This document shows positions 1-50,325 of a stretch of DNA of 50,325 nucleotides, in pieces. Origin of the DNA: an uncultured Erysipelotrichaceae bacterium (GTDB taxonomy: Bacteria > Bacillota_I > Bacilli_A > RF39 > UBA660). Numbering within the stretch: position 1 is the stretch's first letter; each line of letters starts with the position of its first letter. The notes below the pieces were generated by a model, which was given only the letters and a program-made list of their open reading frames with translations, had not been told where the DNA came from and did no database searches. The stretch lies in the NCBI GenBank assembly GCA_902801795.1, contig CADCJQ010000003.1:84129-134453 (forward strand), written 5' to 3'. The position numbers and the translations under genes are program-made.

Positions 1-1
1 A

Positions 2-1399
2 GATACAGGTGGAGTTAAATTAATTTATAATGGTGAATTAAATGCTATATATGGAGAAATGCCATTAACTGAAAGTCAATACACAATACCAAGTGGTGCA
101 ACAAATAATTTTACCTTTAATTCTACCGATAACAGTTGGGATATAACAATAACAGATAATACAGCAAAGGAAATTAGTTTTACAGTTCCAGCAGGAGATG
201 GATATAAATTAGTTCAAACAGGAACAAGTGGTTCATCAACAGGAGGACAATGGACATTCTATAAAGATGGTACAAATGTTGAATCATATGGTAATGGTGG
301 TGGAGAACCAATGAATGACACATATGAATTTGGTACACTAACATCAAGCAATGTTATAAAGTGGACATATACAGGAAGTTCAAGTGTAGAAAGTCCAATA
401 ACATTCAAATTACAAATGATGCAACCAGGAGATTTAATTACGGAAAATGGATGTGATAATACAGGATTTGATACACATATCAATATATCAGGAACAAATA
501 TTTTTGCATTTAATACAAAAAGTAATTCCCCAGCCTATGTAGGATACATGTATGGAACAGTATATCCAATTAGCATATCAAATTGGACAAGTGGAGCAAG
601 ATTTGGAAACAGTTTTACATGGGATGGAACAAATTATAAATTAACAGATGCAACAGTAACAAATCCAGATGCAACACATCATTATAGTTGCAATTCTACC
701 GATGCAGAAGGAACATGTACATCAATAAGATATGTTTATTGGATGAGAGAAAGTACAAAATTCTATATAACAATAAGTGATGGAAAAGGAATAGAAGAAG
801 CAATAAAAGATATGCAAACGAATACAAACCCATCAAATGCTAAAACCCAAATTGATGCATGGTATTTAAGTAATATGAATACTGTAACAAGTAAACTTGA
901 AGATACAATCTGGTGTAATGATAGAAGTATAGGAAGATATAATGGATGGTCAGCAACAGGAACAATAAATGGAACTTATTCATTATTGTTTGGAGCACAT
1001 GAAAGAAGTAACAATGCAAGTGGAACAAGCACAACAAAAAATCAACCAAGTTTAGCATGTGCAAACAAAAATGATGCATTTACAGTAAGTAATGGAAATG
1101 GAAACCAAAAATTACAATATCCAGTTGCAATGCTAACTGAGGATGAAATGGTTTTAGCAGGAGGAGTTTATGGTCAAACAAATGGAGCATTTTACTTAAC
1201 AATAGGAAATTGGTATTGGTCTTTGTCGCCTTCTTATTTCGACCACGTTGCCGATGGGTTTATCCTTTATGCCGGTGAAATCTACTACGACGCCATGAAT
1301 TTTGCTGGGGGTCTTCGTCCTGCCGTTTCACTTAAACCTGGAACGCCTGTAATAAGTGGTGAAGGAACGGTGTCATCTCCATATAGAATAGGAAATTAA
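2..1399 (+). CDS. Surface protein with variable-type C-terminal domain (5' end outside window)
   Basis: The frame is open to the left edge (from base 2), so the N-terminus is missing. The first internal ATG at base 59 is not the start, because codons upstream of it match the paralogue at 47441-49033 (DTGG-(V/I)-K-(L/M)-IYNG). The two proteins share SPAYVGYMY, WDGTNY, LEDTI.CN, a YPV..LT.DE motif and the C-terminal WSLSP...GLRP.VSLK block. That end resembles the FGE/C-type-lectin-like ends of DUF6273-type and retroelement-diversified proteins; this is a family impression, not a search result. By analogy with the paralogue, the missing part probably holds a membrane signal and a TasA-like module, so the protein is expected on the cell surface. 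Codons 1217-1336 are GC-rich against an AT-rich gene body. The binding partner is unknown. Confidence 0.8.
   Translation, partial: DTGGVKLIYNGELNAIYGEMPLTESQYTIPSGATNNFTFNSTDNSWDITITDNTAKEISFTVPAGDGYKLVQTGTSGSSTGGQWTFYKDGTNVESYGNGGGEPMNDTYEFGTLTSSNVIKWTYTGSSSVESPITFKLQMMQPGDLITENGCDNTGFDTHINISGTNIFAFNTKSNSPAYVGYMYGTVYPISISNWTSGARFGNSFTWDGTNYKLTDATVTNPDATHHYSCNSTDAEGTCTSIRYVYWMRESTKFYITISDGKGIEEAIKDMQTNTNPSNAKTQIDAWYLSNMNTVTSKLEDTIWCNDRSIGRYNGWSATGTINGTYSLLFGAHERSNNASGTSTTKNQPSLACANKNDAFTVSNGNGNQKLQYPVAMLTEDEMVLAGGVYGQTNGAFYLTIGNWYWSLSPSYFDHVADGFILYAGEIYYDAMNFAGGLRPAVSLKPGTPVISGEGTVSSPYRIGN
1217..1336 (+). other. Candidate DGR variable region (VR1)
   Basis: These 40 codons run from WSLSP to VSLK. 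By my count about half the bases are G or C, in a gene that is otherwise about 30-35% GC. Both edges match the segment at 48836-48961 almost base for base (tggtctttgtcgcct on the left, ggtcttcgtcc and gtttcacttaaa on the right), while the middle differs at most codons. A divergent centre between conserved flanks in a C-terminal lectin-like fold is typical of diversity-generating retroelement targets. No template repeat or reverse transcriptase is visible in the window. Some differences are T/C at third codon positions, which a single A-mutagenised template would not explain. Confidence 0.5.
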
Positions 1400-1408
1400 A
1401 AGTAGAAT

Positions 1409-1460
1409 GAGGAGCCTGCCGAAAACCCTTTCGGTAGGCGGAGTATATATTACGAAAAGG
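1409..1460 (+). other. Conserved hairpin downstream of VR1
   Basis: A 26-nt hairpin at 1414-1439 has an 11-bp stem (one G-T pair) and the 4-base loop accc. GAGGA precedes it and a GGA...ACGAAAAG tail follows. The same element lies at 49083-49133 after the paralogue, with a different stem sequence but all 11 pairs kept and the inner AAA/TTT conserved. There is no T-run after it, so it is unlikely to be a terminator. Hairpins or cruciforms downstream of the variable region assist target recognition in known retroelements, which is the role I infer here. Confidence 0.6.
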
Positions 1461-1611
1461 TAAATATACTATAAAATGAATTTAACAGAATTACCAAAAA
1501 ATATAGAAGTGATATTTTAAAATATATTTATGATATGAGTAAAGAAAATATATCAAAGGTTTTAAAAAGAAAACATAGACTGTCAATTAATATTATTTTT
1601 GCTAATTATAC

Positions 1612-1640
1612 TTGAAAAAATAAGTATATGAATATATAAT
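1612..1640 (+). promoter_or_regulatory. Sigma-A-type promoter for the 1667 gene
   Basis: TTGAAA (1612-1617), a 17-base spacer, then TATAAT (1635-1640). This lies 27 bases ahead of the start codon, which has a good ribosome site (gaaagggg). Confidence 0.7.
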
Positions 1641-1666
1641 ATTGGCGTAATAGAAAGGGGTAGTAT

Positions 1667-2725
1667 ATGAAAAATAATCAAAATTTAAATGAACAAGTAA
1701 ATACAGATAATGTTGAAAACCAACAAAGGCAAAACAATAATGGCAATAATAAAATATTAATTATATTGATGGCTTTAATAATTGTTGTATTAGCCGGATA
1801 CATAGTATATGCAAAGATTATTCAAAAAGATGATAATACTGAATCGAAGTCAAATAATATCCAGGAGAATAATAATTCACAAAACGAAAATAATAATACG
1901 CAAACAGATAATAATCAACAAACAACTAATACTGACTTAGATATATCCCAAATTTCTGCTGAGTCATTTAAAGTAAGGGATTTTATGCCTGAAAAATTAG
2001 AAGTAATTCAAAAAGAAAAGAAATTTGAACTTGCTGGTGAAAATCAGGCAACATTATCAGTTAGTGTTGATGAAACTAAATCAACTATAAAATATAAATC
2101 AAATACAAAGAGCATTACAAAAGAGTTTAATAATGTAAGCAAAGTATTCTATAGTGATTATGGTAATTGTTCACCACATACTTTGGTATATGTTATATCA
2201 AACAGTAAAATATATTTGGTAAATATAAATAACTATTCTGATTCGTATGAAGAAAACCTAACAGACAGTAATTTTGTTAAAGAAATTAGTAATTCAAATA
2301 ATTATGTAGATATTTATATGGATTATTTACACCCATCAACTTGTGACTTTATACCACTTTGGTTAGGACGCACTGCTGATGGCAAATATTATGATTTAGA
2401 AACATCTACTGAGTATAAGGAGAATACATATTTCTACTATGCTGATGGCAATAATTATGTTAAAAATGATAAAACGTATATATTTGGAAATAATAGTGGT
2501 AAGATTAAATTAGGATTTATTGACGAGGTTGATGAAGAATTAAGAGCATTTATCGATGAAAATAATCATTTATATGAGTTTAATTATGATACATATAGTG
2601 AATATAAATTAGTTTCAAACGAAAAGGTTAAAAAAGTTCAAAAACAAGGTGAAAAGTATAGTTTCATCTTTGCTAATGGTAACCAAAAAGAATTAGACAT
2701 TGATTATTTAAATGCATATAAATAA
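1667..2725 (+). CDS. Membrane-anchored extracellular protein of unknown function
   Basis: This is a 352-residue protein that I do not recognise. The first 28 or so residues are Asn/Gln-rich and probably cytoplasmic. They are followed by one membrane helix (about residues 29-49, ILIILMALIIVVLAGYIVYA). Next comes a low-complexity Asn/Gln/Ser linker to about residue 90, and then an extracellular domain with many Tyr and beta-rich stretches. Repeated short segments of the type TADGKYYDL and NNYVKNDKTYIF suggest a beta-propeller-like or repeat fold. The start is supported by the strong ribosome site agaaagggg. The gene is monocistronic, with its own promoter and a terminator just after the stop. 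A surface or sensory role is only a guess. Confidence 0.75.
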   Translation: MKNNQNLNEQVNTDNVENQQRQNNNGNNKILIILMALIIVVLAGYIVYAKIIQKDDNTESKSNNIQENNNSQNENNNTQTDNNQQTTNTDLDISQISAESFKVRDFMPEKLEVIQKEKKFELAGENQATLSVSVDETKSTIKYKSNTKSITKEFNNVSKVFYSDYGNCSPHTLVYVISNSKIYLVNINNYSDSYEENLTDSNFVKEISNSNNYVDIYMDYLHPSTCDFIPLWLGRTADGKYYDLETSTEYKENTYFYYADGNNYVKNDKTYIFGNNSGKIKLGFIDEVDEELRAFIDENNHLYEFNYDTYSEYKLVSNEKVKKVQKQGEKYSFIFANGNQKELDIDYLNAYK

Positions 2726-2740
2726 ATTCTAGTATGTGTT

Positions 2741-2767
2741 AAAAGAACTTGAAAAAAGTTCTTTTTT
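2741..2767 (+). terminator. Rho-independent terminator
   Basis: Stem AAGAACTT/AAGTTCTT (2743-2750 and 2756-2763) is followed by a T-run. It ends the transcript of the 1667 gene. Confidence 0.8.
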
Positions 2768-2807
2768 ATGTTATTAATAGTATGTGAGCAAGGAAACTTG
2801 AATATAA

Positions 2808-2852
2808 TAAAAAAGGGGATACCTAGTTTTTGAGTGCTAGGTACTATTCCCA
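2808..2852 (-). terminator. Terminator of the small hydrophobic peptide mRNA
   Basis: Read on the minus strand, GGGA-(bulge)-TACCTAG pairs with CTAGGTA-TCCC and is followed by CTTTTTT. It ends a transcript running left from about 3030 through the 30-residue peptide gene. Confidence 0.6.
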
Positions 2853-2896
2853 ATAAATTGAGTTGGTACCGACTAAACAGTTGGTACTATTTTTAT
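2815..2896 (+). ncRNA. Candidate antisense antitoxin RNA
   Basis: A perfect TATAAT at 2803-2808 (weak -35) would start an RNA near 2815. A stem GGTACCGACT/AGTTGGTACT (2865-2888) followed by ATTTTTA would end it near 2896, giving about 80 nt. The RNA is antisense to the 3' end of the minus-strand peptide mRNA, including its last codons and terminator. This converging, 3'-overlapping layout is that of type I systems such as txpA/ratA or fst. It is inferred from layout only. Confidence 0.4.
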
Positions 2897-2965
2897 TAGA
2901 ATGATTAAAATCACAATAATAAGGAGTACTATGATAGTACAAAGATATTTCTCTCGTATTCTCAT
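2873..2965 (-). CDS. Small hydrophobic peptide, candidate type I toxin
   Basis: A 30-residue frame on the minus strand starts with ATG at 2965 after a strong ribosome site (aaaaggggtgaaatt). The peptide has a charged N-terminus (MRIREKY), a membrane-spanning core of about 16 Ile/Leu/Val residues (roughly residues 11-26), and a short tail KIVPTV. Size and composition fit Fst/TxpA-like membrane toxins. The mRNA leader (2997-3010) is perfectly complementary over 14 bases to the segment 2838-2851 near its 3' end. Such 5'-3' pairing typically keeps type I toxin mRNAs untranslated. A possible promoter (TTGTTT, 17 bases, AATAAT on the minus strand) lies near 3030-3060. No sequence homologue was recognised. 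Confidence 0.5.
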   Translation of the reverse strand: MRIREKYLCTIIVLLIIVILIILIKIVPTV

Positions 2966-3010
2966 AATTTCACCCCTTTTCCTTCTAAAAGCAAAGGGGA
3001 ATAGTACCTA

Positions 3011-3335
3011 TATAACTAGATATACATTATTACACAATAGTATTAATAAAACAAGTATAATACATAAAATAAATTGAATTTTTTATGTGGACATACAAAG
3101 AAACTATTTTGTATTAATTAAATTAGAATTATTGATTATTAAGTGAAATTAATTTACACTTATATTGGCTAGTGATTTTATTGCTAACATTAATTTGGTA
3201 ATTGGTTATGGAATCTCCACCCAGTCGGCACCATTAGAAAATACACTCAAATTTATATATAGTTTGAGTTTAAAGATAGACAACCTATTTTATAAGGTTA
3301 TTTAATTATTCTTTTACACATTAATTACACCTCAC
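3011..3335. other. Intergenic stretch without a recognisable gene
   Basis: Apart from the possible minus-strand promoter at its left end, I see no credible coding frame or RNA gene here. It holds a weak inverted repeat (actcaaa...tttgagt near 3246-3272). It also has a short GC-richer patch near 3211-3233 ending in ggcacca, which does not fold as a tRNA. Confidence 0.5.
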
Positions 3336-3364
3336 TTGACAAAACTTTACATTTAATGTATGAT
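3336..3364 (+). promoter_or_regulatory. Near-consensus sigma-A promoter
   Basis: TTGACA (3336-3341), a 17-base spacer, then TATGAT (3359-3364). It overlaps an upstream ATG at 3360, which therefore cannot be the start of the methyltransferase. Confidence 0.85.
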
Positions 3365-3386
3365 AAATATGTTTTTAGGGGGATTT

Positions 3387-4298
3387 ATGAATGAATTAGA
3401 AAGATTATCGAGCAATAATCAAGAAAATTATTTAAGATATTTAAGAAGAATGACTGAAAGTATGAAAGTGTCAACCAAAGGCTTAATACCAATTATGTGT
3501 AGTGATAAGAAAAATATTCTTGATGTAGGTTGTGGTAGTGGTGTTTTAATGCAAGCCATAGAAAATACTAATCCCAAAGCTACTATTACTGGTATTGATT
3601 TAAATGAAGAATCAATTAATAAATTAAAAAAATTGGGTAATAATTGGAAACTACACCATACTGACTTAATGAACATATCAAAAAATAAACAAGTGTTTGA
3701 TGCTATTATTTTCTCTTCTGTTTTACATGAAGTTTCATCATATTGTGATGATTTAGAAAAAAGATTTACTAGTGTTCCTATTGAAGAATGTTTTCAAAAA
3801 GCCAACGAATTATTATGCTTAGATGGAATTATTATTTTACGAGATGGATTATTAATTGACAAAAAAATGCGTAATCAAAAAGTGTATATTACTTTTAAAA
3901 ATCCAGAAGATGTTATTTGGTTATATCGTTTTCAAAAGGATTTTCAGGGCTTTGATAAATTAATTGATGTTGATAGAGACATAAAAGTAGTTAACAAGAA
4001 TACATTTATAGTAGGATTAACCTTTTTAAAAGAATTTTTATATACCTTTACATGGGGAAAAAGTAGCTATCCACGAGAAGTTAAAGAACGTTTTGGTATT
4101 CTCGATAAAGAAACTTGGTTACGTTTATTAGAAGAAAGTGGTTTTTATATTGATACAGTTGTAGAATCAAGAGAAGAATATGAAAAATATTTATCTCCTA
4201 AAGTAGAAATAACTAATATTAATGGTAATACTTTTACATATCCAATGATGAGTATTTTAGTAAAAGCAAAGAAAAATAAAGAATTAGTTAAGTATTAA
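3387..4298 (+). CDS. Class I SAM-dependent methyltransferase
   Basis: Predicted soluble methyltransferase of 303 residues. The SAM-binding motif I is ILDVGCGSG (about residues 42-50), followed by the acidic motif II ITGIDLNEESI and a motif IV-like DAIIFSSVLHEV. The C-terminal part contains FLYTFTWG, SYPREVKERFG and LLEESGF, seen in a group of Firmicute methyltransferases of unassigned substrate. I chose the ATG at 3387 because it follows a good ribosome site (tagggggattt) and because the upstream in-frame ATG at 3360 lies inside the -10 box. It is transcribed alone from its own promoter. The substrate cannot be read from the sequence. Confidence 0.85.
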   Translation: MNELERLSSNNQENYLRYLRRMTESMKVSTKGLIPIMCSDKKNILDVGCGSGVLMQAIENTNPKATITGIDLNEESINKLKKLGNNWKLHHTDLMNISKNKQVFDAIIFSSVLHEVSSYCDDLEKRFTSVPIEECFQKANELLCLDGIIILRDGLLIDKKMRNQKVYITFKNPEDVIWLYRFQKDFQGFDKLIDVDRDIKVVNKNTFIVGLTFLKEFLYTFTWGKSSYPREVKERFGILDKETWLRLLEESGFYIDTVVESREEYEKYLSPKVEITNINGNTFTYPMMSILVKAKKNKELVKY

Positions 4299-4457
4299 AG
4301 GAAATCATTTAAAGGATAGAATAATTTATTAAAAGGTAATTAATTAAAATTTATAGTGAGGATATAAGTATCTTTATACGATCTTTTTGAGAAAAGTTTA
4401 GTAAATTTCTAAAAAAATTACTTATGTTTTGTAAACAATTACTTTTTTTCTAAATAA

Positions 4458-4466
4458 TGGTATAAT
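4458..4466 (+). promoter_or_regulatory. Extended -10 promoter element
   Basis: TGGTATAAT with a poor -35 region. It is placed correctly for the small gene starting at 4515. Confidence 0.5.
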
Positions 4467-4514
4467 AGATTTATAAATTTTATTATTTAAAAAATGATAA
4501 AGGAAAGAGGACTT

Positions 4515-4832
4515 ATGAAAGACAAATTATCAACAGAAAGAATGATTGAATTGGAAAAATACTTACATGGAGAAGTAGTAATTGAAGAATTTGATGAATT
4601 AGATTTAAAGTATTTAGAGGATGCTAAAAGAATGCCTATTATAAAAATGATAAAATATATTGTTTTTTATAATCAAAATAAAGGTATTGATGTAGCGGAC
4701 TTTATTCGTAGTATTGAAAAAGAACTTAATGTTACAAAGTACGAGTTAATAGTAAGATTTGATGATGTTAATGCTATTAGAAGATATAACAATAAAAATA
4801 ATATGGATTCTAAACGTTTAGTTAAACAATAA
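4515..4832 (+). CDS. Small hypothetical protein
   Basis: A 105-residue, charged, apparently soluble protein with no membrane helix or signal. It is predicted mostly helical, with acidic N-terminal stretches (EKYLHGEVVIEEFDELDLKYLEDAK) and a basic C-terminus (SKRLVKQ). I recognise no family. The ATG at 4515 is preferred over the one at 4494. The latter has no ribosome site, while ggaaagagg sits directly ahead of 4515. The gene has its own promoter and terminator and lies just upstream of the spoVA operon. Nothing besides position links it to sporulation. Confidence 0.7.
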   Translation: MKDKLSTERMIELEKYLHGEVVIEEFDELDLKYLEDAKRMPIIKMIKYIVFYNQNKGIDVADFIRSIEKELNVTKYELIVRFDDVNAIRRYNNKNNMDSKRLVKQ

Positions 4833-4867
4833 AAAGAAAATAATCGGATTGATTGTTTTCTTTTTTT
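4833..4867 (+). terminator. Rho-independent terminator
   Basis: Stem AAAGAAAA-AATC / GATT-TTTTCTTT with a five-base loop, followed by a T-run. Confidence 0.75.
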
Positions 4868-4898
4868 AGAATAATTAATAAAAAATAGGTTCATAATA
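4868..4898 (+). promoter_or_regulatory. Candidate forespore (sigma-G/F-like) promoter of spoVA
   Basis: AGAATA (4868-4873), an 18-base spacer, then CATAATA (4892-4898). This resembles the sigma-G pattern TGAATA / CATACTA that drives spoVA in Bacillus. No good sigma-A promoter is seen here. Confidence 0.4.
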
Positions 4899-4912
4899 AT
4901 TATGGTGAATAT

Positions 4913-5356
4913 ATGGAAAGAAAATTATATGAAAAAATTGTTATGAATCATAAACCGAAGGAGAGAAGATTACGTAATGCCATTGTATCTTTTATTGTTG
5001 GTGGTTTAGTTGGGGTATTAGGGGAATTTTTATTAGAATTATATTCTTATTATTTAAATATTTCTAGTAGTGATGCTGCTGTTTTTATGATGGTAACATT
5101 AATCTTTTTAGCAAGTTTATTTACTGCCCTAGGGTTCTTTGATAAATTAGTTAATAAAGCAAGATGTGGTTTAATTGTTCCTATTACGGGATTTGCCCAT
5201 TCGATGACAAGTGCCGCAATTGAATTTCGAAGAGAAGGTTTTGTTACGGGATTAGGAGCAAATATTTTTAAATTAGCAGGAACGGTTATTTTATATGGAA
5301 TTGTTTCCGCATATATCTTTGGAATTATAAGATATTTCTTATTAGGAGGGATATAA
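4913..5356 (+). CDS. spoVAC: Stage V sporulation protein AC
   Basis: SpoVAC is an integral inner-membrane component of the SpoVA channel. The channel moves calcium-dipicolinate into the forespore and releases it at germination. At 147 residues the length is usual for the family. A short basic cytoplasmic N-terminus (HKPKERRLRN) is followed by about four membrane segments. The signature CGLIVPITGFAHSMTSAAIEF and a closing glycine-rich helix are present. The start follows a GGTGA ribosome site. Its stop overlaps the spoVAD start by one base, so the two are translationally coupled. It is the first gene of a three-gene operon. Confidence 0.92.
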   Translation: MERKLYEKIVMNHKPKERRLRNAIVSFIVGGLVGVLGEFLLELYSYYLNISSSDAAVFMMVTLIFLASLFTALGFFDKLVNKARCGLIVPITGFAHSMTSAAIEFRREGFVTGLGANIFKLAGTVILYGIVSAYIFGIIRYFLLGGI

Positions 5357-6351
5357 TGACAAATCAATATAATAATGTTTATTTAGATACAGTTGCCACC
5401 GTAGTTGGTCCATTTGAACATGAAGGACCTTTAAGTAAAAGATTTGATCGTAGTTACAAAGATTTATATATGAATGAAGATAGTTTTGAAAGTGCCGAAA
5501 TTCATTTAATGAAAGAAAGTATTGATATTTTATTAGATAAGAAGAATATCATAAAGGATAAGATTGATTTGTTAGTAGCAGGTGATTTACAAAATCAAAT
5601 AACATCAGCTTGTTATACCGCTTTAAAATATAACATTCCCTTTCTTGGGTTATATGCTGCTTGTGCTACTAACACGGAAGGAATTATTGTAGCATCTAAT
5701 TTAATTGATTCAAATAAAATAAATAATAGTATTGTTTCGGTTAGTTCTCATAATATGGTATCAGAGCGTCAATTTAGAAATCCTACAGAATATGGAGCTC
5801 CTAAACCATCATCGGCTACCTTTACGGCAACAGGAGGGGCAGCATGTTTATTAACTAATGAAAAAACTAGTATAAGAGTGGAAAGTTCAACAATTGGAAG
5901 AGTGGTTGATATGAATCAAAGTGATCCTAATAATATGGGAGCAAATATGGCTGCAGCCGCAGCGGATACAATTTATCGTCATTTAACTAATTTACAAAGA
6001 GAACCTAGTTATTATGATTTAATAGTAACAGGAGATTTAGGAATGTTTGGAAAAGATATATTAATTGAATGTATGCAAAAAGAATATCACATGGATTTAT
6101 CAAAAAATTATAATGATTGTGGAATTATGTTATATGATACAGAAAATCAAAAAGAAGTTCAAGCAGGAGGTTCAGGTCCTGTATGTAGTGCTTTAGTAAT
6201 GTATGGTGATATTGTTCCTAAAATGAAAAATAAAGAATTAAAAAGGGTTTTATATGTCGCAACAGGGGCATTATTTAATCCAACTTTAGTATTTCAAAAA
6301 GAAAATATCTTATCCATTGCCCATGCTGTTAGTTTGGAGGTGGTTGAATGA
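5356..6351 (+). CDS. spoVAD: Stage V sporulation protein AD
   Basis: SpoVAD is the soluble, thiolase-fold, dipicolinate-binding member of the SpoVA complex, on the outer face of the spore inner membrane. The protein has 331 residues, as usual. Family features visible here include VGPFEHEGPLSKRFD near the N-terminus, LYAACATNTEGI around the thiolase-like cysteine, SHNMVSERQFRNPTEYGAPK, and ATGGAACL. It overlaps spoVAC by one base and spoVAEb by four (ATGA), which supports co-translation. The gene ends in TGA, evidence that TGA is a stop in this organism. Confidence 0.95.
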   Translation: MTNQYNNVYLDTVATVVGPFEHEGPLSKRFDRSYKDLYMNEDSFESAEIHLMKESIDILLDKKNIIKDKIDLLVAGDLQNQITSACYTALKYNIPFLGLYAACATNTEGIIVASNLIDSNKINNSIVSVSSHNMVSERQFRNPTEYGAPKPSSATFTATGGAACLLTNEKTSIRVESSTIGRVVDMNQSDPNNMGANMAAAAADTIYRHLTNLQREPSYYDLIVTGDLGMFGKDILIECMQKEYHMDLSKNYNDCGIMLYDTENQKEVQAGGSGPVCSALVMYGDIVPKMKNKELKRVLYVATGALFNPTLVFQKENILSIAHAVSLEVVE

Positions 6352-6698
6352 TTTATCTTTATTCGTTTCTTTTTGCTGGAACAATTTGCTTAATAGGACA
6401 AATTATTCTTGATAATACTAAGTTAACTCCAGGACATATTACATCATTATTTGTAGTTATTGGAGCTTCACTAGATATTTTTAATATTTATGATAAAATT
6501 GTACAATGTATTGGTGGCGGAGCCTTAGTTCCAATAACTAGCTTTGGACACTTGTTAACTCATGGAGCGATGGCTAGAGCTGCCAATAATGGTTTTATTG
6601 GTATAGCAATGGGTATGTTTGATTTTACTGCTTCAGGTATTACGAGTGCCATTTTCTTTGCCTTTATCTTTTCTTTATTTTTTAAACCAAAAGATTGA
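6348..6698 (+). CDS. spoVAE: Stage V sporulation protein AE (AEb type)
   Basis: Small polytopic membrane component of the SpoVA dipicolinate channel, 116 residues with three to four membrane helices. The family block LVPITSFGHLLTHGAMARA parallels the corresponding block of SpoVAC. It is the last gene of the operon, overlaps spoVAD by four bases, and is followed by a terminator. SpoVAC, AD and AEb alone are the minimal set found in many spore-forming Clostridia and related Bacillota. The longer Bacillus set (AA, AB, AF) is not here. Confidence 0.92.
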   Translation: MIYLYSFLFAGTICLIGQIILDNTKLTPGHITSLFVVIGASLDIFNIYDKIVQCIGGGALVPITSFGHLLTHGAMARAANNGFIGIAMGMFDFTASGITSAIFFAFIFSLFFKPKD

Positions 6699-6717
6699 TG
6701 GATGTTCCATCTTTTTT
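6691..6717 (+). terminator. Terminator of the spoVA operon
   Basis: A GATGG-atgtt-CCATC stem is followed by a T-run just after the spoVAEb stop. It separates the spore operon from the ATPase-associated locus. Confidence 0.65.
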
Positions 6718-6754
6718 CTTTTTTTCAAAAAATACTTTATTATTACCAAAAAAA

Positions 6755-6763
6755 TGTTATAAT
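6755..6763 (+). promoter_or_regulatory. Extended -10 promoter of the ATPase-associated locus
   Basis: TGTTATAAT with a weak -35 (ctttat). It lies about 40 bases ahead of the first giant-protein gene. Confidence 0.5.
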
Positions 6764-6804
6764 TATATTAGAAGATATCAGAAGGTAACGAGAAAGAGAG
6801 TGAT

Positions 6805-9800
6805 ATGATGAAAAAAAATAAGTTATTATATTTTGCTTTTATTATAGTGATAATAGGAGTAATTGGATATGGAGCATTTTTGGTATATAAAAATATAAAT
6901 TTATTTACAAAAAGTTTTACAAGTGATGGATATGCCATTTACTTAGACGAAAAAAGTAAAGCCAATGTATTACCTTTTTCTAAAGGAACCGATTATAGTT
7001 ACAAAAAATATGATAACCGAATCAGTTTCACTTCTAGTAATGACAATGTTAAAGTCGATGATTCTACGATTATTCATTATCAAAATAAAAATCTTTTGTT
7101 ACTTAAGAATACAGTAGGTATAGATTTGGATAATATTGATCAGAATATTGTTTTTTACTATAATATTTTCAAAAACACAGAAATTAATTATAACAATAAT
7201 AGATATGAAATTGAAACGATAAATACGGATAAAGTAAGTTTTGGTAAGCTATTATTACGTGTTAATAATAATAAATTTCTTTTAGCTGGAGAAAATATTA
7301 AAGTGTTATTTGCTACTGATGATATTGTTGAATTTAGTGATTACTTATACTTTGAATATTCAAGTGGCTCAGTATTAAGAATATATAATGCTGATAAATA
7401 TCATCAAACGATTGATGATACTAAAATAATTATTGGGGATATCGTTATTAATTTAAAAGATAAGACAATTGAAAAAAATAATAAAAAATATATTACTCTT
7501 TCTAATTTGATTATTGATAATGATGATAATATTGATGTCATAACAGAAGAAGCGAAGACAGAAAATATTAATATTAAGAAACCTAATATTGATAAAGACA
7601 TTATTGATGGGACAAATATTAATCCAGGAACTAATAGTGGAATAAATGAAGGAAATTCTGATATTGAAGAAACAGTTGATGAAAAAAAAGTATTAAGTCC
7701 ACCGGAATTTAAGGTTACAAGCCTTGAACTTACTGCCTTAAAAGTTGATGCAACTATCGAAATAAGTGATCCGGATGCTACACTAGTAGGTGATGTCAAT
7801 ATTAGTATTGTTGAAAATGCTACGTCTAAAATAATCTATGAAATGCCACTTAGTGATGGAAATTTATACGCATCAGTATCATATCCTAATTTAAAACCAG
7901 ATACAGAATATACTCTTTATGCTAAGGGTAGTTATAAAATTGATGATATTACCTATGACCGCAGTTTTGTATCTAAAATTTTTCGTACAGAGTCTTTGGG
8001 TGTAATGTTTACGAAATCTTATGTTACCAATAATAGTATTGTAATTGATGTTGTTAAAGAAAAGTATTCTAAAGTTAATTCTGTAACATTAGGAATATAT
8101 GATGAAGAAAATAAATTGTTAGACTATAAAGAATTAAATTTTAATACTGGTAATAAATATGAGGTTGTTTTTAATGAGCTGGAACATAATAAAAAATATT
8201 TGGTAATAATGTATGATATTTTAAGCTCTGGATTAATTGTAGATGATGGATATAATCAAAAAGAAAATATTATGACTTTAAAAAATGCTCCTAAAATTAG
8301 TGGTTTAACATATTCAATTAGTAAAATTGATTCATCATTTGAACTTGATGCTTCAAAAGTTATTGATGAAGATTATGGTGTAACAGGATATCGTTATGAA
8401 GTATTTGATGCCAGAAGTGATATTTCAAAAGCCACACCATTATTAGTATTAACTAAAGATAGTTTAGGACCTGTTAATGTAAAAGTTGATGAAAATAAAA
8501 TTCACCGTGGAGTTGCCTATACTTATCGTTTAGTAACCGAATTTTTTGATAATGAAAAGAATGTAGAGTATATAGATAATCTCGGAACCATTATGCAAAT
8601 TGATGGAGTTGCTTTTCCAACCTTACGTTTTGAACCATCTAATATAACATGGGAACAAATAAATGGTGCTATTGTAATTGATGATCCATCAGGTACAATC
8701 ATGAGTGATACATATAAGATTGTTTATAAAAATTCTATTGATTACTATAAATCAGAAATGATAACGGCAGAAACACCTAAAAATAGTATTCCAATTAATG
8801 TTAGATATTTACGCGCTAATGAAACATATACTTTTGATGTCTATGCTTCAATTAACTTACAAGATTCTAATGAAACTGCTGATGAAACATATATTGGTAG
8901 TGTTAAAGTCCAAACCGGAATGCCTAAAAATTTACAAGCTAATTTTAAATTGAATAATACACTTTCGGATGCTTTTTCCATTGATTTTAATTTATCTAGT
9001 GAAGATGAAGATGCTTCTTTTGAGGCAAGTACTTTATCATCATTAACATTTACTTTATATCAAGGTACAACAACAAATGGTAAAGTTGAAGTTTATAAAA
9101 AAGTAGTTGATACCAATCAGGATGAATATACTAGTACTTTGAAATCAATGTATTTTGATACAAGTAAGGTAATTGATGCTAATTTCTTTAATAGCGAAAA
9201 TTCTGATTTTAAACAAAAAAACTATACATTAGTTGTTGACGAGGCATATGATTATACAGGATATGATAGTAATAAAATTAATATTGTTAATAATGTTTTT
9301 AATATTGAAATGAAAGATTATATACCAAGTCTTCCTAATTTAGATGAATCTCAAATTATTGTTAATCAGATTTTAAATAAATTTTCTGATTCTTTTGAGA
9401 TACCATATAATGATGAATTAGATGCAAATACTATTATAGGCTATAGTGTATCTGCTAAATATGATAATAGTACAGAAAATGCAAAATATATTCTTTATCA
9501 TGTTTATCGATATAATCATCTAACAAATGAGTATGAACTACTTGAAAATTTAGATAAAAAAGTTTTCTTTAATCAAGATGGTACGATTAATGATACGATA
9601 TTTCTTCTTGATAATGGGACTCGTTATGATGTAGTTGATAGTGATAAATTACGAAGAGGTAATAGTTACTATTTTACCTATGAAGTTTACATAGATTTAG
9701 ATAACGATGGTAATGCTGAAACTATTTTCCCAAAGAGTATTGATGAAAATGCTGTTTTGAAAAGTGATGTTATAAAACCTAAAAAGCAAGAAGCTATATT

Positions 9801-12039
9801 TAGTTTATATCCATCTTCATCAAATAGTAATTCTTTTACTTGGAAATATCTTGTTAAAGATGTTGATTATGTTTTAGCAGATAATAAATTATATGGCTTT
9901 ATTAATTCAAGCTTGGAACCTTCTTCCACACCAACAATTATTCCTAATGTAGAAGAGTATCAAGCAGTAACTTTTAGCAATCTTGTGCAAGGTAATAATT
10001 TGACAATCTCTAAAAACGAGAGATTTATAAAGAATTCAGATTTGGTAACATCTAGTTTAACAGCACAATATTTTTATGGTATGATTGATAATGCGAGTCT
10101 TTCATATACCATTAATGCCCAGGATAATAAAATGTCGATTGTTCTTAATAATTTAAATGTAAACTATAATAGTATTGCTAATATTGATGTTGTTATTGAA
10201 CCTGTTAATCAAGCAGATAAAGAAAGACTAGGTAGTAAGACCATTCGTGGTAGTCATTTTTCATCATCGGAAATAGTTGTTGATTACATTGATATAAAAC
10301 AATATATTGGTGTTGAAATAAATGTGAGTTTAGTTGTATATTTTGATAATGGTATTACAGGTTTTGATAATGTAAGTGGTTATAGTTTACTTCAAAATGC
10401 AACATATGATGACGTAGGGTATTATTATTCTTTTCAAGGAACAAGAATTCTTCCAGCTGGAAGTGCATATGGTAATTTAGCAAATATGAGTTTTGATGCA
10501 CTCAATAAAAATATTAATTTCGTAACTTTTAATGGCGTTAGAAATGTACTAAATTTGAAAATTAATCAGACTGGTGTCATGTACGAAAATAATAGCATAA
10601 TAATGAAAAATGTTAAGAGTAATACCATAACATCTAACAATAGTACTTTTAAATTTGATTATATTGTTCCAGGTGTATCTGTAATAAAATCTAATAATAA
10701 ATTAAATATTACACCACTTATTGAAAGTGTATATATAGATGCTAAAATCATTGATTCTGGTACTAATGAAATTAGAGATAATAAGATTTATATTGATGTT
10801 TTTGAAACGGATTTAAATGGAAGTAATTCTAATTTAATAAAAACAATTACTAAAGATGTTTCAGAGTTTTCCGAACATATTCAAGTAAATGGTTTAAAAC
10901 CCAAAACTAATTATTATTTTATTATGTATACGTACTTATATAATAATGAAACTGGAAGTTATGAAAAAAAGAATCTATATGATGTTGATCAAAAAGTTTC
11001 TGGTGTAATGTATAACTTCCATACATTATCTGATGTTGGAATTAGTGATATAAATGTTGAACTTGCAACAACAACTTATCGCCAAAAAACATTAAATATT
11101 GATTATTCACTAGAGAATGTAAGTGGATTTAATTATATTGAATATACTATTTACAAGTTTGAAAATGACGAATATGTATTATCAGATATTTCTTTACCTA
11201 ATTCAACAGCTTTCTTTAAGAAAATGCATCTTTCTTTAGATGCTGCTCCTGGAAGAAATAAAGATTTAACTTATGGAGGACGATATAAAATAAAAATGAG
11301 GCCTGTTGGAATATATACCTTAGATGATGAAGAGTTTGAACTTGAATTAGGAACGGTAGAACAGGAATTTGTAGTTATGGATTATGAAAATCCTTTTATT
11401 GGAATAACAAGTGGTAAAACTGATAATTCAATATATTTTAGAGTTAGTATAAATGATAGTACTAATATTATTGTTGATAATAAATATGATGCTAAATTAT
11501 TAGATTCTAAAGATAATGTCATTGCTATAATTAATGATGTTTCAATTTTTGGAGCCAATAGAAAATTTGAATTTGATGAAAGTGAATACAATTTGATTAA
11601 TAATGAAACTTATACTTTTATTGTCGAGACAAATGTTGATTATAATAATGATGGTATAACGCATACTAAAATAAGCAAAATGAAATATTATGAGTATGGG
11701 TCTGATTTAGATATTGGAACAGTTGTTTTGACTAGAAATACAACCGGAAAAAATATGATTGATATGATATTTTCAGATTCATATAAAATAGATGATGTTG
11801 ATAAAATAACTTATACTATTACATCAGTAAATAGTGGTTTCTACTATTCTAGAACGGATTCATTTGTTGCAAGATATGATAGTAATAATGACTTATATTA
11901 TTATACAATTAATGTTGATGATGATAACTATAATCCAGACGTGGTATATTTAGTAACAGCTAATTTTTATAGTGATGATGAGTTAGTAGAATCAATTGAA
12001 TTAGATTACTATGCCGGAGGTAATGAAAATGAAGCTTAG
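6805..12039 (+). CDS. Giant membrane-anchored ectoprotein (1,744 aa) of the F1-like ATPase locus
   Basis: One N-terminal membrane helix (about residues 8-28) follows a short basic tail, so nearly the whole chain is outside the membrane. A membrane-proximal domain (about 40-240) resembles those of the proteins at 12029, 19764 and 20639; compare FEYSSGSVLRIYNADKY here with VEYNGSIEIYNKKIDKY at 19764. An acidic, Asn/Gly-rich linker (about 240-295) leads to a long run of fibronectin-III/Ig-like beta domains to the C-terminus. These carry recurrent motifs such as LKPDTEYTLYAKG and LEHNKKYLVIMYD. There is no C-terminal membrane helix, sortase motif or HExxH protease motif. It overlaps the next gene by 11 bases. 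I infer an extracellular arm or fibre of the ATPase complex; the function is unproven. Confidence 0.8.
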   Translation: MMKKNKLLYFAFIIVIIGVIGYGAFLVYKNINLFTKSFTSDGYAIYLDEKSKANVLPFSKGTDYSYKKYDNRISFTSSNDNVKVDDSTIIHYQNKNLLLLKNTVGIDLDNIDQNIVFYYNIFKNTEINYNNNRYEIETINTDKVSFGKLLLRVNNNKFLLAGENIKVLFATDDIVEFSDYLYFEYSSGSVLRIYNADKYHQTIDDTKIIIGDIVINLKDKTIEKNNKKYITLSNLIIDNDDNIDVITEEAKTENINIKKPNIDKDIIDGTNINPGTNSGINEGNSDIEETVDEKKVLSPPEFKVTSLELTALKVDATIEISDPDATLVGDVNISIVENATSKIIYEMPLSDGNLYASVSYPNLKPDTEYTLYAKGSYKIDDITYDRSFVSKIFRTESLGVMFTKSYVTNNSIVIDVVKEKYSKVNSVTLGIYDEENKLLDYKELNFNTGNKYEVVFNELEHNKKYLVIMYDILSSGLIVDDGYNQKENIMTLKNAPKISGLTYSISKIDSSFELDASKVIDEDYGVTGYRYEVFDARSDISKATPLLVLTKDSLGPVNVKVDENKIHRGVAYTYRLVTEFFDNEKNVEYIDNLGTIMQIDGVAFPTLRFEPSNITWEQINGAIVIDDPSGTIMSDTYKIVYKNSIDYYKSEMITAETPKNSIPINVRYLRANETYTFDVYASINLQDSNETADETYIGSVKVQTGMPKNLQANFKLNNTLSDAFSIDFNLSSEDEDASFEASTLSSLTFTLYQGTTTNGKVEVYKKVVDTNQDEYTSTLKSMYFDTSKVIDANFFNSENSDFKQKNYTLVVDEAYDYTGYDSNKINIVNNVFNIEMKDYIPSLPNLDESQIIVNQILNKFSDSFEIPYNDELDANTIIGYSVSAKYDNSTENAKYILYHVYRYNHLTNEYELLENLDKKVFFNQDGTINDTIFLLDNGTRYDVVDSDKLRRGNSYYFTYEVYIDLDNDGNAETIFPKSIDENAVLKSDVIKPKKQEAIFSLYPSSSNSNSFTWKYLVKDVDYVLADNKLYGFINSSLEPSSTPTIIPNVEEYQAVTFSNLVQGNNLTISKNERFIKNSDLVTSSLTAQYFYGMIDNASLSYTINAQDNKMSIVLNNLNVNYNSIANIDVVIEPVNQADKERLGSKTIRGSHFSSSEIVVDYIDIKQYIGVEINVSLVVYFDNGITGFDNVSGYSLLQNATYDDVGYYYSFQGTRILPAGSAYGNLANMSFDALNKNINFVTFNGVRNVLNLKINQTGVMYENNSIIMKNVKSNTITSNNSTFKFDYIVPGVSVIKSNNKLNITPLIESVYIDAKIIDSGTNEIRDNKIYIDVFETDLNGSNSNLIKTITKDVSEFSEHIQVNGLKPKTNYYFIMYTYLYNNETGSYEKKNLYDVDQKVSGVMYNFHTLSDVGISDINVELATTTYRQKTLNIDYSLENVSGFNYIEYTIYKFENDEYVLSDISLPNSTAFFKKMHLSLDAAPGRNKDLTYGGRYKIKMRPVGIYTLDDEEFELELGTVEQEFVVMDYENPFIGITSGKTDNSIYFRVSINDSTNIIVDNKYDAKLLDSKDNVIAIINDVSIFGANRKFEFDESEYNLINNETYTFIVETNVDYNNDGITHTKISKMKYYEYGSDLDIGTVVLTRNTTGKNMIDMIFSDSYKIDDVDKITYTITSVNSGFYYSRTDSFVARYDSNNDLYYYTINVDDDNYNPDVVYLVTANFYSDDELVESIELDYYAGGNENEA

Positions 12040-13480
12040 TTTAAAAAATAAAATATTTATCCTAGTCTTTATTGTCATTATTTTAGGGATTGTTGGGATT
12101 CTTGTTCATTCTGCTCGGATGGTAGGAAATAAAAGTAAATATGTTTATGACATAACAAACAGTTCTATTCTTTTCTATGAAGATACTAACATGATTGATA
12201 CAACCGATGGTGGAAAAATAGAAGAGAAGTGGAATGGAGAGTATTACTATTTATCTAATAATGCAGAGAGCTATACATTAGGAATGCATCCAGTTATTTA
12301 TGAAAATAATAATGATAGTGTCAATATTCTAGGAACCACATATCAAGTAAAAAATAATGGTGAAATAACTAAAATAAATGATTTAATTACTATTAGGGAT
12401 ACTTCACCTTATTTCTATAAATTGGATGATCGATTATACTTAATTGTTTCAAATGAGATATACACTAGTGATCGGACAATTTATACTAAAAAGTATTTAT
12501 TAATTAGTCTTGATAAAAAAGGTAATGCTTCATTATTAAATGATTCTATTAACGTTCGAACAATTAATCCTGTTAAATTAGAATTTGCCAATTATCTTTT
12601 TGATATTGCTAATGAGAAATTAATAATAGGAGATTTAGAAATAGATTTAAAAACAGTTATTGGAAGTAGTAATGAATATGTTGAAAAAGAAGAACCAGAA
12701 ACCCAATATAATTATGATGAAAAAGAACTTTTAGATGCATATAATGAGTTAGTTAATGACTTTACGAAATATGCTAAAAATCATGATTTAATTACATCAG
12801 CAAATAATCAAGTTACATATAATAATGTTGTTATTAATGGTAATACCTCAAATGATGCTGCAAGTGCAGAAAATACGACACCACTAAGTAAAAGAGTAAG
12901 CCTAAGAGGTGCGATTGCTTACCAATCATATATTGATGTTACATATGCAGTTACTGATCCGGAAAATAAATATCAAGCAGTTTATTTACTAGTGACAGGA
13001 GAATTTAATGGTGTAAAAACTACTGAAAAAATTATTTTAGATAAGTATGAAACTAAATATCGAATATATGATTTGACACCAAATAGTGAATATACCATTA
13101 GCTTAGGAGATATTGAAATTGTAACCGATGATTTAGAAGAGAAAAGCTTATATGATAAAATTGAAGATGTTATAAATATTCGAACAAGTAAAATAAAATA
13201 TGAATTAAAAATCGAGAAAATATCTTCTGGTAAAGTATATTTTAATTATAAAATGCCAACTTCATATGCATTTGAATCTTGTGATATTATTCTGTATGTC
13301 AATGGTATTCAAAATAAAATGTTATCTGTTAACTATAGTGAAATGATTAGTAATAATGGTTTTAGTGGTAGTTTTGAACTTGATAATGGTACATTATATG
13401 AATTAAGAGTAGAAAATGCAGTTTATTCAGATAAAAAACAAGATGTTAATATTAGTAAAAAGTTTGCTTTAGCAATATAA
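12029..13480 (+). CDS. Membrane-anchored ectoprotein (483 aa), short paralogue of the giant proteins
   Basis: It has the same plan as its giant neighbour: a basic start (MKLSLKNK), one membrane helix (about residues 7-27) and a membrane-proximal ectodomain to about residue 210. An acidic linker (EKEEPETQYNYDEKE) and two fibronectin-like domains follow, with LTPNSEYTISLG typical of such folds. I chose the ATG at 12029, eight bases after GGAGG; the ATGs at 12011 and 12023 lie before or too close to that site. It overlaps the 6805 gene by 11 bases and ends in a terminator, so the pair can form its own transcript upstream of the ATPase core. I do not recognise a named family. Confidence 0.75.
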   Translation: MKLSLKNKIFILVFIVIILGIVGILVHSARMVGNKSKYVYDITNSSILFYEDTNMIDTTDGGKIEEKWNGEYYYLSNNAESYTLGMHPVIYENNNDSVNILGTTYQVKNNGEITKINDLITIRDTSPYFYKLDDRLYLIVSNEIYTSDRTIYTKKYLLISLDKKGNASLLNDSINVRTINPVKLEFANYLFDIANEKLIIGDLEIDLKTVIGSSNEYVEKEEPETQYNYDEKELLDAYNELVNDFTKYAKNHDLITSANNQVTYNNVVINGNTSNDAASAENTTPLSKRVSLRGAIAYQSYIDVTYAVTDPENKYQAVYLLVTGEFNGVKTTEKIILDKYETKYRIYDLTPNSEYTISLGDIEIVTDDLEEKSLYDKIEDVINIRTSKIKYELKIEKISSGKVYFNYKMPTSYAFESCDIILYVNGIQNKMLSVNYSEMISNNGFSGSFELDNGTLYELRVENAVYSDKKQDVNISKKFALAI

Positions 13481-13495
13481 AAGATATGTATAAAG

Positions 13496-13525
13496 AAGAC
13501 TAGAGATGATTTCTTTAGTCTTTTA
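13496..13525 (+). terminator. Terminator between ectoprotein pair and ATPase core
   Basis: Stem AAGACTA/TAGTCTT followed by TTTATTATT. Read-through into the ATPase genes remains possible. Confidence 0.65.
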
Positions 13526-13579
13526 TTATTAATTTTTAAAAAAAAATATTGTTTTTTTATTTATCTTTTTTTTTATTTA

Positions 13580-13588
13580 TGGTACAAT
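13580..13588 (+). promoter_or_regulatory. Extended -10 promoter of the ATPase core genes
   Basis: TGGTACAAT, with a second TATAAT at 13590-13595. A long T-rich tract lies upstream and no clear -35 is present. It sits about 30 bases ahead of the c-like gene. Confidence 0.5.
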
Positions 13589-13607
13589 ATATAATGTATT
13601 ATGATAA

Positions 13608-13865
<258 letters not shown>

Positions 13866-13868
13866 TTT

Positions 13869-14627
13869 ATGGATGAAATATTAATTGTTATTATCACAGT
13901 TATTGTTTTAGTATTAATTTTATCTTTACTTTTATATTATATTATGAAAAGAACTTCTCTTCTTATGAAGAATAATTTTCTTAATAAAATAGAAAAATTA
14001 AATGTATTAATAGGAGATAAAGAACAAAAGGTTGAAGAATTAAATAATAGTATTAATGAAGAACAAAAAAAACTAGATAAAATCAGAAGTGAAAATAAAG
14101 AAAAGGAACTACTTATAAGTAATCAAAGTAAAAATGATGTAGTTTTACCGCAATATGCTGATTTTGATGATGGTAATTTGTTTTCAAGTTATAAAATTAT
14201 CAAAGAAAAATTTGATTTTGATTCTGAAAAAATAATAAAATCATTTCTTTCAAAAATAAAAAAAGATAGTAATGATAATTATCATAGTTTATTAAAAATT
14301 AAAAGTTATTTTACATATGATATTATTTATCGAATATCATCATATAAAACTAATGAACAAAAAATGATAGTTAAAGAACTTCTTTCAGATAGTGAAAAAA
14401 AGATTTTAGAAAAATATTTAGATGTTGGAAATTTTGATATAAAAAAATTAGTTCACAAGATTGATGAATTAATAATTAAAACTAATCCAGAAATCAAGAT
14501 TATTGTTGGTGATAAAAAAATAAATTATGATAAATTAGATGAAAATATTAAAACAATTTATGATGATAGTGTGACTGAAGGATTTAAAATATCTTATAAA
14601 GGTATTATATATGATTATAGTATCTAA
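13869..14627 (+). CDS. Stator-like protein, probable subunit b/delta fusion
   Basis: This 252-residue protein occupies the place of atpF and atpH. An N-terminal membrane helix (about residues 4-25) is followed by a charged coiled coil (about 30-85), as in subunit b. A mostly helical region (95-200) comes next. The final segment EGFKISYKGIIYDYSI resembles the closing strand of subunit delta (GGxxIxIGDKVxDxSI). I therefore read it as a b-delta fusion, an arrangement also known from mycobacteria. The delta assignment rests on position and this short motif. Its ribosome site is weak, so translation may be coupled to the c-like gene three bases upstream. If correct, it tethers the F1 head to the membrane part. 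Confidence 0.6.
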   Translation: MDEILIVIITVIVLVLILSLLLYYIMKRTSLLMKNNFLNKIEKLNVLIGDKEQKVEELNNSINEEQKKLDKIRSENKEKELLISNQSKNDVVLPQYADFDDGNLFSSYKIIKEKFDFDSEKIIKSFLSKIKKDSNDNYHSLLKIKSYFTYDIIYRISSYKTNEQKMIVKELLSDSEKKILEKYLDVGNFDIKKLVHKIDELIIKTNPEIKIIVGDKKINYDKLDENIKTIYDDSVTEGFKISYKGIIYDYSI

Positions 14628-14736
14628 AAAAGAATAAAATGGTGGAAATATAAAAAGGAGTTTGGATAATATAATGTTTGCAGATTGATAATATAATCCA
14701 TCTTTATACTGCAACTTTATTATTCGTTATTTATTT
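14628..14736 (+). other. Leader between the b/delta-like and alpha-like genes
   Basis: It contains two direct copies of gataatataat (14664-14674 and 14686-14696). A good ribosome site (aaaaaggag) is followed only by a four-codon frame (ATG at 14674). That frame is in phase with the alpha-like gene but closed by TGA TAA. The alpha-like ATG at 14737 has no visible ribosome site of its own. This may be an internal promoter or a translational control point. Confidence 0.35.
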
Positions 14737-16860
14737 ATGCAAAACAATATTAATGATATAATTAGTAAAAAAATAGATAATATTGTAAAAAATAATAACA
14801 TTTTTCATGCTGGTAAAGTAACAAAAATTAATGACTTTATTATTGAAGCTACCGGTCTTGAAGATGCTTTCTATTTTGAAAAAGTATATATTAATAATGA
14901 AGATAATATTGGATATGTAGAACGAATAGAAGAAAATAAAGTTGTTATTTCATTAATAAAGAATAATGGTGATTTTTCTATCGGGGACTTTATAATTACA
15001 ACTGGAGAAATACTTCAAACTTCCTTTTCTGAAAATTCTATTGGAATGATTATTGATGCTTTTGGAATAGATAAAATGACAGAAAGAAAGATTAATGATA
15101 GTGTTACAATTCCAATTGAATCTAGAAAAATTTCTATTATGGAACGTAGTAGTGTTTGCCGACCACTAGAAACGGGAATTGCTGCCATTGATATGATGTT
15201 TCCGATTGGAAAGGGACAAAGACAGTTAATTATTGGTGATAAAAAAACAGGGAAAACGCAAATATGTTTGGATACTATTGTTAATCAAAAAGGTAAAAAT
15301 GTTATTTGTATTTATGTCGCTATTGGTAAAACAAAAAAGGAATTAAAAAATCTTTATGCTAAATTAGTTAGTAAAGGAGCACAGGCATATACATTGATTG
15401 TTGCCGCTTTCAATGATGATACACCACCATTAATAAAGTTAACACCTTATGTTGCCTTATCTATTGCAACATATTTAATGGAAAATGGCAAAGATGTTTT
15501 GGTTTGCATTGATGATCTAAAAAAACATGCTGATGCATGTCGTGAAATATCATTGTTATCAGAAAAAAATATTGGTCGTGAGGCTTATCCATCTGATATA
15601 TTTTATACGCATTCAAGACTACTAGAAAAAGGATGTCAACATCAAAATGGTGGATCAATTACGATTCTTCCAATTGTAGAAACAAGGGGCGAAGATATAA
15701 CTGATTATATTTCAACAAACATTATTTCTATTACTGATGGTCAAATTGTTTTATCAGAGAAAAACTTTAGAAAGGGACAAAAGCCTGCTATTAATTTTGG
15801 ACTTAGTGTATCACGTTTAGGAGGAGCAGTTCAAAAAGAAAGTATCAAAGCAATTGGTGCAAAGGTAAGAAGAGAATTGTTATCATATCTTGAAACAGCC
15901 GATGTTTATCAATTAGTTAATGTTGATTCTATGTCGGAAGAATTGAAAGAAAAACTAAAATTAGGACAAACACTATTAGATTTATTAAAACAGCCTAAAT
16001 TTACACCAATTGATGATAAGGATATAATTGAGCGATTTGGTTTTATATTAAATAATGATAAAAAAAGTGACAACACTTTAGAAAAAGAGTCTGATAATGA
16101 TGATTCAGACGATAATACTGAAAACAATTCAGAAGATGATGAAAACAATACAAATATAGATAATAACCAAGATAATGAAAATAATACTAGTATAGATAAT
16201 AACCAAGATAATGAAAATAATACTAATATAGATAATAACCAAGATAATGATTATAACGAAGAACAATCCGCAAATGAAACTATTGAAGAAGAAACTAACA
16301 TTATTGTTTTAAAAAATGATGAAGATGTTAGTAATGCCATTCTAAGAAGAAAAGAAAAAAGAAAAAAATATTATGATAAATATGATAAAGAAGAAAAAAA
16401 ACTTAACGATATTGCTATTAATCCAGTAACAGTAGAAGTAAATGAAAATAATACTGAAGACAATAATTCGGTAGAGATAAATCCATTGATACCAAACTAT
16501 GAAGAAAGTACTAGTGCTATGGAAATAAATCCGGTATCAGTAGAAGTAAATGAAAATAATACTGAAAATAATAATTCGGTAGAGATAAATCCATTGATAC
16601 CAAATTATGAAGAAAGTACTAATGCTATGGAAATAAATCCGGTATCAGTAGAAGTAAATGAAAATAATACTGAAAATAATAATTCGGTAGAGATAAATCC
16701 GTTGATACCAAATTATGAAGAAAGTACTAATGCTATGGAAATAAATCCGGTATCAGTAGAAGAGCAAGATGATAATACTGTTGAATTTCTAGATATAAAA
16801 AGTAATGAACAGGATATTAATAATAACGACATTGAAATATTCGATATTAATGGTGAATAA
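14737..16860 (+). CDS. F1 ATPase alpha-like subunit with repeat-rich C-terminal extension
   Basis: The first 450 or so residues are an F1 alpha homologue: N-terminal barrel, P-loop GDKKTGKT (GDRQTGKT in classic alpha), IDDLKKHADACREISLL, GREAYPSDIFYTHSRLLEKG, ISITDGQI, and GLSVSRLGGAVQ with the arginine finger in SVSR. Residues from about 445 to 707 are extra compared with the usual length of about 500. This tail is Asn/Asp/Glu-rich with a 12-residue repeat (three copies), a basic patch (ILRRKEKRKKYYDKYDKEEK) and a 36-residue repeat (three copies plus a partial). The tail is probably disordered, cytoplasmic and used for docking. The gene lies between the b/delta-like and gamma-like genes as in an atp operon. 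Conserved nucleotide-site residues suggest a working alpha/beta interface. Confidence 0.9.
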   Translation: MQNNINDIISKKIDNIVKNNNIFHAGKVTKINDFIIEATGLEDAFYFEKVYINNEDNIGYVERIEENKVVISLIKNNGDFSIGDFIITTGEILQTSFSENSIGMIIDAFGIDKMTERKINDSVTIPIESRKISIMERSSVCRPLETGIAAIDMMFPIGKGQRQLIIGDKKTGKTQICLDTIVNQKGKNVICIYVAIGKTKKELKNLYAKLVSKGAQAYTLIVAAFNDDTPPLIKLTPYVALSIATYLMENGKDVLVCIDDLKKHADACREISLLSEKNIGREAYPSDIFYTHSRLLEKGCQHQNGGSITILPIVETRGEDITDYISTNIISITDGQIVLSEKNFRKGQKPAINFGLSVSRLGGAVQKESIKAIGAKVRRELLSYLETADVYQLVNVDSMSEELKEKLKLGQTLLDLLKQPKFTPIDDKDIIERFGFILNNDKKSDNTLEKESDNDDSDDNTENNSEDDENNTNIDNNQDNENNTSIDNNQDNENNTNIDNNQDNDYNEEQSANETIEEETNIIVLKNDEDVSNAILRRKEKRKKYYDKYDKEEKKLNDIAINPVTVEVNENNTEDNNSVEINPLIPNYEESTSAMEINPVSVEVNENNTENNNSVEINPLIPNYEESTNAMEINPVSVEVNENNTENNNSVEINPLIPNYEESTNAMEINPVSVEEQDDNTVEFLDIKSNEQDINNNDIEIFDINGE
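16141..16248 (+). repeat. Three 36-bp tandem repeats in the alpha-like tail
   Basis: They encode ENNTNIDNNQDN three times in a row, almost identical at the DNA level. Copy number could vary without frameshift. Confidence 0.85.
16411..16734 (+). repeat. Three 108-bp tandem repeats in the alpha-like tail
   Basis: Units start at 16411, 16519 and 16627, with a partial fourth at 16735. Each encodes 36 residues beginning MEINPVSVEV and ending NYEESTNA. Units two and three are nearly identical in DNA, which points to recent duplication. Confidence 0.9.
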
Positions 16861-16862
16861 TT

Positions 16863-19263
<2,401 letters not shown>

Positions 19264-19271
<8 letters not shown>

Positions 19272-19767
19272 TAATATTCAAACTATTTTTAGTTTAATAG
19301 GTTTTATTATCTTATTTACTTTTTTATCTTTTATATTTTCTGTTTTTTTAACTAAAAAATATAATGATAAATATCATAATTTGTATTCATTATTTTTAAA
19401 TGTTAGTATAAAAAATATTGTTCTGGAGGCAATTGTCTTAGCTAATTTTCTAATTGTTTTCTACTTTATCTTTAATATTAATAGTTTTAGTAATCTTACC
19501 ATTTACTTAATAATTGGTGTTAATATTTTATGTTTTCTTTTATCACTTAATCTTCATATTGTGTTAGTAAATTCTATTTATAATTTAATATCGATAGGAT
19601 TACTATGGTTATTAAATTTATTAAATAATTATTTAACATATATTGTTTATGAACAAGAAATAGTGATTTTAAAAGTATTGTTTATTGTAATGATTGTACT
19701 ATATTCATTATTTGTTGTTGTTAGAGAAACAGAAATATTAATAAATAAAGCAAGGAGGCAAGCATGA
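19264..19767 (+). CDS. Polytopic membrane protein of the ATPase locus
   Basis: A 167-residue, extremely hydrophobic protein with about five membrane helices and a short basic C-terminus (INKARRQA). It overlaps the epsilon-like gene by eight bases and the next gene by four, so it belongs to the same translation unit. I tested it as a stand-in for subunit a. It has no helix with the essential arginine, and its only arginines are in the C-terminal tail, so an ion half-channel is unlikely. It may instead join the rotor or stator to the anchored ectoproteins. No family is recognised. Confidence 0.7.
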
Positions 19768-20558
19768 TTGATGAAAAAGTTTATGAAGACGGAATTATAA
19801 AAGCTAAAAAGAAAAGAATCTTAAGAAAAAGAATGATAGTTTTAGGTATATCACTATTAGTAATTCTTTTAGTAACTGTAGGAATTTTCTTAACTAATAA
19901 TTATTATAAAGATATGAATACTATTAAATATGAAAATTATAATTTATATCAATACTTTAGTGGTATAAGATATGATTATACTGGGATTATTACTATTGAA
20001 CATGAAGATGAAGTAACTAATATTAAAAGTGATGGAGTAGATATTGATTTTGATAATACACCGATTTATTATCAAGAAATTGATAATGAAGTATTATTCC
20101 CTGATAATATGGAAATAATATTTCCCAGCATTAAAAACAAGGCTTATAAATTAAATTATTTTTCTAAAATAATGGTTGATTTAACTAATGACGAAGAAAG
20201 TGCTTTTCTTGTTAATAAAGAAAAAAATATTTATTTAGATAAAAGCTTTTTATATGATGGCAATGATTTATATTTCTTTCCTTATTCTACAAAAGTAATT
20301 ATTGATGGTGAATTATACAATTTATCACCATTATCATATATTAATGTTGAATATAATGGTTCAATAGAAATATATAATAAAAAGATAGATAAATATACTA
20401 TTATTGATAATTATAAAAAAGATGTTATTGCTAATTTTTTAGATTATCAAATTAATTTAAGTACGGATATGATTATGTATAATGAAAATGATAATCGGAT
20501 ATTGATTAAAAATGTTAATAAATTAAATTTATATGAAGAGGATACTATAATTAAATAG
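19764..20558 (+). CDS. Membrane-anchored ectoprotein (264 aa), minimal paralogue
   Basis: A basic N-terminus (KAKKKRILRKRM), one membrane helix (about residues 27-46) and a single beta-rich ectodomain make up the whole protein. The ectodomain corresponds to the membrane-proximal part of the giant proteins: VEYNGSIEIYNKKIDKY here, FEYSSGSVLRIYNADKY in the 6805 protein. There are no fibronectin-like arms, so this is the stripped-down version of the module. It overlaps the polytopic membrane protein gene by four bases (ATGA). Four copies of this anchor module around one ATPase suggest it forms a collar or docking ring. That role is inference. Confidence 0.75.
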   Translation: MIDEKVYEDGIIKAKKKRILRKRMIVLGISLLVILLVTVGIFLTNNYYKDMNTIKYENYNLYQYFSGIRYDYTGIITIEHEDEVTNIKSDGVDIDFDNTPIYYQEIDNEVLFPDNMEIIFPSIKNKAYKLNYFSKIMVDLTNDEESAFLVNKEKNIYLDKSFLYDGNDLYFFPYSTKVIIDGELYNLSPLSYINVEYNGSIEIYNKKIDKYTIIDNYKKDVIANFLDYQINLSTDMIMYNENDNRILIKNVNKLNLYEEDTIIK

Positions 20559-20638
20559 TATTTTTCTTTTGGAATAATATGGACATTTAAGTATTCTTTT
20601 GATAGAATAATATATATAGAATAATTGGAGATAAGTGA

Positions 20639-23600
20639 ATGAAGAACGATAACGAAAAAGAATTAAAACGTTTTAATAGTAAGATATTTAAGGTAATACC
20701 AATCGTATTAATTGTTTTGGTTATAATTTTTTTGGTAGCCTTTAATTACTTATTTAATAATTTTACGCCAATCTTAAGACTTGAAAATAATGGATTTATT
20801 ATAAGTACTAAGGTATCGCCAGATACTTTACGAAGTTCTTTAAACGATGATAATAAAGTATTAAATGTTGTCGATGTTAAAGAAAATGAATATATATATA
20901 AAACATTAAATAATTATGTTAATAATGATAGAAAAGAATTAGTAGATATTTATTATCCTATTTATATTAATGATGGTTTATCAATTATTAATTATAATGA
21001 AGATACTAATTTAATTGATGCTAATTTAGAAAGAAGTATTGGTCTATCAAGTCATGTTTACTCTTATGGAAATGTCTATAATTTATCTGATTATGAAAAA
21101 GAGGAAGATGGTTATTTATTATTAAGTTATCCAAATGGAGTTTATGTTAATTTATACGATTTGAAAATTAAAACAGAAGTTAATGAATATAATATTCCTT
21201 TAAATAGTTTTATTTATTTTGAGGAAGATAAGATAGGTTACTTTGAAAGAAATAATAGTGAGTTTATTCGAAAGGAAATAATTGATGTTGACTATAATAG
21301 TACTATAGCATTTTATTATGAAAGTGCTAAAGAAGATTACCATTATACTTATGAAGAGTTTTTGATTGGTATTGGCAAATTATATAAAAAAGATGATATT
21401 ATTGTTCCAAATAAACCAATTGTTAAAGAAGAAGATATTATTGAAGAAGTAGTAGATGATGAAGAAAAGCCTGTTATTAAACAACCAGATTTTGTTTGGA
21501 TTAAACCTACTGTATCAGTTGATGGTTTTATTCCTAATGTTTATTCGGCTAGTACAAATTTAGTTCTTAACGACCCAGCAGGAGTTATTACCAAGGCTCC
21601 TACATTTACGGTAATATCTAGTGGTAGAACATACTCAAGAAGAACCTTTTATTCAAATGGAAAAATTTATATATCTGGTCTTACACCTAATAGTGAATTT
21701 CAAATAATGGGACAATATACTTATCTTGATGAGGATTTAGTAACAAAAAAAATGGTAACTTTCTATTTAGATACCATTAATACCCTTGATACTACTAATC
21801 TTTCTGCGATTGATATTAATTATACTTTAGGTAATATTTATTCAAAAAAATTAGAGCTTGCTACTTTAAAGATTGTTAGTGATTTAAATAGTGAAGTTAT
21901 GCGTGGTATAAGAAATATATCCTTTACAGTTAATGGTGAAGATTATTATATTCCAAAACAAAAGTATGTTTCATTAATTAATGGTGAAGAAGTTAAAGAA
22001 GTATCATCAAGTGAAAGTTTGAATTCAAATAGTGAATATGATTTTGAAATTATCTTTTACGATGTTAGTGGTAATAAATTAGTGGTTAATAATAATAAAG
22101 GTCATTCAAGAACATCTAAAAAAATGCCCACAGCGGGTATTAAAATAATTGAGAATGAAGTTGATTATGTAACAATTGGAATTGATTTAAGAAATGAAGA
22201 TAATATAGTTATTGATAATTATAAATATATAGTTACTAATACTTCAGGAAAAGTTGTTAATGAAGGTAGCATTGATGGTGATCGATTAACTTTATATGAC
22301 CTAGATCCTAATCAAATATTTAATTTTAAAATAATAGGAGATTTTGATTTAAATGATAATCAAGGTTTAAGAAAAGAATATGTAATTAATGAAGTAGAGT
22401 TCTCATCACTTCCAATAAGTAGTTTAGGTTTTATTAATTTAAATGTAGTAGCGACAGATATTAAAAAAGATAGTTTTAGTATTGAGTATCAAATTAATAA
22501 TAAAACGGATTATCGTCTTATTAAGTTGTTAAAGGAATTAAATATTTCACTTTATGAAGAAGGTAGTGATCGTTTAATACGTGATTATAGATTAAATCAA
22601 AGCGCATTGAATGAACTAAAAAATAAAGAACTAATAACTATAAGTTATAGTAATTTAAATTCCAATACTAGTTATTATTTAGTGATTAGCTCAATTGTTA
22701 GACAAGGTGAAACAGAGTATAATTTAGAGACAATACATAATTTTCCAGGGGTTACAACACGAAAGAAAGAAGCACAAGTTGTGGTGGAAAATAGTTTTAC
22801 AACAAATGATATGATTGACTTTGATGTTAAAGTAATTGATGAAGATGGGGCAATATTATCAGAAGGAGTAAGAGTTGAACTTCGTGATAATACTAATAAA
22901 CTTATTGATTCAAGAGTTCTTGATGTGAATACTGATTTTCAAAGAATTACCTATAATTATTTAAAGAAAAATCAAAATTATGTTATTAATTTTATTGTTG
23001 ATGAGTATAATGAAACTAATAATAATGAAGAGTTTCAACCTAAATATTTGCTTGCGAAATTTAATAAATTTACACAAGAAGGTATTACAGGAAAGGTCGA
23101 ATTAAGAAGAGCTATTAGGATAGCAACAGGTAATAATTTAGTTGATTCTAATTCTGAATCTAAATGGGTACAAACATATGATTATTATACAATTCCAAAA
23201 ACAATGGATGATGATGGTAACATGCATATTTTCTCACGTACAGGATCAGCTTCATATATGTATGATTTGTCAGATTATCATGGTGAGATTGTTACGGCCT
23301 CATTTAAGATTAAAACTGTTACGCCATTAAATGAAGCATTCAAATTATATTTTACAAATTATTTAGGTACATATGCATCTATTTCAACAAGTTATTATAT
23401 GTTAATTAATAATATTTCAGAAGATAAATGGACAACATACACCTATACTTTTAGAGTAGGAAGTTATAGGAGTGGTAATCATTTTGTTAACAATAACAAT
23501 AAATATTATGGGAAATATCGTTGTGATTTCGTAGGATTTTACTTTACCGGGGGAAACACAAGTTTAGCCGAATATATGATTAAAGATTTTGAAGTTCATA

Positions 23601-26600
23601 TTTCAAGAGACCGTAAAGAAATTGATTTAAGTAACTATACAATCGAAAAAGGAACTTATAATAGTAATGGATTGGATAATAATTCGGGAACATATAATGA
23701 CTATCGTGCTCGATTAAGTGATGGAATTATATTAGAAGGCGATAATGTTTATGAGTTTGATTTTGCTGAAGGAAACGATTATTCTGCTTATATTTATTTT
23801 ACAGATATGAATAATAAATATATTTCGGCTTATGGATGGTTTGACAATAAAAGAACTATTTATGTTCCTAATAATACCAAAGTTTATTTAACGTTTAGGT
23901 ATTTCTCTGGAAATATGCCAATTGATCCTGAAAATATTCATTTAAAAATTACTAAATACCAAAAAAAAGATAATATTCCTTATGAAGATTTTAAATATAA
24001 TTATGTGACAAGTGTTAAAGTTAATTTAAGTGACTTACGTGATGAAATAACGAATAATACTTATTATTTAAAAGTAACTGATAGTGATACAGGTGAGAAA
24101 GTTAAAACTTATGAATTTGAAGATTTAGTAGACACAAATACTATTGATGAAGAAAAAAATATTGATTTAGAGGAACAGAAAAATTACAATGTAACGCTAT
24201 TCTTTAAAATAAGAGATCGTGATTATGAGCTTGATAGTTTTGATATTTCAACCAATAGTGAAGTTGTGGGGATTTCTTCTCTTGATGATTGGGCATATAT
24301 TCAACCTAGAGGTAATTATATTGTTTTAAATGATTTGGATTTTAAAAACTTTACCTTGCAAACACTAGGTTGGGGATATCGTTATTTTAATGGAATAATT
24401 GATTTTCAGGGTTATAGTGCAGATGTATATTCTGAAACAACAGCATATCAAAGAATAGGAAGAATTGATAAAAAAGGTATTTTAAAAAATATGGTTTTAA
24501 ATGTTCATTTAAATAATGAAATTAATAATAATAGTATTCGAGGGTTTGTTTCATCTAATTATGGACTTATTGATAACATTCAAATACATATTTTTGATGA
24601 AAGAATCGATTTCTTTAATGATACATATTTAAATACTTTAGTTGATGTAAATTATGCTGATGGTATAATTCAAAACTTCTTTATTAAATTAGAAAATGAA
24701 GTTAATATATATCGTGAAGTAGGTCTTCTTACAAGATATAATTATGGTAAAGTATTAAATGGATATGTCTATGGTGCAAATGCTATTGCAACTCTTGAAA
24801 CAGAAGGTGTTTCTACAAGACCAGTTGCGCTTATTCAAAGATATGGTGGTGTCAAATCGATTGTTAAAAATGTTTATACCTTGTCTAGTATTGAGTTTCC
24901 GAAGAATTTATCATATGATTTAACAGGTTTAGTATCTTATGAAACCTATGGAAAATTAGAAAATGTGTATACTGTTGGAAATGTTAGTAATGTTAATCAA
25001 GCAGTAGGGCCAGTTGTTGGTTATTTAAGAGCAACTGGTGAATTTGATAAAGTATATTACTTAAGCGATTATGTTTATACAACACCTAATCAAACGAAAA
25101 TTACAGCATTAAATTTGAATGATGTATCATTTCAAGAAAGTTTATTTGGTGATAGTTTTAATGTATCAGAAATGATTAAATTAGGTTATTATCCACAAGT
25201 TAGATTTTCATTTAAAAAAATGCCCAAACAAGAATATATTGAATTACCAAATTATGATAGTAATAACATAATAGATATTGTTGATATGGAAATACTAGAA
25301 AGAGGGAATAGTACTTCTAAAGTTCAAATGGTTGTTGATAATCCATTGGGAGAAGATATTACAAGTATTTCTATCGCAGATCTTAGTACAGCAATTATTG
25401 AACAAACATATGAAGATGGTAAAAGTTATGTTATCTTTGAAACGAGTAATCCTGCCGTTTATACTTCTCGTTATGCTGTAAAAAGTATTTCATCTAGAAG
25501 TTTTAATGGTTTTGTTAGTACAAAGTCTTATACTTTAGGAGAAAAATATTTATTTATTGATTTTTATAAAGAAATTCACGACGTTTCTGATTGGATTAAA
25601 ATAAATAATTTTTTAAATCAAAATTATATATTGGAAAGTGATCTTGATTTTACAGGCTATGTTAATTATTATATAGGTTCATTTACTGGTAAAATTAATG
25701 GCAATAATCATGTTCTTAAAAATATTTCGATTACCAGTAAAGATGGATTATTTACCCAAATGAATGGTACTTTAGAAAATATTTTCTTTGAAAATGTATA
25801 TAAAACTTCTGATTCAACTAATAGTGGTTTAATAGGATATTCTAATCAAAATGCGAAGTTTAATAATGTTCACTTAAAAAATGTTAATATAACAGTTCCT
25901 GAAACTAGAACGTCAGATACATTATATTTAGGTAGCTTAGTCGGACAAGTTTATTATTCTAAATTTACTAATGTTTCTGCGGTTAATGTTAATTTAATTT
26001 CAAAAGTATCTATTTCTAATGTTCATATAGGTGGATTAGTTGGTTATAGTAATGGTGGTGTATACAGTAATAGTTTTGTGCAAAATCTTAATATATTATT
26101 AGAAAATGCTAAAAACACTTTAGGTATAGGTGGTATTATCGGAAGAGAAGTGGCTTCTGTTGCTAGTATAGTGGACTCATATGCTGTAGGTAAAATAAGC
26201 ACTAATGGTCGTAATACTGGTGGTATTGTAGGAAGCAGTGTTGGATTTGTAGAAAACTGTATGTCTTATGTTAACATTTATAGTGAATTAAGTTCTATTG
26301 GTGGTATAGCGGGATACGTATCAACTCCGGCCAATGTAACTAATAACCTAGCTCTTGGTAATATAACAACAAAATTAGCAGATGACTTTATTGGATATAT
26401 TATTGGAAATGATAATGTTGATGAAAGTAACCGAGCCTATGAAGGTATTTTAATTAATGGTGAAAAGAAAGAATTATCTCGTGAAGTAAGTAAGATTAGT
26501 TATATTGAGTTACTAAATAAGAATAATTATCAAGACGATGAAAAACTCAATTTAGGTGAATCCTTTGATTATTCTAAAGTAAATATGGGAATATTACCAA

Positions 26601-29600
26601 AACTATTCTATATTGGAAAAGATATATTATTACCTAATCAAGAAGATATTTATCTAGAACAAGAGTTTTTAGCAATTACTGACTATAGTATTGATAAACA
26701 TACGGATTATTCAACAATTGTTTTCTATATTAATAACCCAGATAATAAAAATATTAAAAGTGTTACAATTGATGATATGAATGTAGAAATAACAGATATT
26801 AAAAATGAAAATGGTATTACAATATTGCAAGCTGAAGCATATCCAATAAGGTATTATGATTCATATTTATTAAGTAGTGTTAATTATTTAGAAGATGATA
26901 AAGAAGTTCCAGTAAGTAAAATGTTATTACTAGATATGCCATTTTATAAACGTATTAATAATTATAATGATTGGCAAAATGTTAGTACATATTATCCAGA
27001 AAATTATCTTTTAACTAATGATATTGATTTTACAGGGTTATCTTTCAATAATAATGTTGTATTTAATATATTAGAAACAGAAAGTAATAATGTTCGTCAT
27101 ACGTTAAAAGGAATGACATTAAATGTTAATAAAGCTGGAAATAATATTAATATTATAAGTAGAGTTAATACTTCACTAAAGAATATTGATTTTGAAGATA
27201 TTAGTATTGTTGATGAACAAAAAACAAGTAATAATTACATTAATATCATTAACTATCTATATGGTGATATGGAGAATGTTTCCTTTAAGAATATTACTAT
27301 AAATGCCCCATATAAGAGTTATGTTGGTATGATTGGTCAAAGTTATACCAATAAAATTGATAATGTTAACTTAGATTTAATCAATATTACTGGTAAAAAT
27401 TATATTTCAGGATTTCTTGCTTATTATTATAATAATAATGAGAACAGAACTATTTCAAATGTCAATGCTACTAATGTAACTGTAAATGGAACAGGTAATT
27501 ACGTTGGTGGTGTCTTTGCTACACAATCTTCTGAAACAACGGTTGATGAGAAATTTATTACGAATATTAATATTGCCGATTCTTCTATTGTTACAACAGG
27601 TAATTATGTTGGAGCCTTAGTTGGATACGGAAGTTGTAATGATTCAAATGTTACGAATGTTTATATTAAAGGTAATCAATATGTTGGTGGGGCATTTGGT
27701 TATGCTAAAAACAATTATACAAGGTTTGTTACAGTTAAAGATAGTAATATAGAAGTTGTCTCTTATTATGGTGGTGGAATTGCTGGACAAACAAGATATT
27801 TATATGATTCTGTAGTTGATAATACAACAATAACCGGTCTTGGAACCGGAACATATGGGGTTGGTGGACTAATTGGGTTTATTAATGGTTATACCAATTA
27901 TCGTAATGTTGTCAAAGATTCACAAATTATTAATAATGGTATGTATACTGGTGGAATTGCTGGTAATATGACAGGAGGTACTATTCATACTGCCAGTGCT
28001 CATAATTTAACAATTACAGGTTATAGTGAAACTGGTGGAATTGCAGGAAAAGTTGATTCTGGTTCTATTACAACATCAAAAGTAACTGAATGTTTTATTA
28101 ATGCAACTGAAGGAAGAGCTGGTGGCATTATTGGATATTTGAATAACTTAAATGAAGGTGTAACATTTAGAGAAGGATACTTTAGACATACTTTAGTAAC
28201 TAAGACAAATGTTACGGGAAAGAGTTATGTTGGTGGACTAATTGGCACTAAAAACGAAAAACTAGTGTACCCAAATGAAGATTATTCTCTTTATTTCGAA
28301 GGAAATGTATCGGCAGATGATGATATAACTTATGGAATTGCAACTGGTGATAATTTTAATAAAGAAATTATGAATTTAGGAAGAACTGGTTTTTATGAAA
28401 ACTCTTTATTAAAAAATGTACCAATAAAAAATAAGGTAAATGAAAGTATAAGTGATAATTTAGTTACGGATGTTACTTTAGGATTTATTAATACTTCAAC
28501 AGGTGTTGAAGAGATGAATTATAATTATCCAAATGCTTATTATACTAATTATATTAAATTAGATGCAGGCAATGTATATAGAGTAAAAGCAAGTAATAAA
28601 AATAAATCATATAGTGATATTTTTAGAATTCGTTTATATGATATTGATAAAAATTATTTAGTTGATTATTATGGTACACCATCATATGTTTGGAAGTATT
28701 TTGCCGATTACAATACCTTTACGAATATGGATGAAGTATTCCTAACACCAATAAAAGATAGTTATATTAGAATACAATCGTATTATGAGCTTGAAAATGT
28801 TGAAGTTGTAAAAGTTTCATCAACTTATGATGATTTATCTAAAGATAAACTTTTAAATGCAGGAATACTACGTAATCGTATTACTTGGAATCGTTATCTA
28901 TCAGACGATAATCAAGATTATTATTATAAAACATTCTTCTCTTTAGATGGAAGCTATTGGGATTTTTCACCACTTAACAATGAAGTAACCAATATTGAGA
29001 TTAATGATAAATCTGGAAAAAATCATCATACTACGGCAAATGTTACCGTAATTCAAGATAATGGTTTATTCTTTGGTGGTAATAATGATTATATGGAAGT
29101 ACCTAATTTTACTCCTAATAACGATATTACAATTTCAACCGATTTTATTTCCTATTCATCAAGAAGTTGGCAATATTTATTCTCATATCGTAATCCTAAT
29201 AATTCTAATCAAGGAATAGGAGTATTTATACATGGTAAAACACTTTATGTAACAATTAATGGTTCTAATTATTCAACTAGTTATACAATACCTCATTATC
29301 AAGAAATGAGTGTTACCGTAACTTATCAAAATAATAAAACATTAAAAGTTTATGTTAATGGAGATCTTATTTATACTCATGATAATGTTAAAAAAACTAT
29401 TGGCAAGGATGCAAGTTCTAAAACATATATTGGAACAGATACTTACTATAATAGTAATAGTTATAAGTATTTAGGTATTATTAAAAATATGGTTGTTTAC
29501 AATCGTGCTTTATCACAAACAGAAATATTAAATAATTATACATCTAGTGGTATTACTAATATGGATGATGTTGAATTACTATACGATTTTAATAATATAA

Positions 29601-31129
29601 GTTATAATAATGTTGGTTATTACCCAATTCATAAATGGTCATCAACCGATATTATTCTAAGAGAACAAGCTTTAGTACCACTTCCAACGGGTAGTGAAAT
29701 AACTGGTTTATCTATAAGACCTTTGGGTCTTTCAAGAAGAGGATTGAGTACTTTCCAAAATACTTTAGATGGAAAATATCATATTTATCCTTCATCAATC
29801 AATACTATTAATCTTGAGTTTGATAAAATTTCTGATGATTTATCATTTACTTATAAAATAAATGATAACGAATATCAGGAAAATGTTACAAAAAGAGTAT
29901 ATTCATTATATTATGATTATAATTCTAATATTGAAATTACTATTAAAAATGCTTTTGAAAGTAAAACGATTAACTTATCTAAAGAAGATTTATCAAAAAC
30001 TATTCTTGTTTATAACGATAATTATTACCATTTAGATAACAATAATCTATATAAAAATAATAATCTTATTGCAAGGGATATCGTCAATTTATATAATAAT
30101 TTAGCTTTATCAAGTAATGGTAAAATATATAATTTAGATACTTTCCAATATCAAGATATTTATGTTCAAAAAGGTATTTTAAGTAAAAATATCGCTCTAT
30201 ATGATAATATTATTAATAATAAAGTTGTTAAAACATATTATAATTATACTGAGATAATTGATAGTAATGACAATGTTATTGAAAGAAATGATTTAATTAT
30301 TTATAAAGATGGTAATATTTATATTTATCAACCAGATAGTAATAATATTAATAATAGTTTAATTGTTAATAATTATAATAATTCTTCATATGAATTTATT
30401 CTTAGTAAGAATAAAGAACTGTATTCTTATCAAACAGAACTTAAATCTAATGATTATTTAGTTAATAGTGATATTATCGAAATAAGTAGTGATTATAATA
30501 GTAACAATCCTGTTATCATGATAAAATATGTAAGTGGACAAATTATTGTTTTAAATTACTATAGTGGTGAAAAGTTATTTGAATATGGAAATAATAGTAC
30601 AATATCTCTATTTGACTTTATTGGATTATCGCTTAAATCTAATAATTTCTCTAATAATAATTCATCATATAATGATTCTAATAACCTTATTAGTGAATTA
30701 AATAATTTAACTGATGAAGAGGTAAAGAACGTATTAGATAGTATCAAAAATAATAATAATAACAATAATAACAATAATCAAGAAATTAATGATAATTATA
30801 CTATTGATAATTTAGATGATGGAAAAGAAGCTGTAATTAATAAGAATGTTATTAAAAATACTTATGTTACATCATATAATAGTGATACTAAAACATATGA
30901 TATTTACGATATTGATGATATTTTAAATATTAAAATGGCTGATATACCAACTGTTAATGAAAAAATAACACAAAATGCCTTTTTAAATAACTATTTTAAA
31001 AAAGGAACAAGAATTGATGAGATATTTAAGGATAACAAAAATATAATTTATACGGGTATAATATTATTGATAATAATTAATCTATTATACTTGATATTCC
31101 GATTAAGAAAAGGAGAACGTCATGCATAA
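20639..31129 (+). CDS. Giant ectoprotein (3,496 aa) anchored at both ends
   Basis: There is an N-terminal membrane helix (about residues 17-40), the shared membrane-proximal domain (about 45-255), an acidic linker and fibronectin-like domains (about 285-820). Next come carbohydrate-binding-module-like jellyrolls (about 830-1115). Three stretches begin with a DDW...NY-(I/L)-L...D-(L/I)-DF block (near 1210, 1645 and 2105) and continue as GLUG-like beta-helix repeats (YVGG, GGLVGY, GGIAG). A LamG-like domain (about 2765-2970) has YMEVPNF and KVYVNGDLIYTHDN. A long Asn-rich region with a poly-Asn run (near 3375) follows. A second membrane helix (about 3466-3487) ends in RLRKGERHA. Both termini should be cytoplasmic, with some 3,400 residues outside. 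No HExxH motif is seen. The domain mix suggests binding of glycans or host matrix. Confidence 0.8.
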   Translation: MKNDNEKELKRFNSKIFKVIPIVLIVLVIIFLVAFNYLFNNFTPILRLENNGFIISTKVSPDTLRSSLNDDNKVLNVVDVKENEYIYKTLNNYVNNDRKELVDIYYPIYINDGLSIINYNEDTNLIDANLERSIGLSSHVYSYGNVYNLSDYEKEEDGYLLLSYPNGVYVNLYDLKIKTEVNEYNIPLNSFIYFEEDKIGYFERNNSEFIRKEIIDVDYNSTIAFYYESAKEDYHYTYEEFLIGIGKLYKKDDIIVPNKPIVKEEDIIEEVVDDEEKPVIKQPDFVWIKPTVSVDGFIPNVYSASTNLVLNDPAGVITKAPTFTVISSGRTYSRRTFYSNGKIYISGLTPNSEFQIMGQYTYLDEDLVTKKMVTFYLDTINTLDTTNLSAIDINYTLGNIYSKKLELATLKIVSDLNSEVMRGIRNISFTVNGEDYYIPKQKYVSLINGEEVKEVSSSESLNSNSEYDFEIIFYDVSGNKLVVNNNKGHSRTSKKMPTAGIKIIENEVDYVTIGIDLRNEDNIVIDNYKYIVTNTSGKVVNEGSIDGDRLTLYDLDPNQIFNFKIIGDFDLNDNQGLRKEYVINEVEFSSLPISSLGFINLNVVATDIKKDSFSIEYQINNKTDYRLIKLLKELNISLYEEGSDRLIRDYRLNQSALNELKNKELITISYSNLNSNTSYYLVISSIVRQGETEYNLETIHNFPGVTTRKKEAQVVVENSFTTNDMIDFDVKVIDEDGAILSEGVRVELRDNTNKLIDSRVLDVNTDFQRITYNYLKKNQNYVINFIVDEYNETNNNEEFQPKYLLAKFNKFTQEGITGKVELRRAIRIATGNNLVDSNSESKWVQTYDYYTIPKTMDDDGNMHIFSRTGSASYMYDLSDYHGEIVTASFKIKTVTPLNEAFKLYFTNYLGTYASISTSYYMLINNISEDKWTTYTYTFRVGSYRSGNHFVNNNNKYYGKYRCDFVGFYFTGGNTSLAEYMIKDFEVHISRDRKEIDLSNYTIEKGTYNSNGLDNNSGTYNDYRARLSDGIILEGDNVYEFDFAEGNDYSAYIYFTDMNNKYISAYGWFDNKRTIYVPNNTKVYLTFRYFSGNMPIDPENIHLKITKYQKKDNIPYEDFKYNYVTSVKVNLSDLRDEITNNTYYLKVTDSDTGEKVKTYEFEDLVDTNTIDEEKNIDLEEQKNYNVTLFFKIRDRDYELDSFDISTNSEVVGISSLDDWAYIQPRGNYIVLNDLDFKNFTLQTLGWGYRYFNGIIDFQGYSADVYSETTAYQRIGRIDKKGILKNMVLNVHLNNEINNNSIRGFVSSNYGLIDNIQIHIFDERIDFFNDTYLNTLVDVNYADGIIQNFFIKLENEVNIYREVGLLTRYNYGKVLNGYVYGANAIATLETEGVSTRPVALIQRYGGVKSIVKNVYTLSSIEFPKNLSYDLTGLVSYETYGKLENVYTVGNVSNVNQAVGPVVGYLRATGEFDKVYYLSDYVYTTPNQTKITALNLNDVSFQESLFGDSFNVSEMIKLGYYPQVRFSFKKMPKQEYIELPNYDSNNIIDIVDMEILERGNSTSKVQMVVDNPLGEDITSISIADLSTAIIEQTYEDGKSYVIFETSNPAVYTSRYAVKSISSRSFNGFVSTKSYTLGEKYLFIDFYKEIHDVSDWIKINNFLNQNYILESDLDFTGYVNYYIGSFTGKINGNNHVLKNISITSKDGLFTQMNGTLENIFFENVYKTSDSTNSGLIGYSNQNAKFNNVHLKNVNITVPETRTSDTLYLGSLVGQVYYSKFTNVSAVNVNLISKVSISNVHIGGLVGYSNGGVYSNSFVQNLNILLENAKNTLGIGGIIGREVASVASIVDSYAVGKISTNGRNTGGIVGSSVGFVENCMSYVNIYSELSSIGGIAGYVSTPANVTNNLALGNITTKLADDFIGYIIGNDNVDESNRAYEGILINGEKKELSREVSKISYIELLNKNNYQDDEKLNLGESFDYSKVNMGILPKLFYIGKDILLPNQEDIYLEQEFLAITDYSIDKHTDYSTIVFYINNPDNKNIKSVTIDDMNVEITDIKNENGITILQAEAYPIRYYDSYLLSSVNYLEDDKEVPVSKMLLLDMPFYKRINNYNDWQNVSTYYPENYLLTNDIDFTGLSFNNNVVFNILETESNNVRHTLKGMTLNVNKAGNNINIISRVNTSLKNIDFEDISIVDEQKTSNNYINIINYLYGDMENVSFKNITINAPYKSYVGMIGQSYTNKIDNVNLDLINITGKNYISGFLAYYYNNNENRTISNVNATNVTVNGTGNYVGGVFATQSSETTVDEKFITNINIADSSIVTTGNYVGALVGYGSCNDSNVTNVYIKGNQYVGGAFGYAKNNYTRFVTVKDSNIEVVSYYGGGIAGQTRYLYDSVVDNTTITGLGTGTYGVGGLIGFINGYTNYRNVVKDSQIINNGMYTGGIAGNMTGGTIHTASAHNLTITGYSETGGIAGKVDSGSITTSKVTECFINATEGRAGGIIGYLNNLNEGVTFREGYFRHTLVTKTNVTGKSYVGGLIGTKNEKLVYPNEDYSLYFEGNVSADDDITYGIATGDNFNKEIMNLGRTGFYENSLLKNVPIKNKVNESISDNLVTDVTLGFINTSTGVEEMNYNYPNAYYTNYIKLDAGNVYRVKASNKNKSYSDIFRIRLYDIDKNYLVDYYGTPSYVWKYFADYNTFTNMDEVFLTPIKDSYIRIQSYYELENVEVVKVSSTYDDLSKDKLLNAGILRNRITWNRYLSDDNQDYYYKTFFSLDGSYWDFSPLNNEVTNIEINDKSGKNHHTTANVTVIQDNGLFFGGNNDYMEVPNFTPNNDITISTDFISYSSRSWQYLFSYRNPNNSNQGIGVFIHGKTLYVTINGSNYSTSYTIPHYQEMSVTVTYQNNKTLKVYVNGDLIYTHDNVKKTIGKDASSKTYIGTDTYYNSNSYKYLGIIKNMVVYNRALSQTEILNNYTSSGITNMDDVELLYDFNNISYNNVGYYPIHKWSSTDIILREQALVPLPTGSEITGLSIRPLGLSRRGLSTFQNTLDGKYHIYPSSINTINLEFDKISDDLSFTYKINDNEYQENVTKRVYSLYYDYNSNIEITIKNAFESKTINLSKEDLSKTILVYNDNYYHLDNNNLYKNNNLIARDIVNLYNNLALSSNGKIYNLDTFQYQDIYVQKGILSKNIALYDNIINNKVVKTYYNYTEIIDSNDNVIERNDLIIYKDGNIYIYQPDSNNINNSLIVNNYNNSSYEFILSKNKELYSYQTELKSNDYLVNSDIIEISSDYNSNNPVIMIKYVSGQIIVLNYYSGEKLFEYGNNSTISLFDFIGLSLKSNNFSNNNSSYNDSNNLISELNNLTDEEVKNVLDSIKNNNNNNNNNNQEINDNYTIDNLDDGKEAVINKNVIKNTYVTSYNSDTKTYDIYDIDDILNIKMADIPTVNEKITQNAFLNNYFKKGTRIDEIFKDNKNIIYTGIILLIIINLLYLIFRLRKGERHA

Positions 31130-31592
31130 AAAAATATCTTTAATAGTACTTATCGTTGTAGCTTGCGCTACAGCGATAGTACTAATAATTCCTAAATATA
31201 GTACATTAGTTAATTTCGATGTAATCGAAAAATCATTTCAAAAAAATTATTCAGATTTAAGAATATTAGATGAATATGATATATCCATGTATTTTGGAAT
31301 TGATAAAAATGATTTACAAGAACAACTTTTTATGACAGATTTTATCTCTACAGATGAAAATCCTGGAATATTTGAACCTAAAACCCTAATTATTATTATC
31401 AGAGATAAAGAAATTGATTATTATTATGATATTTTAAATGGATATCTGGATTCTAATAAAAACGACCTTGATAAAGATATTTCTTTATATGAAAAAGCTA
31501 TTTTGAAAAAGGAAAATAATTACGTATATTTATTTTTAGGAGATAATAATAATAAAATGGAAGAAGAATTAAAAGAAATCATAGAAAAGTAA
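31122..31592 (+). CDS. Small anchored protein, DUF4358-like
   Basis: A 156-residue protein whose start overlaps the giant gene by eight bases, so it is its translational partner. The N-terminus is a hydrophobic anchor; VVAC at residues 12-15 could be a lipobox, but the hydrophobic stretch continues past the cysteine. The soluble part (YFGIDKNDLQEQLFMTDF, EKAILKKENNYVYLFLGD) resembles DUF4358 lipoproteins in layout (YYGID, then a late NYVFF strand). This is a tentative match by eye. A strong hairpin lies inside the signal-sequence codons (31144-31184). The role in the ATPase locus is unknown. Confidence 0.65.
   Translation: MHKKISLIVLIVVACATAIVLIIPKYSTLVNFDVIEKSFQKNYSDLRILDEYDISMYFGIDKNDLQEQLFMTDFISTDENPGIFEPKTLIIIIRDKEIDYYYDILNGYLDSNKNDLDKDISLYEKAILKKENNYVYLFLGDNNNKMEEELKEIIEK
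31144..31184 (+). other. Long hairpin inside the start of the 31122 gene
   Basis: TAGTACT-(T)-ATCGTTGTAGC pairs with GCTACAGCGAT-AGTACTA around the loop ttgc. It has 18 pairs with one bulge and one wobble, in unusually GC-rich codons for this region. There is no T-run, so it is probably an mRNA stability or translation element rather than a terminator. Confidence 0.5.
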
Positions 31593-31610
31593 GAAAATGA
31601 TTAATAATAC

Positions 31611-31638
31611 TTGCATTTAATAAAAAATATGATATAAT
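31611..31638 (+). promoter_or_regulatory. Promoter of rplS
   Basis: CTTGCA/TTGCAT near 31611-31617 and TGATATAAT (extended -10, TATAAT at 31633-31638). It would start the transcript near 31645. Confidence 0.65.
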
Positions 31639-31644
31639 TCTATA

Positions 31645-31690
31645 AGTGTGATCCGCTGTAGATTCTTTATATGATCATATTATTTAAGTA
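31645..31690 (+). promoter_or_regulatory. Candidate L19 mRNA leader
   Basis: The transcript would begin at a small stem TGATC (31649-31653) / GATCA (31673-31677) just before the rplS ribosome site. Position and size fit the short Firmicute L19 leader used for autoregulation. The match is structural, not checked against a covariance model. Confidence 0.4.
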
Positions 31691-31704
31691 AAGGAGTGAT
31701 TTCG

Positions 31705-32043
31705 ATGAACGTAATTGATAAGATTACTAAAGCCCAACTTAATCCTAACGTACCAGAATTTCGTGTTGGTGATACTGTAAGAGTAGATGTTAAGATTATT
31801 GAAGGTAAACGTGAAAGAATTCAAGCATTTGAAGGTGTTGTTGTTGCTCGTCATGGTTCAGGTATTAGTGAAACATTCACTGTAAGAAAAGAATCATACG
31901 GAGTAGGAGTAGAAAGAGTATTCCCAGTTCATTCACCTAAACTTGCCAATATTGTAGTTGTTAGAACTGGTAAAGCAAGACGTGCTAAATTAAGATTCTT
32001 ACGTGACCAAGTTGGTAAATACAAATTTGAAGAAAGAGCATAA
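31705..32043 (+). CDS. rplS: 50S ribosomal protein L19
   Basis: L19 sits at the interface of the two ribosomal subunits. At 112 residues it has the full family length. Clear signatures are [50 protein letters not shown] and the basic end [14 protein letters not shown] use the ATG at 31705, eight bases after AAGGAG. The GTG at 31696 lies inside that ribosome site. It is a single gene between its own promoter and a perfect terminator, with lepB directly downstream, a common Firmicute neighbourhood. Confidence 0.97.
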
Positions 32044-32069
32044 AGATAAGTACTAACTTATCTTTTTTT
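32043..32069 (+). terminator. Terminator of rplS
   Basis: Perfect nine-base stem AAGATAAGT/ACTTATCTT with loop acta and a T7 tract. Confidence 0.9.
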
Positions 32070-32080
32070 GGTATTTAATT

Positions 32081-32587
32081 ATGAATAAAAAAATAAAGAA
32101 TATTTTATCTTATATAGTAGTTATTGTTATTGCCTTATTAATTAAATATTTTATTTTTTCACCGATTAGAGTTAATGGTTCTAGTATGTATCCAACCCTT
32201 GTGGATGGCGATATTATGATTTTAAATGAAATAGGTTATTACTTAGGTGGACTTGAACGTTTTGATATTGTAGTCGTTAATACTGATAAAGATCGAATAA
32301 TTAAAAGAGTTATTGGTCTTCCTGGGGAAACTATAGAATACAAAGATAATATTTTATATGTTAATGGTGAAGAAGTAAAAGAAGATTTTGAACATGAGAT
32401 AACACATAATTTTAAATTAGAAGAAATTGGACATGATGTTATACCAGAAGGTTATTACTTCGTTGTTGGTGATAACCGAGGGGACTCTCTTGATTCAAGA
32501 AAAATTGGGTTAATTAGTAAAAGTCAAATTAGAGGGAAAACTAATTATATCTTATTACCATTTAAAAGAATCGGCAAAGTTTATTAA
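32081..32587 (+). CDS. lepB: Signal peptidase I
   Basis: This membrane-bound serine protease removes signal peptides from secreted proteins. At 168 residues it has one N-terminal membrane helix (about residues 9-27). The catalytic serine lies in NGSSMYPTL and the catalytic lysine in IIKRVIGLPGE, so this is the bacterial Ser/Lys type rather than the SipW/ER type. VVGDNRGDSLDSRKIG is the conserved box E. It follows rplS and ends in its own terminator. The next gene encodes a TasA-like exported protein, a plausible substrate, though such proteins often use SipW in other species. Confidence 0.93.
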   Translation: MNKKIKNILSYIVVIVIALLIKYFIFSPIRVNGSSMYPTLVDGDIMILNEIGYYLGGLERFDIVVVNTDKDRIIKRVIGLPGETIEYKDNILYVNGEEVKEDFEHEITHNFKLEEIGHDVIPEGYYFVVGDNRGDSLDSRKIGLISKSQIRGKTNYILLPFKRIGKVY

Positions 32588-32604
32588 ATACTTTGTCTTT
32601 TTTC
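32573..32604 (+). terminator. Terminator of lepB
   Basis: GGCAAAGT/ACTTTGTC stem overlapping the end of the gene, followed by a T-run. Confidence 0.75.
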
Positions 32605-32616
32605 TTTTAAAAAATA

Positions 32617-32645
32617 TTTACAACAAGATAAAAATATAGTATTAT
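32617..32645 (+). promoter_or_regulatory. Promoter of the TasA-like surface protein gene
   Basis: TTTACA (32617-32622), a 17-base spacer, then TATTAT (32640-32645). The transcript would start near 32652, just ahead of the short leader frame. Confidence 0.7.
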
Positions 32646-32670
32646 TTAAGTATAAAAGTAGGAGGTAGTT

Positions 32671-32712
32671 ATGTTAACTAATACTAATATTGGGGGGGGG
32701 TCATTTTTATAG
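32671..32712 (+). promoter_or_regulatory. Leader frame with a nine-G tract
   Basis: An ATG at 32671 follows a perfect ribosome site (aggagg). It opens a 13-codon frame that runs through nine consecutive G (32692-32700) and stops at TAG 32710. Loss of one G, or gain of two, would put this start in frame with the surface protein at 32768 and add 32 residues before its signal segment. Such G-runs are rare in this AT-rich DNA and prone to slippage, so this looks like a phase-variation switch. Confidence 0.55.
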
Positions 32713-32767
32713 ACCAATAATCCCTTTCTTAATTATAAAAAATATATTTAGAATGAAAGGAAGAAAT

Positions 32768-34249
32768 ATGAAAAATAATAATAAACAAATAATGTATAGT
32801 ATAATAGGAATTGCTATATTAATAATAAGTGTAGTTGGATTATCATTTGCATTCTTTAACTATACAAGAACAGGGGCAGCAAATACCTTAAAAACAGGTA
32901 ATATTAGTTTTAATTCAACCCAAGATAATACCATTAGTTTAACTAATGTCTTTCCAACGTCAAGTAATAGTTTAAATAGTACAATCTCAGATACAGTAAC
33001 AATAAATATAACTGGAGATACAACATACAGTGAAGGTATCGAATATAAAGTAACTTTAGATCAAGTTAATAATACTATAAATAATAAAGAAGTACCAATA
33101 AGTATAAGAGCAACAGCAACTAACTTAGGAACAGAAGATAGTAGTTATTATACAAATAGAACTAATAAAACAAAGATATATATGTTAAACTCTGAAGGCG
33201 AAGCCTATAATGGCAAATATATAGCAGTAGGATATATACCAGCAGGAACTACTGGAGTAGATGGTAGCATTGATATAACAGCATTTATTGATACCAATAA
33301 AGTAGCAATAAGTGATACTTATGATGGTACCGAATCTGATTTAATGGGAACAACAAATGATTGGGTAATGGGAAGAGAAGTGTTCACAACTACAGAATGG
33401 AATTCATTTGATAGTGTTAATCCACTATCCTTTAAAGTAAAAGTAGAAGCAAATGAAGGAATATGGGTAGAAAAAGAGAAGTTCTTAACAATGAAGAATA
33501 TATTTAATGATTCTAATTGGAGTTCAATAAGAGCGAATGTAACAAGTATAGAATTTCATAAAGATGGAATAGCACCATCAAATTACGTAACTTCATTTGA
33601 TGTAACAGATGAAACAAGTGATTCTAGTAAAGGAAATATAACATTATATACAGTAGATGATGGACTAGGTAATAATACCTATAAAGCAATAGTAGTTGCT
33701 AATGACATAATTTATGCACCGGAAAATAGTACCGCATTATTTAGAAAAATGTCAAAACTAACATATTTTAATTCCAAAAATTTTAATGTTGATAACGTCG
33801 TTTATATGAATAATATGTTCCGACAAAATATAAACCTAACAAATGTAGACGGTTTAATTAATTGGAACACATCAAATGTAGAAGGAATGATTGCTATGTT
33901 TTATGGGTGTACAAATTTAACAAATGTAGATGGATTAAGAAATTGGAATGTTGAAAATGTGATTGGTTCTGATGTTTTAGGTATTTCTGGAATATTTTCA
34001 ATGTTCCAGGATTGTACCAATTTAACAAATATAGATGGTTTAAGAAATTGGAATGTTGAAAATGTAACAAGTTTTCAAGCGATGTTTAGTCATTGTACGA
34101 ATTTAGAAAATGCTTCTGGAATAAATGATTGGAATGTAAATTCTGAAGCTGTCTTTGTTGGTATGTTTGCTTATACTCCAGTTCATCCGGAATTCACAAA
34201 ATTTCCTAATGGCACATGGAGTAATGGGACATTCACACCAAATGCATAG
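32768..34249 (+). CDS. TasA-like surface protein with BspA-type (DUF285) repeats
   Basis: Length is 493 residues from the ATG at 32768, which follows aaagga. A TTG at 32690 would extend the frame but has no ribosome site. The N-terminus is a signal/anchor helix ending in LSFAFFNYTRTG and leading into a TasA/camelysin-like beta domain (NTLKTGNISF...). The protein at 46963 shares this module. After about residue 240 come short repeats of the DUF285/BspA type (NMFRQNINLTNVDGLINWNTSNV, MFYGCTNLTNVDGLRNWNVENV), typical of adhesins. It is likely exported and surface-associated. It stands alone between a promoter and a terminator. The upstream G-tract may switch its expression or N-terminus. Confidence 0.8.
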   Translation: MKNNNKQIMYSIIGIAILIISVVGLSFAFFNYTRTGAANTLKTGNISFNSTQDNTISLTNVFPTSSNSLNSTISDTVTINITGDTTYSEGIEYKVTLDQVNNTINNKEVPISIRATATNLGTEDSSYYTNRTNKTKIYMLNSEGEAYNGKYIAVGYIPAGTTGVDGSIDITAFIDTNKVAISDTYDGTESDLMGTTNDWVMGREVFTTTEWNSFDSVNPLSFKVKVEANEGIWVEKEKFLTMKNIFNDSNWSSIRANVTSIEFHKDGIAPSNYVTSFDVTDETSDSSKGNITLYTVDDGLGNNTYKAIVVANDIIYAPENSTALFRKMSKLTYFNSKNFNVDNVVYMNNMFRQNINLTNVDGLINWNTSNVEGMIAMFYGCTNLTNVDGLRNWNVENVIGSDVLGISGIFSMFQDCTNLTNIDGLRNWNVENVTSFQAMFSHCTNLENASGINDWNVNSEAVFVGMFAYTPVHPEFTKFPNGTWSNGTFTPNA

Positions 34250-34261
34250 TTAATAATAAAT

Positions 34262-34289
34262 AATATAGTGCGAAAGTACTATATTTTTT
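34262..34289 (+). terminator. Terminator with GAAA tetraloop
   Basis: Ten-base-pair stem AATATAGTGC/GTACTATATT capped by GAAA and followed by TTTTTT. Confidence 0.85.
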
Positions 34290-34290
34290 C

Positions 34291-34319
34291 TTTACAAATA
34301 AGGTATTTCTTAATATAAT
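34291..34319 (+). promoter_or_regulatory. Promoter of the Fic gene
   Basis: TTTACA (34291-34296), a 17-base spacer, then TATAAT (34314-34319). The transcript would start near 34326, which rules out the ATG at 34322. Confidence 0.8.
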
Positions 34320-34336
34320 ATATGCTCGGTGATTTA

Positions 34337-35458
34337 ATGAACGAGCAAGTAGTATTTGATTTACATGATGAATCAGGTAATAAATTTTATTTAATTGATG
34401 ATTTACTAGAACCATTAAAGGAAGAATTAACGGATTTCTTTCAAGATAATAATAGTATGATGAATATGGAATTTGTTAAAAAAGTTTTATTTTCACATGA
34501 ACTTCAGGCTAATAATCAAGTAGAAGGTTATTTTGATGATATTGAATTAATTAATAATATCATTAAAAGAAAAGTAAGAAAAATTGATGATGTGGAAAAG
34601 AAACAAAGAATTATTAATCTTTATAAAGGTTATCAATTTATTTTAAAATACAAGTTAGTTAATGAAAAATCTTTAAGGAAACTATATGATATTTTAAGTA
34701 AAGATTTATTAATTCCCGAAGATATCGAGATGATGGGAGAATATTATCGTAACGATATTGTTTATATTGTTAATAAATACATTAGTTTAGAAAAAAGTGA
34801 TCAAGGGGTTGATTATCATGTTATTCCAAAGTTAATGAATGAATACTTTAATTTTTTTAATAATAAGAAAGCAAGTAACGTTATTGATGAATATTTGTAT
34901 TCACAGATATTACATTTTTATTTAGTTTATATTCATCCATATTTTGATGTTAATGGAAGATGTGCAAGAACGATGTCTATGTGGCATTTAATTAAAAATG
35001 AAGCTTATCCTTTCATTATCTTTAATCGAGAAATTGCCATGCATTCTAAAGAATATTATGAAGCGATTGAAAATACTAAATTATCACGTGATTTAACCAT
35101 TTTTCTTCTTTATATGATGAAAGTTGCGAAAGTGGAACTAGAAAAAGAATATTTAATTCAAAATATTAAACCTGAAATAAAAAAAGAATTAAAGAGTGAA
35201 GATTATCAAACATTACTATATTTTTTAAGTATAAATGGTATGACAACAACTCTTGATTTTACAACTCTTTATAATAAGTATTTAGGGAAAAAGAAACCTC
35301 AAGAAGTAAATGAAAAGATGCTTTTGCCTTTAGTAGAGAAAGGTATATTTAATGTTTTACGATATTCTAATAAAAAAAGTGTAACTAATATGGTTTTAGA
35401 ACTAAATAAAGATAATATTGATTGTGATATGACTAAAATTAAAAGACTAAAGATATAA
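34337..35458 (+). CDS. Fic domain protein
   Basis: Fic proteins transfer AMP (or another nucleotide moiety) to a target hydroxyl group. This one has 373 residues. The catalytic loop is HPYFDVNGRCARTM (about residues 206-219), with the catalytic His, the Asp, the NGR and the second Arg kept. The usual first Gly of the GNGR turn is Val. Upstream, ANNQVEG (about residues 57-63) resembles the inhibitory (S/T)xxxE(G/N) helix but has Asn for Ser. The C-terminal third (DYQTLLYFLSINGMTT...) looks like a winged-helix domain, common in self-regulating Fic proteins. I start at 34337 because the upstream ATG at 34322 precedes the predicted transcript start. No partner antitoxin is adjacent. Confidence 0.88.
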   Translation: MNEQVVFDLHDESGNKFYLIDDLLEPLKEELTDFFQDNNSMMNMEFVKKVLFSHELQANNQVEGYFDDIELINNIIKRKVRKIDDVEKKQRIINLYKGYQFILKYKLVNEKSLRKLYDILSKDLLIPEDIEMMGEYYRNDIVYIVNKYISLEKSDQGVDYHVIPKLMNEYFNFFNNKKASNVIDEYLYSQILHFYLVYIHPYFDVNGRCARTMSMWHLIKNEAYPFIIFNREIAMHSKEYYEAIENTKLSRDLTIFLLYMMKVAKVELEKEYLIQNIKPEIKKELKSEDYQTLLYFLSINGMTTTLDFTTLYNKYLGKKKPQEVNEKMLLPLVEKGIFNVLRYSNKKSVTNMVLELNKDNIDCDMTKIKRLKI

Positions 35459-35495
35459 TTCAACTTTAAGTTTAGTAAATTATAGTTATAGTTTA

Positions 35496-35524
35496 TTGGC
35501 AAATTAATAAAATAATGATATACT
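35496..35524 (+). promoter_or_regulatory. Promoter of the thioredoxin-like lipoprotein gene
   Basis: TTGGCA (35496-35501), a 17-base spacer, then TATACT (35519-35524), preceded by TGA as an extended -10. Confidence 0.7.
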
Positions 35525-35542
35525 TTTAACGTTGGAGGAAGT

Positions 35543-36229
35543 ATGAAAAAATATTTAATGTTATTATTGGTGGTTTTAATGGTTGGAATAGTAGGTTGTG
35601 ACAATAAGAAAACTGCATTAGAATTTAAAAATGATTATGAGAGTGTGAATGGTGTAGCCAATAAAAGTGGTAAAATTCATCGTAGTGTTACCATTGATGA
35701 AAGTAATAAATTTGAAGAAGTTACGGCTAAAGAATTATTAGAAAAGATTAATAATCAAGAAACATTCTATGTTTATTTTGGTTCAAAACTTTGTCCATGG
35801 TGTCGTAGTACCATTGAAATGGCTGATAAAATATCAAGAGAAAATGGTATTGATAAAATATATTATGTAGATATTTGGGACGATGAAGGTAATGAAATAT
35901 TAAGAGATAAATATATTTTAAATGATAATAATGAGTTAGTTCTTGATATTAAAGGAGCAGATGAATACAAAAAGTTTCTTGAAGTATTTGATAATGTATT
36001 AACCGAATATAATTTAACTGATAAAGATGGTAATAAAGTTAGTACTGGTGAAAAACGTATTTATGCACCTAATTATATTTATGTTAATAAAGGAAAAGCC
36101 ATTCGTTTAACAGAAGGAATTTCTTCTTTACAAAAAGATTCTCGTGAAGAATTAACTGATGAAATGCTTGAAGAAGAGAAAAAGTTATTTAATGAATTTT
36201 TCCCAGCTTATTGTGATGATTTATGCTAG
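35543..36229 (+). CDS. Thioredoxin-fold lipoprotein with CPWC motif
   Basis: This 228-residue lipoprotein has a signal peptide ending in the lipobox GIVGC (Cys19), so it is anchored outside the membrane. A thioredoxin-like domain follows, with TFYVYFGSKLCPWCRSTIEM carrying the redox pair CPWC. An expected cis-proline-type segment is YAPNYIYVNKGKAI. The insertion between the motif and that strand is longer than in plain thioredoxin. It probably handles disulfides or redox repair of exported proteins. The start has a strong ribosome site (ttggaggaag). It is monocistronic with its own promoter and terminator. The cysteine-bearing lectin-like surface proteins here could be substrates, but that is speculation. 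Confidence 0.85.
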   Translation: MKKYLMLLLVVLMVGIVGCDNKKTALEFKNDYESVNGVANKSGKIHRSVTIDESNKFEEVTAKELLEKINNQETFYVYFGSKLCPWCRSTIEMADKISRENGIDKIYYVDIWDDEGNEILRDKYILNDNNELVLDIKGADEYKKFLEVFDNVLTEYNLTDKDGNKVSTGEKRIYAPNYIYVNKGKAIRLTEGISSLQKDSREELTDEMLEEEKKLFNEFFPAYCDDLC

Positions 36230-36250
36230 ATAGTTTTAACTATCTTTTTT
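36228..36250 (+). terminator. Terminator of the thioredoxin-like gene
   Basis: AGATAGTT/AACTATCT stem directly after the stop, followed by TTTTTT. Confidence 0.75.
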
Positions 36251-36364
36251 AGTCAATTATTATTTTAATAAAAATGGAAAGTATTTTATACTTTTTTTTA
36301 TTTTTTTACAAAACATATATAAAAAAAATTTAAATTATGTTATCCTATTAATAGGAGAGTAGTA

Positions 36365-37435
36365 GTGAAGAAGATACTAATTAGGCTTGATAAAGTAAGT
36401 AAGGCATTTGGAAAAAATAATGTTATTAAAGATTTTTCTTTAGATGTATATGAAGGGGAGTTTTTAACATTATTAGGTCCTTCAGGATGTGGTAAAACTA
36501 CGGTGTTAAGATTAATATCCGGATTAGAGACTGTTACTAAAGGAAAGGTTTATATAGATTCAGTGGATGTAACAGATATAGATGCAACAAAAAGAGAAGT
36601 AAATACCATTTTTCAAAATTTAGCCTTATTTCCTAAAATGACAGTTGTGGAAAATATTAGTTTTGGATTAAAAATGAAAAAAATACCACCAAATGAGATT
36701 AATAAAAGAGTCAAATCAATTATAAAATTAGTTAAATTAGAGGGATTAGAAAATCGATATCCTAATGAATTATCTGGAGGACAACAACAAAGAGTTGCGA
36801 TAGCTCGAGGTATTATTATGAATCCTAAAGTTTTATTACTCGATGAGTCTTTATGTTCTTTAGATTTAAAATTAAAAAAGAGTATGCAAGTTGAGTTAAA
36901 GAAAATTCAAAAGAAACTAGGAATTACCTTTATTTATGTAACACATGCTCAGGATGAAGCTTTAAGTATGAGTGATCGTATAGTTGTTATTAATAATGGT
37001 AAAATTGAACAAATTGATAGTCCTGAAAATATCTATCAACACCCTAATAGTGTTTTTGTAGCTGATTTTATTGGAGAAGCTAATATCATTGATGCTAAAG
37101 TATTAGATAATAAAGATTCCTTGAAATTATCTTATTTTAATGATCAAGTTATATGTATTAATACTATTGAAGAATTTAATATTGGTGAAACTATTAAATT
37201 AGTAATACGGCCTGAAAATGTTATTGTTTCCAAAGAAGATAAAAAAGGTATTTTAGGAAAAATTACTGGTATTACTTATGAAGGTGATAGTACAAAATTA
37301 TCCATTGAACTAAATAATGAAATAATGATTGATGCAAGAATTGTTGATAAAGATACATTTGATGAAGATGATATTGTTTATATTAGATTTTCTAAGAATT
37401 TTATTGTACCTTTGAGGAATCGTTATGAAAAATAA
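36365..37435 (+). CDS. potA: Spermidine/putrescine ABC transporter ATP-binding protein
   Basis: ATPase of the PotABCD polyamine importer, 356 residues. Walker A is LLGPSGCGKTT, the Q-loop follows NTIFQNLALFPKM, the signature is LSGGQQQRVAIARG, and the H-loop is VTHAQDEALSMSD. Walker B is LLLDESLCSLD, with Ser where almost all family members have Pro. The C-terminal 110 residues form the TOBE-type regulatory domain of this subfamily. The start is a GTG at 36365 with ribosome site aggagag. It overlaps potB by 11 bases and is the first gene of potABCD, which leads into the agmatine genes. No clear promoter was found in the AT-rich 130 bases upstream. Confidence 0.95.
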   Translation: MKKILIRLDKVSKAFGKNNVIKDFSLDVYEGEFLTLLGPSGCGKTTVLRLISGLETVTKGKVYIDSVDVTDIDATKREVNTIFQNLALFPKMTVVENISFGLKMKKIPPNEINKRVKSIIKLVKLEGLENRYPNELSGGQQQRVAIARGIIMNPKVLLLDESLCSLDLKLKKSMQVELKKIQKKLGITFIYVTHAQDEALSMSDRIVVINNGKIEQIDSPENIYQHPNSVFVADFIGEANIIDAKVLDNKDSLKLSYFNDQVICINTIEEFNIGETIKLVIRPENVIVSKEDKKGILGKITGITYEGDSTKLSIELNNEIMIDARIVDKDTFDEDDIVYIRFSKNFIVPLRNRYEK

Positions 37436-38276
37436 AATATTTAAACTAGTATTTATTTTGCCAATTATTATTTATTCGATTGTCTTAGTTTTATTACCAC
37501 TTCTTTATGTATTATTTTTAAGTTTTTTAACGAGTGATTCGTATGGTGGAATAATTTATAGTTTTACATTCAAAAATTATTTAAATATATTGGAATTTAC
37601 TTATATTAAGATGTTTATAAAATCATCTTTAATTGCCATTATTACGACCGTTATTTGTATATTGATATCGTATCCTTTTGCTTTAATTTTAAGAACCAAA
37701 AGTAAAAATTTTCAAAATATTGCTACTAAACTTATCATGATACCCTTTTTAACTAATTCTCTAATTAGAACATATGGTTGGATTATTCTTTTACGTAAAA
37801 GTGGGGTTATTAATACTACCTTATTAACTTTAGGAGTGATTAATAAACCATTAAGTTTAATGTATAATAATTTAGGTATTATAATAGGTATGGTATATAC
37901 ATTATTACCATTTATGTTATTGCCTGTTTGTTCATCTGTTTTAGCAATTGACAATAGTTTAATTGAAGCAGGAAGAGATTTAGGAGCTAAGCCATTACAA
38001 ATATTTAAAAAGATAATTCTTCCACAAACATTATCAGGAGTATTTAATGGTTCATTAATGGTATTTATTCCAGCAATTGGTTATTTCTTTATTTCTGATA
38101 TTTTAGGTGGTGGTAAAACTATGATTATTGGTAATTTAATAAAAAATCAGTTTTTATCGGCGAGAAATTGGCCATTTGGTTCGGCTATTTCCGTTTTTCT
38201 AATTATTGTAACATTCTTCCTTGTTAAAATATATAAACATTTTGGTGGAAAAATGGATGATTTAGGAGGATTCTAA
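37425..38276 (+). CDS. potB: Spermidine/putrescine ABC transporter permease PotB
   Basis: First permease of the importer, 283 residues with six predicted membrane helices. The cytoplasmic EAA loop that contacts PotA reads EAGRDLGAKPLQIFKKIILPQT (about residues 184-205). NSLIRTYGWIILL is a PotB-type segment. It overlaps potA by 11 bases and potC by one base, indicating coupled translation. Confidence 0.95.
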   Translation: MKNKIFKLVFILPIIIYSIVLVLLPLLYVLFLSFLTSDSYGGIIYSFTFKNYLNILEFTYIKMFIKSSLIAIITTVICILISYPFALILRTKSKNFQNIATKLIMIPFLTNSLIRTYGWIILLRKSGVINTTLLTLGVINKPLSLMYNNLGIIIGMVYTLLPFMLLPVCSSVLAIDNSLIEAGRDLGAKPLQIFKKIILPQTLSGVFNGSLMVFIPAIGYFFISDILGGGKTMIIGNLIKNQFLSARNWPFGSAISVFLIIVTFFLVKIYKHFGGKMDDLGGF

Positions 38277-39061
38277 TGAAAAAAAGAAGACTTCATAATT
38301 TATTTATCTTTTTAGTATTTTCGTTTTTATTTCTTCCTATTATTATTCTTGTTATTTATTCTTTTAATAGTTCGTCAATGAATACTTTATTTGAACATTT
38401 TACTTTAGATTGGTATAAAAACTTATTTAATAATCGTGATTTAATAGATGCTTTTACAAATACTTTATTAGTGGCTAGTGTTAGTACGATTATTTCAACT
38501 ATTATAGGTACAATATCTGCTTATGGTTTATATAAGTATAATTTTCCTTTAAAAAATCTCGTTAATTGGTTAATTTATATACCTATTGTTATTCCAGAAA
38601 TAGTATTAGGAATTTCATTACTATCAATTTATACATTAATGAAACTAGAATTAAGTTTATTTACTATTATATTAGCCCATATTTGTTTTTCTATTCCATT
38701 TGTTATTGTTAGTGTAAGAAGTACATTATCAAAAGAAATAAGTGTTTTAGAAGAAGCAGCTAAAGATTTGGGTGCAAATAATTATATTATCTTTCGAAAA
38801 ATTATTTTACCAATTATTTATCCTGCAATGATAAGTGGTGCAACATTGGCTTTTACATTGTCACTAGATGATGTTGTTATTAGTTATTTTACTGCAGGTC
38901 CAGGTAGTAATACCTTACCACTTTATATTTATTCAATGATTAAAACAGGAATAACTCCAGATGTAAATGCTTTGACAACGTTAATGATACTGTTAGTTTT
39001 TACTATTTTAATAAGTATTACTATCTATCAAAGTCATAAAATACGAAAGGCTATTATATGA
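38276..39061 (+). CDS. potC: Spermidine/putrescine ABC transporter permease PotC
   Basis: Second permease, 261 residues, six membrane helices. The EAA loop is EEAAKDLGANNYIIFRKIILP, followed by FTLSLDDVVISYFTAGPG, characteristic of PotC. FNSSSMNTLFEHFTLDWYKNLF near the N-terminus is also family-typical. It overlaps potB by one base and potD by four (ATGA). Confidence 0.95.
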   Translation: MKKRRLHNLFIFLVFSFLFLPIIILVIYSFNSSSMNTLFEHFTLDWYKNLFNNRDLIDAFTNTLLVASVSTIISTIIGTISAYGLYKYNFPLKNLVNWLIYIPIVIPEIVLGISLLSIYTLMKLELSLFTIILAHICFSIPFVIVSVRSTLSKEISVLEEAAKDLGANNYIIFRKIILPIIYPAMISGATLAFTLSLDDVVISYFTAGPGSNTLPLYIYSMIKTGITPDVNALTTLMILLVFTILISITIYQSHKIRKAII

Positions 39062-40056
39062 AAAAAATAATGATAATAATTAGTTTAATGCTTATTTTAT
39101 GTGGATGTGAAAAGAATAATTTAAATGGTGAAGTTAATGTATTAAATTGGTCATCATATATTCCATATGAAATTATTAATGAATTTGAAAAAGAATATAA
39201 TATTAAAGTTAATTATGGAACGTATTCTTCTAATGAAGAGTTACTTGCCAAAATATCATCATCTAGTCCAGGAACATATGATATTATTTTTCCTAGTGAT
39301 TATATGGTTGAATTAATGATACAAAAAGATATGTTAATGCCAATTGATAAAAATAGAATAAAGAATTATAGTAATATTAATAAATTGTTTTTAAGACAAA
39401 AATTTGATCCTAATAATATCTATTCTTTACCTTTTCTAGCGGCTACTACCGTTATTGCGGTAAATAAAGATAAAGTATTAGATGATATTCGTGGATATAA
39501 TGATTTATTTAAAGATAAATATAAAAATAATATTGTTTTATTGGATGATCAAAGAATAGTTATTGGGATGTCTTTACAAGCTAATGGCTATTCAATGAAT
39601 GAAGTTGATAAAAATAAATTAAATAGTGGAAAAGATTGGTTATTGAAATTAAATAAAAATATCAAAGCCTTTGATAGTGATAGTCCTAAAACTTTTTTGA
39701 TAACTAATGAAGTAGATATAGGTGTTATGTGGAATGCAGAGGCTATTATTGCTAAAGAATATAATCCTAATATTGAAATAATTTATCCAAAAGAAGGATT
39801 TGCTATTAGTTTGGATAATTATTCGTTGGTGAAAAATGCGAAAAATGTGGAAAATAGTTATAAATTTATTAATTATTTATTACGTTCTGATGTCAATAAA
39901 AAAATTACTGATGAATATCCCTATATTAATACAACATATAGTGGAATGAATCTAGATTATAATGAATTATTAATGGTATTAAATCAAGGAACTTATGTAG
40001 AAAATATAGGAAATAATATTGCGAATTATGATAAAATTTGGGCAGAAATAAAATAA
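39058..40056 (+). CDS. potD: Spermidine/putrescine-binding lipoprotein PotD
   Basis: The substrate-binding protein of the importer has 332 residues. The signal peptide ends ILCGC, a lipobox-like site, so it is membrane-tethered on the outside. VLNWSSYIPYEIINEFEKEY, YDIIFPSDYMVELMI, and VDIGVMWNAEAI are typical PotD segments. Trp in the first and last of these normally lines the polyamine pocket. Whether the ligand is putrescine, spermidine or agmatine cannot be told from the sequence. The agmatine genes directly downstream make putrescine or agmatine attractive candidates. Confidence 0.93.
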   Translation: MKKIMIIISLMLILCGCEKNNLNGEVNVLNWSSYIPYEIINEFEKEYNIKVNYGTYSSNEELLAKISSSSPGTYDIIFPSDYMVELMIQKDMLMPIDKNRIKNYSNINKLFLRQKFDPNNIYSLPFLAATTVIAVNKDKVLDDIRGYNDLFKDKYKNNIVLLDDQRIVIGMSLQANGYSMNEVDKNKLNSGKDWLLKLNKNIKAFDSDSPKTFLITNEVDIGVMWNAEAIIAKEYNPNIEIIYPKEGFAISLDNYSLVKNAKNVENSYKFINYLLRSDVNKKITDEYPYINTTYSGMNLDYNELLMVLNQGTYVENIGNNIANYDKIWAEIK

Positions 40057-40095
40057 AATGTGTCAATAGAAATAGATTATTATTCGAAATAAATG

Positions 40096-40132
40096 TATAA
40101 TAGTATTGTATCGTAGTATATATGAGACAATA
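40096..40132 (+). promoter_or_regulatory. Promoter element and inverted repeat ahead of ptcA
   Basis: TATAAT (40096-40101) is followed by TATTGTATC (40104-40112) and GAGACAATA (40124-40132), an inverted repeat with eight of nine pairs in the leader. It could be an operator for polyamine-responsive control; no regulator gene is present in the window. Confidence 0.35.
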
Positions 40133-40149
40133 AGAAGGAGGTGAAATAG

Positions 40150-41124
40150 ATGTATAGGAATTTTGTTGATACGCAAGATTTTACCAAAGAAGAATTATTA
40201 GATATGAAAGATTTAGGTATTAAAATAAAAAAATATCTTAAAGATGGTAATTATTTGGATGTTCTTCATCATAAAACTTTGGGAATGATTTTTGAGCAAA
40301 AATCAACGAGAACAAGGGTATCTTTTGAAACGGCAATGGAACAATTGGGTGGTCATGCACAATATTTGGCTCCAGGTCAGATTCAATTAGGTGCTCATGA
40401 GAGTTTGTATGATACGGCTAAAGTTTTAGGAAGACTTACAGATATTCTAATGGCTAGGGTTATTGAACATAATTCAATTGTTACTCTTGCAAAATATGCG
40501 GGAGTACCAGTTATTAATGGTATGAGTGATTATAATCATCCAACGCAAGAATTAGGCGATTTAATTACAATATTTGAACATATGCCAAAAGATAAAAGAT
40601 TTGAAGATTTAAAAATTGTTTTCTTTGGTGATGCAACACAAGTATGTGCAAGTTTAGGAATGCTTGTTACGCATTTAGGAGGACATTTTGTTCAATTTGG
40701 ACCTAAGGGATTCCAATTAAATGAGCATTTCCAAGAAATTTGTCGCAAAAATTGTGAAAAATATGGTGGGACATTCTTAATTACTGAAAATCTGGATGAA
40801 GCTATTAAAGATGCTGATTTTATCTATACTGATGTATGGTATGGTCTTTATGAATCTGAATTGTCAGAAGAAGAAAGAATGAAAATCTTTTATCCAAAAT
40901 ATCAAGTTAATATGGACGTTATTAAAAAAGCAAGTCCCAATGTTAAATTTATGCATTGCTTGCCAGCAACGAGGGGCGAAGAAGTTACTGATGAAGTAAT
41001 GGATTCTGAATATTCTGTTGTTTTTGATGAAGCAGAAAATCGTTTAACGGCAATGAGAGCATTACTTGTATATTTTATGGGTAAAGAAAAAGAAACTTTA
41101 GAAATAATTGAAGGTAGGAATTAA
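40150..41124 (+). CDS. ptcA: Putrescine carbamoyltransferase
   Basis: Predicted to catalyse phosphorolysis of N-carbamoylputrescine to putrescine and carbamoyl phosphate, the second step of the agmatine deiminase pathway. It has 324 residues. The carbamoyl-phosphate loop STRTRVSFE and the HPTQELGD motif place it in the transcarbamylase family. [14 protein letters not shown] and [16 protein letters not shown] favour putrescine rather than ornithine carbamoyltransferase, and so does its place next to agmatine deiminase and the exchanger. A strong ribosome site (aaggaggtg) precedes the ATG. Ornithine carbamoyltransferase is the main alternative. Confidence 0.9.
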
Positions 41125-41127
41125 AAA

Positions 41128-42537
41128 ATGAAAAATAAGAAAAAATTTAGACTAGTTGATGCTATTTTAGGTACAGTTTGTCTAACACTTGTATGTGAAT
41201 CAGTAATGCCTACTGCCGCAATTGGAAATTCTCAATATGCCTGGTGGTTGATATTACTTATTGGTTTCTGTTTACCTTATGGTATGATTACCGCTGAACT
41301 TGGAACAACTTATCCTAGTGAAGGAGGAATGTATGATTGGGTAAAAAGAGCATTTGGTCCAAAATGGGCAGGACGTGTTGCATGGAATTATTGGGTTAAC
41401 TTCCCACTTTGGATATCATCACTTGCTGTAGCAGTAACAGATATTATTGTTGGAATGTTTGATATTGAACTTAATATATGGGTTATCTTATTACTTCAAC
41501 TTGCATATATTTGGTTAGTAACATTCTTAAGTACAAAACGTATTGGTGAAAGTAAATATATTGTTAATCTTGGAACATTCTTTAAAGTATTTTTACTTTT
41601 GGGTATTGGATTATTAGGAATTTATACATATATTAAAACAGGAGAAAGTGCTAATCCAATAACTAGTATTAAAGATTTATTACCAGATTTATCACTTAAT
41701 ATAGATACTGGTTTACCATTCCTTTCTATTATCCTATTTAACTTTATGGGATTTGAAGTAGTAGGAACATGGGCTAATGATATGGATGAGCCAAAAAAAC
41801 AAATACCAAAAGCATTAATTTTTGGTGGATTATTAATGGCAATTTTCTATATTTTACCTGCTACAGGATTTAATATTGCTTTAAGTCCTGAAGTTGTTGC
41901 TGAATTAGATCCAGAAAATGTTGTAGAAGTATTAAGTAATTTATTCACAACTGTTGGATTAAGTGCAGGGGCATCTAATGCATTAATAATTGTAGCCGGA
42001 TGTATGTTTATTTATACATTTATTGCTAATATTGCATCATGGTCATTTGGAGTTAATGAAGTTGCAAAATATGCAGCAGAAGATGGTTCAATGCCAAAAA
42101 TGTTTACTCCAGTAAATGAAGAAGGTGTTCCTTATAAATCAGCTATTATTAATGGTGTTGTTGCTTCATTAATATGTATAGGTGGTGTAGTAGCTAGCTT
42201 TATTAGTGAAGATTTTGAAGCATCGTTTAGTTTATTCTTCCAATTAAGTTGGATTACTTTATTAGTTGGATATATTCCAATGTTCCTAGCATTCTTAAAA
42301 CTTCGTAAACAAGATAAAAATATTGAAAGACCTTATAAAGTACCTGGTAGTGACGTAATGATTAAAGTTGCTGCTATAGTACCATTTGTAATATTAGTTT
42401 TAGGAGTTATCTTTACAATCTTTGGAGATTTCTCTAAGGAATATTTCCAAGATAATATACCATTAATTCTAGGTGTTGTTGTTTCATTCGTTATTGAGGA
42501 AATTCTTGTAGCTAGAATTAAAACAAAAAAGAAATAG
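41128..42537 (+). CDS. aguD: Agmatine/putrescine antiporter (APC family)
   Basis: APC-superfamily transporter, 469 residues and about 12 membrane helices. TVCLTLVCESVMPTAAIG in helix 1 and GFEVVGTWANDMDEPKKQIP in the helix 6 region are typical. Its position between ptcA and aguA identifies it as the exchanger that brings in agmatine and exports putrescine. It starts three bases after ptcA. A 10-bp hairpin follows it and may lower transcription into aguA. Specificity is inferred from context. Confidence 0.87.
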   Translation: MKNKKKFRLVDAILGTVCLTLVCESVMPTAAIGNSQYAWWLILLIGFCLPYGMITAELGTTYPSEGGMYDWVKRAFGPKWAGRVAWNYWVNFPLWISSLAVAVTDIIVGMFDIELNIWVILLLQLAYIWLVTFLSTKRIGESKYIVNLGTFFKVFLLLGIGLLGIYTYIKTGESANPITSIKDLLPDLSLNIDTGLPFLSIILFNFMGFEVVGTWANDMDEPKKQIPKALIFGGLLMAIFYILPATGFNIALSPEVVAELDPENVVEVLSNLFTTVGLSAGASNALIIVAGCMFIYTFIANIASWSFGVNEVAKYAAEDGSMPKMFTPVNEEGVPYKSAIINGVVASLICIGGVVASFISEDFEASFSLFFQLSWITLLVGYIPMFLAFLKLRKQDKNIERPYKVPGSDVMIKVAAIVPFVILVLGVIFTIFGDFSKEYFQDNIPLILGVVVSFVIEEILVARIKTKKK

Positions 42538-42543
42538 TTAAGA

Positions 42544-42570
42544 ATAGGGATTTCTATGAAATCCCTATCT
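42544..42570 (+). other. Hairpin between aguD and aguA
   Basis: ATAGGGATTT/AAATCCCTAT with a five-base loop, followed by ctta. The T-run is poor, so it may be a partial terminator or an mRNA processing site rather than a full stop. Confidence 0.55.
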
Positions 42571-42588
42571 TATAAATAAGGAGTAGAT

Positions 42589-43692
42589 ATGAAAAAAATT
42601 GAAAATAGTACACCACGTAAGGATGGATATCGTATGCCTGGTGAATTTGAGCGTCATAGTGGAACCTATATAATATGGCCTGAAAGACCAGATAATTGGC
42701 GACTTGGTGGCAAACCAGCTCAAAATACTTTTGTAGAAGTAGCTTCTGTTATTGGTAAATATGAACCATGTACAGTTTTAGTAAGTTCATGGCAATATGC
42801 TAATGCTAGAGAAATGTTACCTGATTATATTAGAGTTGTTGAAATGAGTAATAATGACTCCTGGGTTCGTGATTGTGGAGCAACATTCTTAGTTAATAAT
42901 GAAGGGAATCTTCGAGCAGATGATTGGAGTTTCAATGCTTGGGGAGGATTAGTTGATGGTTTATATTTTCCTTGGGATAAAGATGATATGATTGCTCAAA
43001 AAATGTGCGAATTAGAGCATGCTGATAGATATCGTTTGGATGATTTTGTTTTAGAAGGAGGAAGTATTCATACTGATGGTGAAGGTACTCTTCTTGTTAC
43101 AGAAGAATGCTTATTATCAGCAGGAAGAAATCCTGATAAATCAAAAGAAGAGATTGAAAATATTTTAAAAGAATATTTAAATGTTGATAAAGTACTATGG
43201 ATACCTAAAGGTATTTATAATGATGAAACTAATGGTCATGTTGATAATATGTGTAATTATGTTAAACCTGGTGAAGTTGTCCTTGCATGGACGGATGACG
43301 TAAATGATCCACAATATGCTCGAAGTAAAGAAGCATATGATTATTTAACGAATGAAGTTGATGCTAAAGGAAGACATTTGAAAGTTCATAAATTATTAAT
43401 ACCTAAAAAGCCTATTCTTATTACTCAAGAAGAAAGTGAAGGAGTAGATGCTGTTGATGGAACACTTCCTAGACAAGAAGGAGACCGTATGGCAGCATCA
43501 TATGTAAACTATTATACTGGAAATGGTTTTGTTGCTCTTCCTGTATTTGGTGATGAGCATGACGAGTTAGCAATTGAGAAGTTAAAAGAATTATATCCAG
43601 ATCGTAATATTGAACCTATTTATGCACGTGAAATATTACTTGGTGGTGGAAATATTCATTGTATTACTCAACAAGTACCATTTAGAAAATAA
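42589..43692 (+). CDS. aguA: Agmatine deiminase
   Basis: Hydrolyses agmatine to N-carbamoylputrescine and ammonia in the cytoplasm. It has 367 residues, the normal length. The guanidine-modifying enzyme fold is shown by [44 protein letters not shown], and the C-terminal [14 protein letters not shown], which carries the catalytic cysteine. Together with ptcA and aguD it forms the agmatine pathway, which yields putrescine, ammonia and carbamoyl phosphate. A carbamate kinase gene, usually next in line to make ATP, is not found in the window. The ribosome site is ataaggag. Confidence 0.96.
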
Positions 43693-43694
43693 AT

Positions 43695-43720
43695 AAAAAG
43701 ACCGATGGTCTTTTTATTTT
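43695..43720. terminator. Bidirectional terminator
   Basis: Perfect stem AAAAAGACC/GGTCTTTTT around gat. It serves aguA and the convergent gene ending at 43714. Confidence 0.85.
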
Positions 43721-44697
43721 GGTATATAAATTAAATCATTGAAATTAACTTTCTTCTTTAATTCTTTAGCATTAATCATGATGTCTTGCATGTGATTAAA
43801 TGATTCTTCTGTAAATTCTGTAGTACTTGGCCACGTATCCGTTTTTTTATATTGTTCTATTGCGGTTTCTAAATCTTCTAATTTAGTATCAGGAAATTCT
43901 GGAGCTATTATTTTAGCAATTTCTTTACTATCGTGATTATTAACAAAATCAAGTCCTTTTTGGATAGCTTTAGTAAATTTTATTATAACATTAGAATTAT
44001 TATTAATAAAAGATGTTTTAGCACTATATGATGTATAGGGAATAACACCACCTAGTTCTCCAAGACTTGCTACAACATAGCCATATCCTTCCTTTTCTAC
44101 TTGGGTTGCATTAGGTTCAAATAAACTTACAAAGTCTCCCGTTCCGCCAATAAACGCTCCTTGCATTGAAGCAAAAGCAATACTAGTATCAAGTGTTAAT
44201 TCATCTTCTTTAATATTGTTTTGTGAAAGAATATATTGAAGCGTCATAAAAGGCATACCTCCAACACGTCCTGCAATATAGTATTTTCCTTTTAACATAT
44301 TTAAATCAAAACTATCTAATTTGTTTCTTGAAACAATAAAACTACCATCTTTTTGAGTTAATTGGGCAAAAGTTTTTAAATAGTCTTTTTCACCACCATT
44401 ATAAATATAAATAGTTGCTTCACTTCCTGAAAAACCAATATCAACATCACCTGATAACACAGCAGCCGTTACTTTATCTGCTCCAGGTGTTAACATTATC
44501 TCAACGTCAAGTCCTTCTTCTTCAAAATAACCATTATGTAAGCTAACATATTGTGGGGCGTAGAAAATGCTATGAGCAACTTCTGCAACTTTAATTTTTC
44601 TTAATTCATTATTTTTTTCATGGTTATTAAATAAAACTAAAGATGCTAAAAGAAAAATCGCTATTAAAAAGATAATTGTAAAAATTTTATTTTTCAT
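43714..44697 (-). CDS. NMT1/ThiY-type ABC transporter substrate-binding protein
   Basis: Periplasmic-type binding protein, 327 residues. A hydrophobic N-terminal segment (about residues 5-24) has no lipobox cysteine, so it is probably held by a membrane anchor. The body has NMT1/SsuA/ThiY signatures: VAHSIFYAPQYVSLHNGYFEEEGLDVEI, the turn GADKVTAAVLSGDVDIGFSG and GRVGGMPFM. Ligands of this class include pyrimidine thiamine precursors, sulfonates and nitrate. None can be chosen here. No permease or ATPase gene is adjacent, so its partners must be elsewhere. It is convergent with aguA and shares its terminator. Confidence 0.85.
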   Translation of the reverse strand: MKNKIFTIIFLIAIFLLASLVLFNNHEKNNELRKIKVAEVAHSIFYAPQYVSLHNGYFEEEGLDVEIMLTPGADKVTAAVLSGDVDIGFSGSEATIYIYNGGEKDYLKTFAQLTQKDGSFIVSRNKLDSFDLNMLKGKYYIAGRVGGMPFMTLQYILSQNNIKEDELTLDTSIAFASMQGAFIGGTGDFVSLFEPNATQVEKEGYGYVVASLGELGGVIPYTSYSAKTSFINNNSNVIIKFTKAIQKGLDFVNNHDSKEIAKIIAPEFPDTKLEDLETAIEQYKKTDTWPSTTEFTEESFNHMQDIMINAKELKKKVNFNDLIYIPK

Positions 44698-44798
44698 TTA
44701 TCCTCCTTCTTTTTAATATATGCATTTTTTTTATATTGTTTATTCCTTTAACTTTCTTTTTTTTATTTATTGATTTATAATAAAAGTAGGTGATTTGA

Positions 44799-45992
44799 TT
44801 GAAGAATAAAAAGTATTTGATTATTATTCCTTTATTGACTGTAATAATAGTATGTGTATATTTATTATTTTTCGATAAGAAAGATGATGAAATTATTCTT
44901 TTCTATTTAAATGGTAGTATTAATAGTACCATAGAATATGGAAGTAATTATATTGATGATGGTTTCACTGCTAAAACGAGTAAGGAAAAAGATTTACATA
45001 ATAGTGTAGTAGTTACAGGAAACATTAATCCATATGTTATTGGAAAACAACAAATAAGTTACACTCTAGATTATGAGAATTATCATAATACTTTAGTAAG
45101 GTATGTAGAAGTCATTGATAATTTAAATGGTTATGCTTGCAAGGCGATTAAGAAAAATATTGGATATCAATTAGAAGTAACTCCTAGTGAAAGTAGTGAT
45201 AGTTATGTATGGGAAATTGATGGGAAAAATATTAATGAAAAAAACTTTGTATATAATGATAATCTTTCAAATGTAAAAGTAACTATTACAAAAGAAAATG
45301 GAACTAAAAAAGTATTAGATTGTAATATTAGTGATGAGATGATTTATCACTTTCAATATGATGAAAATAATCAAAAAGAGTTTATGAAATGTAATACATA
45401 TAATGCTAGTGATAAAGTAAGATTAGAAGAATTAATGCGAAAAGTGATTTTCGAAGCTGGTTATGGAACACGTGCAGGGGTTGTTGAAGCAGCCAGATTT
45501 TTAGTTGGTGGATTAGATTATAAAGTACCTTATTTAGGACCAAAAAAAGTAGATAGTTCCTTAGGCAAATATGAAAAAGTTGGTTTAAATATTGGAAGTA
45601 ATGGTTGGGGATGTATGGTTAGTGGCTGGATACAAGGAATTGACTGTACAAACTTTATAAAATGGGCTTTTGCACAGAATGGGTTAGATGTAACTCCTTA
45701 TAACGAAAGTAATACTTTCAAAGTTAGAGAGGTTCTTAATAAAGTAAAAGTGGGGGATTTTTTACTTACACCTTGTCAAGATACATGTTATGCTAGTTTT
45801 CAACATATCGGAATAATTATTGGTATTGATGATAACTATATTTATGTAGCGGAAGCAACAACTGGTAATATTAATGCTGTTGTTGTTAGTAAATATGAAA
45901 AAAATAACATGCCAAGCAAAGGAAATTTCTCTATTGTTAAATTATTTAATTATAAAGATGAAGGTAATATCACAAATATGTGGATAAAATAA
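44799..45992 (+). CDS. Membrane-anchored NlpC/P60-like hydrolase with Ig-like domain
   Basis: This 397-residue protein starts at a TTG (44799) after the site gtaggtga. One membrane helix (about residues 6-24) is followed by an Ig-like DUF5011-type domain (INSTIEYGSNYIDDGFTAK...GKQQISYTLDYENYHNTLVRYVEVID, about residues 40-107) and a second beta domain. The C-terminal 190 residues look like a papain-like NlpC/P60 or CHAP hydrolase: GIDCTNFIKWAF supplies the Cys and SFQHIGIIIG the His. It probably cleaves peptidoglycan peptides at the cell surface. Cysteines near the catalytic region (GWGCMVSG, TPCQDTC) could form disulfides. It is divergent from the binding-protein gene. Confidence 0.8.
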   Translation: MKNKKYLIIIPLLTVIIVCVYLLFFDKKDDEIILFYLNGSINSTIEYGSNYIDDGFTAKTSKEKDLHNSVVVTGNINPYVIGKQQISYTLDYENYHNTLVRYVEVIDNLNGYACKAIKKNIGYQLEVTPSESSDSYVWEIDGKNINEKNFVYNDNLSNVKVTITKENGTKKVLDCNISDEMIYHFQYDENNQKEFMKCNTYNASDKVRLEELMRKVIFEAGYGTRAGVVEAARFLVGGLDYKVPYLGPKKVDSSLGKYEKVGLNIGSNGWGCMVSGWIQGIDCTNFIKWAFAQNGLDVTPYNESNTFKVREVLNKVKVGDFLLTPCQDTCYASFQHIGIIIGIDDNYIYVAEATTGNINAVVVSKYEKNNMPSKGNFSIVKLFNYKDEGNITNMWIK

Positions 45993-46016
45993 AAATCGAT
46001 ATTTCTATCGATTTTT
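45991..46016. terminator. Bidirectional terminator
   Basis: AAAATCGATA/TATCGATTTT stem with A- and T-runs, between the hydrolase and the convergent aquaporin gene. Confidence 0.85.
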
Positions 46017-46646
46017 TAAAATGTACTTATAAAAGTAAGCAGCAATTGCTGCACCAACCATAGGGGCAAGAATAAATACCCAAACTTGTGATAGTGCATC
46101 TCCGCCTTGGAAAATAGCTGGTGCAATAGAACGAGCGGGGTTAACAGAAGTTCCTGTAAATGGTAAACCAAATAAATGAACTAAAGTAAGTGTTAAACCA
46201 ATAATAATTCCGGTTGCATGGCCATTTTCTTTTTTGTCTGTAACACCTAAAATTGTAAGTACAAAAACAAATGTTAATACTACTTCAACAATTAAAGCGG
46301 TCCATACAGTAACAGAGTTGCCATCATATCCGTTAGCACCTAGACTAGAAAAACTTCCTAGAATAGCACCAAGAAGTGCACTACCTGCGATAGCGCCAAG
46401 GATTTGAGCAATAACGTATTTAATAAATTCGTTCCATGTCATTTTTCCTGTTAGTGCCATTCCAAGTGATACTGCTGGGTTAATATGACAACCAGATACA
46501 TTACCAATAGAATAAGCCATTGCAACAATAACTAAACCAAAGGCAAGCGCAGTTCCAACATAATTAACTCCAGTAGCAACAGCTACACCACAAGCAAGTA
46601 GGGTAAGCATCATTGTTCCTGTAAATTCACAAACTAACTTTTTCAT
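46005..46646 (-). CDS. aqpZ: Aquaporin (MIP family)
   Basis: Water or small-solute channel of the major intrinsic protein family, 213 residues, six membrane helices and two half-helices. Both NPA motifs are present: SGCHINPAVSLG in loop B and GTSVNPARSIAPA in loop E. The constriction residue in loop E is Arg as usual. A short loop E favours a water channel (AqpZ type) over a glycerol facilitator. I start at 46646 because the perfect site aaaggagg lies directly ahead. The longer frame to 46676 has no such site. Confidence 0.92.
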   Translation of the reverse strand: MKKLVCEFTGTMMLTLLACGVAVATGVNYVGTALAFGLVIVAMAYSIGNVSGCHINPAVSLGMALTGKMTWNEFIKYVIAQILGAIAGSALLGAILGSFSSLGANGYDGNSVTVWTALIVEVVLTFVFVLTILGVTDKKENGHATGIIIGLTLTLVHLFGLPFTGTSVNPARSIAPAIFQGGDALSQVWVFILAPMVGAAIAAYFYKYILKNR

Positions 46647-46707
46647 CTTTCCTCCTTTAATATAAGTATACAACAAAAAATAATTAAAATAAATAAAATG
46701 AAAAAAA

Positions 46708-46747
46708 TAATTGACTTTCTACTATAATAATTGACTTTCTACTATAA
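46708..46747 (+). repeat. Two tandem 20-bp repeats at a promoter
   Basis: The unit taattgactttctactataa occurs twice in a row. The second copy supplies TTGACT (46731-46736), 17 bases before TAAAAT (46754-46759), a good promoter for the small frame at 46785. The duplication could bind a regulator or reflect slippage. Confidence 0.7.
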
Positions 46748-46784
46748 AATTAGTAAAATTAAAATGTAGTGTAGAGGTAATAAG

Positions 46785-46883
46785 ATGATTGATGAAAAAT
46801 TTGTTAAAAAGATGAAAAAAGTATTGATAAATTTAAATAGCAATCGTACGCTTAAATATACATACATGGATAATTCTACCTAA
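46785..46883 (+). CDS. Small frame, possible gene remnant
   Basis: A 32-codon frame lies after a promoter and a ribosome site (agaggtaa). The peptide is basic (FVKKMKKVLINLNSNRTLKY) without a signal or membrane helix. It may be a small protein, or the stub of a lost gene whose promoter survives. I recognise no family. Confidence 0.35.
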   Translation: MIDEKFVKKMKKVLINLNSNRTLKYTYMDNST

Positions 46884-46962
46884 ATATTATGATGATTCGT
46901 AAATAGAGAATTTATGTTTTAGAAAGTTTATCATGAATAAATAAGAAAAGGAGGAAGTAAAG

Positions 46963-47340
46963 ATGATAAATGAAGAAAGAAAAAATAATAAAAAGCAAAA
47001 TATTCTAATAATAATAGGATTAATTGCTTTAATAAGTGTAGTAGGAGGACTAACGTATGCGTTCTTTAACTATACAAGAACGGGAAGTGGAAACACTTTA
47101 AAAGTAGGAAGAATGTCCTTTGTATCAAGACAAACAAATACAATTAATTTAACAAATCTATTTCCAATAGATCCAACTAATACCAGTGATATGAATGATA
47201 ATACAAAAGTTGGAACATTAACAATTGAAATAGAAGGAGATACTGATTATAGTGAAGGAGTAGAATACCTTATTAGTACAGTAAACTCCAGTTACAACCA
47301 ATGGAAAAGTATTACCAATAAGTTTAGATGTAACTATTAA
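46963..47340 (+). pseudogene. TasA-like surface protein, N-terminal part before a frameshift
   Basis: This piece has 125 codons with a strong start (aaggaggaagtaaag). It encodes a signal/anchor helix ending in LTYAFFNYTRTG and the first part of the TasA/camelysin-like domain, closely paralleling the intact protein at 32768. After TVN at about 47283 the frame turns into unrelated residues and stops at 47338. Reading one base later from 47285 restores homology (TPVTTNGKVLPISLDVTI). Removing one A from the AAA at 47283-47285 would join both parts into one protein of about 690 residues. It could be a true mutation, a switch, or an assembly error. Confidence 0.75.
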
Positions 47341-47440
47341 TTCTTTAGGAACATCTAGTGATAGTTATTGGACAGCTAGAAACTCTAAAAATGCTACTAT
47401 TTATAAAAAGATAGTAGGAGAAACATTAGAAGGAAACCAA

Positions 47441-49033
47441 ATGTTATTAGTAGGATATATTAAATCCAATAATCCAGTAGGAACAGCTGAAGGAATAGAT
47501 GGAAGTATAACTATAAAAGCCTATTTAGATAAAAATAAAATCTTAATAAGTGATACCTACAATAATGGAGAAGAACCAACAGAAACCAACGGAACACCTG
47601 CAAGTTTAGGTGAAGGAAAGACAGTATTTACAACAGCAGAATGGAATGCCCTACAAAGTAGTGGAGTATCTTTCCAAGTAAAAGTAGAAGCCAATCAAGG
47701 AATATGGGTAGAAGAACCTAGTGCATTTAATACAATAAAGAAAAATGTCAATACAACAACGCAAATTAATTTTGCTTATATATCAAGTTCAACAAATGGA
47801 CAAGGATTATATATTTTACCTGGAACAGAAAGCAATGTAAATCCAATTTATTATTATCGAGGAGCAGTAACTGATAATAACGTTATCTTTGGAGGTTTTT
47901 GTTGGCAAATGGTAAGAACAACAGATACCGGTGGAATAAAGATGATTTATAACGGTGTGGCAACAGGAGATGGAAAAACATGTGAAAATATAGCTCATAA
48001 TGACAGAATAATATCGTCAAGTGCATTTAACACTTCATATAATAGTCCAGCATATGTTGGGTATATGTATAATCAAAGATATACATATTCAAGTGGAGCA
48101 GCAGCAAGTAATTCGATATTTGGAAAAGCAGTAGAATGGGATGGAACAAATTACTTAGTAATAGAAGATACAGCTGGTAGTGCATCGACAAATACAACAC
48201 TTGATGCAAATCATCATTATACGTGTGGAACGGCAAGTACAAGCAGTTGTTCAAGTGTAAGATATTATTACTATAATAGTGGTTCAAGTTATTACTATAT
48301 AACACTAACAAATGGAGATACAATAGAAGATGCTTTATATAAAATGACTGGCAATGGCTCATCCACCACGAAAGCAAAAAATGCAAGTTATGTATTAAAT
48401 ACAACGGATTCAAAAGCCAAAACAGAGATAGAAAATTGGTTTAAAACAAATTTAACCAATGAATTAGATGCAAGTAAAATAAATTACCAAGAATATTTAG
48501 AAGATACAATATATTGTAATAATAGAAGCTATAGGACAGTAGGAAGTTCAAGTACATATACACAAAGTGGATGGAATCCAAGTGGCGAAAGCTTGTCAAC
48601 ATATTTATATTTTGGTTCAAATGATAGAGCATATAATAGTAATTGGTATAGTACAACAAATATACCAAGTATGGAATGTGAGAATGTAACAGACAGATTT
48701 AGTGTAAGTAACCAAGAAGCGAAATTAAAATATCCAGTAGGCTTATTAACAGCAGATGAAATAATCTTAGCAGGGGCATCAGGAAATGGTGGTACAACAA
48801 ACAATACATATTATTTATATACGGGAAATTATTACTGGTCTTTGTCGCCTTACGGCTTCGACAACGACCGCGCCATCGGGTTCGATGTGCGCAGCTATGG
48901 CTACTTGAGCGGCGACGGCGTGCGTTACAGTTACGGTCTTCGTCCCGTCGTTTCACTTAAACTTGGAACAGAGTTTGAAGATGGAGGAGAGGGAACAACT
49001 TTGAAACCATATGTGGTAAAAATAGCAGAATAG
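47441..49033 (+). CDS. Surface protein with variable-type C-terminal domain (3' part after frameshift)
   Basis: This is the rest of the gene that starts at 46963. The frame is open from about 47285, and the ATG at 47441 is only the first available start. Residues up to about 90 complete the TasA-like module (VFTTAEWNAL, VKVEANQGIWVEEPS, shared with the 32768 protein). The remainder parallels the gene at the left edge of the window: TTDTGGIKMIYNG, SPAYVGYMYN, WDGTNY, LEDTIYCNNRS, YPVGLLTADE. It ends in the lectin-like block WSLSPYGFDN...GLRPVVSLK. Codons 48836-48961 are about 59% GC by count. Without the N-terminal part the protein would have no export signal. The likely role is surface recognition or adhesion. 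Confidence 0.75.
   Translation: MLLVGYIKSNNPVGTAEGIDGSITIKAYLDKNKILISDTYNNGEEPTETNGTPASLGEGKTVFTTAEWNALQSSGVSFQVKVEANQGIWVEEPSAFNTIKKNVNTTTQINFAYISSSTNGQGLYILPGTESNVNPIYYYRGAVTDNNVIFGGFCWQMVRTTDTGGIKMIYNGVATGDGKTCENIAHNDRIISSSAFNTSYNSPAYVGYMYNQRYTYSSGAAASNSIFGKAVEWDGTNYLVIEDTAGSASTNTTLDANHHYTCGTASTSSCSSVRYYYYNSGSSYYYITLTNGDTIEDALYKMTGNGSSTTKAKNASYVLNTTDSKAKTEIENWFKTNLTNELDASKINYQEYLEDTIYCNNRSYRTVGSSSTYTQSGWNPSGESLSTYLYFGSNDRAYNSNWYSTTNIPSMECENVTDRFSVSNQEAKLKYPVGLLTADEIILAGASGNGGTTNNTYYLYTGNYYWSLSPYGFDNDRAIGFDVRSYGYLSGDGVRYSYGLRPVVSLKLGTEFEDGGEGTTLKPYVVKIAE
48836..48961 (+). other. Candidate DGR variable region (VR2)
   Basis: Forty-two codons from WSLSP to VSLK show a sudden rise in GC. The codons are dominated by C or G at the third position (GGC, GAC, CGC, AGC, TAC), which is what substitution of AAC-rich template codons would produce. 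The flanks match VR1 at 1217-1336 nearly exactly, while the centre is different and two codons longer. No template or reverse transcriptase was found in the window. Confidence 0.5.
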
Positions 49034-49082
49034 TGAAGTTGTTCCATGCACCACGAAGAGTAGCCCAGAAAAAAGATAGAGA

Positions 49083-49133
49083 GAGGAGTGCCCTGAAAAT
49101 CCTTTTGGGGCACGGATAAAATATAACGAAAAG
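49083..49133 (+). other. Conserved hairpin downstream of VR2
   Basis: A 26-nt hairpin (49088-49113) has an 11-bp stem with two G-T pairs and loop atcc, preceded by GAGGA and followed by GGATAAAATATAACGAAAAG. It has the same size, loop length and flanks as the element at 1409-1460. The stems differ at six pair positions, all still pairing. No T-run follows. Confidence 0.6.
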
Positions 49134-49143
49134 AAAGAAAAGA

Positions 49144-49181
49144 AAAACTCCCAGATTGCGTGAAAGCAAGCAGGGAGTTTT
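49144..49181 (-). terminator. Terminator of the DUF1846 gene
   Basis: Stem AAAACTCCC/GGGAGTTTT with an inner TTGC/GCAA stem. On the minus strand it is followed by TTCTTTTC. It sits 50 bases past the stop of the leftward gene. Confidence 0.7.
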
Positions 49182-49232
49182 GATATATTAAATACTGTAA
49201 ATGTGTTTAAAAGAATAGCTTTAAGGTATTTT

Positions 49233-50325
49233 TTAATAAATAAAATCATTATCAGAATAATATTTTGGTTCACAAATAACATTAATATCTAGTTTTTTTA
49301 ATGTTTTAAGTTCATTTTCTGAAATAATATATGTTGCATAAGCATCACACATACTTAAGTCTTTTAATTTATTTAAGGCATTTTCAACAGTAGGATTAGT
49401 TACTGAACAAATAGATAATGCAATTAATACTTCTGATAATTCTAATCTTTTACTATTATCATGTAAATCATTATTTTTAATTTTTTTAATAGGTTCTAAA
49501 ATATTTTTAGGTAATAACTTTATATTATCTGGAATATCTGAAAGCGTTTTAATAGCATTTATAATGCAACTTGCACTGGCACTTAATAATTCGGTTTCTT
49601 TACCAGTAATTATTTTATCATTTTCTAGTTTAATAGCAACAATATGACTATTTTTTTCTTCAGATTTCTTTTGGGCTACTGGAATAATATCAAAGTAATC
49701 ACCATCAATTTTTAATTTTTCCATTAATACTTTAATACGATTTGGTATTTCAATTGAGGAAAGACCTAATTTATAAGCTTTCATTTCATTATAGTATCTT
49801 CTTATAATTTCTTTTTTTCCAGCATCTTCTAATACTTCATTACTAATTACACAATTACCTATCATGTTAACGCCCATATCAGTAGGAGAATAATAGATAT
49901 CTTTTCCCGTTATTTTATTAAGAATAGATTTTAGTACAGGAAATAGTTCAATATCACGATTATAGTTAATTGCTTTAATATTATATTTTTCTAAATGAAA
50001 GGGATCAATCATATTAATATCATGCAAGTCAGCAGTAGCCGCTTCATAAGCAACGTTAACTGGATGATTAAGATCTAAATTCCAAACAGGAAAGGTTTCA
50101 TATTTGGCATAGCCGGCATTAATTCCACGTTTATGTTCATGATATAGTTGAGAAAGGCAAGTTGCGAGTTTTCCACTACCTGGTCCAGGGGCATTAACTA
50201 AAATTAATTTTTTAGTTGTTTCAATGTATGGATTAGCACCATATCCTTCTTCAGATACAATTGTATCAACATCAAGGGGATATCCTTTAGTAGGTCGATG
50301 AATATAACTTTTTACTTTATTAATC
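49233..50325 (-). CDS. DUF1846 family protein (5' end outside window)
   Basis: Reading leftward, the frame is open to the right edge. The ATG at 50027 is internal, since 99 further codons upstream match the family: KKLILVNAPGPGSGKLATC, QLYHEHKRGINAGYAKYETF, NHPVNVAYEAATADL. About 363 of the usual 495 or so residues are visible. The glycine-rich segment near the N-terminus resembles a nucleotide-binding loop (PGPGSGK). The family is widespread in Firmicutes and its function is not established. The gene ends in its own terminator and converges on the frameshifted surface-protein gene. Confidence 0.88.
   Translation of the reverse strand, partial: INKVKSYIHRPTKGYPLDVDTIVSEEGYGANPYIETTKKLILVNAPGPGSGKLATCLSQLYHEHKRGINAGYAKYETFPVWNLDLNHPVNVAYEAATADLHDINMIDPFHLEKYNIKAINYNRDIELFPVLKSILNKITGKDIYYSPTDMGVNMIGNCVISNEVLEDAGKKEIIRRYYNEMKAYKLGLSSIEIPNRIKVLMEKLKIDGDYFDIIPVAQKKSEEKNSHIVAIKLENDKIITGKETELLSASASCIINAIKTLSDIPDNIKLLPKNILEPIKKIKNNDLHDNSKRLELSEVLIALSICSVTNPTVENALNKLKDLSMCDAYATYIISENELKTLKKLDINVICEPKYYSDNDFIY

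Follow-up and report, generated by a model that had tools for sequence, protein, structure and literature searches.

Two distant genes in the DNA analysed here are, with high probability, remote targets of a cellular diversity-generating retroelement (DGR). Their C-type-lectin tips would have been written by adenine-mutagenic retrohoming, each gene is followed by a putative homing hairpin whose loop is specific to the clade of the reverse transcriptase (RT), and both copies are now probably orphaned. The stretch analysed, hereafter the window, spans 50,325 nucleotides (C3:84129-134453) of contig C3 in a MAG of an uncultured gut Bacilli bacterium (1.51-Mb, 81 contigs, 71% complete). Positions without a contig name refer to the window, and the features are collected in Table 1.

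Table 1. Features of the two window target genes, their downstream hairpins and the DGR repeats on contig C3.
Feature	Position	Strand	Remarks
Left target gene, C-terminal part	59..1399	+	DUF6273-like C-type-lectin domain
Left variable repeat (VR)	1217..1347	+	
GAGGA prefix, left hairpin	1409..1413	+	
Left putative DGR target-site hairpin, 11-bp stem, loop ACCC	1414..1439	+	GCCTGCCGAAA-ACCC-TTTCGGTAGGC; coordinates also from covariance model
Left conserved tail	1440..1459	+	GGAGTATATATTACGAAAAG; common to the genus's other remote targets
Serine recombinase C-terminus remnant, codons ~590-620	1476..1567	+	directly after left hairpin tail
Right target gene	46963..49033	+	camelysin-like N-terminus, C-type-lectin C-terminus
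Right variable repeat (VR)	48836..48961	+	
GAGGA prefix, right hairpin	49083..49087	+	
Right putative DGR target-site hairpin, 11-bp stem, loop ATCC	49088..49113	+	GTGCCCTGAAA-ATCC-TTTTGGGGCAC; coordinates also from covariance model
Right conserved tail	49114..49133	+	GGATAAAATATAACGAAAAG
Template repeat (TR)	C3:79145-79270		
Cis target VR	C3:78688-78813		

The target genes have a camelysin/TasA-like N-terminus, and a DUF6273-like C-terminus is seen in relatives. In the left gene, the camelysin/TasA-like N-terminal part is encoded in a different frame, outside the window on its upstream side. A 2-nt deletion near 47292 breaks the right gene into two pieces, 46963-47340 and 47441-49033. Both genes carry a frameshift in the assembly sequence, and frameshifts in a MAG can reflect errors of assembly. 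A previous reading of the sequence only had described GC-rich 3' segments at 1217-1336 and 48836-48961 with near-identical edges, and this was borne out. Their GC content is 47.5% and 57.1%, respectively, against 26.8% for the whole window, and the edges of the two segments match without a difference over TGGTCTTTGTCGCCTT on the left and have GGTCTTCGTCC and GTTTCACTTAAAC in common on the right. The AlphaFold model of the right target reached a pLDDT of 90 when predicted from 37 sequences (41 from 10 sequences), and it places the VR near the C-terminus, in a C-type-lectin fold. Structural matches of this model are mostly C-type lectins (Z 4-6), the best one being an IgA peptidase from Thomasclavelia ramosa (Z 13.8). 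According to these predictions, the window genes are TasA/camelysin-like surface proteins with a C-type-lectin tip at the C-terminus. Neither Rfam matches nor tRNAs were found within the window.

The only RT of the genome, of 491 aa, is encoded on the same contig ~4 kb upstream of the window (C3:79789-81261). It matches RVT_1 (56 bits) and phrog_1423 (1.6e-75), shows the motifs IGAMTSQ, of the DGR-type xGxxxSQ form, and YMDD, and carries MutS_I (PF01624, 'MSL') at residues 359-404, in its C-terminal part. The sequence-only reading had pointed to a DGR RT with a 'QG'-type motif: the enzyme is there, with an IGxxxSQ-type motif instead. The gene preceding it is Avd-like (phrog_3206 'Avd protein of DGR', 8e-8), and we take it as the Avd of the locus, with bAvd and DivGenRetAVD scores below the curated Pfam / NCBIfam cut-offs. 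As anticipated for template and variable repeats, the mismatches between the C3 TR and the cis VR fall on template adenines, in 24 out of 24 cases inside the repeat. The C3 locus is a complete DGR, comprising an RT with a MutS-I tail, Avd, TR and a cis target. In 38 TR/VR pairs from relatives of this RT, 733 of 1257 adenines were mismatched versus 24 of 2249 other bases; these pairs had been picked for adenine-only windows, so a control on the template base was needed, and in 80 loci it returned 40 pairs with A as the mutated base, none with C, four with G and two with T. The named RT relatives in public genomes come mostly from uncultured gut Bacilli. A phage origin of the C3 element was considered and is unsupported: the RT has no match above about 36% in viral and phage collections, and the left segment has no DNA match in phage records.

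Regarding the hairpins, the two 26-nt structures described earlier, with an 11-bp stem, a 4-base loop, a GAGGA prefix and a ACGAAAAG tail, were recovered at the positions in Table 1. The two stems differ in six of eleven pairs and all 22 pairs are standard when G-U is allowed; the claim that the six differing pairs still pair is therefore right, three of them doing so solely as G·U. The 50 kb contain just four hairpins with such features (11 bp, a 4-nt loop and four or more G-C pairs), two of which are the ones described here. Among 14 relatives, 98.1% of the stem cells pair, two-sided changes occur at 8 of the 11 pairs, and the covariation score is 0.864, compared to 0.194 when shuffled and <=0.13 when slid. 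The covariation of the hairpin is strong. The stem is also more variable than its surroundings, with a mean identity among the copies of this genome of 0.41 for the outer stem versus 0.82 for the tail. The tail is kept among the copies of the genus and absent from the cis targets of other genera, which do have the hairpin. Non-Watson-Crick pairs amount to 9/99 in remote hairpins versus 1/205 in cis hairpins, the latter being a biased set chosen for good pairing. Reading RNA rather than DNA pairing from the count of G-T versus A-C pairs was tried and rejected, as the pairs (6 to 0) are too few and not independent.

A covariance model of the hairpin was built from 14 copies and run on the whole genome and then on 291 genomes of the family. 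In the source genome it gave eight matches, all eight directly behind VR-type genes, and two of these targets (C20:2325 and C4:24778) were first revealed by the model. In the 291 family genomes the model hit 19, and several of the matches, some of them close to contig ends, could not be judged; nearly all those with readable upstream sequence sit 20-65 nt past the stop codon of a VR-type gene. Of eight genomic copies of TGGTCTTTGTCGCC, seven lie in VR-type genes (two of them in the window) and one in a truncated TR on contig C7. Members of the set on C54, on C4 near 35847 and on C41 have no recognisable hairpin. The window VRs are of DGR type, and their hairpin is of the same type as that of the cis targets.

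The proposal that these genes are DGR targets working in trans stands as far as the DGR in the genome, the VRs and the cis-type hairpin are concerned, and falls short on the template. The intact C3 TR has ends (GGGGGGCTTCGCC...GGGGCGCGTGGCG) that differ from those of the window VRs and cannot serve as their template. The matching template that had been proposed as a search target does exist, in truncated form: the assembly contains a single TR with TGGTCTTTGTCGCC, at C7:~1870-1950, in which the leader (GGGTTAAACTATTAATATAGATTAA) and the two edges survive and the middle and the 3' region are gone. On C20 a leader is present without a TR. Intact TGGTCTTTGTCGCC-type TRs were found neither in the assembly nor in viral contigs, and among 386 family genomes only in G144, of another genus; at 71% completeness, an intact matching TR may be absent from the assembly alone. 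Compared with the G144 TR, which has the same edge, nine VRs of the genome (the two of the window plus seven) are mismatched at 62% of A versus 33% of other bases (p=1e-18), this proxy from another genus being the basis for the adenine bias of the window VRs. The right VR departs from its nearest counterpart, in genome G002, at 16 first, 14 second and 2 third codon positions, compared to 9, 7 and 14 in the flank; the same comparison is less clear for the left VR. The adenine excess and the codon-position pattern of the right VR together point to past mutagenic homing.

One could argue that diversification of the remote targets goes on, with an intact TGGTCTTTGTCGCC-type TR lying in the unassembled 29% and used in trans by the C3 RT. 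Six remote target ORFs are free of frameshifts (C4 near 24800, C4 near 35847, C7, C11, C14 and C20, the last one ending at the contig end), most hairpins are kept, the MAG is 71% complete, and the third codon bases of the VRs are mostly C or T, with A rare (13/566), unlike in the flanks. Nevertheless, the sole matching TR is truncated, both window genes are frameshifted, and non-Watson-Crick pairs are more frequent in the remote than in the (favourably selected) cis hairpins. We therefore see ongoing diversification as a possible but rather doubtful reading. Orphaned targets fit better than current action in trans, because the intact TR is mismatched at its ends and the TGGTCTTTGTCGCC TR has lost parts, and the window copies are most likely orphaned former targets. 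In our reading, the target genes spread by insertion and the template was lost later.

In the mechanism that we propose, the RT would copy the TR RNA with errors at adenines and the mutagenised cDNA would replace the VR, so that the C-terminal C-type-lectin tip would be rewritten. From the analogy with phage BPP-1 we infer a role in homing for the hairpin, which at ~70-130 nt past the VR, and here with an ACCC loop, would promote integration of the cDNA. The window copies would have been diversified in the past by a TGGTCTTTGTCGCC-type TR and would be orphaned at present, to judge from the differing ends of the intact TR, the truncation of the matching TR on C7 and the frameshifts in both genes.

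The loop of the hairpin follows the RT. Among 37 cis loci of related RTs, 21 have an ACCC-type loop (median 108 nt past the VR) and seven a CTCC-type loop (median 80 nt). The CTCC class, with a stem of the form ...TGA-CTCC-TCA... located 77-105 nt past the VR, is confined to one sister RT clade (L129, L131, L136, L137 and L146-L148). With the same script, 22 of 64 loci of viral RT relatives showed a GRNA loop, the consensus published for phages (PMC3240598), at a median of 39.5 nt past the VR, and none of the 64 an ACCC or CTCC loop; of these classes, ACCC and CTCC were drawn up once the cellular loci had been viewed, unlike GRNA. The cellular hairpins have neither the GRNA loop nor the 4-34 bp distance from the VR end that mark those of BPP-1. 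On a quick RT tree, which includes very long branches for a few rows, the two loop classes require a single change, and 0 of 500 shuffles did as well. Related RTs with an ACCC-type loop are also found in Saccharibacteria.

A role as transcription terminator or mRNA stability element, with the hairpin merely accompanying the genes, is a reading that we find very improbable. It would agree with a position just past the stop codon and with non-Watson-Crick pairs that are G-T in six of nine cases and A-C in none, as pairing in a sense-strand RNA allows. However, no T-run follows the hairpin, and a distinct hairpin of terminator type comes after it in several of the remote copies. Moreover, every match in the genome sits behind a VR gene, the loop class tracks the RT clade, and in two Saccharibacteria loci the hairpin is apparently within the coding region. 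As a separate observation, the DGR targets of these two loci (L096 and L097) combine a sorting-signal-like C-terminus with an ACCC/ATCC hairpin, which suggests transfer between Bacilli and Saccharibacteria.

Hairpin and tail could instead mark the terminus of a mobile cassette that carries the target gene, and act in its movement rather than in homing. A decayed serine recombinase gene flanks the left target (~2.6 kb) with its two halves, codons 553-585 before the target gene and the ~590-620 remnant on the opposite side, and the target ends close to the hairpin tail. Besides, the target on C14 splits a tadA-tadB pair whose members are adjacent in four congeners, and the tail is conserved among the genus copies; for the C11 target, no clear empty site was found in congeners, where gene order has changed. 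The cis targets of other genera, though, have the hairpin without the tail, no cassette-specific recombinase was found, and the loop class tracks the RT, making this reading very unlikely. Finally, the target genes are indeed paralogues, but the reading that no DGR was involved and that point mutation and gene conversion made the 3' ends of an ordinary family diverge is almost certainly wrong and in the main refuted, given the DGR with its TR, a right gene whose VR and flank differ at opposite codon positions, and VR third codon bases sharply unlike those of the flanks.

Some observations concern the surroundings of these elements. The left target region has a tRNA-Thr gene and an intact recombinase as neighbours. 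L002:3771-16000 (C3:73771-86000) contains tRNA-Thr, an intact serine recombinase, remnants of a second recombinase and a 66-nt direct repeat (3889-3954 and 12861-12926 of L002, 89%), and the C3 DGR may sit on an integrative element accreted in tandem. At L066:6922-7018(-) (G144:C42), a second TR copy that has lost nearly all its adenines lies beside the working TR, as if the TR itself had been overwritten by mutagenised cDNA. In the window, an operon at 6805-31592 encodes F1-ATPase-like alpha (14737-16860), gamma (16863-17657) and beta (17660-19015) subunits flanked by giant proteins of 1744 aa and 3496 aa without Pfam matches. The alpha and beta subunits match the MMOB1660/MSC_0618-type mycoplasma models below cut-off, and the operon may be a relative of the mycoplasma F1-like ATPase machines in a bacterium with sporulation genes. 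A PARCEL-repeat / DUF285 surface protein, of a kind known in mycoplasmas and Listeria, is encoded at 32690-34249.

We tentatively put forward that the loop acts as an address: the RT/Avd/RNA complex of each clade would recognise its own loop (GRNA, ACCC or CTCC), and any gene equipped with the matching hairpin and with a short end of homology would become a target, whatever its location. If so, the loop class would predict which RT acts on which remote target. Because the loop tracks the RT clade, target recognition by DGRs becomes directly testable. A large survey of DGRs states that targets away from the RT are missed (PMC8144416); the hairpin model alone, with neither RT nor TR, finds non-adjacent targets, with 8/8 matches behind VR-type genes in one genome. 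In the searchable open-access literature we found no report of ACCC/CTCC loops, of a loop class linked to RT clade or of target finding by the hairpin only, and both the clade-specific loop and the hairpin-only search appear to be new.

The DGR of Bordetella phage BPP-1, in which the target hairpin promotes cDNA integration (Guo et al. 2011, PMC3240598), has been reconstituted in a laboratory E. coli strain (PMC12875486). The system described here resembles it in having RT, Avd, TR and a VR at the 3' end of a gene, and a GC-rich inverted repeat with a 4-nt loop 3' of the VR in which the stem sequence is free and the structure kept. It differs from it in the loop (ACCC-type versus GRNA), the distance from the VR (median 108 nt versus 4-34), the stem (mostly 10-12-bp versus 7-10), its cellular rather than phage setting and the fusion of the RT to MutS-I. 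The MSL domain (PF01624) is known as a DGR accessory domain (PMC10053308) that is also found on the C3 RT, where it is the C-terminal part of the RT itself. A lineage-specific loop is shared with nanoarchaeal DGRs (PMC4372165, PMC5006420), whose hairpin lies inside the coding region and has a GRA trinucleotide in place of the ACCC- or CTCC-type loop seen here. Remote and leftover targets are already known (PMC4891356, PMC7517822). The report on cyanobacterial DGRs (PMC7517822) describes dispersed targets with a C-type-lectin domain at the 3' end, like ours, and proposes that cruciforms activate remote targets; we saw no comparison of hairpins in the text consulted, and the targets it covers are mostly cytosolic, unlike the surface proteins with a camelysin-like N-terminus found here. 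In Treponema denticola (PMC4891356), as here, several VR genes are distant from the RT, and one remote target was read as a leftover of a DGR type that had been lost. That leftover was recognised by similarity to a TR, whereas the hairpin model finds targets without one, and remote targets of this kind are possible fossils that outlive their template.
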